Shown piece by piece: positions 1 to 64,000 of a stretch of DNA of 64,000 bases. This stretch comes from Emcibacter sp. SYSU 3D8 (GTDB lineage: Bacteria; Pseudomonadota; Alphaproteobacteria; SMXS01): NCBI RefSeq assembly GCF_039655875.1, contig NZ_JBBYXK010000003.1, positions 434,001-498,000 of the forward strand, given 5' to 3'. A program made the position numbers and the translations under genes. Each line of letters begins with the position of its first letter. Position 1 is the stretch's first letter. Below the pieces are notes generated by a model. That model did not search any database. It saw only the letters and a list, made by a program, of their open reading frames with translations, and was not told the origin of the DNA.

Positions 1-1
1 G

Positions 2-361
2 GTCATGGACATCTATGACGCCAGCAAATACGGCACCTATGCGCTGACCTTTGCCTGGTCCAAGGCCCTGAAGCCGCAGAACATCCGCGTCAACTGCATG
101 TGCATGGGTGCGACCGATTCCTGGATGATCCGCAACTTTTATGGCGACCGCGCCACGCCAGAAGAAGTCGCGACCTGGATGACCGCCGAGAATTCGGCGC
201 AGGTCGTCGTAGACATCCTGAAGGAAGGCCCGGGCGGCCGTACCGGCGAGACCATCAATCTGTGCGTCGGCCGGCCCACCGTTCTGGAGCCGGAACGCAA
301 GCCCATCTACGTGACGCCCGAGAGCGTCGGCTACACTACGAGGGAGACTGTCGATGCTTAA
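2..361 (+). CDS. Short-chain dehydrogenase/reductase, C-terminal part (cut by window edge)
   Basis: The reading frame is open from the first bases, so the N-terminal Rossmann part lies outside the window. The visible part carries the SDR catalytic YxxxK (YDASK, about residues 6-10 of the visible piece), then the usual 'IRVN' strand and a 'GATD' segment after it. The remaining C-terminus is nearly collinear with the C-terminus of the SDR at 1220-2104, including GRTGE, INLC and a PIYVT tail, so the two are paralogues. Its stop overlaps the start of the next SDR (ATGCTTAA), which implies one transcript. It should be an NAD(P)-dependent alcohol/ketone oxidoreductase; the substrate is unknown. Confidence 0.85.
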   Translation, partial: VMDIYDASKYGTYALTFAWSKALKPQNIRVNCMCMGATDSWMIRNFYGDRATPEEVATWMTAENSAQVVVDILKEGPGGRTGETINLCVGRPTVLEPERKPIYVTPESVGYTTRETVDA

Positions 362-1145
362 GGGAAAGATCGCCATCGTCAGCGGCGCGGCCCAGGGTCT
401 GGGCGAGGCCTTCGCCCGCAGGCTGGCGCAGGAAGGCGCCACCGTCCTCGCCTTCGACGTGCAGGACAGGATCGAGAGCGTGGCGACACGCATCGCCGAT
501 GAGACCGGCGCCACTGTCGTCGGCCTGCAGGCCGACGTCTCCAAGCGCGCTGATGTCGAAAAGGTGGTCGCTGCCGCGGCCGAGCTGGGCGGCATCGATA
601 TTCTGGTCAACAATGCCGGCACCTGGCGCAGGACACCGGTCGATACGTCCTGGGATCAGGCCGTCGAAGACTTCGACTTCATCATGGACACCAACTTCAA
701 GGGCGTGCTGATGCTGACCCGCGCCTGCGTGCCGCACATGAAGACCCGCGGCTCGGGCGATATCGTCAACATCAGCACCTATTACGTGCTGCCCGCCCGC
801 AGCGACGGCACCAACTCGCCGGATACGGATCTCTACAACGCGTCGAAGTGGGCGCTGAACGGCTTCACCGATGCCTGGTCCAAGGCGCTCGCCGAGTTCA
901 ACATCCGTGTCAACGCCCTGTGCATGGGCGCCACCGACACGCCCATGTTGCGCGGCCTGTTCCCGGACAAGCAATTGCCGGCGGACATGGCCAAGGTGGT
1001 GATGCAGCCGGCGCAGATCGCCCAGTTGATGATGGACCTGTTCAGCGACGGCCGCACCGGCGAGAACATCGGCGCCTGGGTCGGTTACCCGGTCGAGCTC
1101 GGCCCGCGCAAGGAAGCGCACAAGCGCATCTCCGGCGTGGCCTGA
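354..1145 (+). CDS. Short-chain dehydrogenase/reductase (SDR)
   Basis: This is a 263-residue classical SDR. The N-terminus has the cofactor motif GAAQGLG (residues 11-17), NNAG near residues 86-89, and the catalytic pair Y161/K165 (YNASK). The stretch between the usual Ser region (NIST) and the Tyr is longer than in a typical 250-residue SDR, a feature shared with the downstream SDR. The start overlaps the stop of the upstream SDR by 8 bases, so translation is probably coupled. An NAD(P)-dependent oxidoreductase role is safe; the substrate cannot be read from sequence. The three-SDR cluster suggests consecutive oxidation or reduction steps on a related set of compounds. Confidence 0.9.
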   Translation: MLKGKIAIVSGAAQGLGEAFARRLAQEGATVLAFDVQDRIESVATRIADETGATVVGLQADVSKRADVEKVVAAAAELGGIDILVNNAGTWRRTPVDTSWDQAVEDFDFIMDTNFKGVLMLTRACVPHMKTRGSGDIVNISTYYVLPARSDGTNSPDTDLYNASKWALNGFTDAWSKALAEFNIRVNALCMGATDTPMLRGLFPDKQLPADMAKVVMQPAQIAQLMMDLFSDGRTGENIGAWVGYPVELGPRKEAHKRISGVA

Positions 1146-1219
1146 GACAAGTCCGGTTCGCCGGCGGGAAGGGGATGTCCCGCCGGCGAACCTCCTTCAA
1201 GGCTGACGGGAGAACGCCA

Positions 1220-2104
1220 ATGCCAGCGTCGCTTATCGGGAAGACCGCCATCGTCACGGGCGCGGCCATCGGCATCGGCCGCGCCTATGCCAAGGTCCTG
1301 GCGCGGGAAGGCTGCAACGTCGCCGTCATCGATATCATGCCGGAGATCCTGGAGCTGCCGAACGAGTTGGAGCGCCGCGGCACCAAGGCTTTTGCGGTGG
1401 TCGGCGACGTCTCCGATCCGAAGGTGGTGCGCCAGTTCGTCGATGACACCAACGCCCGCTTCGGCGGTGTCGACATCCTGATCAACAATGCCGGCAAGTG
1501 CTGGGTCAGCTCGTCCCATGACGATCTGGACAAGACCTTGGCCGACTATGACGGCATGGTGGGGACCAATCTGAAGGGCGAGTATCTGATGGGCCGTGCC
1601 GTGATACCCGGCATGATCGCGCGCGGTGGCGGCGATATCGTCAATATCGGCACCGACCACGGCGTCACCTGCGGCTCACCGCGCGAATTGTGCCCTCATC
1701 TCGATACCTGCCCGTGGGCGGACTCGCCCCGGCCGACCGGCGGCAGCGTCGTCTTCGACGTGTACGATTCCAGCAAATACGCGACTTACGCGCTGACCTA
1801 TGCCTGGGCCAAGGCGCTGCGCCCACACAATATCCGTGTCAACGGCATGGCCATGGGAGCCACCGACACGTCCATGCTGCGCAATTTCCTGGGCGACGCG
1901 GTCACGCCCGAGTTGGCCGCCACATGGATGCGGCCCGAGGATTCCGCCCAGGTGGTCGCCGATATCCTCAAGGAAGGCCCGAATGGCCGTACTGGCGAGA
2001 TGATCAATCTGTGCCATGGCCGCCTCACGCTGCTGGAGCCCGAGCGTGAGCCGATCTACGTGACGCAGGACAGTATTGGTTATGACCGGCGGCACAGCGC
2101 CTGA
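1220..2104 (+). CDS. Short-chain dehydrogenase/reductase with Cys/His-containing insertion
   Basis: The protein has 294 residues. The start at 1220 is chosen because the Rossmann motif TGAAIGIG then falls at residues 13-20 and GGGAG-like bases precede the ATG; the frame stays open upstream to 848 but that part has no SDR character. NNAG and the catalytic YxxxK (Y182, K186) are present. Between the NIGT strand and the Tyr there is an extra loop of about 20 residues with three Cys and one His (TCGSPRELCPHLDTCPW). Classical SDRs carry a catalytic Ser just before this loop; here the position reads GTDHG. The C-terminus closely matches the truncated SDR at the window start. Confidence 0.88.
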   Translation: MPASLIGKTAIVTGAAIGIGRAYAKVLAREGCNVAVIDIMPEILELPNELERRGTKAFAVVGDVSDPKVVRQFVDDTNARFGGVDILINNAGKCWVSSSHDDLDKTLADYDGMVGTNLKGEYLMGRAVIPGMIARGGGDIVNIGTDHGVTCGSPRELCPHLDTCPWADSPRPTGGSVVFDVYDSSKYATYALTYAWAKALRPHNIRVNGMAMGATDTSMLRNFLGDAVTPELAATWMRPEDSAQVVADILKEGPNGRTGEMINLCHGRLTLLEPEREPIYVTQDSIGYDRRHSA

Positions 2105-2287
2105 GTTTGGTCGACTCCCGGTCAGCTAACGTCAACCGGTTTTGATTACTGACTAAATCGGCGGGGATTGTCTCCTGGCGCAGCCACGCGCGTTGACAGG
2201 CTCGGGTTGAGCAATACTTGTACAAGGGTCGCCCGCGCCGCCACGCCGATTTTCGGCGGGTCAAGGTGGCTGGCAGAGGTCGTCGCC

Positions 2288-3364
2288 ATGTATATTCCGA
2301 CCCAAACATCGAATGGGCCGCAGGCAAGCCTGCTGTCGATCGCAACAGCGGTCCCGCCGCATCTGTTGACCCAGGCCGAGGCGGCGCGTGTCGCCCGCGA
2401 CGTATTCTCGGCGCGGTATCCCGATTTCGGACGTCTCGAGAGGGTTTTCGCCACCGCCGGCATCGCCGCCAGGCATCTGATCCGCCCGGTCGAGTGGTAT
2501 CTCGAGCCGCGGGGTTGGGACGAGCGGACCGAATCCTATCTCGACGGCGCGTGCGACCTGTTCGTCGACGCGGCGCAAAAGGCGCTGGCAACCGCCAATT
2601 GCACCGCCGCCGAGGTGGATACAATCATCAGCATTTCCTCCACCGGCATCGCCACGCCCAGCCTTGACGCGCGTGTGCATTCCCGCCTGGGCTTCCGGCC
2701 TGACATCGAGCGGGTGCCGGTTTTCGGGCTGGGCTGCGCGGGCGGCGTCCAGGGTACCGCCATTGCCGGCCGGCTGGCCCGCGCCCGGCCGGGTTCCACG
2801 GTGCTGGTGGTGGCGGTGGAGATCTGCTCGGCCGCCTTCCGGCTCGACAAGCTGACCAAGGCCAACATCGTCGCCACCGCGCTGTTCGGCGACGGCGCCG
2901 CCGCCGCCGTGGTGCGCACGGGCGGCGCGGGATTCGCCCGGATCGAAGGCGCGGGCGAGCATTTGTGGGCCGACACGCTCGGCATCATGGGCTGGAGTGT
3001 CGACGAGGTGGGTCTGGGTGTCATCTTCGACCGTGAGATTCCGCCTTTCGCCCGCGAGAACGTAGGACCGGCCATCGACGGCATCCTGGCGCGCATCGGT
3101 GTCGGCCGGGACAGCGTCGGCCGTTTCGTCTGCCATCCGGGCGGCGCCAAGGTGGTGACCGCGCTGGAGCAGACCCTGCATCTGGAGCAGGGAGCTCTCG
3201 ATCACGAGCGGGCGGTGCTGGCCGATCACGGCAACATGTCGGCGCCCACCGTGCTGTTCGTGCTGGACCGGGTGCTCCGGGAAGGCCTGCCGGAACGAAC
3301 GGTAATGACCGCGCTCGGCCCCGGCTTTACCTGCGGCTGCCTGTCGCTGGCGAGGGCGGCGTGA
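2288..3364 (+). CDS. Type III polyketide synthase (chalcone/alkylpyrone synthase-like)
   Basis: This 358-residue protein has the complete type III PKS triad: C150 in FGLGCAGG, H283 in CHPGG and N316 in DHGNMSAPT. Such homodimeric cytosolic enzymes extend an acyl-CoA starter with malonyl-CoA and cyclise it to pyrones or resorcinols. ATG 2288 is preferred over the in-frame 2168 start because family homology begins there and GCAGAGG precedes it. The stop overlaps the GTG start of a membrane methyltransferase, a partner known from bacterial pairs such as Bacillus BpsA/BpsB, where BpsB O-methylates the alkylpyrone. Product inferred: a long-chain alkylpyrone or alkylresorcinol; starter and product are not decidable from sequence. 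Confidence 0.92.
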   Translation: MYIPTQTSNGPQASLLSIATAVPPHLLTQAEAARVARDVFSARYPDFGRLERVFATAGIAARHLIRPVEWYLEPRGWDERTESYLDGACDLFVDAAQKALATANCTAAEVDTIISISSTGIATPSLDARVHSRLGFRPDIERVPVFGLGCAGGVQGTAIAGRLARARPGSTVLVVAVEICSAAFRLDKLTKANIVATALFGDGAAAAVVRTGGAGFARIEGAGEHLWADTLGIMGWSVDEVGLGVIFDREIPPFARENVGPAIDGILARIGVGRDSVGRFVCHPGGAKVVTALEQTLHLEQGALDHERAVLADHGNMSAPTVLFVLDRVLREGLPERTVMTALGPGFTCGCLSLARAA

Positions 3365-3846
3365 GTCTGGCGGTCGGCGTGCTCGTCTTCGTCACGCTGC
3401 AGCGGCTGGGCGAGCTGGTGCTGGCCCGCCGCAACACCGCGCGGCTGCTGGCGCAGGGCGCCGTGGAAGTCGCGCCGGGCCACTATCCGTTGATCGTGCT
3501 GATGCACGGCGCCTGGCTTGCCGGCCTGTGGTGGCTGGCGCCGGACACGCCGGTGAACCTGGCATGGCTTGCCGTATTCGCCGCGCTCCAGCTGCTGCGT
3601 GTGTGGGTTCTCGTCACGCTCGGTCCACGCTGGACCACCCGGATCATCGTGCTTCCCGGCGCGCCTCTCGTACGGCGGGGACCGTACCGCTTCCTCAGCC
3701 ACCCCAATTATTGCGTCGTCGCTGGCGAGATCATGGTGCTGCCGCTGGTGTTCGGGCTGGGCTGGTATGGGGTGGTCTTCACCTTGCTCAATGCCGCCGT
3801 GCTGACAATCCGCATCCGCGCCGAAAACCGGGCGCTTGCCCGGTGA
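3361..3846 (+). CDS. Isoprenylcysteine carboxyl methyltransferase-family membrane protein
   Basis: This 161-residue polytopic protein has several hydrophobic segments and the C-terminal signature of the ICMT family: RGPYRFLSHPNY followed by VAGE and, at the end, RIRAENRAL. In this family the C-terminal region binds S-adenosylmethionine. The GTG start overlaps the PKS stop (GTGA), and its own stop overlaps the exporter's GTG. By analogy with BpsB it probably O-methylates the PKS product at the membrane; that role is inferred from the family and the gene pairing, not visible in the residues. Confidence 0.85.
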   Translation: MSLAVGVLVFVTLQRLGELVLARRNTARLLAQGAVEVAPGHYPLIVLMHGAWLAGLWWLAPDTPVNLAWLAVFAALQLLRVWVLVTLGPRWTTRIIVLPGAPLVRRGPYRFLSHPNYCVVAGEIMVLPLVFGLGWYGVVFTLLNAAVLTIRIRAENRALAR

Positions 3847-5405
3847 CCCCACCGCGCGCCGACGATAGCCGACCCGTCCCGCTGACGGTGTGGGCAGGCT
3901 TTGCGGCCATGTGCCTGGGCATGTTCATGGCGATCCTCGACGTGCAGGTGGTGGTGACGTCGATGCCCGCCATCCAGAGCGCGCTCGCCATCCCGCCCGA
4001 TCTCGTGAGCTGGATCCAGACCGCCTATCTCATCGCCGAGATCATCGCCATTCCGCTGACCGGGCTGCTGACCCGGGTGCTGACCATGCGGGGACTGTTT
4101 TTCGCCGCCATCTTGGTGTTCAGCGCCGCATCGCTCGGATGTGCGCTCAGCGAGAGCTTCGCGACCCTGATCGCCTGGCGGGTGGTGCAGGGATTCGCCG
4201 GCGGCGTGTTGATCCCGCTGGTGTTCGCGGCGGTATTCCTGCTGTTTCCGTACCGGCTGCAGGGGATCGCCACCACCATTGCCGGCGTGCTCGCCGTGCT
4301 GGCGCCTACCGTGGGACCGCTGGTCGGCGGCTGGGTAACCGAAACCTGGTCGTGGCACTGGCTATTCCTGATCAATATCGCGCCGGGACTCGTGGCCGGG
4401 GCGGCGGTCATGGCCTTCCTGCCGCGCGAGCGGCCCGATCCCGGCCATTTGCGAACCATCGACATGCTCGCCCTCGTCCTGATGGCCCTGGCGCTCGCGG
4501 CGCTCGAGATCGGGCTCAAGGAAGCACCTGGCCGGGGCTGGACCTCTGGTCTCGTGCTGGCGTTGCTGGCGCTCAGCCTGGCAAGCGGCGTCGGCTTCGT
4601 GCGGCGGACATTGGCGCGCTCGCGGCCCATCGTCGAGTTGCGGGCCTTCGCCGACAGGGCCTTCGCCGTCGGTTGCTGCCTCAGCTTCCTGCTCGGCGTG
4701 GGCCTTTTCGGCTCGGTCTATCTGATGCCCGTCTTCCTTGGGTTCGTCCGGGGTTACGGTCCGTTCGAAATCGGCCAGGTCATGCTGGTCACCGGCCTCG
4801 CCCAGCTGGCGACAGCGCCCATCGTGGTGCTGCTCGAGCGGCGCTACGATGCGCGCTGGCTGACGGCCTGCGGCTTCGCGCTGTTCGGAGCCGGACTCGC
4901 CATGAGCTATTTCCAGACGCCGCGATCCGGCTTCGACGACATGCTGTGGCCGCAGATCGTGCGCGGCTCGGCGATCATGCTCTGCCTGCTGCCGCCCACG
5001 CGGCTGGCGCTGGGCCATATCCCGCCCGAGAGGGTGGCGGATGCCAGCGGCCTGTTCAACCTGATGCGCAATCTGGGCGGCGCCATCGGCATCGCGCTGA
5101 TCGATACCGTTGTCTATGGCCGTGCCGAGGGGCATGGCCATCATTTGGCGGCAGAGCTGATGGCCGGCAGCCGCGAGGCGGCGGCGTTCGTCGGCCTGCC
5201 GCTGAAATTCTTCAAGGGCGTGCCGCTCGAGAACGTGGAGGCCTCGGTGATTGGGTTCGCCCGGCCGCTGGTCGAGAAAGCCGGCATGGTTCTTGCCATC
5301 AATGAAGCCTGGCTCCTGCTGACCGGCTTCATGGCGCTGGGATTGCTGGTGCTGCCGCTGGTGTCCTCGTCGGCCTACCGCCGTCCGGCCCCGCGATCTG
5401 CCTGA
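3843..5405 (+). CDS. MFS drug/metabolite exporter, DHA2 (EmrB/QacA) type
   Basis: The protein has 520 residues with about 14 hydrophobic segments. The first helix region reads MFMAILDVQVV, typical of the DHA2 family (the D in LDxxVVN-like motif C1), and a motif C-like GPLVGGW follows in the fifth helix. A GTG start at 3843 overlaps the stop of the methyltransferase gene (GTGA), so the three genes form a translationally coupled unit. DHA2 members export lipophilic compounds using the proton gradient. Here the likely cargo is the methylated polyketide, either for secretion or for self-protection; this is inferred from context only. Confidence 0.88.
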   Translation: MTPPRADDSRPVPLTVWAGFAAMCLGMFMAILDVQVVVTSMPAIQSALAIPPDLVSWIQTAYLIAEIIAIPLTGLLTRVLTMRGLFFAAILVFSAASLGCALSESFATLIAWRVVQGFAGGVLIPLVFAAVFLLFPYRLQGIATTIAGVLAVLAPTVGPLVGGWVTETWSWHWLFLINIAPGLVAGAAVMAFLPRERPDPGHLRTIDMLALVLMALALAALEIGLKEAPGRGWTSGLVLALLALSLASGVGFVRRTLARSRPIVELRAFADRAFAVGCCLSFLLGVGLFGSVYLMPVFLGFVRGYGPFEIGQVMLVTGLAQLATAPIVVLLERRYDARWLTACGFALFGAGLAMSYFQTPRSGFDDMLWPQIVRGSAIMLCLLPPTRLALGHIPPERVADASGLFNLMRNLGGAIGIALIDTVVYGRAEGHGHHLAAELMAGSREAAAFVGLPLKFFKGVPLENVEASVIGFARPLVEKAGMVLAINEAWLLLTGFMALGLLVLPLVSSSAYRRPAPRSA

Positions 5406-5440
5406 GGAAATCCGCAGGGCAGCCACCGAATTCTGCACAA

Positions 5441-5469
5441 TTGCCTTTGTCCGGCGGCGGGCGTAGTTT
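5441..5469 (+). promoter_or_regulatory. Candidate sigma70 promoter of the B12-uptake operon
   Basis: TTGCCT (5441-5446) and TAGTTT (5464-5469) are separated by exactly 17 bases. They sit just upstream of the cobalamin riboswitch, so transcription would begin within a few bases of its 5' end. The -10 match is only partial. Confidence 0.35.
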
Positions 5470-5642
5470 CCCGCCCGATGGTGCCCGAAAGGGCTTCAAA
5501 GGGAACACGGAAGAGCACGTATCGCTCCGGCCGTGGCTGTCCCCGCAACTGTAAGCGGCGAGTTCCGATACGAAGAGCCACTGGGATCCGTCCTGGGAAG
5601 GTGTATCGGGGCGACGACCCGCGAGCCAGGAGACCTGCCATC
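5470..5642 (+). promoter_or_regulatory. Cobalamin (AdoCbl/B12) riboswitch
   Basis: The leader contains the characteristic pieces of the cobalamin aptamer in order: a GATGGTGCC-like 5' part, AAAGGGAAC, CCCGCAACTGTAAGCGG, the core AAGAGCCACTGG (about 5573-5584), and the B12 box GCCAGGAGACCTGCC (5625-5639). The element lies upstream of a TonB-dependent receptor and a BtuFCD-type ABC transporter. The known mechanism is that B12 binding hides expression signals of the downstream mRNA, so uptake is switched off when the vitamin is plentiful. The 180 bases between the box and the receptor ATG would hold the expression platform. Confidence 0.93.
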
Positions 5643-5823
5643 GCGTCGTCCTTCCAGCTACCGGGGTAGTGGATGGTGCGGATTTCCGCTGTGGCGACAC
5701 CTGTGAATGGGTTGGACGCCGCGGATGGGACGATACATGCCCTCGCAACAAATGACCGGCAGCGCGCTCGCGCGGCGGCATTGCGTGCGTCCAGCCTCCA
5801 ACCAAGTGGCTGCGAGGAAACCA

Positions 5824-7785
5824 ATGCCCCACAACCGGACCAACCGATCCAAGTCTGTTCTTCTTGTCTCCACCGCACTGGCTGGCCTTGCCGCGGCACC
5901 GGCTCTTGCGGCCGATGGCGTGCTGCCCGGCGACACGATCTTCGTGACCGCCTCGCGCGCGCCGGCCGAGGCCTACACCATCGGTAACGCCATCTCGGTG
6001 CTGACGGCCGAGGATATCGAGCAGCGTCAGAACCCGGTCATCTCCGACCTGCTGCGCAGCGTGCCCGGCATCGCCGTCAGCCGCTCGGGCGGCCCCGGCC
6101 AGCTTACCCAGGTCCGCATGCGCGGGGCCGAAGGCAACCACACGCTGGTGCTGGTCGACGGCGTCGAGGCCAACGAGCTGAACTTCAACGGCGAGTTCGA
6201 TTTCGCCTCGCTCATGGCTGTCGGCATCGAGCGTATCGAGGTGCTGCGCGGTGCCCAGAGCGCGCTCTATGGCTCGGATGCACTGGGCGGCGTCATCAAT
6301 ATCATCACCAAGGGCGGCATGCCCGGATTCAGCGCCGAGGCAGCGATCGAGGGCGGATCGTTCGCCGAACGGCAGGCGACGATGCTGCTGCGCGGTGGCT
6401 CTGAGCGGTTGAACGGGGCCTTCTCGGCTGGCTATTACGGTACCGACGGCACCAACCTTTCCCGCTATGGAAGCGAGAAGGACGGCGCCCGGGTCTTCAG
6501 CTTCAGCGGCAAGGGCATGGCCCAGGTCACCGACAATTTCCGCATCGATGCCGTTGGCCGCTACGTGACCAGCAAGAACGACACCGACGCCCAGGATTTC
6601 AACTGGCCGCCGACGCCGACCGAGGGCCTCGTCATCGATACGCTGGACCAGCAGAAGAACCAGCTGTTCTATGGCCGCGTCCAGGGCGAATTGTCGCTTT
6701 TCGAGGACCATTGGGTGCACCAGGCGTCGGTGCAATATTCCGACACCAGGCGCGAATATATCAATCCCAGCGACGACCTGACCGGCAACCACGGTTCGCG
6801 GCTGAAGTTCGAATACCAGAACACGGTGAACTTCCAGACGCCGTCGTTTCTCGATGCCGACCATCATGTGACGGTGGCGTTCGAGCGCGAGGAGCAGGAT
6901 TTCGAGAATCATGGCGCGGTGCCCGACGCCCTCGAGAACCAGAAGCGTTCCGAACCCCAGAACAGCTATATCGCCGAGTACCGGGTCGGGCTCGCGGACC
7001 AGCTGTTTCTGTCGGCCGGCATTCGCCACGACGACAACCGCATGTTCAGGAATGCCACCACCTACCGGCTCGCGGCTGCCTGGCAGCACAAGCAGACCGG
7101 CACGCGGCTCCATGCCAGCCACGGCACGGCGGTCACCAATCCGGGGTTCTTCGAGCTGTTCGGCTATTATCCGGACTTCTTTATCGGCAATCCCGCCCTC
7201 AAGCCGGAGGAGTCGCGCAGCTTCGACGTGGGCATCGAACAGAAATTCCTTGGCGACAGGCTGACGCTGGATGTCACCTATTTCCATGCCAACCTGGAAA
7301 ACGAGATCGTCACCGTATTTGCCGGATTCTCGACCACCGTGGAAAACCTGGTGGGAAAGAGCCGGCGCAACGGCGTCGAGGTCATGCTCTCGGCGCAGCT
7401 TACGGACAACCTGTCCATCGGTGGCAGCTATACCTATACCGACTCACGCCAGCCGGGCGGCGCGCCGGAGGTGCGGCGGCCCCGGCACATGGGCAATTTC
7501 AACGCCAATTACGGGTTCGCGGCCGGGCGCGGCAACGTCAACCTGGACGTGTCGTACAACGGCAGGCAGCTGGACAACGAGTTCGCGAGTTCGACGCCGG
7601 AATCGATCGTCACCCTCAACGACTATGTGCTGGTCACCCTGGCGGCCAGCTACAAGCTTACCGACAGCCTCGAGATCTACGGCCGGATCGAGAATCTGGT
7701 CGACCAGCACTATGAGGAAGTGTTCTCCTACCGGTCGCCCGGCATCGGCGCCTTTGGCGGCCTGCGGCTGAAACTGGGAGATTGA
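5824..7785 (+). CDS. btuB: TonB-dependent outer-membrane vitamin B12 receptor
   Basis: The 653-residue protein begins with a signal peptide (basic start, hydrophobic core, cut near ALAADG). A TonB-box-like DTIFVTASR follows, then the plug domain (SDLLRSVPGIAV, RGAEGNHTLVLVDG, RGAQSALYGSDALGGVINI), and a long beta-barrel ending in an aromatic-rich strand with LRLKLGD. Length and plug features fit BtuB. ATG 5824 is chosen because GAGGAA precedes it and the signal peptide starts there; the frame extends upstream to 5707. It is the first gene after the cobalamin riboswitch and is followed by periplasmic and inner-membrane transport genes, so cobalamin is the likely ligand. Confidence 0.93.
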   Translation: MPHNRTNRSKSVLLVSTALAGLAAAPALAADGVLPGDTIFVTASRAPAEAYTIGNAISVLTAEDIEQRQNPVISDLLRSVPGIAVSRSGGPGQLTQVRMRGAEGNHTLVLVDGVEANELNFNGEFDFASLMAVGIERIEVLRGAQSALYGSDALGGVINIITKGGMPGFSAEAAIEGGSFAERQATMLLRGGSERLNGAFSAGYYGTDGTNLSRYGSEKDGARVFSFSGKGMAQVTDNFRIDAVGRYVTSKNDTDAQDFNWPPTPTEGLVIDTLDQQKNQLFYGRVQGELSLFEDHWVHQASVQYSDTRREYINPSDDLTGNHGSRLKFEYQNTVNFQTPSFLDADHHVTVAFEREEQDFENHGAVPDALENQKRSEPQNSYIAEYRVGLADQLFLSAGIRHDDNRMFRNATTYRLAAAWQHKQTGTRLHASHGTAVTNPGFFELFGYYPDFFIGNPALKPEESRSFDVGIEQKFLGDRLTLDVTYFHANLENEIVTVFAGFSTTVENLVGKSRRNGVEVMLSAQLTDNLSIGGSYTYTDSRQPGGAPEVRRPRHMGNFNANYGFAAGRGNVNLDVSYNGRQLDNEFASSTPESIVTLNDYVLVTLAASYKLTDSLEIYGRIENLVDQHYEEVFSYRSPGIGAFGGLRLKLGD

Positions 7786-7789
7786 CGTC

Positions 7790-8635
7790 ATGAAGGCGGC
7801 GGGCTGGTACGGCATCCTGTTCGGCCTGCTCGCCGTCCTTTCCACCGCGTCCGCCGACGCGGCGCCGCGGCGTATCGTGTCCATGGGCCTGTGCACCGAC
7901 CAGCTCGTCATGTTGCTTGCCGATCCGAACACCATCCTGTCGGTTCACTGGGTTACCCAGGATGTGGAGGATTCCGCCATGTGGCGGCAGGCGGCGCGCT
8001 ATACGCCCAATCACGGCCTGGCGGAAGAAGTGCTGCGGCTGCGGCCCGACATGGTATTCGCCGACGGCAGCAACTCGCCGCTTGCCGTCACCATGCTGCA
8101 ACGCCAGGGCATCAGCGTGTATACCGTCCCGGTCGCCGACAGCTTCGCCGGAGTCCGCGCCAACATCCGCGAGATCGCTACCGCGCTGGACGATCCGGCG
8201 CGGGGCGAGGCGTTGATCGGCTCCTTCGATGCTGCGCTGGCGAAAACAAGAGGATCGCTTGCCGACCTGCGCTACCGGTCGCTGGTCTACGGCGCCAACG
8301 GCTTCTCGGCCGGCATACCCAGCCTGTTCAACGATGTCCTCGCCCATCTCGGCCTGGTCAACATTGCTGCCCGGCCGGGCCAGTCGGGCTGGGTGAGCAT
8401 GAGTGTCGAGGAGGTGCTGCGCGCCGAACCTCAATTGCTGATCCTGGGCGAGTACCGCATGGACGCGCCGTCCATGGCCAATCTGGTGCTGGAGCACCCG
8501 GCGCTCGACACGCTGCGGCGCGACCGGCCGGTGGTCAGTGTCCCCACGGCTTTGTGGAACTGCGGCACGCCCTATCTGGCGCAGGCCGCGCAGACCTTGC
8601 GCGACCAGGTTCGGCCGCTGGCGATGTCCCGATGA
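7790..8635 (+). CDS. btuF: Periplasmic cobalamin-binding protein of ABC transporter
   Basis: This 281-residue protein has an N-terminal signal peptide (about residues 1-24, cut near ADAAP). It then has the two-lobed fold typical of periplasmic metal-chelate binding proteins (PF01497-like): RRIVSMGLCTDQLVMLLAD at the start and LRLRPDMVFAD later. It lies 4 bases after btuB and its stop overlaps the permease start (ATGA). It should hand cobalamin from the receptor to the BtuCD transporter. Iron-siderophore binding proteins share this fold; the riboswitch makes B12 the better assignment. Confidence 0.88.
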   Translation: MKAAGWYGILFGLLAVLSTASADAAPRRIVSMGLCTDQLVMLLADPNTILSVHWVTQDVEDSAMWRQAARYTPNHGLAEEVLRLRPDMVFADGSNSPLAVTMLQRQGISVYTVPVADSFAGVRANIREIATALDDPARGEALIGSFDAALAKTRGSLADLRYRSLVYGANGFSAGIPSLFNDVLAHLGLVNIAARPGQSGWVSMSVEEVLRAEPQLLILGEYRMDAPSMANLVLEHPALDTLRRDRPVVSVPTALWNCGTPYLAQAAQTLRDQVRPLAMSR

Positions 8636-9624
8636 AGCCGGCCGGAAATGCCCGAATTGTGGCGGTCTGCGCCGGTCTTGCCGTGCTGGTGGCCGGGCTG
8701 TTCGCGCTGTCCATCTTCGTCGGCCGCGGCGGCGAATGGCTGCCCGCGACCCGCAATCTTGATCCGGGCGTGACCGAAATCATCCTCTATCAGGTGCGCT
8801 TGCCGCGCGCGCTGCTGGGCCTGCTGACGGGTGCGGTACTCGGTCTCTGCGGCGCCGCCCTCCAGGGCCTGCTGCGCAATCCGCTGGCTGAACCCGGTCT
8901 GGTGGGCGCCTCCAGCGGCGCGGCGCTGGGCGCGGTCGTCGTGTTCTATTTCGGCCTCTTCGGCGGTGCGCTGGCGGTGCCCGTGGGCGGTTTCGTCGGC
9001 GCCATGGTGGCGCTGGCACTGCTTTATGCGCTGGCCGGGCGCGGCGTGGACGTGATGACCCTGATCCTTGCCGGCGTGGCGGTGAACGCGTTCGCCGGCG
9101 CGCTGACCTCGCTCGCTCTCAATCTTGCACCCAGCCCGTGGGCGGCGCTGGAGATCGTGTTCTGGATGCTGGGATCTCTGGCCGACCGCAGCATGAGCCA
9201 TGTGGTCTTCGCCGCACCCTTCGCCGTTGCCGGGATGGCGCTGGTACTGACATCGGGCAGGGCGCTTGACGCCCTCAGCCTGGGTCAGGACACCGCCCGC
9301 AGCCTGGGATTCAGCCCGCGCGCCGCCACCGTGAAGGTGATCCTGGGTACCGGCCTCGCGGTCGGCGCCATGGTCTCGGTCACCGGCATGATCGGCTTCG
9401 TCGGCCTGGTGGTGCCGCACCTGCTGCGGCCCGTGATCGGCCATCATCCCAGCCGGCTGCTGCTGCCCAGCGCGCTGGCGGGCGCGGCGGTGCTGCTGGC
9501 CGCCGACATCCTCGTACGCCTGCCCGTCCGCGGGCCCGAGCTGAAGCTGGGTGTCGTAACGGCGCTGATCGGCGCGCCGTTCTTCCTGCACCTGATCCTC
9601 AAGACCCGGCGGCGCGGGCCATGA
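8632..9624 (+). CDS. btuC: Cobalamin ABC transporter permease (FecCD/BtuC family)
   Basis: This 330-residue integral membrane protein of the FecCD family has about 9-10 hydrophobic helices. It carries the family-typical segments RLPRALLGLLTGAVLGLCGA, NPLAEPGLVGASSGAALGA, and near the C-terminus VTGMIGFVGLVVPHLLRPVIG with HHPSRLLLP. The ATG overlaps the stop of the binding-protein gene, and its stop overlaps the ATPase start. As the transmembrane half of BtuCD it would import cobalamin across the inner membrane. Confidence 0.92.
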   Translation: MKPAGNARIVAVCAGLAVLVAGLFALSIFVGRGGEWLPATRNLDPGVTEIILYQVRLPRALLGLLTGAVLGLCGAALQGLLRNPLAEPGLVGASSGAALGAVVVFYFGLFGGALAVPVGGFVGAMVALALLYALAGRGVDVMTLILAGVAVNAFAGALTSLALNLAPSPWAALEIVFWMLGSLADRSMSHVVFAAPFAVAGMALVLTSGRALDALSLGQDTARSLGFSPRAATVKVILGTGLAVGAMVSVTGMIGFVGLVVPHLLRPVIGHHPSRLLLPSALAGAAVLLAADILVRLPVRGPELKLGVVTALIGAPFFLHLILKTRRRGP

Positions 9625-10400
9625 CGACGATCCGCACCATCGACATGACCGTTTCCTTCGGCGCGCTGCCCGCCGTCGCGGGAGTCACCTTCGAGGCCGG
9701 ACCGGGTGCGCTCGTCGGCCTGATCGGCCCCAACGGCGCCGGCAAGACCAGCCTGATCCGCGCACTCGCCGATCTGGTGCCGTTCGGCGGCACCGTCGAG
9801 GTGGACGGCACGCCGGTCCGCCGCATCAGCCGCCGCGCCTTCGCCCGCACCGTCGCCTATCTGGCGCAAAGCCAGCCGGTGCACTGGCCGTTCAGCGTCC
9901 GCGATCTTGTGGCGCTGGGACGTCTGCCGCACCGCGCCGCGTTCCAGGCCCTTTCACAAGCCGACCGGGCTGCCATCGACAAGGCGTTGTCGCTGGCGGC
10001 GATGACCGGCTTCGCGTCGCGGCTGGTCGATACATTGTCGGGCGGCGAACGGGCCCGCGCGCTGTTGGCGCGGGCGCTGGCGGTGAAGGCGCCGGTCCTG
10101 CTGGTTGACGAGCCCATCGCCGCGCTGGATCCCTATCACCAGATCGAGATCATGGAGGTGTTGCGCGCCTATGCCGAGGCGGGCGCGCTGGTCGTCGCCG
10201 TGCTGCACGACCTGACCCTGGCCGAGCGGTTCTGCCACCGGCTGCTGCTGATGCGGGAAGGCCGGTTGCTGGCCGACGGGCCGCCTGCCGAGGTGCTGGT
10301 CGACGAGAACGTCCGGGCCGCCTACCGCGTGGCGGTGATCCACCACATCCATGACGGCCAGCGGGTTACTGTGCCGTGGGAGCGCGTCGGCGATCTCTGA
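9621..10400 (+). CDS. btuD: Cobalamin ABC transporter ATPase
   Basis: The protein has 259 residues with all ABC ATPase motifs: Walker A GPNGAGKTS (about residues 36-44), the signature LSGGERARA, Walker B VLLVDEP with the downstream D-loop AALDP, and the switch His in VLHDLTLA. The start overlaps the permease stop (ATGA). It energises BtuC-type import and closes the riboswitch-controlled operon. Confidence 0.92.
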   Translation: MTTIRTIDMTVSFGALPAVAGVTFEAGPGALVGLIGPNGAGKTSLIRALADLVPFGGTVEVDGTPVRRISRRAFARTVAYLAQSQPVHWPFSVRDLVALGRLPHRAAFQALSQADRAAIDKALSLAAMTGFASRLVDTLSGGERARALLARALAVKAPVLLVDEPIAALDPYHQIEIMEVLRAYAEAGALVVAVLHDLTLAERFCHRLLLMREGRLLADGPPAEVLVDENVRAAYRVAVIHHIHDGQRVTVPWERVGDL

Positions 10401-10478
10401 TCATTGCCGGCGCTGACCGTTTCGGGCGGCTCACCTTGTCTGTATAAAGATTTACCTCGTTCCCGACCGGGCAGCCGC

Positions 10479-11696
10479 ATGCGTATCCTGCACGTCTTCG
10501 ACCATTCCATTCCCCTGCACAGCGGTTACACCTTCCGCAGCCTGGCGATTCTGCGGCAGCAGCGGGCGCTGGGCTGGGAGACGGCGCATGTGACTGGTCC
10601 CAAACAGGGCACCGATCGGGATTTCCAGGAGACTGTCGACGGCTTTGAATTTTACCGGTCCGGACAGCCACCCGCCTTCACGCGCTCGCTGCCGCTGGTC
10701 AAGGACCAGGCCATCGTGGGCGTGCTGGCGCGGCGGCTCGAGGCCGTGGCCCGGCAGGTGACCCCCGAAATCATCCACGCCCATTCGCCGGTGCTGAATG
10801 CCCGCGCGGCGCTATCGGTGGGAAAAAAGCTCGGCATACCCGTGGTCTACGAGATCCGGGCATTCTGGGAAGATGCCGCTGCTGCCCACGGCACGTTCCG
10901 GGCCAATGGCATCCGTTACCGCATCGCGCGGCATCTCGAAACCGATGCGGTGCTGGCGGCGGACGCGGTTGCCACCATTTGCGAGGGCCTGCGCCAGGAC
11001 ATCCTTGAGCGCGGCGTGCCCGAGGAAAACGTCATTGTCATCCCCAATGCCGTCGACCCGGACGAATTCGCCCACCCGGAAGCGGCAGATGCCGCGCTGA
11101 AATCCCGGCTCGGGCTGGATGACGCGGTGGTGCTGGGCTTCATCGGCTCGTTCTACGGCTATGAAGGCCTCGACCTGCTGCTCGAGGCCATGCCGTTCAT
11201 CCTGGCGCGCACCCCGCGGGTAAAGCTGCTGCTGGTCGGCGGCGGACCGGAAGAGGTGGCGCTGAAGGCGCAGGCCGAACGGCTGTCGCTGGGCGATGCC
11301 GTGATCTTCGCCGGCCGGGTGCCGCATCAGGAGGTGGAGCGGTATTATGCGCTGGTCGACGGCTTCATCTATCCGCGCCATCCCATGCGGCTGACCGAGC
11401 TGGTGACCCCGCTGAAGCCGCTGGAGGCCATGGCGCAGCGCAAGCCGGTGCTGGCCTCGGACATTGGCGGCCACCGCGAACTGATCGCCCACAACGTCAC
11501 CGGTCTGCTGTTTCCGGCCGGAAGCCCGGACGCCATCGCCGCGGCGGTGAACGGCTGGATCGCCGATCCGGCACGGTCGGCGCGCCTGCTCGACGAGGCC
11601 TATCGCTACGTCACCGAGGATCGGACCTGGGCCAACAGTGTCGCCCGTTACCGCCCCGTTTACGAGCGGCTCGCCAAGAAACGGCTTGGCCGCTGA
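10479..11696 (+). CDS. GT4 glycosyltransferase, exosortase A/PEP-CTERM-associated type
   Basis: The protein has 405 residues. The N-terminus (MRILHVFDHSIPLHSGY) and the C-terminal YPRxxxRLTELVTPLKPLEAMA region resemble the Daro_2409-type glycosyltransferases usually seen beside exosortase/EPS clusters. GT4 landmarks include the sugar-nucleotide region with GFIGSFYGYEGLDLLL and E..PLEAMA. ATG 10479 is chosen because the conserved N-terminus starts there; the frame is open from 10404 with no conserved features. It is the first gene of the glycan region. It would transfer a sugar to a lipid-linked or protein-linked acceptor in the cytoplasm; donor and acceptor are unknown. Confidence 0.85.
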   Translation: MRILHVFDHSIPLHSGYTFRSLAILRQQRALGWETAHVTGPKQGTDRDFQETVDGFEFYRSGQPPAFTRSLPLVKDQAIVGVLARRLEAVARQVTPEIIHAHSPVLNARAALSVGKKLGIPVVYEIRAFWEDAAAAHGTFRANGIRYRIARHLETDAVLAADAVATICEGLRQDILERGVPEENVIVIPNAVDPDEFAHPEAADAALKSRLGLDDAVVLGFIGSFYGYEGLDLLLEAMPFILARTPRVKLLLVGGGPEEVALKAQAERLSLGDAVIFAGRVPHQEVERYYALVDGFIYPRHPMRLTELVTPLKPLEAMAQRKPVLASDIGGHRELIAHNVTGLLFPAGSPDAIAAAVNGWIADPARSARLLDEAYRYVTEDRTWANSVARYRPVYERLAKKRLGR

Positions 11697-11776
11697 CTCC
11701 AAGTCACCGCATAATCCGGTCGCTGACAAAACGGGCTGATAAAACGGGCTGACATGGGCCCCGCGACCACGAGGGC

Positions 11777-13030
11777 ATGGTGCCGCTTCCGCTGCTTCGC
11801 CAACTGAAAACGGGCGCCTGGATGACCCGCGAGCGCGTATTGGGTTACGCGGTGTTGCTGGTCGTCATCAATGTCCTGGTGCTGGGTTTCTTCGCCATTG
11901 GCACGCACGGCCTGATCGTGCCGCTCGACAAGATGCCGACCACGGATTTTGCCAGCTTCTATGCCGCGGGAAGCCTTGCGGCCGACGGGACGCCGCACCT
12001 CGCCTATGACCAGGCAGCGCATCTGGCCGCCGAGCGGCGCGCCACCTTCCCCGACGTGGATTACCTGTATTTCTACTATCCGCCGGTGTTTCTGCTGGTG
12101 TGCGTCGTGCTGGGGTTTCTGCCCTACCTGCCGGCGTTCTATGTCTTCCAGTTCGCCACCCTCGCGCCCTTTCTGCTGGTTGCGCGCAAGACGCTGGGCG
12201 AAACCGGCTGGGCCGGCTGGGTGCTCGCGCTGGCGAGCCCGGCCGCATACTGGGCGTTTGGACTGGGCCAGAACTCGTTCCTGACAGCGGCGCTCTTCGG
12301 CGGGGCGCTGCTGCTGGTCGACCGGCGGCCTGTCCTTGCGGGCCTGTTGTTCGGGCTGGTCTGCTACAAGCCCCATTTCGGCCTGCTGATCCCGGTGGCG
12401 CTGGCAGCCGGCGGCAACTGGCGCGCCTTTGCCGGCGCGACTTTCTCGCTGCTGGCGGTCGCCGCGCTGTCCCTGGGGATATTCGGGTACCAGACCTGGC
12501 ACGATTACATCGCACTGGCGACCGGCGCGCATGGCAGTTACGAGGATGGCATCATCGACCTCGCCGCGTTCGTCACGCCATTTGGCGGGGCGCGGCTTGT
12601 CGGCATTCCCGTGCCACTTGCCTATGCCTTGCAGGGTTTGATGACCGTGGCCGCGGCGGTCGCGGTCGGCTTCGTCTGGTGGAAGCGCCTCAGCCTGCCG
12701 GTGCGCGCCGCCGTACTGGCGTCGGCGGCGCTGGTCGCCGTGCCGGTCGCACTGATGTACGACATGGTGCTCAGCACCCTTGCCATCTTCTGGCTGGTCC
12801 GCGCCGCCCGGTCCGCCGGCGGGTTCATGCCGTGGGAAAAATCCATTCTCGCCCTCGTCTTCATCACGCCCGCCTTGTCGCGTGTGGTGGGGATCGAAAC
12901 CGGTATCCCCATGGGGCCGCTTGCCCAGATTGCGCTGCTCGGCGTGGCGATGGCGCGGGCATGGCTCGAACTGGCGGGACGGGGCGGATCGGCGCGGGGT
13001 CACGTTCCAGCCCATGGCGGAACCTCATGA
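11777..13030 (+). CDS. Polytopic glycosyltransferase of GT87/DUF2029 type
   Basis: This protein of 417 residues has about ten hydrophobic segments. An early acidic pair after the first helix (TTDFASFYAAG), the segment YFYYPPVFLL, and CYKPHFGLLIPVALA fit the DUF2029/GT87 family of polyprenyl-phosphate-dependent mannosyltransferases. It would act at the periplasmic face of the inner membrane. The start at 11777 has GAGGG just before it; the ATG at 11822 is an alternative. It lies between a GT4 enzyme and a flippase, so it probably builds the same surface polymer. The exact sugar is not predictable. Confidence 0.75.
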   Translation: MVPLPLLRQLKTGAWMTRERVLGYAVLLVVINVLVLGFFAIGTHGLIVPLDKMPTTDFASFYAAGSLAADGTPHLAYDQAAHLAAERRATFPDVDYLYFYYPPVFLLVCVVLGFLPYLPAFYVFQFATLAPFLLVARKTLGETGWAGWVLALASPAAYWAFGLGQNSFLTAALFGGALLLVDRRPVLAGLLFGLVCYKPHFGLLIPVALAAGGNWRAFAGATFSLLAVAALSLGIFGYQTWHDYIALATGAHGSYEDGIIDLAAFVTPFGGARLVGIPVPLAYALQGLMTVAAAVAVGFVWWKRLSLPVRAAVLASAALVAVPVALMYDMVLSTLAIFWLVRAARSAGGFMPWEKSILALVFITPALSRVVGIETGIPMGPLAQIALLGVAMARAWLELAGRGGSARGHVPAHGGTS

Positions 13031-13174
13031 TGAAGGAAGCCGCTGCCAGGTGGCCGGGCGTGTTGACGCCCATTTGTGCGCCGGCCTGCGGAAGTCCATG
13101 AACGAGCAATCCTGCTGCGGCAATTGTTGCGTGCTTCGCAGACGCGCCGGTCGTTGTCGGGCGTCTTCGTCGCG

Positions 13175-14464
13175 ATGATTGCCAATATTCTCAAATTGTT
13201 TTGGGAGGATGGCGCGGATCGGTCACCGACGGGCCTTTACGCGCTCGGGACGCGGCTCGTGGGCGCGCTCGCCATATTTCTCGGCGGCGCGCTGGCCCTT
13301 GCCTTGTTCGACCCGGCGCGCATCGGTGTCTTCCTGTCCGTGACCGCCCTGTCGGCTTTCGCGGTCGTGGGCGATCTGGGGCTTACCTATTCGCTTCTCC
13401 TCGCGGCCTCGTCCCGGCCGCCGGAACAGGCGGGATCGGTCGGCCGCGCGGCATTGGCCGCTGCCTTGCCCACCGTGCCGGTTACCAGCGCGGTGCTGTT
13501 CCTCGGCGGGGCGGCGCTGCTGCTCAAGGGTAATGCCGATGCGGGGCGCTGGCTTTGGCCGTGGATCGCGTTCTGTGCCATATCGGGCATCCAGCTCGTG
13601 CTGACGCTGGCGCTCGCCTATGTGGAAGGCACCGGGCGGCGTCATGCCGTGTGGCGGGCCAATTTCTGGATCGAAATCGCCGCCAGCACCGTGTTCGTCG
13701 GGTTGATCGCGTTCCAGCAGGAGTTGTGGGCGATCGCCGCCGCCGTGTCGGTCCGGTCGGTGCTGTTGGCGCTGATCCTGTTCTTTCGCTTCGAGTTTCC
13801 CGCCCTTGCGGGTCCAGGTTCCCTGTTCGCTCTTTGGCGCGAGGAACTGTGGCCGATGCAATGGAAAAGCCTGCTCAACAGCCTGGCCGTCCTGTTGACG
13901 ACGCGGTTGCTGACGCCGATTTTGCTGGCGGTTCAAGGAGCGGCCGCTGCGGGCCAGATCGGCCTGGTGCTCGTGCTGACCTATCTGATGGCGGCGACAG
14001 CCTCGGTGCTGCCGCTGAGCCAGACCGCATTATATGCGAGCCTTTACTATCAGGGCCGGAGCGGCGAACTCAAACAGGCTTTCCGGCGCACCTTCACCAT
14101 CGGCACCGCGCTGGCGGTGCTGTTCTTCGCCGGCGCCGGCATCGCCTGCAGCGTCATCCGGGAATACAGCCCGTATATGGCCGCGCGTTTGCCGCAGATT
14201 CCGGTGATCTGGCTGGTGCTGGCGATCACGCCGATCAGCTACGTCACCAACTGCTTTGCCATTGCCATCAGGTCGCAGCGCGCGGATCCCGGCGTGATTC
14301 CCAATTTGCTGCTGACGGTGCCGTCGATGGTGATCATCTGGTTCGCCGCCCGTCATAGCGCCCTGGCGTTCTCCGTCACCTATCTGGTCACCACCACGAC
14401 GGTCGCGGTGATGTACGGCTATCTGTTCTGGCGGTTTGTCCGCCACATGCCGCGCACGGGTTAG
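13175..14464 (+). CDS. Lipopolysaccharide/oligosaccharide flippase-like membrane protein (MOP superfamily)
   Basis: This 429-residue protein has about 12 hydrophobic helices. It has the general look of Wzx-type translocases, which flip undecaprenyl-linked glycans across the inner membrane. ATG 13175 is chosen because it leaves a short cytosolic N-terminus before the first helix; an in-frame GTG at 13076 would add 33 residues without hydrophobic or conserved character. No ribosome-binding site decides between them. The position in a glycosyltransferase cluster supports the role, but the sequence has no diagnostic motif, so the family call rests on topology and context. Confidence 0.65.
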   Translation: MIANILKLFWEDGADRSPTGLYALGTRLVGALAIFLGGALALALFDPARIGVFLSVTALSAFAVVGDLGLTYSLLLAASSRPPEQAGSVGRAALAAALPTVPVTSAVLFLGGAALLLKGNADAGRWLWPWIAFCAISGIQLVLTLALAYVEGTGRRHAVWRANFWIEIAASTVFVGLIAFQQELWAIAAAVSVRSVLLALILFFRFEFPALAGPGSLFALWREELWPMQWKSLLNSLAVLLTTRLLTPILLAVQGAAAAGQIGLVLVLTYLMAATASVLPLSQTALYASLYYQGRSGELKQAFRRTFTIGTALAVLFFAGAGIACSVIREYSPYMAARLPQIPVIWLVLAITPISYVTNCFAIAIRSQRADPGVIPNLLLTVPSMVIIWFAARHSALAFSVTYLVTTTTVAVMYGYLFWRFVRHMPRTG

Positions 14465-14485
14465 ACAGCGTCCCCGCCGCCGGAA

Positions 14486-14503
14486 CCGGCAGCCGGGTGC
14501 CGG
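14486..14503. terminator. Candidate shared hairpin between convergent genes
   Basis: A perfect 6-bp inverted repeat CCGGCA / TGCCGG with a 6-base loop sits in the 43-base gap between the flippase (plus) and the membrane protein (minus). It lacks a T run, so termination is only suggested by position. Confidence 0.3.
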
Positions 14504-14507
14504 CCGG

Positions 14508-15830
14508 TCACCGTTTGGGTTTCACCAGGGCACGGATGCTCGGCGTGATCGGGCTGGCGAGCAGAAATCTTGCCGCGACTGCGCAAAGCTGGGCGATAAC
14601 CCACCACCATACCAACTCGCGCACCAGCCAGAACCCGGCAATGGCCACCATGCGGATCAGCAGGGACACATCAAGGGCGGCCAGCAAGTGAACCAGTTGG
14701 GTGCGCAGCCCGTCGCTCCACATGAGGAACAGGATCGCCCAGACGGCAGCGTTGAACACGCGCCGCAGCTTGTCATCGCCGGCTTCGCGCCCCATGGCCA
14801 TCAGGCCAGGCAGCGTGAACAGGAGGAATATGCCGCGATAGCCCACATTCTGTACCACGAAGAAACACGCCACCATGAGGATGCTGCCGACTGCGAGGAA
14901 CACATGCTCGCTGGGCGCTAGGCTTTTCATGCCGTCGGCAAAGGCCGGATTGCGCATGGTGTGCGCGACCGTCGCGATCAGCGATATTGCCAGCAGCACA
15001 TAGATCAGGGCCGCCGCGATCCTCAGCAGCAGCATCGCGCTGTCTGAGCCGGCGAACACCGTCTCACTGACCAGGTCGGCCGCCAGCAGAATGTTTTTCG
15101 CGCCGAATATATCCGGCGTCAGGCCGGCCGGAATGAAGCGTGCGCCCCGCCAGATTTCGTCGTGATACGTCAGGAAGAACGCCAGCACGAGAATGGCCGA
15201 TACAAGCGCGATGGCCACGAAGACCCGCAACCTCTCGCGTGCCGCCATGACCACGAGGACGATCGGATAATATTTCAGCGCGGCGCCGGCCAGGAACAGC
15301 GCGTAGCCCGCGCCCCGCCATATGGGCCGCCCGAGCAACAGCCAGGCCGCTGCGGCACAAAGCGTGAAAAGCGAGATGTCGATGTTCGCCCGCTCGACGC
15401 CGAACACCACCATGGTGGAGGTGCACGCCAAAGCCATCGTCGCTGCATTGCTCGCCGACCGCGCCGCGGGCAGGGCGAAAAGTGTGAGCACGAACGCCAG
15501 GCCCATGAACCAGCCCACGATGGCCGTATCGGCCGCGTCCAGCGGTATCCAGGACAGCGATATCCAGATGGGCGGATAGTTGGTGGGGCGGAGCAGAGGG
15601 TCGCAATAGGTGGTCTCGATGACATCGAGACCAAGCCGCGTGCATTCCCAGGCGGCAAGCGGCTGGGCGATATCGAGAAACGGTGTCTTGAACGGGAGAA
15701 TGCCGTAATTCGACAGGATCGACGCGTATAGCGTCTGGTGCCCGGCCATGTAGAGCCAGGTCATGACAAGAAAGAGCGCCATGGCCGCAAGCGGCGGGGC
15801 GATCCGGTAAATCAACGGCCTGCGAAACAC
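14508..15830 (-). CDS. Polytopic GT-C-like membrane protein (paralogue of upstream gene)
   Basis: The protein has 440 residues and about ten hydrophobic segments. It is a paralogue of the product of 15830-17140: both have VFGAK/RN after the central loop, a FAVERAN/GVERAN segment, KYYP/KFYP, and QNxxYRxIFLLxxLPGL near the C-terminus. The GTG start at 15830 shares its G with the upstream TAG (TAGTG), so translation is coupled; an open frame upstream to 15941 has no conserved character. It resembles polyprenyl-phosphate glycosyltransferases (GT87/DUF2029-like) in layout. Which sugar it moves is unknown. Confidence 0.7.
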   Translation of the reverse strand: MFRRPLIYRIAPPLAAMALFLVMTWLYMAGHQTLYASILSNYGILPFKTPFLDIAQPLAAWECTRLGLDVIETTYCDPLLRPTNYPPIWISLSWIPLDAADTAIVGWFMGLAFVLTLFALPAARSASNAATMALACTSTMVVFGVERANIDISLFTLCAAAAWLLLGRPIWRGAGYALFLAGAALKYYPIVLVVMAARERLRVFVAIALVSAILVLAFFLTYHDEIWRGARFIPAGLTPDIFGAKNILLAADLVSETVFAGSDSAMLLLRIAAALIYVLLAISLIATVAHTMRNPAFADGMKSLAPSEHVFLAVGSILMVACFFVVQNVGYRGIFLLFTLPGLMAMGREAGDDKLRRVFNAAVWAILFLMWSDGLRTQLVHLLAALDVSLLIRMVAIAGFWLVRELVWWWVIAQLCAVAARFLLASPITPSIRALVKPKR

Positions 15831-17140
15831 TATCTGGCAACCATCAGGTCTCGGGCCCACGTCCTGAACCTCGTTCCGGTGTCCGTAAACCACACAAACA
15901 CGGCGATCAAGGCTGCGAATCGGGCCATAACCGCCCACCACAGAAGTTCCCGGAGTGTCCAGAACACGATGTCGAGGATGATGCCGGCGCTCCCGCCAAT
16001 GGCGAGGAAAGCGATCATTCTTTCAAGGTGGCGGAACAGGTCGCCCCACAGGAGAAGCATGACGCCAATCAACAAGGCGCGGCTTTGCCCGCCCCGCACA
16101 AGCGTTACCAATCCCGGCAGGGCCGCGAGCAGGAAGATCGCCCGGTAGCTGGCATTCTGCGCGGCAATGAAGCAGCCGAGCACGATAACCATGCCGCCGA
16201 TCATGAAAATTGCTTCGCGGGCCGGCACGAGCGGCCAGCGCCGGGCGTCGGCTGCGGCCGAACGGCTGGCGATCCACGCGGCGGCTGCGACGAGCACGGC
16301 CATGGTCAACCATCCCGTCGCCGGCAGCGGCGCCCTGAGCGCGGCGGACTCCGTGTGTCCGACCATCTGGCTCACAAGCAGCGGCAGGTTGCGGGCGCCG
16401 AACACGTCGTAGAGCGGTGGCCAGGCGGGCGCCAGTTGCACGGCCTCCCGGACTTTGTCGCCGGACCCAAGCAACACGAGGCCAAGCGCGGCGAGTGCGG
16501 CGGCGGCGGTGGCCACCGCGATCCAGAAACGTTCGCGGACCACGAGGCCCAGCAGCGTCACGGGATAGAACTTCACCGCGGCCGCGACCAGGAAGGCGCC
16601 ATAGCCGAGCGCTCGGGCGGCGCCGCGCCCGGACAGGTGCCACAGTCCAAGGATCGTGATCACGAACACGATGACGTCCACATTGGCGCGTTCGACGGCA
16701 AAGGCCGCGGCCGTCGAAAGAACGGCGGCGCAGCGCAGGCCAAGCTCGCCCCATAATTGCGCCGGAGGCAGGAGGCAGAGTGATGCGAGGAAGGCCGCCA
16801 TCACGGCCATGCCAACCACCACCGTGTCTTCCGGGCCTATCGGCAGAAGGGCGGCCTTCAGGAGAGTGGGCGAGTAACTGTAGTAGCCGCCGCCCATGCA
16901 GGCGTTCGGCACAAAGACGTCGGCGCCCTGACGCCAGCAATCCATTGCCAGCAGCACCGCCTCGCTGTCGATGAACAGCCGGTCGCCAGGCTGAATGCCC
17001 CACCATTGGAGAATGGACTGATACGGCGCCCCGAGCCACGCGATGAGCGCCATGACGCCGAAAGCGGCCAAGCCGATCAGGCTCGGGCCGCACCGGGCAA
17101 CAAGGCTGTTGGCGGGGAAGTCGGGCGCCGTCATCGGCAT
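15830..17140 (-). CDS. Polytopic GT-C-like membrane protein (tandem paralogue)
   Basis: This 436-residue protein has roughly ten hydrophobic helices and a soluble first loop carrying DSEAVLLAMDCWRQGADV and GGGYYSYSP. It shares with its downstream neighbour the segments AVERANVD, KFYPV, DVFGARNLPLL and QNASYRAIFLL. The family layout (acidic first loop, helices, conserved basic loop) is that of membrane glycosyltransferases that use lipid-phosphate sugars. It lies 19 bases beyond the rfbH stop, in the same direction, so it may be the last step group acting on the CDP-sugar-derived glycan. Confidence 0.7.
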   Translation of the reverse strand: MPMTAPDFPANSLVARCGPSLIGLAAFGVMALIAWLGAPYQSILQWWGIQPGDRLFIDSEAVLLAMDCWRQGADVFVPNACMGGGYYSYSPTLLKAALLPIGPEDTVVVGMAVMAAFLASLCLLPPAQLWGELGLRCAAVLSTAAAFAVERANVDVIVFVITILGLWHLSGRGAARALGYGAFLVAAAVKFYPVTLLGLVVRERFWIAVATAAAALAALGLVLLGSGDKVREAVQLAPAWPPLYDVFGARNLPLLVSQMVGHTESAALRAPLPATGWLTMAVLVAAAAWIASRSAAADARRWPLVPAREAIFMIGGMVIVLGCFIAAQNASYRAIFLLAALPGLVTLVRGGQSRALLIGVMLLLWGDLFRHLERMIAFLAIGGSAGIILDIVFWTLRELLWWAVMARFAALIAVFVWFTDTGTRFRTWARDLMVAR

Positions 17141-17159
17141 GGATGTCCGCGCATGCCGG

Positions 17160-18491
17160 TCATGACCTGCAGAACAGGCCGATCTGTGCGGCGATATACT
17201 CGATCTGTGCCTCGCCCAGGCCCGGATAGACGCCGACCCAGAAGGTGTCGTTCATCACCTGGTCGCTGGCGGACAGGTCGCCGGCCACGCGGAAGTCGCG
17301 CCCGGCCATGTAGGGCTGGCGGGTCAAATTGCCGCCGAACAGGTTGCGGGTGCCGATGCGCGCCGCATTGAGGTGGGCCACCAGCCCGTCGCGGGTGACG
17401 CGCCTGCCGGCCCGCACGGTGATCGGAAAACCGAACCAGGACGGCTCGGAACGGGGTGTCGCCTCGGGCAGGATCAGCACATCCTGCAGCGGCTCGAGCG
17501 CCTGCCGCAGCCGGGCGAAATTGCGGCGCCGGTCGGCGACGAAACCGTCCAGCCGGTCCAGCTGGGCAAGGCCCACCGCCGCCTGCAGATCGGTCATCTT
17601 CAGATTGTAGCCCAGATTGCTGTAGATATATTTGTGGTCGTAGCCTGCCGGCAGGCTGCCCAGTTGCCAGCCGAAGCGCTGCTTGCAGGTGTTGTCGGCG
17701 CCCGGCGCGCACCAGCAGTCGCGGCCCCAGTCACGGATCGATTCCAGCGCCCGCTTCATGTGGCTGCTGTTGGTGAACACCGCGCCGCCTTCGCCGGTGG
17801 TGATGTGATGGGCGGGGTAGAAACTCAGCGTGCCCGCATCGCCGAAGCCGCCCACCGGCTTGCCGTCATAGGTCGCGCCGAACGCGTCGCAGCAATCCTC
17901 GATCACCTTGAGATCGTATTTCGCGGCCAGCGCCATGACCGTGCCCAGGTCGAACGGATTGCCCAGCGTGTGCGCCGCCACGATGGCGCGGGTGCGCGGC
18001 GTGATCGCCGCCTCGATCCTGTCGGGCCGGATGTTGTAGGTGGGGATGTCCACGTCGACGAACACCGGCACCAGCCCGTTCTGCAGGATCGGGTTCACCG
18101 TGGTGGGGAAACCGGTGGCGCAGGTGATCACCTCGTCGCCCGGCCGCAGCGCGTCCTTGCCGATCATGCTGCTGGTCAGCGCGGTCACGGCCAGCAAATT
18201 GGCCGACGATCCCGAATTGCAGCTCAGGGCATAGCGCGCGCCCAGCGCCGCGCACAGGCCGGCCTCGAAGGCGTCGTTGAACCGGCCCGTGGTCAGCCAG
18301 AAGTCGAGCGCCGCGTCGACCAGCGTGGTCATCTCCGGCGCGCCATAGACCTTGCCCGACACCGGCACGGGCGACCGCGCCGGGTCGAAACCGGCGGGGG
18401 CATGGGCCACCTCGGCATAGCGGGCCACCAGGCGCAGGATCTCGTCCCGCAACGCCTCGGCCTCGGTCCTGTCTTCGGGCCGGGCGCTCAT
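17160..18491 (-). CDS. rfbH: CDP-4-keto-6-deoxyglucose 3-dehydrase (E1), PMP and [2Fe-2S] enzyme
   Basis: This 443-residue member of the DegT/DnrJ/EryC1 fold has the diagnostic E1 changes. The usual PLP-binding Lys is His ([15 protein letters not shown]228). The Fe-S ligands follow the known E1 spacing exactly: C201-X57-C259-X1-C261-X7-C269. [21 protein letters not shown] is also typical. The enzyme removes the C3 hydroxyl of CDP-6-deoxy-4-ketoglucose, a step needed for 3,6-dideoxyhexoses (abequose, paratose, tyvelose, ascarylose, yersiniose). Its ATG overlaps the rfbG stop (ATGA). The reductase partner E3 is not seen in this window and could be encoded elsewhere. Confidence 0.93.
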
Positions 18492-19588
18492 TGGGCGGCC
18501 TTCATGGCCAGGCCGCCATGGCGCTCGATCTGTCCGCGGCTGACCGCGCGCATGTCGTCGCCCCGCTGGCAGGCCCGGAACCAGGCGACGGTCTCCGTCA
18601 GGGCATCCGCCAGCGGCAGGGCCGGCGTCCAGCCCAGTTCACGCCGCGCCTTGTCCGAGGACAGGCGCAGCATGTGCGCCTCGTGCGGCGCATCCGGCTG
18701 CGGCGCGACCTGGATCTTTGCGCCGTCGCCCCACAGGTCGCACAGCATGCCCGCCACTTCCCGGACCGTGACCTCGCTTGCCGCATCGGGGCCGAAGTTC
18801 CAGGTTGCCGGTGCCGTGGGACGGGTCCGCGCCAGGTGCTCGGCGGCCAGCAGATAGCCGCGCAGCGGATCGAGCACGTGCTGCCATGGCCGGACGGCGC
18901 CGGGGTTGCGCAGCACCGGTTCCTGCCCGGCAAGCAGGCCGCGCATGATATCGGCGGCCAGCCGGTCCACCGCCCAGTCGCCGCCGCCGAGCACGTTGCC
19001 CGCGCGGACTGTCGCAACGGCGCAGCCACGGGCGGCCAGGAACGAGTGGGCATAGGCGGCCGTCACCAGTTCGGCGGCGCCCTTGCTGCTGCTGTAGGGA
19101 TCGCGCCCGCCCATGGGGTCGCCCTCGCCATAGGGCAGCCGGCCCGTGTCCTCGGCATAGCATTTGTCGCTGGTCACCACGACCGCGACGGTCACGCTGG
19201 GGGTGCGCCGCACCGCCTCCAGCAGGTTCACCGTGCCCATGACATTGGTGGCGTAGGTGCCGACCGGATCGGCATAGGACGCCCGCACCAGCGGCTGCGC
19301 CGCCAGGTGGAACACGATGTCGGGGCGGAACGCCGCCATGACGCGCTGCAATGCGTCCGGATCGCGCACGTCGCCCACATGATGTTCGGCGATCTCGCCG
19401 ATCCGGCACAGCGCGAACAGGCTGGGGTCGGTGTCGGGCGGCAATGCATAGCCGGCAACCTCGGCGCCCAGCCGATCCAGCCACAGGCTCAGCCATCCGC
19501 CCTTGAAGCCGGTATGGCCGGTGACCAGCACCCGCTTGCCGCGCCAGAACGACGGCTGCGGAAACGCGCTCACGGCGTCTTGCGCCAT
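18488..19588 (-). CDS. rfbG: CDP-glucose 4,6-dehydratase
   Basis: The protein has 366 residues, in line with the family (about 360). It is an extended SDR with the NAD motif TGHTGFKG (about residues 22-29), TSDKCY in place of the usual Ser/Thr strand, and catalytic YSSSK. The long frame extends to 19735 on the minus strand, but homology starts at ATG 19588, which overlaps the end of rfbF by 19 bases. It converts CDP-glucose into CDP-4-keto-6-deoxyglucose, the substrate of RfbH. The rfbF-rfbG-rfbH order is the classic one for 3,6-dideoxysugar synthesis. Confidence 0.92.
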
Positions 19589-20373
19589 GTGTGCCACGGC
19601 GCCGCGCCGCTGTCCCACAGCTGCTCCAGGTGGCGCAGGTCGCGCAGCGTGTCCATGGGCTGCCAGAAGCCGGCGTGCCGCCAGGCCATCAGGTCGCCCT
19701 GGCGCGCCAGCGCCTCCATGGGCTCGTGCTCCCAATAGGTGCCGTCGCCCGGGATCAGGTCCAGCACGCCGGGCGACAGCACGAAATAGCCGCCGTTGAT
19801 CAGGCCGCCTTCGCCGCTGGGTTTTTCCTCGAAGCGCTCGACCCGGTCGCCCTTGATGTTCAGCGCGCCGAAGCGGGCGATCGGCGTCACCGCCGCGACG
19901 GTCGCCTGCTTGCCGTGATTGCGGTGGAAGGCGATCTCGCGGGCGATGTCGATATCGGCGACCGCGTCGCCATAGGTCATGCAGAACAGTTCGTCATCGC
20001 CCAGATAGGACCGGACACGGCGCAACCGGCCGCCGGTCTGCGTGTCCAGGCCGGTATCGACCAGCGTGATCCGCCAGTCCTCGGCCTCGTTCCGGTGCAC
20101 GGTCAGGCCCGAGCGCAGGTCGATGGTCACATCGCTTTCGCGCAGCGCATAATTGAAGAAGTATTCCTTGATCAGCGCGCCCTTGTAGCCCAGGCAGATG
20201 ATGAAATCGCGCACACCGGCCTGTTCGTAGATCTTCATGATGTGCCACAGGATCGGCCTGCCGCCGATCTCGATCATGGGCTTGGGCCTGGCGTCGGTCT
20301 CCTCGCTGAGCCGCGAGCCGCGCCCGCCGGCCAGGATCACGGCCTTGATGGTGCCAGATTGTGCCTCAGCCAT
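19570..20373 (-). CDS. rfbF: Glucose-1-phosphate cytidylyltransferase
   Basis: This nucleotidyltransferase of 267 residues has the N-terminal signature LAGGRGSRLSEET and KPMIEIGG. TYGDAVADID provides the metal-binding Asp, and a C-terminal FWQPMDTLRDL follows. Length matches RfbF (about 257). ATG 20373 is used because the signature begins 13 residues later; the upstream open frame has no conserved character. It makes CDP-glucose from CTP and glucose-1-phosphate, the first step of the CDP-dideoxysugar branch. Its start faces a divergent methyltransferase gene, leaving a 162-base gap in which a promoter should lie. Confidence 0.93.
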   Translation of the reverse strand: MAEAQSGTIKAVILAGGRGSRLSEETDARPKPMIEIGGRPILWHIMKIYEQAGVRDFIICLGYKGALIKEYFFNYALRESDVTIDLRSGLTVHRNEAEDWRITLVDTGLDTQTGGRLRRVRSYLGDDELFCMTYGDAVADIDIAREIAFHRNHGKQATVAAVTPIARFGALNIKGDRVERFEEKPSGEGGLINGGYFVLSPGVLDLIPGDGTYWEHEPMEALARQGDLMAWRHAGFWQPMDTLRDLRHLEQLWDSGAAPWHTWRKTP

Positions 20374-20535
20374 GAAACGGCAGCCCGCCCGTCGATAGTG
20401 GAATAACCTTGCCTCTGTCGCAAACCTACGGCAATTCGGGATGCACGGCCAGTAGGCGGGGAGCCTGGATTTCGTGTATCGGCATGGAAACGCGCCGGGT
20501 GCCAGCATTCAGCAATGGGCAGCGAGAGGCATATC

Positions 20536-21417
20536 ATGCGGGAGCGAATTGCAGGCAATTGCATCTGTTGCGGCTCCAGCCGGCTTCAAAGGTCGCCGGC
20601 CATCCTGATGCCGTTTGTCGCGCACCGGGTTTTCGGCTGGGTGCCGGTGGAGATCGACGACAGCTGGGGGCTGCGCACGATCCCCAACGGCCATGCATAT
20701 TCGATCTGCAATTCGCTTTGCTGTGAAGAGTGCGGGATGCTGTTCCTCGACATCCGCTTCACCGACACCGAGATGGAGGCGCTCTATCGCGGCTACCGGC
20801 AGGAGGAGTACACCGCGCTACGCGAGCATTACGAACCTGGCTACCGCGCGCGCAATGACGCGCTCAACGCGGGTGACGCCCACATTCCCCATGTCGAGGC
20901 GTTCCTGTCTCCATTTCTCGCCAATCGCCTTCGCGTGCTGGACTGGGGCGGCGACACCGGCATCAACACGCCCTTCAGGGACAGGGCGGAGCTGTTCCAC
21001 GTCCATGACATCAGCGCGAAGGCCGTGGTTGCGGGGGCGACGAGCGTGGACCTGGAAACCGCGCGCTTGATCGGCTACGACCTGATCGTCTGCAGCAATG
21101 TGCTGGAGCACATTCCCTGGCCTCTGGACCTTCTCGCCCAGATCACCGCCTGCATGGGCGACGCGACAATCCTCTACATCGAGGTGCCGCACGAGGAGTT
21201 GGTCAGGCTCCACGGCGGGCAGGGCGATCTCTGTACGAGGAAGCGGCACTGGCATGAGCACATCAATTTCTTTGGCAGGAAATCGCTGATGAGGATGCTC
21301 GAAGTGGCAGGCTTGGAGATTCTCAGGCTTGAAGAACTGGCTGATGACGTAGATCATATTATGCCGTGCCAGTTAATGGTGGCATGCAGGCTCTCGGCTG
21401 TAGACTCTAAATCTTGA
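20536..21417 (+). CDS. Class I SAM-dependent methyltransferase with N-terminal zinc-binding motif
   Basis: The protein has 293 residues. The N-terminus has two Cys pairs (CICCGSS and CCEECGM), like the putative zinc-binding domain that precedes sugar C-methyltransferases. The SAM-binding core follows: VLDWGGDTG as motif I, DLIVCSNVLEHIPWP as motif IV, then VPHEE and HEHINFFG. ATG 20536 is preferred over 20515 because GAGAGG lies 7 bases before it. It is transcribed away from the rfbFGH genes. A sugar or sugar-nucleotide methyltransferase acting on the same deoxysugar is a fair inference. No C-terminal C-methyltransferase domain is evident, so O- versus C-methylation is open. Confidence 0.8.
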   Translation: MRERIAGNCICCGSSRLQRSPAILMPFVAHRVFGWVPVEIDDSWGLRTIPNGHAYSICNSLCCEECGMLFLDIRFTDTEMEALYRGYRQEEYTALREHYEPGYRARNDALNAGDAHIPHVEAFLSPFLANRLRVLDWGGDTGINTPFRDRAELFHVHDISAKAVVAGATSVDLETARLIGYDLIVCSNVLEHIPWPLDLLAQITACMGDATILYIEVPHEELVRLHGGQGDLCTRKRHWHEHINFFGRKSLMRMLEVAGLEILRLEELADDVDHIMPCQLMVACRLSAVDSKS

Positions 21418-21721
21418 ATCGTATCCATAGTGGAGTCCTCGAAAACACTCGCGCTCTCTAGGGGTAAATGAATATTTGAGAGGGTGCATAGCCCAAAAAG
21501 GCTCAAACATGTCGGCTATTCGACAGGCGCTGACTTTACTATCGCTCGCCGGTCCGCGGCATTTCCTCAAAGTTGGAACTGGATTGCTGCGCATGCACTG
21601 GCGTTATTTCGTCTTTGGGCGCGGCCGGGGGCTTGCAGGAATGTTGCCCCTTGCCACACCGTAAAAAACCAAAGTGCGGTAGTTTTTATGTCAGAAATAC
21701 CGCCGTACGCAGTGGTGTGGC
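21418..21721. other. Intergenic, AT-richer stretch between convergent methyltransferase genes
   Basis: About 300 bases between two convergent genes. It holds one short plausible frame (21509-21664) and otherwise no recognisable feature. Base composition becomes visibly A/T-richer here and stays so to about 22600. Confidence 0.5.
21509..21664 (+). CDS. Possible small protein or gene remnant, unknown
   Basis: A 51-residue frame begins with MSAIRQAL and ends with a TAA stop. Its composition looks protein-like: amphipathic N-terminus, then HFLKVGTGLLRMHWRYFVFGRG, which is rich in aromatic and basic residues. A weak AAGG precedes the ATG by about 8 bases. I recognise no family. It sits at the edge of the AT-rich patch, so it could be the remnant of a gene lost during insertion as easily as a real small protein. 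Confidence 0.25.
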   Translation: MSAIRQALTLLSLAGPRHFLKVGTGLLRMHWRYFVFGRGRGLAGMLPLATP

Positions 21722-22465
21722 TCAGACCTTAATAATAATTGCTTGAGCGGTCGTCATCGTCAGTATGCGTTCAGGCTTATCAGAAAAAAACTCGTCAACG
21801 GCCTCCCGTGCGCCGGGACACGATGCGTATCCATAATCATCCAAGACTATTATGCCGCCCGAGACTAGACGCGGATAGATAAAATGTAATAAATCCGAAG
21901 TGATTTGGTATAAATCTAGATCAATGTGGGCAAAGCAAAAATTATTACTGTCTACTTTCTCGAATGTTTTAGGAATCCAGCCTTTAATGAAACGTATGGA
22001 CGGATCGTTTCCAAGGAAGGAGCGTACCGATTCAAGCGACGTATCGGAAAAGTCACCGGCCTTATGTCGATCATTGTCCGAGACGTGTTTCATGCCCTCG
22101 AATGAATCCAATAGAAATAATCTCCGCCCCGGCTGCAGACCCAGTTGCAGCAAGCGCGCAGTGCCGCCCTTGAAAACGCCTGCCTCTATGACGTCGCCTG
22201 GAACGTTCAGAGATTGAGCAAGAAGTTGGTGAAGTGTCCAGCAGCTCTGCACGGAAACCAAGGTATGATTCGAAACATGCGCGTACAATTCTTGAAATTC
22301 ATGATTCAGCCAAGGCGAGTAATGGGGTTTGTATAATTCAGATTGTGGAATATTTCTGACAATCAGCCATTTGTATAATAATCCCCATAGTATAGGGGGA
22401 ACAAGCTGCTTGGCTATGGATACCCATGGAAGGCGGCTCGTGTCTATGGTCTCAAGCGGCTTCAT
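21722..22465 (-). CDS. TylF/MycF-type macrocin O-methyltransferase-like protein
   Basis: This 247-residue protein has the TylF family landmarks: GDVIEAGVFKGGTARLL as the SAM motif, LFLLDSFEGM, then IRFIKGWIPKTF, the metal-binding FAHIDLDLY, and GGIIVLDDYG near the C-terminus. ATG 22465 is chosen because GGAGGT lies 5 bases upstream; a TTG at 22606 overlaps the upstream stop but would add 47 residues of no family likeness. Such Mg-dependent enzymes O-methylate sugar hydroxyls, so it may methylate the deoxysugar. The gene is clearly richer in A/T than all its neighbours, a sign of recent transfer. Confidence 0.85.
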   Translation of the reverse strand: MKPLETIDTSRLPWVSIAKQLVPPILWGLLYKWLIVRNIPQSELYKPHYSPWLNHEFQELYAHVSNHTLVSVQSCWTLHQLLAQSLNVPGDVIEAGVFKGGTARLLQLGLQPGRRLFLLDSFEGMKHVSDNDRHKAGDFSDTSLESVRSFLGNDPSIRFIKGWIPKTFEKVDSNNFCFAHIDLDLYQITSDLLHFIYPRLVSGGIIVLDDYGYASCPGAREAVDEFFSDKPERILTMTTAQAIIIKV

Positions 22466-22602
22466 CAAAAACCTCCAAACAAATCCGGGCGCGCAAGGAT
22501 TCAAATACCGCGCCTTTTGGACGCATATCACAATTGGACAGTGCCATAGGTACGCCAATGAAATTGCAGGACCGGGGTAATAGTGGGTGCCGGGTCGCCA
22601 TA
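22466..22602. other. AT-rich leader before the TylF-like gene
   Basis: The frame is open through this 137-base stretch on the minus strand but encodes no recognisable protein. The GGAGGT at 22471-22476 is the ribosome-binding site that fixes the downstream start. Confidence 0.5.
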
Positions 22603-23667
22603 TCAACGCTTTATGCCGTCCAGTCCTCGGTCAAGTATCTCGCTCACAAGAATGAGTCTGTGACCTGCGTCTGGATAGAGTCGCAGTATTTCTCGGCTGA
22701 TTTCCTCGCCGAAATCGACGCTGGCGATCAGTATGGTGCGAGGTGTGCTCCCGAGTGCCGCAGGAGCCTTGACGAGCTTACCCAAGCACATCGACCCGTA
22801 TTTTGCCGGGTTTTTGTCTATGAAGAAGTCGATCTTTGCCGGATCCAGAAAGTTCGCCAGCACTTCCAGTGCGACACTGCCTGCCCCCCAAACCACGATA
22901 CTGCCTTCGTGAGCGAATGCCGGGTCTGCGCTCAATAACGTTCTGTCCGGTTGCGGTGGGGCGAAGCGCCTCGCCATAATTCTGAGAGAGTCGGCATATC
23001 TGGCATCCAGCCGGGCGCCGGTTGCTACGGCCTGCGCCTCGAAGCCGCCATTTGAGAGCAATCGCAGGAGCGACGACGGAGAAAAGAAGTGCAGATGCGA
23101 GATGTTGTCGTCCAGTGGCAATCCCCGATGGCCGGAGCGGTTCGGCACCTCCAGGAAAAGCGTGCCGCCGGGGGAAAGCAGGCCTGACAGCGACTGGATA
23201 ACGCCCTGCGGATCAGGCAGGTGCTCCAGCAGGTGCGACATCACGATCAGGTCGAAATTGTCGCCCACCTCGCGATCTGCCAGAAGGCGATCCAGCGGCC
23301 GGGTATGAAGGCGATCGACATGATTCATGGCCTTTTCCGCCATCGGCGACGGCTCGACAGCTTCGTACCAGCACCCGGGAAAAGCGCGGCGCAGCGTCGC
23401 GGCAAGCTCACCGCCGGCGCAGCCGATTTCCAGTATCCGTGGTTCAGAATTCAGGAATGGCGCGATGAATGCAGCCTGGGACTCTTGCCGCTCGAGCGTG
23501 GTGACCATCGAGCACATGGCGACCGTCGAATATTCAAATGATGGTGCTTCGAGCCGCCATCCATGAAAACAGTTCCGGCAATAGGCCCGCTCGCCAATAG
23601 CCGTCGTCACGATGGACACAGTCTCACCGCCGCAAACCATGCACTGATGATGGGCTGCGGCGGTCAT
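22603..23667 (-). CDS. SAM-dependent methyltransferase with zinc-binding N-terminus and C-terminal Rossmann-like domain
   Basis: The protein has 354 residues in three parts. The first is an N-terminal Cys motif (CMVCGG, then YCRNCF). The second is a class I methyltransferase core with ILEIGCAGGELAATL, DLIVMSHLLEHLPDP and FLEVPN. The third is a C-terminal part with IVVWGAGSVALEVLANF that resembles the C-methyltransferase C-terminal domain. This layout is that of NovU/TylC3-like sugar C-methyltransferases. The ATG at 23667 overlaps the upstream stop (TGATG) and has GGAG 5 bases before it; a GTG at 23670 is an alternative. Function on the cluster's deoxysugar is inferred. Confidence 0.82.
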   Translation of the reverse strand: MTAAAHHQCMVCGGETVSIVTTAIGERAYCRNCFHGWRLEAPSFEYSTVAMCSMVTTLERQESQAAFIAPFLNSEPRILEIGCAGGELAATLRRAFPGCWYEAVEPSPMAEKAMNHVDRLHTRPLDRLLADREVGDNFDLIVMSHLLEHLPDPQGVIQSLSGLLSPGGTLFLEVPNRSGHRGLPLDDNISHLHFFSPSSLLRLLSNGGFEAQAVATGARLDARYADSLRIMARRFAPPQPDRTLLSADPAFAHEGSIVVWGAGSVALEVLANFLDPAKIDFFIDKNPAKYGSMCLGKLVKAPAALGSTPRTILIASVDFGEEISREILRLYPDAGHRLILVSEILDRGLDGIKR

Positions 23668-25508
23668 CACGGCTCCAGCAACGGAATGACCATATTCTCG
23701 GCCAGTTCCTCCCGCGACAGGAACGGGGCCATGTCTTCAAGCGGCGAGGTCACCATGCGGCCATCGGCCAGCTTGCGCGAACTCAGCTTGGGCGCGAAAC
23801 CCTGGCCGGGATCGAGCATCACCTCGCACAGCTGCGGCCCTTCGGCCGCGAGCGTTGCGGCGATGCCCCGGTCCAGGTCGCCGGGGTGCTCGATGCGGCG
23901 CACGCCAAAGCCCAGCGCCGCGCCCAGCTTGACGAAATCGGGAAAGGTCACGCCGCTCTCGGGGCCGCAGCCGATGATGCTGTCGGGGAAATAGTTCTCC
24001 TGGGTCTGGCGGATCGACAGATAGCCGTTGTTGTTCAGCACGAACACCTTCACCGGCAAGCCGAGGCCGGCGATGGTCTGCAACTCCTGCAGGTTCATCA
24101 TGATGCTGCCGTCGCCCGCCAGGCTGATCACCCGCCTGCCGCTGTTGGCGTAATACGCGCCGATGGCCGCCGGCACGTCATAGCCCATGGAGGCGCTGCC
24201 CGAATTGGAGAACAGCCGCTGGCCGGCCTTGATGTCGGCGGCCTGGAAGGTGACGACGCAGGCGGTGCCGTCGCCGGTCACCACCACGTCGTCGTCGGTG
24301 ATGGCGCCGAACAGGCTGTCGGCGAAGCAATAGGGGTTCAGCGTGCCGGTATTCTTGCGGTAGTCGGGCAGCACCACCGGATAGCGCGCCAGCCTTTCCC
24401 TGCACCACGCCACGTAATCGGCGTGGGCGGCCGGCCGCTGGTATCCGGCCAGTTCCTCGCGCAGGACGGTCAGGAATGCGGTCAGGTCGGCGTGGATGGG
24501 CAGGTCGATCGACAGGGTGGGCTTTGCCAGTTCGGCCCGGTCGATGTCGACCATGGCCACATGAGCGGCGCGGGCGAACGAGTCCCAATTGTAGCTGATC
24601 TGGCGGATGTTCAGCCGGCAGCCCAGCACCAGCAGGAAGTCGGCGTTCTGCACCGCGAAGTTGCCGGGCCGGTCGCCGACGGTGCCGGGCCGGCCGGCAT
24701 AGAGCGGATGGTCGTTGGCCATCAGGTCGTGGGCATTGAACGCGGTGGCGACGGGTGCGCCGATCCGCGCCGCGACGTCGAGGAACAGGTCGGCGCAACC
24801 GGCGATGCGCACGCCGGTTCCCGGCAGGATGCACGGGCGTTCGGCGCCGCGCAGCAGTTCGACGACCTGCCGCGCGGCCTGACGCAGCGCGTCGCCGTCC
24901 AGGGCGCCCGCTTCCGTCGGGGTGATGGCGGCGATCCGGTCCTGTCCCGTGGCGGGGTCGAAGCCTTCCAGCGTCTCCGGATCGACCTGGGAGCCCTGGA
25001 TGTCGATCGGCACGTCGATCCAGACCGGCCCGGGCCGGCCCGACGTGGCCAGATGGATCGCCAGCTCCAGTTCATAACGGATGCGCGAGGCGTCCTGCAC
25101 CGTCACCGCATATTTGGTGATGCCGTCCACCATGCGGACAATGTCGACCTCCTGGTCGCCCAGCTGGCGCAGGCCGATCGGGAAGTTGCCGGCAATGGTC
25201 TCGCGGCGCACCTGCCCCGACACCACGATCATCGGCAGGCTGTCCGTATAGGCGCCGAACACGCCGTTCAGCGCGTTGATGCCGCCGGGGCCGGTGGTCA
25301 CGTTCAGGATTGCCGCCTTGCCGCCCAGCCGGGCATAGCCGTCGGCCGCCATGGCGCAGCCCTGCTCGTGGTGGAAGCACACGGTCGCCAGCCGCTTCTG
25401 GCGGCCGAAGGCGTCGTTGAGGTGCATGGCGCCGCCGCCCGTCACCATGAACACATGGCTCAGCCCCGCATCGGCGAGGCGGAGGGCGATATAGTCGGCA
25501 ACGCGCAT
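23667..25508 (-). CDS. Thiamine-diphosphate-dependent enzyme (acetolactate synthase-like lyase)
   Basis: This 613-residue protein has the full ThDP-enzyme layout. The N-terminal Pyr domain has the catalytic Glu in CFHHEQGCAMAADGYAR. The central domain follows, and the C-terminal PP domain has the cofactor motif GDGSIMMN...LNNNGY. Relatives include acetolactate synthases and YerE, the flavin/ThDP enzyme that attaches a two-carbon unit from pyruvate to CDP-3,6-dideoxy-4-keto-glucose in yersiniose synthesis. Its position in a CDP-dideoxysugar cluster that has rfbF, rfbG and rfbH makes a YerE-like role attractive. A housekeeping acetolactate synthase is less likely here because no small subunit gene adjoins it. 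It lies 64 bases downstream of the neuB-like gene. Confidence 0.82.
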   Translation of the reverse strand: MRVADYIALRLADAGLSHVFMVTGGGAMHLNDAFGRQKRLATVCFHHEQGCAMAADGYARLGGKAAILNVTTGPGGINALNGVFGAYTDSLPMIVVSGQVRRETIAGNFPIGLRQLGDQEVDIVRMVDGITKYAVTVQDASRIRYELELAIHLATSGRPGPVWIDVPIDIQGSQVDPETLEGFDPATGQDRIAAITPTEAGALDGDALRQAARQVVELLRGAERPCILPGTGVRIAGCADLFLDVAARIGAPVATAFNAHDLMANDHPLYAGRPGTVGDRPGNFAVQNADFLLVLGCRLNIRQISYNWDSFARAAHVAMVDIDRAELAKPTLSIDLPIHADLTAFLTVLREELAGYQRPAAHADYVAWCRERLARYPVVLPDYRKNTGTLNPYCFADSLFGAITDDDVVVTGDGTACVVTFQAADIKAGQRLFSNSGSASMGYDVPAAIGAYYANSGRRVISLAGDGSIMMNLQELQTIAGLGLPVKVFVLNNNGYLSIRQTQENYFPDSIIGCGPESGVTFPDFVKLGAALGFGVRRIEHPGDLDRGIAATLAAEGPQLCEVMLDPGQGFAPKLSSRKLADGRMVTSPLEDMAPFLSREELAENMVIPLLEP

Positions 25509-25572
25509 GGTCAGTCCAGTCGGCAGGGAAAAGCAATCGGGCGCCGGCGTGCAGGGTAGCCGCGGCGGCGCA

Positions 25573-26703
25573 TCAGTCCTTCGACGCCAGCCGCAGGCGC
25601 GCGTCCGGCTCGGCGGGCAGGGGCGAGACGCCGCGGTCGTCGATCATCCTGCGAAGTGCGGAATCCGCCGAATAGGGGCTGTCGATATCGCCCAGGTTGA
25701 TCGGCGCGTCCTGTGTCACCGGCGCTCTCAGCACCTCGCCGCGCATCAGTTCGCGGCACGAGAGCTGGCCCTTGAGCAGCGGGATCGCCAGATACACGTC
25801 TTCGTCGGTCAGCACATGGCCCGCCGGCAGGTCGGCCCTGGCATAGACGCCGCGCACCAGTTCGTTGAGGTACTTGACCTCCTTCTCCGGCGGAATGCGC
25901 TTGGCGGTGCCGGGTGCGCCGCACATCTCCTGCGCCTTCTTGAATGCCTTGAACCACTGGTCGGCCTGCTCGGGCAGGGTGCAATAGGGCGATACCGGCA
26001 CGCCCTGATAGTCGATGTCCACATGGCGCTCGAAGGTCCGCGCGCCTTTGGCATAGGCCATCATCACCGAGAACTGCCAGTCGGTCTGTTCGTGGGTGGA
26101 GAAGCCGATGACGTTGTCGGGATAGCGGTTCTTCAGGAAGTCGATCTGGTTCAGCTCGATCTCGGAATCGTGGGACGGGTAGATCGATACGCAATGATTG
26201 AGCGCGAAGGGGATGCCGCGCCGGTTGAAGAAGGTGATCAGGTCGTCCATGTCGCGCAGCGACGAGCCGCCGGTCGAGGCGATCACCGGCTTGCGGGTCG
26301 CGGCGATCTTCTCGATCAGGATCCAGTCGCGGATGTCCGAACTCGCCAGCTTGAGGATGTCGACGCCGAACTCCACCGCCTTGTCCACCGAGGTCTCGTC
26401 GAACGGCGTCACCATGCTCAGCATGCTCTGGGCGCGCACCGCCTTGACCATGGCGCGCAGCGAGTCCCAAGGCATCTGGGTGGCGACGGTCTTCTTGATG
26501 TAGCGGACGTCCTCGCGCTGGCGGTGGTCCTTGTGCACGAAGCTGTCGACGTCGCGGAATTGCAGCTTGATCGACGCGCGGACATTATTGAAGCGCACCA
26601 CCTGGCCGAAGTCGCCGATGATCTTCAGGCCCCGCTCGAGCGACCCCCAATGGTTATTGGCAAGTTCGAGGACGAACAGGTCCTCGAATATCGCATTCTT
26701 CAT
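25573..26703 (-). CDS. N-acetylneuraminate synthase-family protein (NeuB-like) with SAF domain
   Basis: The protein has 376 residues. The NeuB TIM-barrel segments are present: ELANNHWGSLERGLKII, ILKLASSDI, STGGSS, NHCVSIYPSH, GFSTHE and FERHVDID. A C-terminal SAF/antifreeze-like domain follows (YARADLPAGHVLTDEDV). Relatives condense phosphoenolpyruvate with a 6-carbon or 9-carbon amino sugar to give sialic, legionaminic or pseudaminic acids. No CMP-sugar synthetase or UDP-sugar epimerase is visible next to it, so the exact nonulosonate is unclear. It is the first gene of the run that includes the ThDP enzyme. Confidence 0.85.
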   Translation of the reverse strand: MKNAIFEDLFVLELANNHWGSLERGLKIIGDFGQVVRFNNVRASIKLQFRDVDSFVHKDHRQREDVRYIKKTVATQMPWDSLRAMVKAVRAQSMLSMVTPFDETSVDKAVEFGVDILKLASSDIRDWILIEKIAATRKPVIASTGGSSLRDMDDLITFFNRRGIPFALNHCVSIYPSHDSEIELNQIDFLKNRYPDNVIGFSTHEQTDWQFSVMMAYAKGARTFERHVDIDYQGVPVSPYCTLPEQADQWFKAFKKAQEMCGAPGTAKRIPPEKEVKYLNELVRGVYARADLPAGHVLTDEDVYLAIPLLKGQLSCRELMRGEVLRAPVTQDAPINLGDIDSPYSADSALRRMIDDRGVSPLPAEPDARLRLASKD

Positions 26704-26957
26704 GCGCTCTCATCCTGTTGCACGTGACGGTTGCCCCGTCGCGCGCTGTTGGCCCAGCCCTTTTCAAGGCCCGCCATGATACAGAACAAACCGCGACTGG
26801 TACAACCGAATTGCCGGTTCCCGCCAGAACAGCTGGCAATGTTGATAAAATTTGAAACACGGCTCCAGTAAAGAGACATGAACAAGGCCGAGACGGACAA
26901 GAACTGGCGAGACTCCATCCCGCGCCGGCCGCTGCGAACGACATACAGATTTTCTGC

Positions 26958-28400
26958 TCAGTCCTTGACGATCAGGTGTTCGGCGGCCTCGAACAAGACG
27001 TCCCGGGTCAGTTCCGCACTTTTTCCCTCATACCGGTAGGTCGCCATGATGTGGCGGATCATGAAACCGGGATGGAACCGGGCAAGCTGCAGGTTGTACT
27101 TCGGATAGAAGCTGCGGATCAGATCATCCACCAGCTCCTGCGAATATTTCATGTTCGCGTCTTCACAGACCTCTTTGAATATCTTGATGTACTCGTCCAT
27201 CGTCGGCGGCCCGATATAATATTTGTACGGGATGCGCCGCAGCAGGGCCTCGTCCACCAGCGCCGAGGGCGGCTTGTTGGTCGAGAAGATGATCAGCCCG
27301 CCAAAGGGCACGGCGAACTTCTTGCCGGTATGCAGGGTCAGGAAGTCGATGCCGCGCTCCAGCGGAAATACCCAGCGGTTGAGGATGTCCTCGACGCGTG
27401 CTTCCTGCCGGCCCAGATCGTCGATCAGCAGCACGCCGCTCACCGCCTTCAGGTGCAAGGGCGCCTCGCTGTAGCGCAGCTGCTCGTTGTAGTTGATGTC
27501 CAGCATCTTCATGGTCAGCTCGCCGCCGGTAATGGCGATGGGCCGGTGACAGCGCAGCCAGCGTGGATCCCCGGACGGCGTGAACAGGGCCGGCATTTCC
27601 GAGGCGGCGTCCTGCGTGTCCCGGTCGGTGGAAATGGACTGATGCAGCGACGGGTCATAGATGTTGATGACCTGCGAGCCGACCGCCAGCGCATAGGGTA
27701 CATAGATATATTGCTCGAAGCTGTCGGCGATCGCCACGGCAATGGAGGTCTTGCCGTTGCCGGGCTCGCCGTAAAGCAGCAGCGAGCGGCCGGAATTGAC
27801 GGCGGGGCCGAGACGCTCGACCAGACCTGGCGGCAGTGTCAGGCGTGACAGCGACTTTTTCAGCCGCTCCGTGTCGACGCGGTCGTTGATGATGCGCTGG
27901 CGCTCGGCCTGGGCCGAGAATTGTTCCAGGGTGACAGGCGCCGGACCGGCATAGTTGGACAGTTCGAGCGCGCGAATGGCCGCGGTGCGGCCCAGTTCGC
28001 TCAGGCCATAGCGCAATTCCGACGACAGGCGGGCCTGGTCGGTGGCACCCATGGATTCCACCAACCGCCGTTCATAGGCAAGGTCCATGAGTTTGTCGAC
28101 GATGGCGAGCGGCAGCTTGATCTCGTCGGCGACGGCCCGCTTGGTCTCGCTGCCATACGAGAACATGATCTTCAGCATCAGGTCGAGCACGAAGAAACGG
28201 TTCAGGCCGGTGTCCTCGATCTTGACGACAGGCGGCACCGAATAATTGAAGAAGCTGTCCAGCCCTTCGCTCGTAATCGCGCCGATGGCCATCAGGCATT
28301 CGCCCAGCGGCTGGCCGCTGGCACGCTGGCGTTCAAGTGCAAGTTCAACGTCTTCGGGCCGGATATAGCCAGCCTTCACCAGTTCCGCGCCTAGTGCCAC
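26958..28400 (-). CDS. AAA ATPase with N-terminal MshEN-like domain
   Basis: The protein has 480 residues. Residues 1-60 (LVKAGYIRPEDVELALERQ...LGECLMAIGAIT) look like the MshEN/GspE N-terminal fold, a known c-di-GMP-binding or partner-binding module. A central helical part follows. The C-terminal AAA domain has Walker A GEPGNGKTS (about 211-218), Walker B GVLLIDDLG (D327/D328) and IIFSTNKPP as sensor 1. GTG 28400 is chosen because GAGGAG precedes it by 8 bases and family likeness starts there; the frame is open to 28562. The partner or substrate is unknown. It is divergent from a hybrid kinase gene. Confidence 0.75.
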   Translation of the reverse strand: MALGAELVKAGYIRPEDVELALERQRASGQPLGECLMAIGAITSEGLDSFFNYSVPPVVKIEDTGLNRFFVLDLMLKIMFSYGSETKRAVADEIKLPLAIVDKLMDLAYERRLVESMGATDQARLSSELRYGLSELGRTAAIRALELSNYAGPAPVTLEQFSAQAERQRIINDRVDTERLKKSLSRLTLPPGLVERLGPAVNSGRSLLLYGEPGNGKTSIAVAIADSFEQYIYVPYALAVGSQVINIYDPSLHQSISTDRDTQDAASEMPALFTPSGDPRWLRCHRPIAITGGELTMKMLDINYNEQLRYSEAPLHLKAVSGVLLIDDLGRQEARVEDILNRWVFPLERGIDFLTLHTGKKFAVPFGGLIIFSTNKPPSALVDEALLRRIPYKYYIGPPTMDEYIKIFKEVCEDANMKYSQELVDDLIRSFYPKYNLQLARFHPGFMIRHIMATYRYEGKSAELTRDVLFEAAEHLIVKD

Positions 28401-28636
28401 CCGGTGTACTCCTCGAATCCCAAACCGCCCTCGCCCTGATAATGCCACAAATGCGGCGTAGCACCCACAATAGGTGCAGAGAAACTTCCGGGGGACTGGT
28501 CTCGATGTTACGCTGTACCCGTTATGGGCGATTTGGGCGCTCCGATTGAGTAAATGCGACAAAAGCTGGCGGCGGGACGACCCCGTGCCTGACGACGCGC
28601 TGACTCGTGTCCGCCTTGCGGCGCAAGGAGGTGTCG

Positions 28637-30523
28637 ATGCTCGTCACTGAGTCCTTGGCTGGACTGGATATCGGCGGCGCCGTTGTCTGGGGCGCCACTG
28701 CCTTTGTCTCGCTTTACCTGCTGATTACGGTCCGAACCCTTCGGATCTTGTTCGGGACTATTTCGGTGGTGCTGATCGCTCTGGGCGTTGGCGTCCAGAC
28801 CGGCCTGATCGACATTCCGGGCCCCACGTCGAATATCAGCCGGGCATTTCTGGCCGCCAGCAGCATTCCCATGCTGTTCGCGATCCTGCTGGCGGTGCAG
28901 TACCGCAACAAGTCCAACATCCAGGGCCAGCAGCTGGCCGCGCTCAATGCCGACAATTCCCGCAAGAGTTTCCTGCTGACCCAGGCGATCGAAGGCCTCA
29001 GCGAAGGCCTGGTCATCATGGACGCGCGCAAGACCGTGCTCTATGCCAACCGGGCAGCCCGCCGCTACATCGATATCGGCCTGTTCCGAGACAAGTTCCT
29101 CGAGGCGGCCCGGTATGTGGACCCGCATACGGGCGCCATGCTGCCCAAGAGCAAGCGGCCGTCGACGCTCGCCCTTTCCGGAATGACGGTGCTGGAGGAG
29201 GAACTGCTCCTCGCTCTGCCGAATTCCGAACGCGAAGTCAGGCTGCTCGAATCGGCGGTGCCGCTCCATGCCGAGGACGGCAAGGTGGATGGCGCCATCC
29301 TGTGGTTCCGCGACATCACCGACGAACGGGATCTGGAGCGCAGGAACCGCGATATCGAACAGCAGCTCGCGCAGGCCCAGAAGCTGGAGGCGGTTGGCCA
29401 GTTGGCCGGCGGCATTGCCCACGACTTCAACAATTTGTTGCAGGTGATCATGGGCAACATCGACTTCCTGCTCGAGGGCAAGGAGGCCGATACATCGCCG
29501 GACACCCGGTTCCTGAAGCAGATCAAGATGGCGGGCGATCGCGGCTCGCAGCTGACCCGGCGCCTGCTCGCGTTCTCCAAGGGCCAGCCCGACAACCCCG
29601 TGTCCGTAGACCTCAACGATCTGATCCAGGGCGTCACGCCGCTTCTGGAGCGGACCCTGGGCGGCAAGGTCAAGATCGACGAGATCCTGGCCGATGGTCT
29701 GGGCAACACGGTGATCGACCCGAACGCCTTCGAGAACGCGCTGCTCAACCTGGCCGTGAATGCGCGCGACGCCATGCCCGGCGGCGGCATTCTGAGCATC
29801 ACCAGCCGCGCCGTCGCCGTCGAGGAAGGCGGCGCCGAGACGATGCCTGGCCTGGCGCCGGGCCGCTATATCGTGCTCGAGGTTCGCGACACCGGCGTGG
29901 GCATGTCCCCGGAGGTCAGGCAGCACATCTTCGAGCCGTTCTATACCACCAAGGCCCATGACGCGGGCAGCGGCCTGGGACTGGCCATGGTTTACAGCTT
30001 CGTCCAGCGCTCGGGCGGCACGATCCGGGTCGACAGCGAGCCTGGCCGCGGCACCGTCTTTACCATGTGGCTGCCAGAGGTCGAGGCCGCCGCCAAGCCG
30101 GCTGCGCAATCATCCGTCGTTGCCGCCATGCGAAAGGGTGAGGAGACCGTGCTCGTCGTCGATGATGACGACGATGTCCGCAACATGATCGTGCAGATGG
30201 TCGAGTCCATCGGTTACAAGGTTTACTCGAAGGACAACGCCGTCGAGGGCCTTCTATTCCTTCAGCGCCATCCCGAGGTGGAGATTCTGCTGACCGATGT
30301 GGTCATGCCCGGCGCCTACAATGGTCTGCAGTTCGCCGACCGTGCCATCAAGGCCAAGCCGGACCTTCGGGTCGTGATCACCACCGGCTATGCCGAGAAG
30401 TTCGACAAGGAACTCTCGGGCATGGGCGATCACGCCAGCGTTCTGCTGAAGCCCTTTACCAAGGACGACCTGGCGGCCACGGTTGCGCGCCAGACACCGC
30501 GCGCTCAAGCCCAGGTCGCCTGA
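28637..30523 (+). CDS. Hybrid sensor histidine kinase (membrane N-terminus, PAS, HisKA, HATPase, receiver)
   Basis: This 628-residue protein begins with two or three hydrophobic helices (about residues 5-90) and a PAS-like domain (LTQAIEGLSEGLVIMD...). Then come HisKA with the phospho-acceptor H262 in [12 protein letters not shown], the ATPase domain with NLAVNARDAMP (N box) and GSGLGLAMVYSF, and a receiver domain with D554 in LLTDVVMPG. ATG 28637 follows AAGGAGG. The frame extends upstream to 28607. The fused receiver suggests phosphorelay to an unlinked output protein. The gene shares its divergent intergenic region with the MshEN-AAA ATPase. Confidence 0.92.
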   Translation: MLVTESLAGLDIGGAVVWGATAFVSLYLLITVRTLRILFGTISVVLIALGVGVQTGLIDIPGPTSNISRAFLAASSIPMLFAILLAVQYRNKSNIQGQQLAALNADNSRKSFLLTQAIEGLSEGLVIMDARKTVLYANRAARRYIDIGLFRDKFLEAARYVDPHTGAMLPKSKRPSTLALSGMTVLEEELLLALPNSEREVRLLESAVPLHAEDGKVDGAILWFRDITDERDLERRNRDIEQQLAQAQKLEAVGQLAGGIAHDFNNLLQVIMGNIDFLLEGKEADTSPDTRFLKQIKMAGDRGSQLTRRLLAFSKGQPDNPVSVDLNDLIQGVTPLLERTLGGKVKIDEILADGLGNTVIDPNAFENALLNLAVNARDAMPGGGILSITSRAVAVEEGGAETMPGLAPGRYIVLEVRDTGVGMSPEVRQHIFEPFYTTKAHDAGSGLGLAMVYSFVQRSGGTIRVDSEPGRGTVFTMWLPEVEAAAKPAAQSSVVAAMRKGEETVLVVDDDDDVRNMIVQMVESIGYKVYSKDNAVEGLLFLQRHPEVEILLTDVVMPGAYNGLQFADRAIKAKPDLRVVITTGYAEKFDKELSGMGDHASVLLKPFTKDDLAATVARQTPRAQAQVA

Positions 30524-30535
30524 GCGCCGTCTCGC

Positions 30536-31585
30536 TTATCGCCGTTTCACAGTATACCAGTCCAGCGTTCGGCGGATGGCGTCCCGGGTCGGGATGCCGG
30601 CACGCAGGCCAAGTTCCCCCGCACTTCGCGTCAGGTCCGGCAGGTAGATGTCCGCCGTCGCGCCCGGCTGGGCCGCGCCGCGTATCTCGACGCCGGTATC
30701 GCCTGCCGCCGCGCTCACCAGGCGGGCCAGCTCCGCGACCGTCATCGCCTCGTCGCCGCCCACATTGTAGGGCCGGCCGCTCTTTCCCCTGACCAGAACC
30801 GTCAGCAGCCAGATGGCAAGATCGGCCCCGTACAGATAGGAGCGCACCGCCGTACCGTCGCCGGCCACCCCGATCTTGCGGCCGGCAAGGGCGTCACCGA
30901 CGAAGTTGCCCATGGCCTGCCCGCCGTCGAGCGGCAGGTAGGCGCCGGTGAAGGCAAAGCAGCGGGCGATGGCCGCCCTGAAGCCGTGCTGTTCACTGCC
31001 GGCCGCGAGCATGGTCTCCGTCATCCGCTTGGCTTCGGCATAGACCGCACGATAGACGGTGTAATCCGCCGCGCCCGCCGGTCCTTCAGCGGATGCGCCG
31101 GACGATGGCGGGTCCAGGGGGCGATAGACGGCGCCGGACGAGGTCAGCAGCACCGCCTCGGTGCCGTGCGCCGCAGCCAGATCGATGATATGGCGCGTAC
31201 CGCCAATGGCAGTTCCTATGTGCCGGCTGGCGGCGTGCCCGGCAGCACCCTCGTTGGCCGCATGGATGATATGGGTGAACCGGTGGCCGTGATCATCGAA
31301 CGATGCGACGTCGCCGGACAGGACCGTGAGATTGGGGTGGACGCCCAGGTGGCGGCCCCGTCCGGCCAGAAAACGAGGTCCATCGCGGCTGAGCATCGTT
31401 ACCCGAAGGCTCAGGTCGTGCGCCGTGCTGGCCCATAACAGGCCTTCGACAAGCCACATGCCGAAAAAGCCGGTGGCGCCGGTGACCAGGATCGATGCGC
31501 CGGCCAGCGCGCCGCGCAGCGGGCGCACACCGGCGCCGATATAGTCGAGGTCGTTCCTGAACAGGCTGAAGCCGTCGGGGATCAT
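30536..31585 (-). CDS. NAD-dependent epimerase/dehydratase (extended SDR)
   Basis: The protein has 349 residues. The NAD-binding motif TGATGFFG falls at about residues 35-42, LTSSGAVY provides the Ser/Thr strand, and the YxxxK pair reads YAEAK. A C-terminal NVGGDEAMTVAELARLV segment is usual for nucleotide-sugar epimerases and dehydratases. The start overlaps the GT22 stop by 4 bases (ATGA), so the two are one unit. It could supply a 4-keto reduction or epimerisation for the CDP-deoxysugar made upstream; that is a guess from context. It converges with the hybrid kinase gene, 12 bases apart. Confidence 0.82.
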   Translation of the reverse strand: MIPDGFSLFRNDLDYIGAGVRPLRGALAGASILVTGATGFFGMWLVEGLLWASTAHDLSLRVTMLSRDGPRFLAGRGRHLGVHPNLTVLSGDVASFDDHGHRFTHIIHAANEGAAGHAASRHIGTAIGGTRHIIDLAAAHGTEAVLLTSSGAVYRPLDPPSSGASAEGPAGAADYTVYRAVYAEAKRMTETMLAAGSEQHGFRAAIARCFAFTGAYLPLDGGQAMGNFVGDALAGRKIGVAGDGTAVRSYLYGADLAIWLLTVLVRGKSGRPYNVGGDEAMTVAELARLVSAAAGDTGVEIRGAAQPGATADIYLPDLTRSAGELGLRAGIPTRDAIRRTLDWYTVKRR

Positions 31586-33132
31586 GGCGGACCCCGGCGG
31601 TCGGGAAGATAGCGCCGCGCCGCTTCGAACTTGTACCAGATCGGGCCGGGTTCCGGCGCGGCGTCAGGGCTGCACGTTCCCGGGCGCCGCCACAGGCAAT
31701 CCTGCCGGTGCGCTTTGCCGGCGCGGTCCCTGTCGCCCGCAAAGCAGGCGGTCAGTTCATAGGACGGATCTGGAACCGCCGTGCCGCGTTCCGCCACGAT
31801 GACGTTGTAGGCGGCGGATTCTCTGGGCAGCGTTGCGGCGGTGGTGTCGTACAGCCGCATGCCGCGCGGCAGCGAAGTGTGTCCGCCGGTGGTCGTCCAG
31901 AACATCTCATAGATGCCGACCCCGCAGGCCGCCGGATCCCGCGAAATAGCGTCGAAAGCCAGCAATTGGGAACGCGCGCGGGTCCACGGAATCTTGAACA
32001 TGTCGGATGCGCCGATCGACAGCGACAATACAGACCAGCCCAGCAGCAGGGTGCAGGCAAGCGTCGCCCGCCCGCCCGTTCGCAGCTTGCGGGTCTCGAT
32101 GACACGCCCGGCGATCCAACTCGTGCCCACGCCCGCCAGCACGGCCAGCAGCGGCATTGCCGGATAGATGAAACGATATTCCTTATGCGCGACGAACGAA
32201 TGGGTGAGGAAGATGGTCAGCGCGACCAGCAGCAGCAGGGGAAGGCGGCGTGCGCCAATGCCGATGGCGGCGGCAACCAGAAGAAATCCGATCGGACCCC
32301 AGACCTGCAGCGGCATGACAAGCAGCGTGGCGAACGGGCTTACGCCCGCGCCCTTGCTGACGCCGACGACCACGTTGAGCCAGAAATTGAGCCAGATGGA
32401 CTGGAGCGGCATACCCAGCGTCACCCAGTCCAGCGCCGCCTGAACGGCCACGGGCAGTAACGCGCCCGCCAGGAATACCGCCCAGGGACGCCAGCCTCGC
32501 GTCCCGCAAATGCCGAGCGCCGCGACGGCCAGCGCGGGCGACAGGTGAAAGCGTAGGATGAACGCCACGCCGAACATCACGCCGGACCAGAACAGCCGCC
32601 GGCGCGACACCGCGGCTTCGGTGCCCGGATAGGCCAGATACAGCCCGAGCACCATGAAGTTGGCGGCAACCACTTCGGTCAGCGTGTGGTTGGACATGTA
32701 GACCAGGTCGATCCAGACCGCGCAGAAACCGGCCGCAACAAAGCCGCCTGTGCGCCGGGATACGGCCCGGCCCCAGCCATAGGCGCAGGCGACCGGTATG
32801 CAGGAAGCCGCCGCCATGAAGATGGCGATCGGCAGGTTGACCAGCCACGGTGCGTCGCCCATCAGCGCGCCCAGCCACATCAGCGCGGCGAAGAAGCCGG
32901 GCAGCAGCCACGATCTGATGCCGACATGCCATTCCCAGCTCATCAGCCCGGTGCCGAAGGCCAGCCGGTGGGCGGGTTCGGTAACCTGAAAAATCTCGTC
33001 GGGATAGACAATGTTGGGAAGCAGATAATGGACCGCCAGCCTGATGGCGAAGGCAGCAGCCATCACCATGACAAGCTCGGGAGGGACGGTCATTGACCGC
33101 CGGGGCGTCATCGCACGCCCTGCGTCCGTCAT
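31582..33132 (-). CDS. GT22-family membrane mannosyltransferase-like protein
   Basis: This 516-residue protein has about ten hydrophobic helices and the GT22 (Alg9/PIG-B) landmarks: NIVYPDEIFQ in the first loop, with the catalytic acid, and HKEYRFIYP, the family's HKExRF motif. Members transfer mannose from dolichol/polyprenyl-phosphate-mannose on the far side of the membrane. The start is uncertain: ATGs at 33132, 33111 and 33093 are all possible, none with a strong ribosome-binding site; 33132 is used. Translation is coupled to the epimerase gene downstream. Confidence 0.78.
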   Translation of the reverse strand: MTDAGRAMTPRRSMTVPPELVMVMAAAFAIRLAVHYLLPNIVYPDEIFQVTEPAHRLAFGTGLMSWEWHVGIRSWLLPGFFAALMWLGALMGDAPWLVNLPIAIFMAAASCIPVACAYGWGRAVSRRTGGFVAAGFCAVWIDLVYMSNHTLTEVVAANFMVLGLYLAYPGTEAAVSRRRLFWSGVMFGVAFILRFHLSPALAVAALGICGTRGWRPWAVFLAGALLPVAVQAALDWVTLGMPLQSIWLNFWLNVVVGVSKGAGVSPFATLLVMPLQVWGPIGFLLVAAAIGIGARRLPLLLLVALTIFLTHSFVAHKEYRFIYPAMPLLAVLAGVGTSWIAGRVIETRKLRTGGRATLACTLLLGWSVLSLSIGASDMFKIPWTRARSQLLAFDAISRDPAACGVGIYEMFWTTTGGHTSLPRGMRLYDTTAATLPRESAAYNVIVAERGTAVPDPSYELTACFAGDRDRAGKAHRQDCLWRRPGTCSPDAAPEPGPIWYKFEAARRYLPDRRGPP

Positions 33133-33266
33133 GTCGTCGTTACGGCCGCTGGCGTCGCCGAACAGTTGCAAGTCTCCAGGTCTCCGGTGAGATTGCCGCC
33201 CAGGAGCCGAGAGTAGCCATTCCCCTTCTTCCGGACAACGCCGTCGCGGCCGACCGGTTGCCGGCG

Positions 33267-33719
33267 TCAGTCGTCGGTGGTGATTCGCCGTTCGGACTTG
33301 ATGGCCTGGTAGGCCGTGTTGAGCCGCTGCGAAATCTCCGCGAGCACCTTGATCAGCGCCTGCGGCGGGTTGCGGTGAAGGAAATGGTCCGGATGGCACA
33401 CCGAGATCTGCTGATGGAAGGCGCGCTGGACAACATCCATCTCGTCGCTGCGCCGGACACCCAGCAGGAAGTAAGGATCGGTTTGCGACATGTAGTGGCT
33501 GACATTGCAGATTTCAAAAACCTGCAGCACGGCGGTCTTGGCATGCAGCGTGGTCTTGCCATCGACGTTCTCGAACGGCAGGAAGGCGCGGGCGTCGTTA
33601 AGGACGTCGGACACGCGCGTGCCCCGGCCTGCATACATGTAGCCGAACAGGCTGACACCGGTGCTCAGCTGGACTTCGACCAGGATGCGCTGTTTCTCAA
33701 CGTGTTGCTGATTCTGCAT
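33267..33719 (-). CDS. Small protein with C-terminal J domain
   Basis: This 150-residue protein has two halves. Residues 1-75 form a compact beta-rich part (RILVEVQLSTGVSLFGYMY...FLPFE) of no family I can name with confidence. Residues 82-145 look like a J domain: DPYFLLGV at its start and HPD at 109-111, the motif needed to stimulate a DnaK-type Hsp70. The usual Gly-rich and zinc regions of DnaJ are missing, so it is a type III J protein. ATG 33719 is used; the frame is open upstream to 33782. It lies 128 bases from the tadG stop, in the same direction. Confidence 0.72.
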   Translation of the reverse strand: MQNQQHVEKQRILVEVQLSTGVSLFGYMYAGRGTRVSDVLNDARAFLPFENVDGKTTLHAKTAVLQVFEICNVSHYMSQTDPYFLLGVRRSDEMDVVQRAFHQQISVCHPDHFLHRNPPQALIKVLAEISQRLNTAYQAIKSERRITTDD

Positions 33720-33846
33720 CGCCGCTCGAACTTCCAATAAAGGCAAACGGTTGACGACCCCTGATCGCCACCGAGCGAGCATCGGCCATGTAAGAACGGC
33801 AAGTCAAACTCAATAGCACGCCGTTCCGCCAATCGTGAACGAGGGA

Positions 33847-35136
33847 TCAGGTGGTGTTGTCGGGCACCAGCCGCGGCGATGTCAGGCTGGACTGGATCCG
33901 AGCAAAAATGGAGACCAGATCGGACATGTTGTTCACCGGCGAGGTGCAACTGCCGCCGCTGGCGAAGAACTTGTCATCGCTCGATGCAATCGCCTTCATG
34001 GTGTTGCAGGGCGAGATATAGGGGCTGTCCCTGTTGCATCCGCCCGAGGTGGGCGCGCTGTAGGCGACGGCATAAATCCAGGTCTTCGTCGTTGCATCGT
34101 TTTTGGCCGCCGCGGCGGCGTTCACCGCCTGCTGGCACTGATCGTCATACTTGGCGCTTCCGACCTTGCTGGAGGTCGCCCCAGCATCGCCGTCGCTGAG
34201 CAGGATGATGATCGCCTGCGTGCCGGTTGTCGCGTTGGCGAGCAGTTGCGTCTGGGCTGCGCTGATCACGTCGGCGAAATAGGTGCCCTGACCGCCTGGC
34301 GTGCCCATGCCCTGGGCGCAGCCCGAACCGCCCCCGCCGAAGGCGCGCACCAGGTTCGATCCGGTCACCAGCGTGGTCGATGCGTCGCTGGCCTTGTAGT
34401 CGTTGGACAGCGCAACGATCGAGTAGGTGGGCGAGGCGTTGTACGCGACCGAGGATGCCTCGTCGGTGCTGCAATTGTAGTGCTTGGTCTTGGTGGCGGA
34501 ACTGACGCCGGGAAATGTCATCAGCCCGACCTGATCCATCGAGGGATACATGCCCTTCAGCAATTGCTGACCGCCCAGCTTGGCGCAGGTGATGCGTGTC
34601 TGGGTCGTGCCGTTGCAATTGCCGTCATTGGTGTCCATCGAGCCGGTGGTGTCGATGATCAATATGATGTTGTAGGGTTTGGGCTGGTTGCCGGCGGCGC
34701 TCGCTGTCGCCTGGACGGTGATGTCGGCGGTGTTCTTGCCGAAGATGCGGGCAAAGAACAACGGCACCGTGGCCGTCTGCATCACGGTGATGGCATTCGC
34801 CGGCGGGGTGCCGGCGCAGGGCAGCCCGGTCGAACTCAGGCACTTCAGCAGCGGATAGCCGCTGACCATGGTGACCGTGACCCCGGGTGAGACATTCTTG
34901 TTGCCGCTGGTCGCGCTGTAGCTGTTGGCCGTGGATACGGCCGATCCCTGATAGATATTCTGCGCCCCCGCCAGGGCGGACTGGTCGGTCGCGTTCTGCA
35001 ATTGCCGCCGGACGTTGTAGATATACGAGATATCGACGACGATCGCGGTGACGCCGAGAAGGGCGATCATGGCAATGGCCACGATGATCGCTACCGAGCC
35101 CTTTGTGTCGGCGCAAGCCCTACGCAGGAGCGACAT
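33847..35136 (-). CDS. tadG: TadG-like pilus protein with von Willebrand factor A domain
   Basis: The protein has 429 residues. An N-terminal TadE/TadG-like membrane helix with a short basic lead (KGSVAIIVAIAMIALLGVTAIVVD) is followed by a 'VRRQLQNATDQSALAGA' stretch that is typical of TadG. A vWA-like domain begins near IILIIDTTGSMD, whose DxTGS is a metal-adhesion site of the MIDAS type. Many Cys in the second half suggest disulfides in the periplasm or outside. It follows tadE by 8 bases. The role, as in other Tad systems, is a minor pseudopilin or surface-exposed assembly factor. Confidence 0.85.
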   Translation of the reverse strand: MSLLRRACADTKGSVAIIVAIAMIALLGVTAIVVDISYIYNVRRQLQNATDQSALAGAQNIYQGSAVSTANSYSATSGNKNVSPGVTVTMVSGYPLLKCLSSTGLPCAGTPPANAITVMQTATVPLFFARIFGKNTADITVQATASAAGNQPKPYNIILIIDTTGSMDTNDGNCNGTTQTRITCAKLGGQQLLKGMYPSMDQVGLMTFPGVSSATKTKHYNCSTDEASSVAYNASPTYSIVALSNDYKASDASTTLVTGSNLVRAFGGGGSGCAQGMGTPGGQGTYFADVISAAQTQLLANATTGTQAIIILLSDGDAGATSSKVGSAKYDDQCQQAVNAAAAAKNDATTKTWIYAVAYSAPTSGGCNRDSPYISPCNTMKAIASSDDKFFASGGSCTSPVNNMSDLVSIFARIQSSLTSPRLVPDNTT

Positions 35137-35144
35137 GATCTACC

Positions 35145-35651
35145 TCATTCGATACGGATGGTGGTAGTGCTCGAAAGCGAGCAATTTGGCATGAAGTTGG
35201 TGCCGTAGACGATCAGGCTGGTGCAATTGTAACTTGCCATGAACTCAGCATCCTGGCCTTGCGCGGAAGTCAGCTTCGTTTTGCAATTACTGTCACTGAC
35301 GCAGGGGGCGCCGTTTATCTTCAGGCTGATTGTGCTGAAGTTTCCCTGAGTGAGCCCCGGCGCGGAACCGAAGAGCGCGGTTCTTGTCGATGTCCAAGGC
35401 GTATCGGAGCCGCGGGAAATCGCCAGGGTCCGGCCTGCGACGCGCACGCCCTCGGTCACCTGGATGTAGTTGTTGATCATGATGCCGAACTGGAACATCC
35501 CGATCAGCATCAGGAAAAGAACCGGCGCCAGCAGCGCGAACTCGACAACGGCGGACCCCGTTCTCTCGCGCCGGAAGCGCAGAGCAGACAGGGTCGGTGC
35601 AAGACGCAAACGGGTTCGATTCGTTGCCATCACGTGTGCCGCACGATTCAT
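35145..35651 (-). CDS. tadE: TadE-like minor pseudopilin
   Basis: The protein has 168 residues. A basic N-terminus is followed by the class III pseudopilin-like signature GSAVVEFALLAPVLFLMLIGMF, with E at +5 after the Ser/Ala cut region, and a soluble part with two Cys pairs. It is cleaved by the TadV/CpaA-type peptidase in this system. The start may be ATG 35651 or 35630; neither has a clear ribosome-binding site. tadG follows directly. A sigma70-like promoter lies about 105 bases upstream. Confidence 0.85.
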   Translation of the reverse strand: MNRAAHVMATNRTRLRLAPTLSALRFRRERTGSAVVEFALLAPVLFLMLIGMFQFGIMINNYIQVTEGVRVAGRTLAISRGSDTPWTSTRTALFGSAPGLTQGNFSTISLKINGAPCVSDSNCKTKLTSAQGQDAEFMASYNCTSLIVYGTNFMPNCSLSSTTTIRIE

Positions 35652-36132
35652 TATGCGGCCACAATATTCCTGAATGTCGGCGAAATCTATTAATTACTGA
35701 AGAGCGCGGAATCGCGTCAGGTATACGGCATGCATATCCCTTAAGATGGCGCGGTTGGAAGATTATGCGGGAAATCAAAAATGCGTCAAAAACATGGTAA
35801 AACTTAAGTACTATTTGTTGTAAATAACTAAAAAAAATACCGTGTCCGTATCTTCAGCCATGATAATTGATACATATTTTTAATTAACAAATCGGATAGG
35901 GGAATAGTTTGGTCTTCTATGCTGAGTCAGTACGCCCGCGCCGCGCCACGGGCTGGATTTATTTCAATTTTTATCAATGTATCTGACTAATCTGAAAGGA
36001 TTATGTGCCGTGGAGGGAAAGCCACCTGTTTCGCGCCCCCAGGGTCGGCCGGTGCGGCATGAGGGCGGGTCGGCGCTTTCTAGGCCGAGGAAGTCAGGCT
36101 AGTGTGTTGGTCCAACGAGGAGCGGGGCGACG
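35652..36132. other. AT-rich divergent intergenic region between tadE and the TadD-like gene
   Basis: This 481-base stretch is far richer in A/T than the coding DNA around it, especially 35780-35980. It contains the promoter pair listed for tadE and the palindrome ACTTAAGT near 35802. I see no coding frame with gene-like character and no clear promoter for the plus-strand TadD-like gene. It should hold the regulation of both directions. Confidence 0.55.
35762..35789 (-). promoter_or_regulatory. Candidate sigma70 promoter for tadE-tadG
   Basis: Read on the minus strand, TTGACG (35784-35789) and CATAAT (35762-35767) are 16 bases apart, a near-consensus pair. It lies about 105 bases ahead of the tadE start in an AT-rich region. 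Confidence 0.45.
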
Positions 36133-37572
36133 GTGGCAGTCGAGACGGACGGTTTGGCGAAGAAGTATGTCGGCGCCTGCATTCTGGTGTGGTCGCTGGC
36201 GCTATCCGGTTGCCAGTCCGGCTCTGCGCCGGCCGCGAAAACGCAGGGGCTGCGTCAACCGGACAAAGGGCTGGTCACGGCCACGCTTGCCAGCGCCGCG
36301 GAACGGTCGGGCGATCTGGTGTCGGCGCAGGGCTTCTACGGCCAGCTGATCGCCAGTGGCAATGCCAGTGGACAGATTTACGAGCGGCGGGGCGAGATCC
36401 TGCTGACTCTGGGCGCGCCGAACGAGGCCGCCGCAGTTTTTGCGGCAGCCTTGAAGGCGGGCTACGACAGCCCGATCATCCGGCGGGGAAATGGCCGGGC
36501 CCTTGCATGGCTGTCTCGGCCCGAAGCGGCCCTGGTTCAGTATGATTCGGCGCTGGCCAGCAATCCGCTTGACGTCAAGGCGATGAACGGGCGCGGCGTC
36601 TGCCTTGACATGCTGGGACGCCATGACGCCGCGCAGGCTCAGTACAAGTCAGCCATGGCGCTGGCATCCACGAACCAGTCCATACAGAACAACCAGGCCA
36701 TGTCCTACGCCCTTTCCGGCAAGGTGCCGGAGGCGATCGATATCCTGGAGCGCATTTATGCCTCCGGCACCTCGACCATTCAGCACCGGCAGAATCTTGC
36801 GCTGCTCTATGGGCTGCTCGGCAAGACGGAAAAGGCTCAGGCGCTGGCCAGCCAGGACCTGTCGCCCGATGACGTGGCCAGCAACATGGCAACCTATGCA
36901 ACCATGCAGGTGCTGTTCGATGCCGAACAGAGCACATCGGTGGCAATGTCGCAGTCTGCATCGCCTGCGGCTGCGGCCGTTTCCGCGCCCGCCCGACCAA
37001 CGGCCGCAACGCCGGAAGCCAAGCCGTCGGGTCAGGTGGCGGCACAGCCCATGCCGGCTGTGCCAGCCGCGCCACCACCGGCTGCGCCGCCCGACGGCGC
37101 CGCGCCTGCCAGTTCCGAAAAGGCGGTCGAGGCCGCGGCGCCGCCTGCTCCCCCAGCCCAGGCATCGACCTCCTCACAGGCTGCCGGATCACCGGCATCT
37201 CCTGCAACGGTAGCCGAGGCTGGCCCCACGGCACCCGTGGCTGCTCCTGCGGCGCAATCGGAGCGGAAGTCCCAGCCCGTGCGAGTGAGGCAACCCTGGG
37301 TCGTCGACCTGGGTGTATTCGAAACCGATGTGGCGGCGCGCGACGTCTGGCAGCAGGTCAGGCAGCAGGCAAAATTCGCCCAGGCAGTGCATTATCTGGA
37401 ACCGGAAGGGATCGGAAGACGGCTGCTGGCGGGGCCATTCTGGGGGGACGAGGATGCACGCGGCGCCTGCCTGGCGGTTCGCGGTGCGGGATTGGCATGT
37501 GAGCCGCGGCAGGCTTCGGCTGTCAGGACCGAGAGTGCAGATCCGCCGCCGGCCGATTCCGGCCAGCCCTGA
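36133..37572 (+). CDS. tadD: TadD-like TPR lipoprotein fused to a C-terminal SPOR domain
   Basis: The protein has 479 residues. A GTG start at 36133 is preceded by GAGGAG. The N-terminus is a lipoprotein signal with lipobox LSGC (Cys near residue 27). TPR repeats follow from about 45 to 260 (SGDLVSAQGFYGQLI, GRGVCLDMLGRHDAAQAQY, NQAMSYALSGKVPEAIDIL). A Pro/Ala-rich linker (about 275-380) leads to a SPOR-like domain (VVDLGVFETDVAARDVW ... RRLLAGPFWGDEDARGACLAV). TadD proteins help the CpaC secretin assemble. The SPOR part would bind denuded peptidoglycan at division sites. It converges with tadC, 10 bases apart. Confidence 0.82.
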   Translation: MAVETDGLAKKYVGACILVWSLALSGCQSGSAPAAKTQGLRQPDKGLVTATLASAAERSGDLVSAQGFYGQLIASGNASGQIYERRGEILLTLGAPNEAAAVFAAALKAGYDSPIIRRGNGRALAWLSRPEAALVQYDSALASNPLDVKAMNGRGVCLDMLGRHDAAQAQYKSAMALASTNQSIQNNQAMSYALSGKVPEAIDILERIYASGTSTIQHRQNLALLYGLLGKTEKAQALASQDLSPDDVASNMATYATMQVLFDAEQSTSVAMSQSASPAAAAVSAPARPTAATPEAKPSGQVAAQPMPAVPAAPPPAAPPDGAAPASSEKAVEAAAPPAPPAQASTSSQAAGSPASPATVAEAGPTAPVAAPAAQSERKSQPVRVRQPWVVDLGVFETDVAARDVWQQVRQQAKFAQAVHYLEPEGIGRRLLAGPFWGDEDARGACLAVRGAGLACEPRQASAVRTESADPPPADSGQP

Positions 37573-37582
37573 GGCCCGGAAG

Positions 37583-38560
37583 CTAGAACGCGTCGAGCGA
37601 CTTGATGACGGCCGGTCCCAGCAGCACCGCGAACAGCGACGGCAGGATGAACACCACCAGCGGTACGGTCAGGATGGCGGGCAAGCGCGCGGCTTTGGCT
37701 TCCGCCTTGAGCATGCGCTGTTCCCGGAAATCGCTTGCGAGGACGCGGAACGACTGTCCGAGCGGTGTGCCGTACCGTTCCGTCTGGCCGAGCGTGTTGA
37801 CCACGGATTCGATGGACGTGGTGCCGGTCCGGTGCAGCATGTTGTCCAACGCCTCCTGCCGACGGGGCAGGATGTTCAACTCGACCGAGGTCAGCATCAG
37901 CTCGTCGGCAAGCACCGGATGGCTTTGGCCGATTTCGCCCGATACCCGCTGAAACGAGGCATCGAGTCCCAGTCCGGCCTCGGTACACACCACCATGAGG
38001 TCAAGCGCATCGGGCAGCGCGCGGTCGAGCTTTTCCTTGCGCTTCTTGACGACCCATCCGACCACCCATTCCGGCAGCTTGAACCCGAGGAACGCAAACA
38101 GGACGAGCCCGCCCAGCTTGACGATCTGCGGCCTGTCATGCAGCGCCGGCACCGTGTTGTAGAGCAGGAAGGCGATGACCACCCCGACCAGCGGCATAAT
38201 GGCGCAAATGAAGATATAGATGCCCAGCGCCTCGGTGGACCGCCACCCGGCCTGGGAGAGAAATCGGCGGGTCTTGGTCGCCTGTTCGGTCTGGGCGCGG
38301 CGCAGGTTCGAACCCAGGCGGTTGAACAAGCTGACGGTCTGGAACTGGCGGCGCACCGAGCTCTTTGCCTGGGCTGCGGTCTCGCGCCGGTAGACCGAAT
38401 CCTTGTGGCTCGCCATCTCCCGCATGCGCTTGGACAGGTGGTCTCGCTCGATCAGGTTCACCCAGACCAGGAAGACCGCCGCCATGATGACCACCATGGC
38501 GCCCACGGCAGCCAGTTCGGTGCCCGAGGCATTGGCGAAGAAGTTGCTGATGGCGTTCAA
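37583..38560 (-). CDS. tadC: Tad pilus inner-membrane platform protein TadC
   Basis: The protein has 325 residues, with a hydrophobic helix at the N-terminus, two more in the middle and one at the C-terminus around a GspF-like T2SSF domain (ALPDALDLMVVCTEAGLGLDASF, ELNILPRRQEALDNM). The start is a TTG at 38560 that overlaps the tadB stop (TTGA); no better ATG precedes the first helix. With TadB it forms the platform on which the CpaF motor acts. It is the last gene of the flp-to-tadC run. Confidence 0.9.
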   Translation of the reverse strand: MNAISNFFANASGTELAAVGAMVVIMAAVFLVWVNLIERDHLSKRMREMASHKDSVYRRETAAQAKSSVRRQFQTVSLFNRLGSNLRRAQTEQATKTRRFLSQAGWRSTEALGIYIFICAIMPLVGVVIAFLLYNTVPALHDRPQIVKLGGLVLFAFLGFKLPEWVVGWVVKKRKEKLDRALPDALDLMVVCTEAGLGLDASFQRVSGEIGQSHPVLADELMLTSVELNILPRRQEALDNMLHRTGTTSIESVVNTLGQTERYGTPLGQSFRVLASDFREQRMLKAEAKAARLPAILTVPLVVFILPSLFAVLLGPAVIKSLDAF

Positions 38561-39569
38561 AAGTCGAATTTCACGATTTTGCTCATCACGAAGAACCCGA
38601 TTCCCAGGCTGCCGCCAGCGAAGTACAGCACCTTGTGACCCGTCGGATCCGTGAACAGCACGTTGATGTAGTCGGGGTTAAGCACCGTCAGCGCGCCGAC
38701 CACCAGGAAGGGCAGGCTGCCGACGATCATCGCCGAGGCGCGGGCCTCGGACGTGAGCGCGTGAATCTTCAGGTGCATCTGCTGCCGCAACCGCAGCAGC
38801 CGCGACAGGTTGGTCAGTGTCTCGCCCAGATTGCCGCCGGTCTCCTGGGTGATCGACAGCGAAATGGCGAGGAACGCGAAGTCGCTGATGCCGATCCGCT
38901 TCACTGAGCGGGCAAAGGCTTCGTCGAGCGGGATGCCGATGCGCATCTGATCGCTGATCTTGGTGAATTCGACAGCGGCCGGACCCTTGAGGTCGCGGGA
39001 GATCGCAAAGATCGCCTCGGACACCGGCAGTCCCGATTTGACGCTGCGGACGATCAGGTCGATGGCATCGGGCAGGTCCTTCAGGAAGCGCTTGGCGCGC
39101 TTCTTGCCGGCCGAGGAGACAAAATAGCTCGGCAGCGCAATGCCAATGGCAATCGCCGCCAGCAGTGCCAGCACCAGGGGGATTTTCAGCATCACCGCAA
39201 ACAGCAGTAACGCGAACAGCGACAGGCAGGCGGCGATGATCAGCATGGTCGACACGCTGATATTGAGGCCCGCGCGCTCCAGTCTCAGGGTCAGCAGATC
39301 GATATTCGGCAATATCGAGCCAATTCCACCGCCCTGTGCAGCCTTCGAGGCGCGGCGCTGGTTGGCGGCGGCCTTCAGGGTGGGCAGCGACGGATCGGTC
39401 TTCTTGCCGGAACCTGTTACGGGCAATCCGCCGGTAGCGGCCACCTGGGACAGGCGCTTCTGCAGCCTGCGTTCGTCTGCGGAGCCGATGGCCATCAGCA
39501 ACAGCGTCACCAGGATCGCGACGCCGGCGCCAAGGATCACAAAGAGAGAATTCGCCTGCAGGAATTCAA

Positions 39570-39573
<4 letters not shown>
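38557..39573 (-). CDS. tadB: Tad pilus inner-membrane platform protein TadB
   Basis: The protein has 338 residues with an N-terminal helix, two central helices and a C-terminal pair. Its T2SSF domain has LPDAIDLIVRSVKSGLPVSEA and DEAFARSVKRIGISDFAFLA. Its start overlaps the cpaF stop (ATGA) and its stop overlaps the tadC TTG, so the three are translationally coupled. It is the second half of the Tad assembly platform. Confidence 0.92.
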
Positions 39574-41024
<1,451 letters not shown>

Positions 41025-41030
41025 GGCTGG

Positions 41031-42272
41031 TTACTTCCTGAAGCGTGCAAGGAGCGATTTCATCAGAGGCGCCGGCTGCTGGGTCTTCGGGCCCGGTCCC
41101 GCCAGCCGCTCGGCCAGCTGCTCGATGACCCGGGCGGCCGGCCCGCCGGACTCGATCAACGGCCGGCCCAGATTGGCGGCGTTGAGCAACGCGTTGGGCT
41201 CGAAGTTGATCCGATAATCTACCTTGCGGCCCAGACCCTTCTCGAACTCGGCTATCGGTATCTCGGCCTTCGGATTTTCGCCGATCCGGTTGACGATCAT
41301 GATGATCTGGGCGCCTGGATTGTTCTCGCGCACGAACTTGAGCAGCCGTACGGCATCGCGCATGCCGGCAAGCGACAGGTCGGACGAGATCACGACCACG
41401 CTCGAGAGCTGCACCGCCCGGTAGGCCAGATCGGAAAGTGAGCGCGGGATGTCGATAAGCACGAAATGGAAGATCGAGCGCAACTCGCTCATCAGCGCAT
41501 CGACCGCCAGTGGATCGCTGGTGTTGGTCGAGCGCGACATGTTCTCTTCGCCGCCGATGACAAACAGCCGGTCGCCGCAGGGGCTCATCACCCGTTCGAG
41601 AAACAGGCTGTCGATGCGGTCGGACTGTTGCAGGGCGTCGGCCAGGCCTTCATGAACGTTGGCGCCCATCGAGAGACCGAGATTGCCGAAATGCAGGTCG
41701 AGGTCGACCATGGCGACCTTGCGTTTGGCGCTTTGTGAAATCGCGCGGCCGCAATTGCTCACCAGTGTCGTCGTGCCCGCGCCGCCCCGGGCGCCGATGA
41801 ACGAGATAACCTTGCCGGTGCGGCCCATGGTCGAAATGCTGGTGGCGGCATCCTGCAGGCTGTTGATCGAGCGCAGCAGCACGTCACGGTCGATGGGCTT
41901 CACCAGATAGTCGGCGGCGCCCATGCTGAGCAGATCACGGAAAAGGGTGACGTCGTTGTCCGAGCCGAGGGCGATGAACCGGGTGCCGAGTTCGCAGACA
42001 TCGGCCAGCTTGACCACCTCCTCGATCGGATCGGCGGAGCCGTCGATATCGACGATCAGCAGGCGGGGCGAATGCATGCGTTCCAGAAAAACGCGGGCTT
42101 GCTCCATGGAACCCCGACGTACCAGATCATCGGGCAGCAGGAGCGATTCCGCGATTTCGCGGACGACGGCCTCGCTCATGTCATCGGTCACGAATGCCAG
42201 AAACGGGTCCCTCTGGGACGAGCCTTGCTTATCGTCCGGGGCGGTGGTCGACATATTGAGTGGTCCGTTCAT
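41031..42272 (-). CDS. cpaE: Tad pilus localisation ATPase (CpaE/TadZ)
   Basis: The protein has 413 residues. The N-terminus is receiver-like (LLIVDIDGSADP, SMGAADYLVKPID). The C-terminus is a MinD/ParA-like ATPase whose P loop reads FIGARGGAGTTTL: it keeps GG.GTT but has Arg in place of the signature Lys of deviant Walker A boxes. DLDLHFGNLGLSMG and VLIDIPRSLSD follow. CpaE homologues place the pilus at the cell pole. The start could be ATG 42272 or 42254; no ribosome-binding site decides. It is 28 bases downstream of the cpaD stop. Confidence 0.9.
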   Translation of the reverse strand: MNGPLNMSTTAPDDKQGSSQRDPFLAFVTDDMSEAVVREIAESLLLPDDLVRRGSMEQARVFLERMHSPRLLIVDIDGSADPIEEVVKLADVCELGTRFIALGSDNDVTLFRDLLSMGAADYLVKPIDRDVLLRSINSLQDAATSISTMGRTGKVISFIGARGGAGTTTLVSNCGRAISQSAKRKVAMVDLDLHFGNLGLSMGANVHEGLADALQQSDRIDSLFLERVMSPCGDRLFVIGGEENMSRSTNTSDPLAVDALMSELRSIFHFVLIDIPRSLSDLAYRAVQLSSVVVISSDLSLAGMRDAVRLLKFVRENNPGAQIIMIVNRIGENPKAEIPIAEFEKGLGRKVDYRINFEPNALLNAANLGRPLIESGGPAARVIEQLAERLAGPGPKTQQPAPLMKSLLARFRK

Positions 42273-42300
42273 TTCAATTGCGACGAAGCTAGTTCAGTTT

Positions 42301-42999
42301 CTACTCCACGCCCGAGGTCGTAGACAGGGTCTTGAGTTCCTTCACTTTGTCGGTGCGATAGCGTTGAACCGCGCCGACCTCCCTGTAACCGGCGCTCTCG
42401 CCGAGCGTGCGTCCACCATCCAGGTCGCGGGGGTCGGCGAGCATCAAACCGAAATTATACTCGTTTGAGCAGCCCATCTTGCGGATGTTGACCGGTTCGT
42501 CACTCCATTCCATCAAGCCGTTGTCCCGCTGGATCTCATGGCTGCAATCGGGCAACACGATCGTGTAGCGCTGGATGATCACCTCAAGCAGGTCGCCCGA
42601 ACCGGGAGTCTCGATGATCTCGACACGCGACGGGGTGTAGCCGCCGGCGAGGAAGCTGCCCCGAAGGGCATCGGCGATGGCCGCATTCCGGCCCGGACCG
42701 GCGAGGGTCGACGTCCGAATTTCGATATGATCGCCATCGGCTTCGCCATTCGAGGCGAGGAACCTGTTCAATCCGTCGATCTGGGCGCGGGTCAGCGCCG
42801 TCTGTCCCCGGCCAAGCTCCAGCCGGTAGGCCAGGGAATTCAGCGTGACGGTCGAGCGTGGTGGCGTGTCCAGATAGCCCGTGCGGGGCGGCATGTAGTT
42901 GTTATTGGTGCCGCAGGCCGCCAGCATGGCGACGCCGGCCACCATGCCAAGGGTGAGGCAGGCCGAGCGAAGGGCAAAGGCGGGGCGGTAAAGCGTCAT
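42301..42999 (-). CDS. cpaD: Tad pilus outer-membrane lipoprotein CpaD
   Basis: This 232-residue lipoprotein has its lipobox LAAC near residue 29 and CpaD family features: a DHIEIRTSTLAGPGRN central part and a C-terminal pair of Cys (DCSHEI, MGCSNEYNFGLMLADPRDL). ATG 42999 is used because GGAG precedes it by 8 bases; a GTG at 43008 overlaps the cpaC stop. CpaD is needed for the secretin channel to form. Confidence 0.9.
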   Translation of the reverse strand: MTLYRPAFALRSACLTLGMVAGVAMLAACGTNNNYMPPRTGYLDTPPRSTVTLNSLAYRLELGRGQTALTRAQIDGLNRFLASNGEADGDHIEIRTSTLAGPGRNAAIADALRGSFLAGGYTPSRVEIIETPGSGDLLEVIIQRYTIVLPDCSHEIQRDNGLMEWSDEPVNIRKMGCSNEYNFGLMLADPRDLDGGRTLGESAGYREVGAVQRYRTDKVKELKTLSTTSGVE

Positions 43000-43004
43000 G
43001 TCAA

Positions 43005-44423
43005 TCACTCCACCATGAAGCCAACGGGACCGGCGATCCGGCTGCTGGCAGCGGCCTTGAGGTCGGGTTGAGCGCCGGAATCGGCAAGTTTTTTCTTCAG
43101 CAGGCTTTCGAACTGAAAATCGGACATGGGGCGGTCCGTCGGCGTCAGGGGCTTCTTGCCCGCGCCAATGGGCCGGACCAGATACGGCGTGGCGATGATC
43201 ACCAGTTCGGTTTCATTGGCCTGGTAATTCCGCGACTGGAACAGCTTTCCCAGGATCGGCAGGTCCGACAGGCCCGGCACCTTGTCGATGCTGTTGGCGA
43301 TACGGTTCTGCATCAGGCCGCCGATGATGAAGCTTTGGCCGCTGGCCAATTCGATCGTCGTGTCTGCGCGCCGCGTGATCAGGCCGGGAATGCGGTAGCC
43401 ATCAAGGATGATCGCGCCGGCGTCGCTCAGTTCGCTGACCTCGGGCCGGAGATGCAGGCTGATCCTGTCGCCGGACAACACGGTTGGCGTGAAGGCAAGG
43501 CTCACGCCATAGGACTTGAACTCGATGCCGATGGTGCTGCCACCGGCGCCACTGTTGCTGTCGACGCTGACCGGAATCGGGAACTCGCCGCCGGCCAGGA
43601 ACGACGCGGTCTCGCCCGAGATCGCGGTCAGGTTCGGCTCTGCAAGCAGCGACACGAGCCCTTCCTGTTCCAGGGCGTCGATGGTCGTCTCGAGCGACAC
43701 AGGCCCGATTTGCTGGGCGAAGTCGATGACCTGGCTTCCTGCGCTGGTTACTGACGGGCGCAGCGCCTGGATGTTGAACTGCGTGTTGCCGGTAAGGTCG
43801 GTTGCCGACCACGATACGCCGAGCGCCCGAACCACTTCCTTCGACACTTCGGCGAACCGCACGCGCAGATTGACCTGGGTGGGCGCTGTCACGGCGATCC
43901 GGTTCAGCACGGTTTCCTTGTCGCCGAGGAACTTCTCGGTGACGTTCTGGATATCCTCGGCTTCCTGCGGTTCCTCGACGCTGCCCTCGAGGATGATGCC
44001 GCCGTCAACGGACGAGACGCTGATTTGCGCGTCCGGAGCAATCCGCTTGATCAGGCTCTCGAGCTGGGATCGGTCGTGGGTGACGTGAATCGTCACGTTG
44101 AGCAGCGTCTTGTCATTTTCGTCGAGCACCATCAGCGTGGTGTCGCCCAGCTTCTTGCCGTAGACGAAAATCGATTTCTGCGAGCGGCTTTCCACATCTG
44201 CGATCGTCGGGTCGGCGACGAATACCGTGACCGCCGGCCGGCTGACACGCACCATCGTGCCCTTGTGGACGCTGACCTCGAGGGTCGATGTCGATGGGTC
44301 GGCGTCGGCCGATGCCGGAGCAGACAGCGCAAGTGCCGATATAACAATCACCTGAACCAGGCGCGCACTGCGACGCCTGAAAACCGGGCCCATCCATGGG
44401 AAGCCCCTGGCAGTGATCGACAT
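43005..44423 (-). CDS. cpaC: Tad pilus secretin CpaC (RcpA)
   Basis: The protein has 472 residues. A signal peptide (cut near ASADADP) comes first, then the RcpA N-terminal domain (LEVSVHKGTMVRVSRPAVTVFVADP) and a BON-like part (VNVT... SVDGGIILEGSV). The secretin core follows (VNLRVRFAEVSKEVVRALG, VSLLAEPNLTAISGETASFLAGGEFPIPV, FIIGGLMQNR, PGLSDLPILGKLFQS). It makes the outer-membrane pore for the pilus. ATG 44423 follows an AGGGGGG stretch; the frame also begins at a TTG one codon earlier. Confidence 0.95.
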   Translation of the reverse strand: MSITARGFPWMGPVFRRRSARLVQVIVISALALSAPASADADPSTSTLEVSVHKGTMVRVSRPAVTVFVADPTIADVESRSQKSIFVYGKKLGDTTLMVLDENDKTLLNVTIHVTHDRSQLESLIKRIAPDAQISVSSVDGGIILEGSVEEPQEAEDIQNVTEKFLGDKETVLNRIAVTAPTQVNLRVRFAEVSKEVVRALGVSWSATDLTGNTQFNIQALRPSVTSAGSQVIDFAQQIGPVSLETTIDALEQEGLVSLLAEPNLTAISGETASFLAGGEFPIPVSVDSNSGAGGSTIGIEFKSYGVSLAFTPTVLSGDRISLHLRPEVSELSDAGAIILDGYRIPGLITRRADTTIELASGQSFIIGGLMQNRIANSIDKVPGLSDLPILGKLFQSRNYQANETELVIIATPYLVRPIGAGKKPLTPTDRPMSDFQFESLLKKKLADSGAQPDLKAAASSRIAGPVGFMVE

Positions 44424-44464
44424 CAAATGTGGCCCCCCTCTGATGTTATTAGTTTGGCCGGTCT

Positions 44465-45304
44465 CTATTTACTTTCGCCACCGCGCACGATGGCTGGCGC
44501 GGCAGTCCGGTTCTGGCTGCCGATGGCCATTGACGCACCATAGTCCCAAATCACCGTGCGCCCAAGTGTATCTGTATCCGCCTTCTGCACGCTGCGCAGG
44601 CTAAGTGACAGTTTTCCCATGTCTTCCCCGAGTATGAGCATCTCGGCCTGGCGGGGCGTGACCTCCAGTGTGGCGGTGCGGCCGACCACCGGATCCGCGG
44701 GGTCGCTTGACACTTTCTGGTCAAGCGCGATCAGCCGCAGATCGGGGATGAATGTTTCCGTCGCCCGGCGTTCCTTCTCAGCCCCGCTGGCATCGGCAAC
44801 CTTCAACCCCTGGGACAGCAGCACGTCGACGCGGTCACCCGGCATGATCAGGCCGGCGCCGCCCGACGATGCCGAGATGTTGATCGAAATGGCGCGCATG
44901 CCGGGTGCCAGGATTGCCGCCAGGAAACCCTTTTCCCCGGGCTTGATGACCGCGCCTGTAACGATGGGCGCCCCCTTGGCGATGCCGAGACGGACCACGC
45001 TTCCCGAGACCGAGTCCAGCAGCGCGGCAGCCTGTTCGGGGGGCATGTCGTGGGGCTTGTTGGTAAAGGTATCGCTGAGATTTTCTTTCGGCCACTTCTG
45101 CCAGACGATGTCCGTTGGCTGGATCAGCGTACCCGGCGGCAGGTTTGCTGCCGCGACCAGCACGTCAACGGAATCGTTGGCCGGCGCCGCCGCCGTCACA
45201 CCTTGCGAGGGAGGCTGGTCGGATCTGCCCATTCCCAGGAACACCACCACGCCGACCACCGCCAGAATGTTGATCAGCAGGAGGATTGCAAAACGCGCCT
45301 TCAT
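44465..45304 (-). CDS. cpaB: Tad pilus assembly protein CpaB (RcpC)
   Basis: The protein has 279 residues. One N-terminal hydrophobic helix leads into the CpaB/SAF domain (VDVLVAAANLPPGTLIQPTDIVWQKWP) and the RcpC/CpaB domain (MRAISINISASSGGAGLIMPGDRVDVLL). It connects the secretin to the inner-membrane parts in the periplasm. It follows cpaA directly, one base apart. Confidence 0.93.
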   Translation of the reverse strand: MKARFAILLLINILAVVGVVVFLGMGRSDQPPSQGVTAAAPANDSVDVLVAAANLPPGTLIQPTDIVWQKWPKENLSDTFTNKPHDMPPEQAAALLDSVSGSVVRLGIAKGAPIVTGAVIKPGEKGFLAAILAPGMRAISINISASSGGAGLIMPGDRVDVLLSQGLKVADASGAEKERRATETFIPDLRLIALDQKVSSDPADPVVGRTATLEVTPRQAEMLILGEDMGKLSLSLRSVQKADTDTLGRTVIWDYGASMAIGSQNRTAAPAIVRGGESK

Positions 45305-45305
45305 T

Positions 45306-45788
45306 TCAGATGGCCTCCGTTAGAGCAGCTTGCCATGCCGCGATACTGCCCCCAAGGGCGATGGCAACACCATAGGGCACCGTGGGTGCCGCAGGTGTGA
45401 TATTACCAGAATTCCGCGCCGTAAGGTGATGAATTAAAAGGACCGCTAGGGTCACGAAGCCGCCCGCGATCGCCGTGTACAACAGAAACGCCACCATGTG
45501 GCTCAGGCCAACCCACAGACCCATCGCGGCAATCAGTTTGGAGTCGCCTCCACCCATGATATTGAAATAAAACAATAAAAACCCGAGCAGCAACAGGATG
45601 CCCGCGCTGATCAGGCCGGATAGCCAGTCAGCGTGACCGGCCAGGGCGAAGACTATGTATACGAGGATGATCGCGGCAATCGCCGCGTGGGGAATGGTCC
45701 GGGTGCGGATATCGTCGATGGCGCACCAGGCCAACAACCCGAAAAGCGCCGCCAGTGGCACAATCGCTGTGGCGCCGGTGTCAGGCAT
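45306..45788 (-). CDS. cpaA: Flp prepilin peptidase CpaA/TadV
   Basis: This 160-residue protein has about six hydrophobic helices. Two conserved Asp sites of A24A peptidases are visible: AIDDIRTRTIP near the start and the GGGDSK motif (about residues 79-84). It cleaves the leader of Flp and of the TadE/TadF-type pseudopilins. It is separated from flp by a 171-base gap with hairpins (see those entries), which may lower its expression relative to the major pilin. Confidence 0.92.
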   Translation of the reverse strand: MPDTGATAIVPLAALFGLLAWCAIDDIRTRTIPHAAIAAIILVYIVFALAGHADWLSGLISAGILLLLGFLLFYFNIMGGGDSKLIAAMGLWVGLSHMVAFLLYTAIAGGFVTLAVLLIHHLTARNSGNITPAAPTVPYGVAIALGGSIAAWQAALTEAI

Positions 45789-45850
45789 GGGTCAGTGTCC
45801 GCAAGGCGTCATGGGGCCGGCTGCCGGATGGATGATGGCTTGCCAAAAAC

Positions 45851-45879
45851 AAAAAAATCGGCGGCCTGGTTGCGCAGGC
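45851..45879 (-). terminator. Partial terminator/attenuator between flp and cpaA
   Basis: Read on the minus strand, a 5-bp GC stem (GCCTG / CAGGC, loop of 6) is followed after 6 bases by seven Ts and, after one G, five more Ts. It lies between flp and the rest of the pilus operon and would let only part of the transcripts continue. Confidence 0.45.
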
Positions 45880-45916
45880 GCACGACCATTTTCCGGCAAG
45901 CCAACTCCCGCCCGCC

Positions 45917-45943
45917 GCCCTGCCAGTCGTAGGATGGCAGGGC
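45917..45943 (-). other. Strong hairpin just after the flp stop
   Basis: A perfect 9-bp inverted repeat GCCCTGCCA / TGGCAGGGC with a 9-base loop begins 17 bases past the flp stop codon. No T run follows directly, so it fits an mRNA 3' stabiliser as well as a pause site. It could support the high flp transcript level needed for a major pilin. Confidence 0.45.
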
Positions 45944-45959
45944 AGCCGAGGACCGTCGA

Positions 45960-46121
45960 TTAGACCTTCGTGGACACCGTGTTGAACAGGGTGCTCAGGT
46001 TGGTGCCGACGGTGCCGAGGATGGTGGCGAGGGCAACCGCGATGAGGGCGGCGATGAGGCCGTACTCGATCAGGGTGACGCCCTTGACGTCGGAAGCGAA
46101 GTTTTTAAGTGCGTTGCGCAT
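45960..46121 (-). CDS. flp: Flp-type pilin, major subunit (first copy)
   Basis: This 53-residue prepilin has a short leader ending KG, then VTLIEYGLIAA, with the Flp motif of Glu at +5 and Tyr at +6 after the cleavage site. A hydrophobic helix and a short C-terminal part (GTNLSTLFNTVSTKV) follow. GGAGGAATTCA precedes ATG 46121. The frame is open upstream to 46226 but is not coding there. It heads the cpaA-tadC genes on the minus strand. Confidence 0.96.
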   Translation of the reverse strand: MRNALKNFASDVKGVTLIEYGLIAALIAVALATILGTVGTNLSTLFNTVSTKV

Positions 46122-46673
46122 TGAATTCCTCCAAATGCCGAGTTTCATGTATCCACTGCCAGCAAGGGTGAAAGCCAGCCGTGCCTTGGATGACACAAGA
46201 AGGCCACATTCTGGGGTGCAGTGCAAAATATTTTTAATTTATTAAAAGAAAGATAAAAGTCTACGTTACCCACTTTCTGGCGGCATAAGCATCAATGACT
46301 GTTAAAGAAAATTTCCGGTCGCGGCTAGTCGTACTTCCACTGCGCGAGTTGGTAAACGTATCGAAATATAGTGTGATTGTGGCGGTTTGGCCACAAAGTG
46401 AACACAATATGTAGAGCGTCTTCGCCCTCCTGGCAGCGCCGTGAAATTCCGATGCGGCCGCCGCTTCGAGATCATAATACGTCTTGGAAAAACGCCCGCC
46501 CAAGTTGCAGATGGTTTACCCAAATTGAGCATATTGCCTGCCCCAAGCTCTCAAATATTGCCTCTAACACCTTGGCCATATGCCGCAACGCGCGCAGTGG
46601 TGACGACTCAGTCAGGTTGCGCAGCGGTTCACCCTGCCGACCTTGGAATGGTGCCCGATCGGGGCCGGGGCGG
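46122..46673. other. Intergenic region upstream of flp
   Basis: This 552-base stretch has an AT-rich core at about 46226-46320 that should hold the flp promoter, and a 7-bp dyad at 46377-46396. I cannot see a convincing -35/-10 pair for flp. Several short frames exist but none looks like a gene. Confidence 0.5.
46377..46396. repeat. Inverted repeat upstream of flp, possible operator
   Basis: TTGTGGC / GCCACAA form a perfect 7-bp dyad around a 6-base spacer, flanked further out by GTGT (46371-46374) and ACAC (46402-46405). It lies about 256 bases ahead of the flp start codon. A regulator site is possible. Confidence 0.3.
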
Positions 46674-48101
46674 TCAACTGGGGCAATGACCGGTTGATCG
46701 CCGCGCATGCACCGTCGCCAGGGAGTCGGTGTAGATGGCGCACCATTCCGGAAGCTCGGCCATGATCGCGGCGGGCCGGGTACGGGTGCGAAGGATTGTC
46801 CACTGCACCGCATACCGGTCCAGAATGCGCGTGAGTTTTTGGCTATTCTGTGTCGCGTCGTCATAGTCCTTGATGAAGACGTCGCCATACATGTCCGCGC
46901 GCCCATCGATGAATGGCTGGACGTTGGACAAGATGAGATAGCCGCCGAAACCATACTCGTTGAACACGGGTTGTTTTGCAAGTGCGGGCGGGACCTGGCT
47001 CAACGCCGTTACCGGTGCCGACGGTCCTTCGATCGAGGCGATGGGTGAGACGAACCGGGCTGCCACAAGGACTGCGATCATCGCGAGACCCGCAACCATC
47101 CAGCCCGGACGCGGTGCGCGGGCCGATGGCACAGGATCGGCAGTTGCCCGCGCCAGCGGTTCCGCGATCGCCAGAAGGCCGACAAAGCAGACCAGGACGC
47201 CGTGGCGGGCGTGAACGAACGCAAGGTGAATGGTGGCCAGCAGCAGCAGTAGCCGGGAAGGGGGGAGCCGGATACCTCGGGAGACGAGAAAATATGCGCC
47301 CGCCAGCACCAATACTTCGAGCGGTTGAAACCGGCTGAGGTCCAGCGGCCGCCACTCCACTAGCATGGGCAATGTGTCCAGCCGCATGATGGAGAACGGA
47401 TGAAGCAGTCCCGAAAACCCCAGCGGGCTCACCAGGCTTGCGACGCAGGTGGCGATCAGGAACAGTGCCCAGGCGCGTAGCGTGCCGCGCCGGTCTGAGG
47501 CCTCTGCCAGAACGGCTTCGACGGCAAAGAATCCGGTCACGGCAATGCCAAGGACGTAGCTGCCGTGCAGATTGGCCCACACGATCATGATGGGCAGGAC
47601 GGTCCATGCCGGCGCCCGTCCCTGGGTCCGGGCGTCCAGCAATGCGATCATCCACAGCACCAGCATGGGCAGGGCGAGCACATGGGGGCGCACCAGCAGG
47701 CTGGGGGCAACGAGGCAAAGCGCGGCTACCGTGAACACCGCCGCAGGAAGTGCGGGAAACCACCGGCACAGGTAGCGCGTAAAGCAATAGGCTGCCACTG
47801 CGCTGGCGGTCCCTGCCAGCAGCGCCATGCCGGTCCAGCCAGCTCCCCGGTGGGCCAGCGCCAGAAGCAGGTCTGAAAGCCATTCGTGACACACCCAGCC
47901 AGTGCCCGGACGGGTATAGGAGAACGGGTCTGCGGCCGGCACCCTGCCATGCGCAAGAATCCAGTCGCCGGTCGCCAGATGCCAGTAGGTGTCGCCGTCA
48001 TTGAACACGGCCGGGTGAAACAGGACTATGGCGAGAACAAGAGCGGCCGCCGCCCAGGGCGCGAACTCCCGAAACTCTCGCTCCAGCAGGCGATGCGTCA
48101 T
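46674..48101 (-). CDS. Polytopic membrane protein, GT-C glycosyltransferase-like
   Basis: This 475-residue protein has about ten hydrophobic helices. Its first loop has FNDGDTYWHLATGDWIL, with Asp residues like the catalytic acid of GT-C enzymes, and FVHARHGVLV lies later. A soluble C-terminal part follows (PPALAKQPVFNEYGFGGYLILSNVQPFIDGRADMYGDVF). ATG 48101 follows GGAGA and begins the first hydrophobic region; the frame is open to 48131. I do not recognise a named family. It is set between two Flp pilin genes, so an action on pilins or a surface polysaccharide is possible but unproven. Confidence 0.6.
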   Translation of the reverse strand: MTHRLLEREFREFAPWAAAALVLAIVLFHPAVFNDGDTYWHLATGDWILAHGRVPAADPFSYTRPGTGWVCHEWLSDLLLALAHRGAGWTGMALLAGTASAVAAYCFTRYLCRWFPALPAAVFTVAALCLVAPSLLVRPHVLALPMLVLWMIALLDARTQGRAPAWTVLPIMIVWANLHGSYVLGIAVTGFFAVEAVLAEASDRRGTLRAWALFLIATCVASLVSPLGFSGLLHPFSIMRLDTLPMLVEWRPLDLSRFQPLEVLVLAGAYFLVSRGIRLPPSRLLLLLATIHLAFVHARHGVLVCFVGLLAIAEPLARATADPVPSARAPRPGWMVAGLAMIAVLVAARFVSPIASIEGPSAPVTALSQVPPALAKQPVFNEYGFGGYLILSNVQPFIDGRADMYGDVFIKDYDDATQNSQKLTRILDRYAVQWTILRTRTRPAAIMAELPEWCAIYTDSLATVHARRSTGHCPS

Positions 48102-48207
48102 ATGATCTCCGAAGTGCCCCGCCGCGCCCAATTGGAAGGAGTCTGGGTGGGCGCGATATCGCGGCAGTGGATTTCAGGCTTCACTTCAATGGAAACCATT
48201 GGGAATT

Positions 48208-48236
48208 TTGACGCAATCCCACGGTTTTGCTATACT
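48208..48236 (+). promoter_or_regulatory. Strong sigma70-type promoter of the second flp gene
   Basis: TTGACG (48208-48213) and TATACT (48231-48236) are exactly 17 bases apart, both near consensus. The predicted start lies about 58 bases ahead of the pilin ATG at 48301. Confidence 0.65.
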
Positions 48237-48300
48237 TGATAGCTTCGAGCGTCGCAGGCGTGGGCGGACGGCGTCTGGAAGTGTCGTTTGGAGGAAGAGA

Positions 48301-48462
48301 ATGTACAGCACCGTTCGGCGGTTTGCTAACGATAGGGCCGGCGTTACCCTGATCGAGTACGGTTTGATCGCGATCCTGATCGGGGTTGCTTTTGTTGCGA
48401 CCATCGGTTCGATCGGCACCAATGTCACGACCTTGTTCACCTCGGTCAGCACGAGCATCTGA
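48301..48462 (+). CDS. Flp-type pilin (second copy, opposite strand)
   Basis: This 53-residue prepilin has the leader MYSTVRRFANDRAG, then VTLIEYGLIAI with Glu +5/Tyr +6, a hydrophobic helix and a GTNVTTLFTSVSTSI end. By eye, 29 of 53 positions match the first pilin. It has its own promoter and a strong GGAGGAAGAGA ribosome-binding site. It points away from the tad operon, so it can be expressed independently as an alternative or minor pilin. Confidence 0.92.
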   Translation: MYSTVRRFANDRAGVTLIEYGLIAILIGVAFVATIGSIGTNVTTLFTSVSTSI

Positions 48463-48560
48463 AAGGCGTGAGCCGGCGGCGATTTCCGCACCCTTTAAGG
48501 CAAGGCTATATAACCACGATGAAGACCAGTGGCTGATGGTGTCGCCACCACTGGTGGCTG

Positions 48561-49019
48561 TCAGCGCGAAGGCAGGGCGTGCCGTGCCGAAGACCAGAAG
48601 CCTTCCAGCTTGAGCAGGGATTCCCGGGTCTGCATCAACTCGGTTTCCATCTGCATGGCCTCGAACAGCTGAGCCGAGTGCCACTCGAACAGCTTCTCCA
48701 GCCGGTCGCAGATCTCGCGGCCGCGCTCTGAGCTCCGGACATGGAACGAGCGGCGGTCGTAGGGCGAACGGGTCTGCACGACATAGCCGTTCTCGACCAT
48801 CTTCTTGATATTGTAGGAAACGTTCGAGCCCAGATAATAGCCGCGCTCGATCAACTCACCCATCGGCAACTCACGGTCGCCGATGTTGAACAGGATCATC
48901 GCCTGCGCGGCGTTTAGATCCCGGATTTCGTGCCGGTCTATTTCAGCCTTGATGACGTCAAGGCATCGACGATGCAGGCGCTCGATCAGCCCGATCAGAT
49001 CAGCGTAGGCGTCAGTCAC
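48561..49019 (-). CDS. MarR-family transcriptional regulator
   Basis: The protein has 152 residues. The winged-helix part includes LNAAQAMILFNIGDRELPMGELIERGYYLGSNVSYNIKKMVENGYV and the wing (SPYDRRSFHVRS), as in MarR proteins of the LdtR type found in Alphaproteobacteria. The start is GTG 49019 with GGGGA 7-8 bases before it. The neighbours are a Flp pilin and a diguanylate cyclase; what it controls is unknown. The gap to the cyclase gene is about 130 bases. Confidence 0.85.
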   Translation of the reverse strand: MTDAYADLIGLIERLHRRCLDVIKAEIDRHEIRDLNAAQAMILFNIGDRELPMGELIERGYYLGSNVSYNIKKMVENGYVVQTRSPYDRRSFHVRSSERGREICDRLEKLFEWHSAQLFEAMQMETELMQTRESLLKLEGFWSSARHALPSR

Positions 49020-49149
49020 GAAAAATATCCCCAGTTGGCCAGCATAGGCATAAAGACAATGTCGTTTTTTGCACGTTCAGCGCAAGTCTACAAGCTTCAC
49101 GCGCCTGAGTCTGGCGGCTTCGAGAGGCGGTGCGGCGGGCGGAACGACA

Positions 49150-50076
49150 TCACGACGATACTCGCTTGCGCAGCTCGCCGGTGAAGGTTTCGACACCGCT
49201 CGTCCCGGCCTTTTTGGCCTGATAGAGGAGGCTGTCGGCCGAGCGCAGGACTTCGCGCAAGTCCAGGCCAGGCGTCAGTGCCGAGATGCCGCTGCTGAAT
49301 GTCAGGCAGATGGTGAGATTTTCACTTTCCACCTTCAGCGACCGGCTCACCGCCGCAATGCGGTCCAGCGGGATGGCGGCCTCGGCCGCGGTGGTTTCCG
49401 GCAGCATGATGGCGAACTCGTCGCCCCCGATCCGCGCGACCACGTCCACCTCCCGGAGCGCGCCGCGCATGGTCTGGACGAATTTGCGCAGTACTTCGTC
49501 GCCGACCAGATGACCGAACGTGTCATTGATTTCCTTGAACCTGTCGATGTCGATGATCGCGATGGATGCCTGCTTGCCGAACCGGGCCGTGCGCCGCAAT
49601 TCCGCCAGGGCGATCGCCTCGAAACGCCGCACGTTGGCGGCGCCCGTCAGCGGATCGGTCTCAGCCAGCCGCCGCAACTTGTTCTCGGTGCGTTTGAATT
49701 CGCTCACATCGACCAGGATGCCGATGACGTCCGCCGCTTCTCCGTTGCTGCCCTTGAGCGGCCTCCCGGCCATCTTTACATATCGCATGCTGCCGTCAGG
49801 CCGCATGATCCGGGCGTTCGTCTCGAAGTTCTCGCGCGCCTCGGTAGCGGCGCGCAGGCAGTCTTCCACTCGTGCCCGATCATCGGCGTGCAGGCAGGCC
49901 AGCGCGTCGTGCCGCGAGATGTCGCCGCCAGCAGGATGCCGGCCGTGGATCCTGTAGGCCTGGGGCGACCAACTGATCCGGTCGCTGCACGCGTGCAGTT
50001 GCCAGTATCCCATCTGGCCGGTCTGTTCGATCATGGCAATCAGATCCGGGAGAGCGTTGCGGCCCAACTCGATCAC
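49150..50076 (-). CDS. PAS-GGDEF diguanylate cyclase
   Basis: The protein has 308 residues. An N-terminal PAS-like sensor (about 18-130) leads into a GGDEF domain from about 138. The active site reads GGDEF at 217-221 and the feedback I-site RxxD is R208-D211, so it should be active and product-inhibited. It makes c-di-GMP. The GTG start at 50076 follows AAGGGA. The PAS part (YWQLHACSDRISWSPQ) is soluble; no membrane helix is seen, so the signal is probably cytosolic. Confidence 0.9.
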   Translation of the reverse strand: MIELGRNALPDLIAMIEQTGQMGYWQLHACSDRISWSPQAYRIHGRHPAGGDISRHDALACLHADDRARVEDCLRAATEARENFETNARIMRPDGSMRYVKMAGRPLKGSNGEAADVIGILVDVSEFKRTENKLRRLAETDPLTGAANVRRFEAIALAELRRTARFGKQASIAIIDIDRFKEINDTFGHLVGDEVLRKFVQTMRGALREVDVVARIGGDEFAIMLPETTAAEAAIPLDRIAAVSRSLKVESENLTICLTFSSGISALTPGLDLREVLRSADSLLYQAKKAGTSGVETFTGELRKRVSS

Positions 50077-50589
50077 TGCGGTTCCCTTCTCGGCTTCATG
50101 CGCGGGGCCTTGCCCCCGTGGGAGGCGTCGAGCTGTCGACTATGGCAATGCGCGGCTGCGATGGCGTCGCGATTTGCCAGCCGATCCAGTGGAGTCCCCC
50201 AGCTTGCGCGGTATCATTGTACTATTGGCCGAGGCAATTTCGAACATCTTTTCGCCTTTATCGGCCTGACCTGTCGCCGTCGGGCATCCCCCGCGTCATG
50301 CTGGCGATGCCGAGTCACGGGCGCAGCGTCAGGAAAACCGTCAGTTCAGTCGGGTCCTCTGCCGCCCACGCGGCTGCCGAGGCCTGCGGGGCGTCCGGCG
50401 TCATCAGCTAAAGGTTCGATATATTCGCCACTTAGAAGCAAGCAGGGGGTCTCGTGGCCGCGGCGGTGGGGAATTTCATGTTTTGAGTTTTCAGGCGCAA
50501 CGGGTACGATGGCGGCCCAGTAACACGCTTGCCGAATTTTCTGACGCAAGTCGGGGCCGGTAGAACAATTGGCAAGGGGGGCCGTCCGA
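50077..50589. other. Divergent intergenic region between the cyclase and the EAL protein genes
   Basis: About 510 bases with a short GGGGC / GCCCC hairpin near 50105 and no clear gene. Any promoters for both directions should lie here, but none stands out. The AAGGGGG just before 50590 is the ribosome-binding site of the next gene. Confidence 0.45.
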
Positions 50590-51819
50590 GTGGGCGATAA
50601 AACGCTCGTGGTTATCGACGACGACGATCTTGTGGGCCAGCTCGTAGTCGAGGCGGCGCAGCAGGTGGGTTTTGCTGCGCGTGCCGTGCAGGACTTCGAG
50701 GCGCTGAAGATTCAGGTCGATACGGCCGAGCCGGATGTGATGGTTCTCGATCTGGTGCTTCCCAACGTGGATGGAATCCAGGTTCTGCGCTATCTCGCCG
50801 ATCGCGGCTGCAAGGCCAAGATCTGGCTGCTCAGCGGTTTCGATCCCAAGGTTGTGCAGACTGCCGAACGCCTTGGCGTCTCGCTTGGTCTCAACATCGT
50901 CGGCGCGCTGAACAAGCCCGTGTCGGTGACCACGCTCAAGGAGGAATTGCGCAAGCAATTGCGCGAGTCCGGCGATTTCAGCGCCCACGACCTCGAACAG
51001 GCGATCGCGGACGATCACCTGTTCGTTCACTACCAGCCCAAGGTGCGGCTGGCGGGCGAGCGTATCGCCGAAACCGACAGCGACGTGCTGACGCTGACCG
51101 TCGACGACACGCCCTTCGAGGTGATGGGCTTCGAAGCGCTGGCCCGCTGGCGCAATCCGCACGGCGCCCTTGTGTCGCCTGTGAAATTCATCCCGGTGGC
51201 CGAAAGCTCCCGGATGATCGAACAATTGACCCAGTCGGTCTTCCGGCAGGTTATCGAGGCTCTGTCCCAGTGGAAGGCGCGCGGCGTGCGGCTCAATGTG
51301 GCCGTCAACATCTCGCCCTCTACTCTTGCGGATCTCGACCTGCCTGACCGGCTGGCGGACAAGGCCGGTGCCCTTGGCGTGTCGCCCGATCAGATGATCC
51401 TGGAAATCACCGAGAATTCCGCGGTTACCGAAGATCCGCATTTCATGGACGTGCTGAGCCGCTTCCGGCTGAAGGGTTTCGGCCTGTCGCTGGATGATTT
51501 CGGCACCGGCTTTTCCTCGTTGATCCAGATCTATCGCATGCCGTTTACCGAGCTGAAGATCGACCGCTCGTTCGTCAGCGAGATGGACCAGAACGAAGAA
51601 GCCTTCACCATTGTGCGATCGATCGTCGATCTGGGGCACAATCTTGGCATGAAGGTGTGCGCCGAAGGCGTTGAGACACGGGCATCGGCGAATACGCTGA
51701 TGACCTTGGGCTGCGACTACGCGCAGGGCTTTTACTTCAGCCGCCCTGTTGCTTTACCCGACATCATGCGCCGCATCGGTACCGCTTCGGCGCTGGATGT
51801 TTCCCGCCGGATTTCTTAG
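50590..51819 (+). CDS. Response regulator with EAL c-di-GMP phosphodiesterase domain
   Basis: The protein has 409 residues. The receiver domain (1-125) has the acidic pocket (VVIDDDD) and phospho-site D54 in MVLDLVLPN, plus the later S and K (LLSG, LNKPV). The EAL domain follows with E182 in GFEALARW, and the catalytic set AVNISP, LEITE, LDDFGTG, LKIDRSFV, CAEGVET and YAQGFYFSRP. It should hydrolyse c-di-GMP when phosphorylated or in response to a kinase. The GTG start follows AAGGGGG. The hybrid kinase gene begins 51 bases downstream, the likely partner. Confidence 0.92.
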   Translation: MGDKTLVVIDDDDLVGQLVVEAAQQVGFAARAVQDFEALKIQVDTAEPDVMVLDLVLPNVDGIQVLRYLADRGCKAKIWLLSGFDPKVVQTAERLGVSLGLNIVGALNKPVSVTTLKEELRKQLRESGDFSAHDLEQAIADDHLFVHYQPKVRLAGERIAETDSDVLTLTVDDTPFEVMGFEALARWRNPHGALVSPVKFIPVAESSRMIEQLTQSVFRQVIEALSQWKARGVRLNVAVNISPSTLADLDLPDRLADKAGALGVSPDQMILEITENSAVTEDPHFMDVLSRFRLKGFGLSLDDFGTGFSSLIQIYRMPFTELKIDRSFVSEMDQNEEAFTIVRSIVDLGHNLGMKVCAEGVETRASANTLMTLGCDYAQGFYFSRPVALPDIMRRIGTASALDVSRRIS

Positions 51820-51870
51820 CAGCCGTCCGGGCAGGTTGGACATGAACATGGGCGCTTGGGGGCGGATACC

Positions 51871-54627
51871 ATGAAACGGCGGGGCCTTCTGGAGAAGGTA
51901 CTCACCCCGGTCGCGGCCTATTGGAACCTCGCGGAGGAGGCGTCCAGTCTGCGCCAGTTGACCAATGCGCTGGTCAGCCATACGCCGGCCGCCATCGCCG
52001 TCGTCGATCGTGATCTGCGGATTCTTGGGCTCAGCGACCGCTGGCGCAAGGAATATGGCCTGGGCGCCGACGATGTGATCGGCGAGAGGCTCTACGATCT
52101 GATGCCGGATGCCGAGGCGCTGTGGGCGGAGGTTCATACGCGTTGCCTCGCCGGCGAGACGCTGGAATCGGAAGATGTGTTCCTGCGCGCTGACGGCGTG
52201 CGCGAGAGGCTGCGCTGGGAGGTGCAGCCGTTGCGTGCCCCGGACGGTGCCGTCGCCGGCCTGGTGATGATCACCGAGGTCGTCACCCAGCAACGGAACA
52301 TGGAAGAAGAGGCGCGCATCCGACATGCCGCCATGGCGTCGGCGCTCAGCCCGCTTGCCATGTTCGATCTGGAGGGTGTCGTGACGTACGCCAACGCCGC
52401 GTTCGCCGACATGCTCGGTTATGGCGACCCCGAAAATCTGACCGGCCAGCAGGCCGAGGCGCTGTGGGGCAAGCCAGGCGAGGCGGCGCGGATCTGGCAG
52501 ACGCTGATCGACACCGGCCGTTGGATCGGCGTCACCAACGCGTCGCGGCTCGACGGGGCGATACGTGTCGTGCAGGTCTCGGCCAGTCTTGTCCGCGCTC
52601 CTGATGGCCCGCCCATTGGCGCCATCGCGTCCTGCGTCGACATCACCGCCCAGCGCGAGGCCGAGAAGGCCTTGGGCGAGAGCCAACGGCGGCTGGTCAC
52701 GCTGATGGACAACCTGCCCGGGGGGTTCGCCTTCCGGTGCCGGCACGATCCGTTCTGGACCATGGAGATCATCTCCAAGGGCTGTTTCGAGGTGCTGGGC
52801 TATCCGCCCGAGGCGCTGATCGAAAACCGCATGGTCGCCTTCGCGACCATGATCCACCCGGAAGACGAAAAGCGGGTACGCCGCGAGATCCTCGAGGCGA
52901 TCAATCTCGGCCGACCGTTCCAGGTCAGCTTCCGTGTCATCACCCGCAAGGGCGATGTGAAGTGGCTGATGCAGCAGGGCACGCCACAGATCACCGGCCG
53001 GTCCGCGGTCCAGGCGCTGGAAGGCGTGGTGATCGACATCACCGACCGGGTCGTCGCCACCGAGGACCTGCACCGCGAGAAGGCCCGCGCCGAGCAATAT
53101 CTCGACGTTGCCGCCTCGGTCATCCTGGCGATGGACCGTCAGGGCAAGGTCACGCGGTTCAACCGCAAGGGCACCGAGGTCACCGGCTTCACCGAGGAGG
53201 AACTGGTCGGCCAGAACTGGTTCGACACGCTCGTCGACCCGGCCGACCGGCAGGAGGCCAAGCGCGCCTTCGCCGAAATCGTCGCCGGCGATGGCGAGGA
53301 AAAGCCCTATTTCGAAAACACCATCCGCGGCCAGAACGGCCAGCGCCGGGTGATCGGCTGGAGCCTGGCCCGTATCCGCGACCAGAGCGGCTATGTGATC
53401 GGCGTGCTTGGCTCGGGCGAGGATCTCACCGAGCAGCGCGAGATCGAGCGGCAGTTGCTGCAGGCACAGAAGATGCAGGCGGTGGGCGAACTCACCGGCG
53501 GCCTGGCGCATGACTTCAACAACCTGCTGATGGCGGTGCAGGGCAATATCGAGTTCCTGCGCGAGGTGGTTGCCGACGATCCGGCGGTCGACCGCTATGT
53601 GGCGGCCGCCCTCAAGGCGGTGGGCCGCGGCGCCGAACTGACCCAGCGGTTGCTGGCATTCTCGCGCAAGCAGCTGCTGCGGCCGGAATCCACCTCGATC
53701 AACCGGCTGGTTGCCGACATGACCGAATTGCTGACCCGCACCCTTGGGCCGCATATCCGCATCGACAACGAACTGGCGCCCGACATATGGGACGCGCTGG
53801 TCGATCCGGCCCAGCTCGAGAACACGCTGCTCAACCTGGCGATCAACGCCCGCGACGCCATGAAGGAAGGCGGCACCCTGTCGATCATGACGTCGAACGA
53901 GACGCTGGCTGACATCGCCGCCATGCGCCATCCGACGCTTGCTCCTGGCGACTACGTTGTAATTACAGTGCGTGACACCGGCGGGGGCATGCCGCCCGAG
54001 GTGCTCGATCGGGCTTTCGAGCCGTTTTTCACCACCAAGGATTCCACCCGCGGCAGCGGGCTCGGCCTCTCCATGGTCTACGGCTTCGTCAAGCAATCGG
54101 GAGGCCATATCGAGATCAAGAGCGAAATCGGCCAGGGCACGTCGGTGATGCTGCATTTGCCACGGGCGATCCACGCGGTCTCCCGCGCCCTGGAGGACGA
54201 GGATTCCTCGTCCGTGGCCCTTCTGGGTGACGGCGAAACCATCCTTGTCGTCGAGGATGACGAAGAGGTCCGCACGGTCATCGTCGGTACGGTGAAAGCG
54301 CTGGGCTATGTGGTCCGGCAGGCGCCGAGCGCCGCCGAGGCCCAGACCATGCTGGACGAAGGTCTGCGGCCCCACCTGCTGCTGACCGATGTGCTGCAGC
54401 CTCACGGCAAGGACGGCATCCAGTTCGCCCAGGAAGTCCACGAGGCGTTCCCGCAATGCGCCATCCTGCTGATGTCCGGCTATACGGAAGACGCCATGGA
54501 GCGGAACAAGAAGCTGGACAAGCCCTTCGCCCTGTTGCGCAAGCCGTTCAGCAAGGCCGAGCTGTCACGCCAGTTGCGCATCCAGCTGGATTCGCGCATC
54601 GAAACCATCCACCGCGCCAGCGCCTGA
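51871..54627 (+). CDS. Multi-PAS hybrid histidine kinase with C-terminal receiver
   Basis: The protein has 918 residues and no clear membrane helix. About four PAS domains (about 30-530) sense signals. HisKA has the phospho-acceptor H547 in [11 protein letters not shown], and the ATPase domain has [10 protein letters not shown] and [12 protein letters not shown]. The receiver has D840 (LLLTDVLQP). ATG 51871 follows GGGGGCGGA. It is in the same direction as the EAL regulator gene, 51 bases later, and probably shares its transcript. Its architecture parallels the kinase at 28637. Confidence 0.93.
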
Positions 54628-54743
54628 AACGCCCGCCGCGAAGTGCTGGCCGACCGGGAAAGGCCACGCCGCTTTTTGATTTGAAGCGGACGACCCCGCC
54701 CCGTTAAGCTGCGCCCCTGCGAATGAAGGGGAGGACAGAATTC

Positions 54744-56201
54744 ATGGCGGCGGGCATCACGGCGTTCGGGGCATATATTCCGCGGTTGCGGCTGAACAGG
54801 GCCAGCATCGCGGCCGCGCACAAATGGGCCATGCCCGGCCTGCGCGGCATGGCCAAGGGCGAACGCTCCATGTGCAACTGGGACGAGGACGCCATCACCA
54901 TGGCGGTCGAGGCCGCCCGCGATTGCCTGACAGGCCGCGATCGCTCGGACATCGACGGCGTATTCTTCGCCTCGACCACCCTGCCGTTCATCGACCGCCA
55001 GAACGCCGGCGTCATCGGCGCCGCGCTCAACCTGGAACACGGCATCTCGTCGCTCGACATCACCGGATCGCAGCGCGCCGGCACGTCGGCGCTGATCACC
55101 GCCCTGAAAAGTGCGGGCGAGGGCGACACGCTGCTGGTGGCCGCCGATGCGCGCAAGGCACAGCCGGCCTCATCGAGCGAGATGCAGTTTGGCCACGGCG
55201 CCGCGGCGCTGACGGTGGGCACCGGGAATATCGTGGCCCGGCTGGTCGGTAGCTACACGGTCACGACGGATTTCGTCGATCACTTTCGCGGCGAAGGCCA
55301 GGAGTTCGACTATGGCTGGGAAGAGCGATGGATCCGCGAGGAGGGCTATTCGAAGATCGTGCCCCAGGCGGTGAAGGCCCTGCTGGAAAAGACCGGCGTC
55401 GCCGGCGCGCAGATTTCCCGGTTCGTCATGCCCTGCACCATGAAGGGCATCCCGGACCGGATCGCCAAGGGATTCGGCATTCCGGCCGAGGCTGTCGCCG
55501 ACACCCTCGGTGAGGTATGCGGCGACACCGGCGCGGCGCATGCGTTGCTGATGCTGGCCGCGGCGCTGGAGACGGCCAAGGCGGGCGATCTGATCCTGGT
55601 CGCCGCGTTCGGCCAGGGCGCCGACGCCATCCTGCTCGAGGTGACCGATGCCATTGCCAGCCTGCCCGGGCGGCAGGGCGTCTCGGGCGCGCTGGCGCGG
55701 GGCCGGAAGGAAGACGACTACATGAAGTTCCTGTCCTTCCAGGGCAACGTGAAGCTGGATTGGGGCATGCGCGGCGAGGTCGACAACAAGACCGCGCTCA
55801 GCAGCGAATACCGCAACAAGGAAATGGTCACCGGCTTCACCGGCGGCAAATGCTCGGTCTGCGGCACGGTGCAGTTTCCGCGGACCCATTATTGCGTCAA
55901 TCCCAACTGCCAGGCCCTCGATACGCAGGAGCCCTACTCGTTTGCCGACAGTCCGGCGCGGGTTATGTCATTCACGGCGGACTGGCTGTCCTACAATCCC
56001 AGCCCGCCCTTCTTCTACGGCCAGGTGCAGTTCGAAACCGGCGGCCGGGTGCTGATGGGATTCACGGACACGGATGCGGGACAGATCGACGTGGGTTCCT
56101 CGCTGAAAATGATGTTCCGCATCAAGGACTATGACAACGACCGGGGTTATCGCCGCTATTTCTGGAAGGCGGCTCCGGTTTCAACAGGCAAGGAGGCCTG
56201 A
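54744..56201 (+). CDS. Thiolase-fold HMG-CoA synthase-like protein fused to DUF35 zinc ribbon/OB domain, catalytic Cys missing
   Basis: The protein has 485 residues. Residues 1-350 look like the HMG-CoA synthase/KAS III fold, but the site of the nucleophile in archaeal HMG-CoA synthases (ACKAGT) reads SQRAGTSAL, with Q110 in place of Cys. The His region (HQPN) reads MPCTMKG and the Asn (GN) reads GE, so the catalytic triad is lost. A DUF35 zinc ribbon follows (C370, C373, C384, C389), then an OB-like part. The stop is 2 bases before the next thiolase start. Such pairs are known from thiolase/DUF35 and Ltp2-DUF35 complexes. ATG 54744 follows GGGAGG. Confidence 0.85.
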   Translation: MAAGITAFGAYIPRLRLNRASIAAAHKWAMPGLRGMAKGERSMCNWDEDAITMAVEAARDCLTGRDRSDIDGVFFASTTLPFIDRQNAGVIGAALNLEHGISSLDITGSQRAGTSALITALKSAGEGDTLLVAADARKAQPASSSEMQFGHGAAALTVGTGNIVARLVGSYTVTTDFVDHFRGEGQEFDYGWEERWIREEGYSKIVPQAVKALLEKTGVAGAQISRFVMPCTMKGIPDRIAKGFGIPAEAVADTLGEVCGDTGAAHALLMLAAALETAKAGDLILVAAFGQGADAILLEVTDAIASLPGRQGVSGALARGRKEDDYMKFLSFQGNVKLDWGMRGEVDNKTALSSEYRNKEMVTGFTGGKCSVCGTVQFPRTHYCVNPNCQALDTQEPYSFADSPARVMSFTADWLSYNPSPPFFYGQVQFETGGRVLMGFTDTDAGQIDVGSSLKMMFRIKDYDNDRGYRRYFWKAAPVSTGKEA

Positions 56202-56203
56202 AC

Positions 56204-57403
56204 ATGGCACGGGGAATTCGCGACAAGGTCGCCATCATTGGCATGGGCTGCAGCAAATTCGGCGAGCGCTGGGATTCCAACGCCGAGGACCTGATGGTCG
56301 AGGCGTTCAACGAGGCGTTGACGGACGCGGGCATCGAAAAGAACCAGATAGAGGCGGCCTGGCTTGGCACCGCTTTCGACCGGGTGCATGTGGGCGCCTC
56401 GGCGCTGCCGCTGTCGACGGCCCTGCGGCTGTCCAGCATTCCGGTCACGCGGGTCGAGAACATGTGCGCCACCGGCACCGAGGCGCTGCGCGGCGCCACC
56501 TATGCGGTCGCCTCCGGCGCCTGCGATATCGCGCTTGCCCTGGGCGTCGAGAAGCTGAAGGACACCGGCTATGGCGGCCTGCCCGCCGGTTCGCGCGGTC
56601 CGCTGCCCGATCTCTGGGTGCCGAACGGCTCGGCGCCGGGCAATTTTGCCCAGCTGGCCACCGCCTATTCGGCCAAGCATGGCGTCAGCGCCCAGGACCT
56701 CAAGGAGGCCATCGGCCACGTGTCGTGGAAGAGCCACCAGAACGGCGCCAAGAATTCCAAGGCTCACCTGCAGAAGGCGGTGACCATGGAGACCATCCTG
56801 AACGCGCCGATGATCGCCGAGCCGCTGGGCCTGTTCGATTGCTGTGGCGTCAGCGACGGCTCGGCCTGCGCCATCGTCACCACGCCCGAGATCGCCAAAA
56901 GCCTGGGCAAGCAGGACATCGTCTCGATCAAGGCGCTCCAGCTGTGCCTATCCGACGGTGTCGAGAGCGCCTTCAACACCTGGGACGGCAGCCATTTCGC
57001 CACCACCCGCGTGGCGGCGAAGAAGGCCTATGAGGAAGCCGGCATCAAGGATCCGCGCAAGGAACTCAGCATGATCGAGGTGCACGATTGCTTCTCGGTC
57101 ACCGAGCTGGTGACCATGGAGGATCTGTATATCTCGGCGGAAGGCCAGGCGGTGAAGGACGTCATGGATGGCTTCTACGACGCCGACGGCCCCGTCCCGT
57201 GCCAGATCGACGGCGGCCTGAAGTGCTTCGGTCATCCCATCGGCGCCTCGGGACTGCGCATGATCTACGAGGTCTACCTGCAGCTGCTGGGCCGCGCCGG
57301 TCCCCGCCAGCTGAAGAACCCGACCTTTGGCCTGACCCACAATCTGGGAGGCGCGCCGCACGCCAATGTCTCGGCCATCTCGGTGATCGGCCGGTATAAC
57401 TGA
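56204..57403 (+). CDS. SCP2-type thiolase (acetyl-CoA acetyltransferase family)
   Basis: The protein has 399 residues. The catalytic residues are intact: C88 in ENMCATG, H294 in EVHDCFSV and the CFGHPIGASG segment with C341/H344. It fits the SCP-x thiolase family, which cleaves or forms acyl-CoA bonds, often of branched or sterol-derived chains. It is 2 bases beyond the thiolase-like/DUF35 gene, so the two are co-translated and may form one complex. The natural substrate is unknown; nearby P450, SDR and branched-chain dehydrogenase genes suggest catabolism. Confidence 0.9.
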   Translation: MARGIRDKVAIIGMGCSKFGERWDSNAEDLMVEAFNEALTDAGIEKNQIEAAWLGTAFDRVHVGASALPLSTALRLSSIPVTRVENMCATGTEALRGATYAVASGACDIALALGVEKLKDTGYGGLPAGSRGPLPDLWVPNGSAPGNFAQLATAYSAKHGVSAQDLKEAIGHVSWKSHQNGAKNSKAHLQKAVTMETILNAPMIAEPLGLFDCCGVSDGSACAIVTTPEIAKSLGKQDIVSIKALQLCLSDGVESAFNTWDGSHFATTRVAAKKAYEEAGIKDPRKELSMIEVHDCFSVTELVTMEDLYISAEGQAVKDVMDGFYDADGPVPCQIDGGLKCFGHPIGASGLRMIYEVYLQLLGRAGPRQLKNPTFGLTHNLGGAPHANVSAISVIGRYN

Positions 57404-57520
57404 TCGATGACCGGGCCCGCTGCGCCATGCTGCGGGCTCGGCACCTGGATTTGAAGAATGCCTGTTGAGCGGAAGGATGATCGTCGGGATTAGGGGCAGT
57501 GCCGCCGCAATGGCAAAACC

Positions 57521-58168
57521 CTAGCGCGCCTCCAACATGCCGATCTTGCCGATCAGTGTCTGGTACAAGGGGGGCGAAGCGTCGGCGGCCAATATGACAT
57601 AGAGCGCCAGCAGACAGCGTTTGCGGTATTCGCCCAATGTGATGTGCCGATAGGTCCAGTCCAGCAGCGTCTTCATCTGGCTGTTCAATATCTGTCTGCT
57701 CAGTATTTCGGCGGAAATCGCTCCCTTCAGCTTACCCGAAATCTGCCCCCGGCGTATAATGCGCTGCTGTCCGGCCAACAACAGCTCGGTCAGTTCCTCG
57801 ATTTCGGCCTTGTAGGCGCCCTGCCTCGACAGGTTGTCGAATGCGATGTTGGCCGCCCTGCGGAGCTCCTGTATTGCCGGATCGGCCAAGTCTGTCGTCA
57901 CCATGACGCCGGCCTCGAGCTTTTCCAGAATATGCTCGTCATCGACCTTTTCCACCTGGCGTTCGATGTCGGCGACCATCTCGATGCAGATCTCGAGCAT
58001 CAGCGTATTCTTGTCGCCAATCAGATTATAGATCGTGGTTGCGGACACATTGGCGGCCGCAGCCAGATTCCGCACGCTGAACGCCTCGGCATCGCTTCCC
58101 GCAAGCAGTTTCCTGGCCCGCGCCAGGATGCGCTGGCGTCTTTCATGCATGGCCTCCAACGTCTGCAC
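57521..58168 (-). CDS. TetR-family transcriptional regulator
   Basis: The protein has 215 residues. The N-terminal HTH reads RILARARKLLAGSDAEAFSVRNLAAAANVSATTIYNLIGDKNTLM, typical of TetR proteins. The ligand domain is unremarkable. GTG 58168 is used because AAGGA precedes it by 9 bases. A perfect 7-1-7 palindrome lies 16 bases ahead of it and could be its operator. It is divergent from the P450-SDR genes, the likely regulon, and faces the thiolase genes convergently. Confidence 0.88.
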   Translation of the reverse strand: MQTLEAMHERRQRILARARKLLAGSDAEAFSVRNLAAAANVSATTIYNLIGDKNTLMLEICIEMVADIERQVEKVDDEHILEKLEAGVMVTTDLADPAIQELRRAANIAFDNLSRQGAYKAEIEELTELLLAGQQRIIRRGQISGKLKGAISAEILSRQILNSQMKTLLDWTYRHITLGEYRKRCLLALYVILAADASPPLYQTLIGKIGMLEAR

Positions 58169-58184
58169 TCGGATTTTTCCTTCC

Positions 58185-58199
58185 GTTCCGAATCGGAAC
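58185..58199. promoter_or_regulatory. Perfect palindrome, candidate TetR operator
   Basis: GTTCCGA-A-TCGGAAC is a perfect 7-bp inverted repeat with a one-base centre. It lies 16 bases ahead of the TetR gene's GTG, between it and the P450 gene, a usual place for autoregulation. Confidence 0.55.
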
Positions 58200-58341
58200 A
58201 ATGTCGATATCACCGTTACAATATACAAAGAAATGATTAAATTTATGATGAGGATCCTACGCCTAAATGGGTTTTAATATAAGGATTATAACGACAATCT
58301 TGGCAAAATGATTTGCGATCTAAAAATATTGACACAGTGTA

Positions 58342-58370
58342 TCAGTATAAATTAGAGCTCAGTATAAATT
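58342..58370 (+). repeat. Direct repeat upstream of the P450 gene
   Basis: TCAGTATAAATT occurs twice (58342-58353 and 58359-58370), 17 bases start to start. A consensus TTGACA lies at 58329-58334, so these repeats overlap the expected -10 area and leader. A second regulator site is possible. Confidence 0.4.
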
Positions 58371-58467
58371 GGTATGCCGGGTCATGGATCCAGGCACGCT
58401 GCCGCGGCACTCGATGGTGCGTCAGTTGGGCCCGGTGGACGATTTGTGGATGCAAGGAGAAGATGGC

Positions 58468-59649
58468 ATGACCGATCTGGCCCACGACGCAGCCGCACTC
58501 GACTTCCTGTGTCCGGAGGAAATGTCCGATCCAAGCGTCACCATTCAACGGCTCTACGCCGGGGATCGCTGTCGTCTCTATGAAAAGTTCCTGCCTCCGT
58601 TTTTCGTCGTCTCGCGCTTCGAGGATGTAAACCACGTACTCATGAACCCCACGCGGTTCCTGAGCGGTCACGGCCAGGGGCCCAACTTCGTGCCGCCCGC
58701 CGGCATTGTCTCCGATGCGCCCATGCATACTTTTTTCCGCCGCCTGGTGCAGGACGACTTCAAACCCGGCGCAATCGCAAGACTGCGCCCGCGGCTCGAA
58801 CGCATCGCCGATGAGCTGCTCGACGCCGTTGAAGACAAGGAGACCTGGGACCTTCACGACGATTTCTCCTTCCCCTTGCCGGTGACCATCATCTGCGAGA
58901 TTTTTGGCGTGCCGACCGACGATCTCCGGCAGTTCAAGAAATGGTCGGATACCTCGGTTGCCGCGCTCTCCGCCCAGGACCCGTCCGCCTATGTGGAAGA
59001 ATTGATGCGCATGCGCGATTACCTCGTCGCGTTGCTGCACGAGAAGCATGACGATCTTGACGATGAGGGTCTGCTCGCCCGCATTGCCCGCGCTCGGCGG
59101 GACGGGGCGGAACTGAGCGACGAAGAGGCGGTTTCGCTGGTTCTGCAGCTCTTCGTGGCAGGCAACGAAACCACCACTTCACTGATTACGAACGTGATGA
59201 TGCGTCTCCTGGGCGACGGCTATCAGTGGGCGGATTTCTGCGCGGGCAAGATTGATATGAAAAATCTGATCAACGAAAGCTTGCGGTATGATCCGCCGCT
59301 GCTTGCCATGTTCCGAACCACGGCTGGTGACGAAACAATAGCGGGGACTCGGATCCCAGCCGGCACCAAGGTCATGATCCATTATGCTGCGGCCAATCGG
59401 GATCCAGACGTCTTCGAGAACCCCGAAACATTCGATGTGCACCGTCCGGTCAGAAAAATCACATCCTTTGCCCTGGGCGTCCACTTCTGCATCGGCGCGG
59501 AACTGGCCAAGCTGGAGGCCGAGGTGATGCTGGAGGCCTTGCGGAAGCGCTGCCCGAACCTCGAGATGATCGATGAGGGGGAGCGTATCGGACCGTTTCT
59601 GTTCTGGGGACGTCGCAAGTTGCCCGTCAGGGCGGCCGGCGGCCACTAG
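58468..59649 (+). CDS. Cytochrome P450
   Basis: This 393-residue soluble bacterial P450 has the I-helix AGNETTT (E234-T236), the ExxR pair E270/R273, and the haem-ligand loop FALGVHFCIG with C341. It needs a ferredoxin and reductase, which are not in the window. ATG 58468 follows AAGGAG. It hydroxylates a small hydrophobic compound; the substrate is unknown. It is followed by an SDR that could oxidise the resulting alcohol. The TetR gene and its palindrome are upstream. Confidence 0.93.
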   Translation: MTDLAHDAAALDFLCPEEMSDPSVTIQRLYAGDRCRLYEKFLPPFFVVSRFEDVNHVLMNPTRFLSGHGQGPNFVPPAGIVSDAPMHTFFRRLVQDDFKPGAIARLRPRLERIADELLDAVEDKETWDLHDDFSFPLPVTIICEIFGVPTDDLRQFKKWSDTSVAALSAQDPSAYVEELMRMRDYLVALLHEKHDDLDDEGLLARIARARRDGAELSDEEAVSLVLQLFVAGNETTTSLITNVMMRLLGDGYQWADFCAGKIDMKNLINESLRYDPPLLAMFRTTAGDETIAGTRIPAGTKVMIHYAAANRDPDVFENPETFDVHRPVRKITSFALGVHFCIGAELAKLEAEVMLEALRKRCPNLEMIDEGERIGPFLFWGRRKLPVRAAGGH

Positions 59650-59725
59650 TCCGGACGTGTCCAGGACAAGCGTGCGGGCTTGCGCGGCGGGCCTGTTCGA
59701 TACCGAAGCAAATGGGGAACGGACG

Positions 59726-60502
59726 ATGGAATTGCGCAACAAGAGAATTATCGTGACGGGTTCAGCCCGTGGCATGGGGGCGGCAGCCGTTCGAGCCTAT
59801 GTCGGCGCCGGCGCCAATGTCATCGGCATGGATCTCATGGACGAGGCCGGCGCCGCCATCGCCGTTGACGCGAACGCGAAAGGCCCGGGCACAGCGGACT
59901 ATCTGCACGTCGACGTCTCCGACAAGGAAAGCGTGGCAACTGCTTTTGCCGAAGCGGTCAAGCGCTTGGGCGGGCTCGATGCGCTTGCCCATCCTGCGGC
60001 GATCCAGCGTTCGTCTTCAGCCAGTGATGTCAGCGTGGAAGACTGGGAACTCATGTTCGCCGTCAACGTGCGAGGGACAATGCTGACCAATCAGGCCGCG
60101 CACGGCTACATCAAGGCAGCCGGCGGCGGCGCCATCATCAATTTCGGCTCCATTTCGGGATTGCGGCCCGAGCCCGCAGCGGCGGCCTATTCCGCCTCCA
60201 AAGGCGCGGTTCACTCCTGGACGCGGACGGCGGCAGGCACGTGGGGTGCCGACAACATTCGCGTCAACGCCATCCTGCCGGCAATTGCGACTCCGATGCT
60301 GAAGGAAGCCGCCGCCCGCGCCACGGATGAACAGAAAGCCGCCGGCTATTGGTTGAATGTGAGTACGATCGCCATGGGTCAGGAATATGGCGACCCGGAT
60401 CGCGACCTGGGGCCGGTAATGGTCTTCCTGGCTTCGGATGCATCGCGATTCATCACGGGTCAGTTGATCCCGGTCGACGGCGGTCAGACCAATGTTCGCT
60501 GA
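59726..60502 (+). CDS. Short-chain dehydrogenase/reductase
   Basis: The protein has 258 residues. The cofactor motif TGSARGMG falls at residues 11-18, the catalytic Y155/K159 reads YSASK with GSISG before it, and a C-terminal GQLIPVDGGQTN is as in classical SDRs. The usual NNAG reads HPAA, which may alter cofactor or loop packing. It lies 76 bases after the P450 gene in the same direction and probably oxidises the P450 product. ATG 59726 follows GGGAACGG. Confidence 0.9.
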   Translation: MELRNKRIIVTGSARGMGAAAVRAYVGAGANVIGMDLMDEAGAAIAVDANAKGPGTADYLHVDVSDKESVATAFAEAVKRLGGLDALAHPAAIQRSSSASDVSVEDWELMFAVNVRGTMLTNQAAHGYIKAAGGGAIINFGSISGLRPEPAAAAYSASKGAVHSWTRTAAGTWGADNIRVNAILPAIATPMLKEAAARATDEQKAAGYWLNVSTIAMGQEYGDPDRDLGPVMVFLASDASRFITGQLIPVDGGQTNVR

Positions 60503-60760
60503 TCGCCGAGACGGGGAAACACATCGGTTCACCGAGCGTTTATCCAACTGATACCCTCGTGACGCGCCATCAGATGCATCGCTTGCCCTGCCGGGTGCGC
60601 GGGGCGGCCCTTTCGTCATTGCCGGCTACCCGTACCCACCTGTTATCCCGACGGTGCGCGGGCTTGTTTTTCCCTCGAGGCGTCCCATTATCAGAATCAT
60701 GGGGAAACATCGTGCGGCCTTGACGAGCACTCGCGCCACCGGGCGCTGGAGCGGCGTCGC

Positions 60761-61852
60761 ATGAAGCCCGAAACGGACATCGGCACCCCCGATCTGGACC
60801 CTCGTCGCTACTGGCCATTGCTGCGCTACCTGGACAAGGCCGGCGCCGCCATCGCGCCGCTGCCGGACGGCCTCGATGACCGCGATATTCTGGTTTCGCT
60901 CTACCGGGCCATGGTAACGACACGGACCTTCGACCAGAAGGCCGTGTCGCTGCAGCGGACCGGTCGGCTCGGCACCTATGCATCGTCGCTTGGCCAGGAG
61001 GCGGTTTCGGTCGGTGTCGGTGCATCCATGCACAAGCACGATGTGCTGCTGCCGGCCTTCCGCGACCATGGCACCATGCTCTGGCGCGGCGTGACCATGA
61101 CCGAGATTCTGCAATATTGGAGCGGCGACGAGCGCGGCTGCGACTTCGCCGGGCCGCGCGAGGACTTTCCCGTCGCCATTCCGGTCGCCAGCCAGGCAAC
61201 GCACGCGGTCGGCGTGGCCATGGCATTCCAGCTTCGCAAGGAGCCGCGCGTCGCCGTCTGCATCGTCGGCGACGGCGCTACGTCGAAGGGCGATTTCTAC
61301 GAGGCGATCAATGCCTGCGGCGTCTGGAAGCTGCCGGCAGTGTTCGTCATCAACAACAACCAATGGGCGATCTCCGAGCCCACGCGCATGCAGACCGCCA
61401 CGCCGACCCTGGCGCAGAAGGCGGTGGCCGCCGGCATTGCCGGATCGCGGGTCGACGGCAACGATGTCGTCGCCGTGCATGATGTGGTGTCCCGGGCGCT
61501 GGACGAGGCGCGGCGGGGCCGGCCGCAACTGGTCGAGGCGCTGACCTACCGGCTGGGCGATCACACCACCGCCGACGACGCCCGCCGGTACCGGGACGAT
61601 GCCGAGGTCAGCGCCCGCTGGCAGGAAGAGCCGATCCTGCGGCTGCGCAATTACCTGGTCGGGCGCGATTGGTGGGGCAAGGCGGACGAAGAGGCGCTGA
61701 TCCGCGAGGTGCGGGCCGAGGTCGACAGGGCGGCCGAGGCCTATCTGGCGCTGCCGCCACAGGAACCGACCGCCATCTTCGACTACCTCCATGAAACCCT
61801 GCCGCCGTCACTGGCCGGGCAGCGCCGCATGGTGGAGGACGGCGATGGCTGA
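60761..61852 (+). CDS. 2-oxoacid (branched-chain type) dehydrogenase E1 alpha subunit
   Basis: The protein has 363 residues. The ThDP motif is GDGATSKGDFYEAINACG...INNNQWAIS. The N-terminal SLQRTGRLGTYASSLGQEA is the branched-chain/pyruvate E1alpha signature. With E1beta it decarboxylates 2-oxoacids. The next gene overlaps its stop (ATGGCTGA). The gene may be part of amino-acid or branched-chain acyl-CoA catabolism, in line with the thiolase and P450 genes nearby. It follows a 258-base gap with no visible gene. Confidence 0.9.
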   Translation: MKPETDIGTPDLDPRRYWPLLRYLDKAGAAIAPLPDGLDDRDILVSLYRAMVTTRTFDQKAVSLQRTGRLGTYASSLGQEAVSVGVGASMHKHDVLLPAFRDHGTMLWRGVTMTEILQYWSGDERGCDFAGPREDFPVAIPVASQATHAVGVAMAFQLRKEPRVAVCIVGDGATSKGDFYEAINACGVWKLPAVFVINNNQWAISEPTRMQTATPTLAQKAVAAGIAGSRVDGNDVVAVHDVVSRALDEARRGRPQLVEALTYRLGDHTTADDARRYRDDAEVSARWQEEPILRLRNYLVGRDWWGKADEEALIREVRAEVDRAAEAYLALPPQEPTAIFDYLHETLPPSLAGQRRMVEDGDG

Positions 61853-62825
61853 GATCACCCTGGTCGAGGCCGTGGCCATGGCGCAGGTGCGGGCCATGCA
61901 GGACGATCCCACCGTGCTGGTGCTGGGTGAGGATGTGGGCAGGGACGGCGGCGTATTCCGCGCCACCGACGGCCTGCTGGAGCGGTTCGGGCCCGAGCGG
62001 GTGATTGATACGCCCCTTGCGGAAGGACTGATCGCCGGCATGTCGGTGGGCCTTGCCGCGCAGGGCTTCCGGCCGGTCGCCGAGATCCAGTTCATGGGCT
62101 TCGTGTATCCGGCCATCGACCAGATCGTGAACCATGCCTCCCGGCTTCGGAACCGCACGCGCGGCCGGCTCAGCTGCCCCATGGTGCTGCGCATGCCCAT
62201 GGGCACCGGCATCAAGGCGCCCGAGCATCACTCGGAAAGCATGGAGGCCATGTTCGCGCATGTGCCTGGATTACGGGTTGTCATTCCCTCGTCCCCGATG
62301 CGGGCCTATGGCTTGCTGCTCGCCGCGATCCGCGATCCGGACCCGGTGATCTTCCTTGAGCCCACGCGCATCTACCGCGCGGTTCGGGAAGAGGTCGAGG
62401 ACCATGGCGAGGCCGCCGAGCTCGACCGTTGCTTCGTGCTGCGCGAGGGCGGCGACATCACGCTCGTCACCTGGGGCGCCATGACCCGCGAGACCCTGGC
62501 TGCCGCCGATGCGCTGGCCGAAGAAGGCATCCATGCCGAGGTGATCGACGTCGCCACCATCAAGCCGCTGGACGAAGACACCATCCTCCAGTCTGTCGGC
62601 AAGACCGGGCGCTGCGTCATCGTCCACGAGGCGGCGCTGACTGGCGGCTTCGGCGGCGAGATCGCCGCCCGCCTCGCCGACAGGGGCCTGCTCTCGCTGA
62701 CCGCGCCGGTCCGGCGGGTCGCCGGCTGGGACACGGTCATGCCGCTGCCCCGCATGGAGGATCTGTACCTGCCCAGCGTCGCCCGCATCCTCAAGGCCGC
62801 GCGAGAAACGGTGAGCTACCAATGA
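61845..62825 (+). CDS. 2-oxoacid dehydrogenase E1 beta subunit
   Basis: The protein has 326 residues. It begins with ITLVEAVAMAQVRAM, then LGEDVGRDGGVFRAT, DTPLAEGLIAGMSVGLA, EIQFMGFVYPAIDQI, and a C-terminal VATIKPLDEDTI. These are E1beta landmarks. The start overlaps the E1alpha stop by 8 bases, its stop overlaps the E2 start (ATGA), so the three are coupled. Confidence 0.92.
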   Translation: MAEITLVEAVAMAQVRAMQDDPTVLVLGEDVGRDGGVFRATDGLLERFGPERVIDTPLAEGLIAGMSVGLAAQGFRPVAEIQFMGFVYPAIDQIVNHASRLRNRTRGRLSCPMVLRMPMGTGIKAPEHHSESMEAMFAHVPGLRVVIPSSPMRAYGLLLAAIRDPDPVIFLEPTRIYRAVREEVEDHGEAAELDRCFVLREGGDITLVTWGAMTRETLAAADALAEEGIHAEVIDVATIKPLDEDTILQSVGKTGRCVIVHEAALTGGFGGEIAARLADRGLLSLTAPVRRVAGWDTVMPLPRMEDLYLPSVARILKAARETVSYQ

Positions 62826-63946
62826 GCCTGTTCAAGCTGCCTGATCTGGGCGAGGGCCTGCAGGAGGCCGAAATTGTGACCTGGCATGTGGGCGAGGGCG
62901 ATCATGTGGTCGCCGACCAGCCATTGGTCTCCGTCGAGACGGAAAAGGCCGTTGTCGAGGTGCCGTCGCCCTGGTCGGGACGGGTTAAGGCCTTGTTCGC
63001 CCAGACCGGCGACACCGTCGCGGTGGGCGCCGACCTGGTCGACATCGAGCAGGAGATCGGCGCCGACACGGGGACGGTCGTCGGCAGCGTGTCGTCTTCT
63101 CCGGCCCCGCCAGCCGCGGCAAAACCCGCCCCGCCTGCCGCGGCGCGGGGCGAGGTGGTGAAATGCACGCCGGCTGTCCGGGCGCTTGCCCGTGACCTGG
63201 GCGTCGATCTGGCGACGCTCGCGCCCAGCGGCGCACACGGCCAGGTCACCCGCGAGGACGTGGAAGCCGCCGCCACCGGTGGTGCCAGGCACGAACCCGC
63301 CCGGGCCGACCTGGAGTGGCAGAAGGTGCGCGGCGTGCGCCGGGCCATGGCGCGCAACATGGCGGCGTCGGGCCGCTCGGTGGTGCCCGCCACCATCATG
63401 GACGAGGCCGATATTCACGGCTGGGCCGAGAACGCCGACGTCACCATGCGGCTGGTGCGTGCCATGGCGGCCGGTGTCGCCGCGTCACCCGGCCTCAATG
63501 CCTGGTACGACGCGGCGGGCGAGCGCTTGCTGGTTCATCCCGAGGTTCATCTGGGTATCGCCGTCGATACCGGGGATGGCCTGTTCGTGCCGGTGCTCAA
63601 CGATGTCGCCAACCGCCCGCTCGATGACCTCAAACGCGGTCTCGAGGCGCTGAAGGCCGCGGTCCGCTCGCGGGAGATACCACTCGAGCATCTCAGGGGC
63701 CAGACCATCTCGCTGTCGAATTTCGGCACCCTTGGCGGACGTCACGCCCATCTGGCGATTGTCCCGCCCCAGGTCGCCATCGCTGGCGCAGGCCGGATCG
63801 TCCGCAAGGTGGTTCCCGATGGCGACGGCGTCGCCGTCCATCCGGTGCTGCCCATGTCGCTGACCTTCGATCACCGGGTGGTGACCGGCGGCGAGGCGGC
63901 CAGGTTCCTGATGGCGCTCATTCTCGATTTGGAAAAGAGCGGGTAG
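62822..63946 (+). CDS. 2-oxoacid dehydrogenase E2 (dihydrolipoyl acyltransferase)
   Basis: The protein has 374 residues. One lipoyl domain at the N-terminus has K42 in VETEKAVVEV, then an Ala/Pro linker, a peripheral-subunit-binding domain (TPAVRALARDLGVDL ... GQVTREDV), and the catalytic domain. The active His is H351 in FDHRVVTGG. The usual HxxxDG reads HxxxTG, a change also seen in other branched-chain-type E2s. The start overlaps the E1beta stop (ATGA). It transfers acyl groups to CoA. Confidence 0.9.
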   Translation: MSLFKLPDLGEGLQEAEIVTWHVGEGDHVVADQPLVSVETEKAVVEVPSPWSGRVKALFAQTGDTVAVGADLVDIEQEIGADTGTVVGSVSSSPAPPAAAKPAPPAAARGEVVKCTPAVRALARDLGVDLATLAPSGAHGQVTREDVEAAATGGARHEPARADLEWQKVRGVRRAMARNMAASGRSVVPATIMDEADIHGWAENADVTMRLVRAMAAGVAASPGLNAWYDAAGERLLVHPEVHLGIAVDTGDGLFVPVLNDVANRPLDDLKRGLEALKAAVRSREIPLEHLRGQTISLSNFGTLGGRHAHLAIVPPQVAIAGAGRIVRKVVPDGDGVAVHPVLPMSLTFDHRVVTGGEAARFLMALILDLEKSG

Positions 63947-63953
63947 GAGGCGC

Positions 63954-64000
63954 ATGATCAAAGGTCAGGCGCCGGGAACGAACGGCGCCCTGGGAGGCAC
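63954..64000 (+). CDS. Start of a further gene, cut by the window edge
   Basis: An ATG at 63954 follows TAGGAGG closely and the frame stays open to the end (MIKGQAPGTNGALGGT). It is 7 bases after the E2 stop. Too little is visible to name it; an E3 or another enzyme of the same pathway would fit. Confidence 0.55.
   Translation, partial: MIKGQAPGTNGALGG

Follow-up and report, generated by a model that had tools for sequence, protein, structure and literature searches.

Thiolase-fold proteins are found in a number of heteromeric complexes together with DUF35 proteins. The archaeal thiolase/HMG-CoA synthase (HMGCS)/DUF35 complex (PDB 6esq) includes a synthase that makes HMG-CoA, the key residues of which are given as Cys114 and Glu82 (PMC6392133). 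In the acyltransferase PhlABC, the PhlA subunit is described as being without both the Cys and the Glu, with acyl transfer ascribed to PhlC alone and PhlA and PhlB probably required for a folded complex (PMC6392133). Structures combined with mutagenesis are reported to place catalysis in PhlC alone (PMC6392133; PMC12955522), the nucleophile of which has been confirmed through a C88S variant (PMC12955522), and His56, Tyr124, Trp211 and Tyr298 are listed as residues of its pocket (PMC6392133). PhlA is also termed inactive in the account of SSO2064, which mentions that the DUF35 of some proteins is fused to members of the thiolase superfamily (PMC2954200). The chemistry of the Ltp2 and Sal aldolases is attributed to the thiolase-type subunit, acting via the Tyr of a YDHF or YDCY motif, and the same account mentions a second Cys of SCP2 thiolases as the proposed proton donor (PMC12329534).

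A pair of genes related to these systems is found in the window, a 64,000 nucleotide stretch of an Emcibacter sp. SYSU 3D8 contig. Its features, in window coordinates, are as follows.

54744..56201, + strand: fused subunit, 485 aa, comprising an HMG-CoA-synthase-fold domain without the Cys (approximately aa 1-340) and a C-terminal DUF35 (approximately aa 347-480)
55071..55073, + strand: Q110 codon, at the catalytic Cys position of HMG-CoA synthases (aligned to 6esq Cys114)
55431..55433, + strand: P230 codon, aligned with a His of the HMG-CoA synthase of 6esq
55524..55526, + strand: D261 codon, aligned to the Asn in the GNT motif of 6esq
55851..55910, + strand: zinc ribbon, Cys 370, 373, 384 and 389 (C-x2-C-x10-C-x4-C)
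56204..57403, + strand: SCP2-type thiolase, 399 aa, with C88, HDCF (H294, C296) and GHP (H344); NCBIfam PRK06157

The fused gene, in which a single ORF encodes the HMGCS-fold and DUF35 parts both here and in its relatives, starts at the ATG at 54744, with a purine-rich GGGGAGGA stretch 5' of it, and ends with a TGA at 56201. Two bases separate this stop from the ATG of the thiolase gene, ahead of which an AGGAGG sits within the 3' end of the fused ORF. The normal thiolase (C88, H294) that a first-pass annotation had placed two bases downstream was confirmed in both coordinates and residues, with C296 and H344 also present.

Pfam detects a synthase-III C-terminal match in the fused protein, with zf-ChsH2 and OB_ChsH2_C matches below threshold; scores for the DUF35 part fall under the cut-offs (22.9 versus 23.2 bits for PF12172 and 21.2 versus 27.1 bits for PF01796). 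A profile of 35 C-terminal domains nevertheless found the DUF35 parts of 6esq_E (3e-11), PhlB (1e-8) and ChsH2-DUF35 (0.004), while the best match in a profile search with the N domain was PhlA (2e-48). The structural model of the whole protein (mean pLDDT 90.4, pTM 0.92) most resembles 6esq_J (Z 45.9 over 333 residues, 1.8 A), followed by 9skh_A (Z 44.4), 5mg5_A (43.3), 5m3k_A (43.1) and MucA (9vbt/9vbo, 40.6), with MvaS trailing at Z 38.4. The solved chains nearest to the N domain are PhlA from two acyltransferases, together with the HMG-CoA synthase that belongs to the archaeal complex. Modelled alone (pLDDT 81.1, pTM 0.72), the C-terminal domain, consisting of a zinc ribbon and an OB fold, matches the DUF35 of 6esq (Z 13.3), PhlB (12.8), MucB (12.7), the Sulfolobus factor Trf (12.6), ChsH2 (12.4), Shy (11.9), BbsA (10.4) and the SSO2064-type 3irb (8.5), after which scores fall to 6.3. 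Profile matches and predicted fold therefore agree with the DUF35 zinc ribbon originally annotated, and each of the two domains leads to the same set of three-part complexes, represented in the window by two chains.

In HMMER alignments, Cys114 and Glu82 of 6esq fall on Q110 and T78 of the fused protein, residue numbers of aligned positions having been counted by hand. Two further 6esq residues that we take to be catalytic, the His in VFHQP and the Asn in GNT, fall on P230 and on D261 of GDTG, respectively. That Gln replaces the catalytic Cys, as first annotated, was borne out twice, by pairwise phmmer and again by a 51-row profile, each of which set Q110 on Cys114, the fold comparison being one that gives no residue pairs; misalignment of the active site was rejected on this basis. 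The suggested replacement of the His and Asn also stood, although the 'GE' (256-257) originally named lies four residues from the Asn position, which is occupied by Asp. With Q110, T78, P230 and D261 at the catalytic Cys, Glu, His and Asn positions, a true HMG-CoA synthase was rejected, and the protein scores under all three NCBIfam HMG-CoA synthase cut-offs (190.2 versus 244 bits for NF003274, 133.4 versus 353.35 for TIGR00748 and 45.8 versus 360.35 for TIGR01835). In the same kind of alignment, the nucleophile position holds Gly in PhlA and Glu in MucA, and the Asn position of PhlA lies within GDTG or GDAG.

Conservation was assessed in a core alignment of 103 rows, made up of 22 sequences from 60 related genomes, 80 from a scan of genome contigs that kept the best 80 of at least 577 confirmed relatives, and the window, which is present twice (also as L001) alongside some duplicate genomes. 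The scan is biased towards this core family, since its loci were chosen by the motifs WDED and EERW, but introduces no bias for the residue at Q110. Core relatives belong, by record title, to the Alpha-, Beta- and Gammaproteobacteria, Desulfobacterota-type bacteria and a few other bins. A plasmid search free of the motif bias, in which 20 of 48 plasmid records were examined, contributed to a further 27 members from Proteobacteria, Actinobacteria and haloarchaea: 12 plasmid sequences with their surroundings, 8 other plasmid sequences and 7 from whole genomes, some of which may repeat earlier genomes. The 12 plasmid relatives, from Proteobacteria, Rhodococcus, Mycobacterium, Streptomyces and haloarchaea, are as little as 27% identical. 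High-scoring fused genes occur in 17 of the 60 related genomes, a figure that counts the genome of the window, or 25 if weak FabH-type matches are added; the family is patchy, as just 7 of 299 genomes drawn across the phylum, again counting the window's, carry such a gene.

Position 110 of the 103 core rows is occupied by Gln (75), Leu (17), Met (4), Thr (3), Arg (2), Asn (1) and Ser (1), with no Cys, and the nucleophile position likewise lacks Cys in all 27 added plasmid and genomic members, one of which has a gap. A combined alignment, also of 103 rows, has 65 Gln, 16 Leu, 7 Thr, 5 Arg, 3 Ala, 2 Met, one each of Asn, Ser, Pro and Gly, and one gap. Alignment with archaeal HMG-CoA synthase and with homologues, put forward initially as the check on the missing nucleophile, therefore places no Cys at the true position and finds none conserved among the aligned members; loss of this residue is, as judged from these alignments, a trait of the family. 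Among the sequences compared, Cys at this position was found in the archaeal HMG-CoA synthase outgroup. With at least 577 relatives confirmed, a pseudogene or local oddity was rejected, and because the changes are common to those aligned they are not due to chance.

The same variability bears on whether the Gln itself is functional. In KSQ domains Gln mimics an acylated cysteine, and Gln110, the commonest residue at its position, might similarly make the protein a malonyl-type decarboxylase. This is very improbable, since the Gln is not conserved: 28 of the 103 core rows have other residues, and Pro, Ala, Arg, Thr and Gly are among those of distant members. More generally, variation at the nucleophile position, which is unlike that of a catalytic residue, does not support the first protein being an aldolase or decarboxylase, and in the Ltp2 and Sal precedents it is the thiolase-type subunit that carries out the aldol reaction. 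Of the three roles that had been offered for it, aldolase, decarboxylase or scaffold, it is the last that has gained support.

Several other positions in the HMGCS-fold domain are strongly conserved in the core family. D189, Y190, E193, R195, W196 and an acidic residue at 261 (60 Asp and 43 Glu) are found in 103 of 103 rows, as are P230 and the zinc ligand C370; H266 is present in 101, and C373, C384 and C389 in 91 each. Such invariant or near-invariant polar residues, along with the fixed replacement of two former catalytic residues by Pro at 230 and Asp or Glu at 261, would be expected if the domain were a working enzyme with a rebuilt, Cys-free site (D/E261, H266, E193, R195 or similar), for instance a hydratase, aldolase or hydrolase acting before or after the thiolase. 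In distant members, however, pairing with an intact thiolase persists while these residues vary: H266 is replaced by Gln, Gly, Asp or Ser and D/E261 by Phe, Tyr or Asn, D189/Y190 are altered in 7 of the 88 rows of a wider set, and P230 is another residue in 9 of 88. PhlA, moreover, shares the Asn-to-Asp change without a role in catalysis. We consider a rebuilt enzyme doubtful, although the invariance of several polar residues leaves it some probability in the core family. The more specific proposal, that D189, Y190, E193, R195, W196, P230, D/E261 and H266 form a second Cys-free active site that has replaced the HMG-CoA synthase residues and passes the product of a new step to the thiolase via a shared CoA site, seems to us improbable; were it true, the CoA ester might, for instance, undergo aldol cleavage or be hydrated in that step. 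E193, R195 and R182, kept in 86 of the 88 wider-set rows, suit either a dead scaffold or a rebuilt site.

The thiolase partner has no such losses. It matches Thiolase_N and Thiolase_C in Pfam and scores 687.8 bits against NCBIfam PRK06157 (cut-off 403), and among its solved relatives the archaeal acetoacetyl-CoA thiolase (1.3e-53) ranks far above PhlC (2e-19 to 4e-18). Its active site is intact in the pairs aligned, with Cys88 in 88 of 88, HDCF in 86 (two gaps) and GHP in 85 (three gaps); by position, C296 of HDCF would correspond to the second Cys of SCP2 thiolases. Of the 75 loci offering at least 700 b of downstream room, 69 have the start of the thiolase gene no more than 150 b beyond the fused gene, and 31 of these no more than 20 b; it is 1.8-6.9 kb away in five, and was not found on the 1.5 kb of contig left at one (L053). 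Four haloarchaeal loci have the reverse order, with the thiolase gene 5' of the fusion. Divergence of one protein tracks that of the other (mirror r 0.88 over 76 pairs, uncorrected for the species tree, compared to a maximum of 0.12 in 1000 permutations). The window's genome also contains a second fusion/thiolase pair (55% and 71% identical), which has an SDR gene immediately behind it. Four other thiolases of this genome are more distant, and two of them adjoin DUF35 matches. Linkage, co-divergence and the solved relatives, which are subunits of complexes, together uphold the initial suggestion that the two proteins probably form one complex.

Within the window, the pair lies downstream of genes for an EAL response regulator and a hybrid sensor kinase and upstream of those for a TetR regulator, a P450, an SDR and a 2-oxoacid dehydrogenase E1 pair, neighbours that indicate neither pathway nor substrate. 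Across loci, by comparison, SDRs, acyl-CoA dehydrogenases, MaoC pairs, enoyl-CoA hydratases (ECH) and CoA ligases recur: 44 of 80 loci have at least one beta-oxidation-type neighbour and 36 have none in the available flank, while 11 of the 12 plasmid loci (8-9 kb flanks) have beta-oxidation-type genes, these being SDRs only in one of the 11. One of three acyl-CoA dehydrogenase clusters (number 35) was labelled by eye, and representatives of the others were scanned. Genes adjacent to the pair (n = 116, from 63 of 80 loci) include 12 MaoC-N, 11 SDR, 9 TPR, 7 DUF308, 6 AMP ligase, 6 ECH and 4 acyl-CoA dehydrogenase genes, and the first 25 families of distal genes (n = 90) include 4 acyl-CoA dehydrogenase, 3 CoA-transferase III and 2 SDR genes. 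SDRs, MaoC, ECH and ligases are thus commoner beside the pair, and acyl-CoA dehydrogenases are not enriched (4/116 versus 4/90). This tally, for which proteins longer than 420 aa were cut to 420, omits five loci where a simple gene caller missed one or both pair genes (L032, L062, L076, L101 and L102), loci lacking an adjacent called pair, and one near gene (L098:10737-10997, 1 of 117). The counts are not independent, because many loci come from few genera, with MaoC neighbours mostly from Reyranella-like loci. Parvibaculum and some other loci are without pathway context, the Parvibaculum neighbours resembling glmU and glmS by eye.

These data also bear on whether the complex might be a PhlC-like C-acyltransferase or a retro-aldolase, with the thiolase subunit carrying out another C-C bond reaction. 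PhlABC and Ltp2/Sal, in which thiolase folds have DUF35 partners, are precedents, and a ring-hydroxylating dioxygenase gene lies beside the pair in four plasmid loci, with a CoA ligase gene also visible in two of them. This arrangement presumably resembles the ibuprofen ipf cluster. In a description of that cluster, ipfDE is termed a thiolase (PMC9195938). Such a reaction is nevertheless unlikely: the 86 aligned partners have HDCF, with His rather than the aldolase Tyr, which argues against the Ltp2/Sal mechanism; the window thiolase is far nearer the archaeal thiolase than PhlC; and the neighbours form much of a beta-oxidation set at many loci. An intact thiolase site does not itself prove thiolysis, since PhlC itself carries out acyl transfer.

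We regard it as likely, although some way from certain, that the two genes encode a single heteromeric thiolase, a degradative beta-ketothiolase in which the thiolase is the enzyme and the dead HMGCS-fold/DUF35 chain a scaffold or pocket subunit. Cys88 of the thiolase would take the acyl group, with protons handled by His294/Cys296 of HDCF and by His344. The fused protein, having an HMGCS fold without the nucleophile and a DUF35 domain, would be the non-catalytic subunit; its DUF35 may, as in its relatives, join the thiolase and HMGCS-fold parts at a shared CoA site. Its most likely function, by analogy with that inferred for PhlA, is to stabilise the thiolase and adapt its pocket to one specific beta-oxoacyl-CoA of catabolic beta-oxidation, which may be a bulky or branched one. 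The residues, the predicted fold, the lack of the Cys in every aligned member, the conserved pairing and the intact thiolase site are observed, and from them we infer a physical complex, cleavage as the direction of the reaction and the class of substrate. Counting against such a thiolase are the many invariant polar residues of the HMGCS-fold domain, which also suit a repurposed active site, and the 36 loci without a beta-oxidation neighbour, along with the frequency of TPR and DUF308 genes near the pair.

The pair would represent a two-gene thiolase family of Proteobacteria, Actinobacteria and haloarchaea, in which a dead HMG-CoA-synthase fold is joined to a DUF35 clamp. It seems to be a form, so far uncharacterised, of an enzyme complex whose general type is known: no description of the fused pair or its kind was found in literature titles and abstracts, a search with most subscription journals outside its coverage. 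In the plasmid records examined, copies are annotated variously as 'OB-fold domain-containing protein', 'synthase III C-terminal domain-containing protein', 'zinc ribbon domain-containing protein', 'ACP synthase' and 'hydroxymethylglutaryl-CoA synthase', and the last of these names misleads, since the protein has lost the catalytic residues. With only two proteins, the pair offers a simple system for asking why three-part thiolase complexes retain a catalytically empty subunit.

The closest parallels are PhlABC/CsATase (PDB 5m3k, 9skh) and MucABC (9vbo), which similarly combine an HMGCS-fold subunit without the catalytic Cys, a DUF35 subunit and a thiolase-fold subunit (with Cys88 in PhlC). 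In sequence, predicted fold and gene linkage, the pair has the corresponding features: an HMGCS-fold part without the nucleophile, a DUF35 and a linked thiolase-fold partner with its Cys. PhlA and PhlB are separate chains, giving three subunits, whereas here both parts form one 485-aa chain; the partner is an SCP2-type thiolase to which the archaeal thiolase is closer than PhlC; and the context of PhlABC is biosynthetic, whereas that of pairs of this type looks catabolic. The archaeal complex (6esq) has the same three folds and is the best structural match, suggesting a similar assembly, but is built of three parts rather than two chains, and both key positions of its synthase are changed in the window protein. 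BbsAB, the benzoylsuccinyl-CoA thiolase (PDB 7pxp), also comprises a DUF35 protein and a thiolase and has, by name, a role in beta-oxidation; to our knowledge it is without an HMGCS-fold part, and with the BbsB equivalog the thiolase of the window reaches 136.7 bits, below the cut-off of 750. The Ltp2-ChsH2 and Sal-Shy aldolases likewise have a DUF35 bound to a thiolase fold, the Tyr of their YDHF or YDCY motif being His in the aligned partners of the fused family. Shy itself is described as a fusion of DUF35 to a MaoC hydratase (PMC11321319), whereas in the window DUF35 is fused to an HMGCS fold.

Within the DUF35 part of the fusion protein, three of the four zinc-ribbon cysteines, C373, C384 and C389, are each missing as Cys in 12 of the 103 rows of an alignment comprising the window, 22 sequences from related genomes and the best 80 of at least 577 relatives, while C370 is retained. 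At two of the loci carrying the fusion gene, L012 and L017, none of these three cysteines remains. Judged from the aligned residues, the rows without these cysteines may represent a subclade in which the zinc site is not normal.

The fusion and thiolase genes are separated by 1.8-6.9 kb at five loci (L040, L058, L065, L078 and L087), with intervening genes that are partly common to these loci (gene clusters 31, 32 and 98). At L032, the fusion gene has 91% identity to that of the window, and the genes upstream of it cluster with the upstream genes of L031; the contig's title, Candidatus Kuenenia stuttgartiensis, is probably the reference label of a metagenome bin.

Next after the pair in the window are genes that possibly constitute a small catabolic unit:

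57524-60502: TetR regulator (minus strand), cytochrome P450 and SDR

Genes for acyl-CoA dehydrogenase, SDR, ECH and P450 surround a fused pair at a plasmid locus:

9001-15108, Novosphingobium sp. ES2-1 plasmid p3: L113

A stretch of less than 7 kb contains this pair as well as separate genes for a lipid-transfer protein and an OB-fold protein, and the cluster holds two DUF35-type systems.
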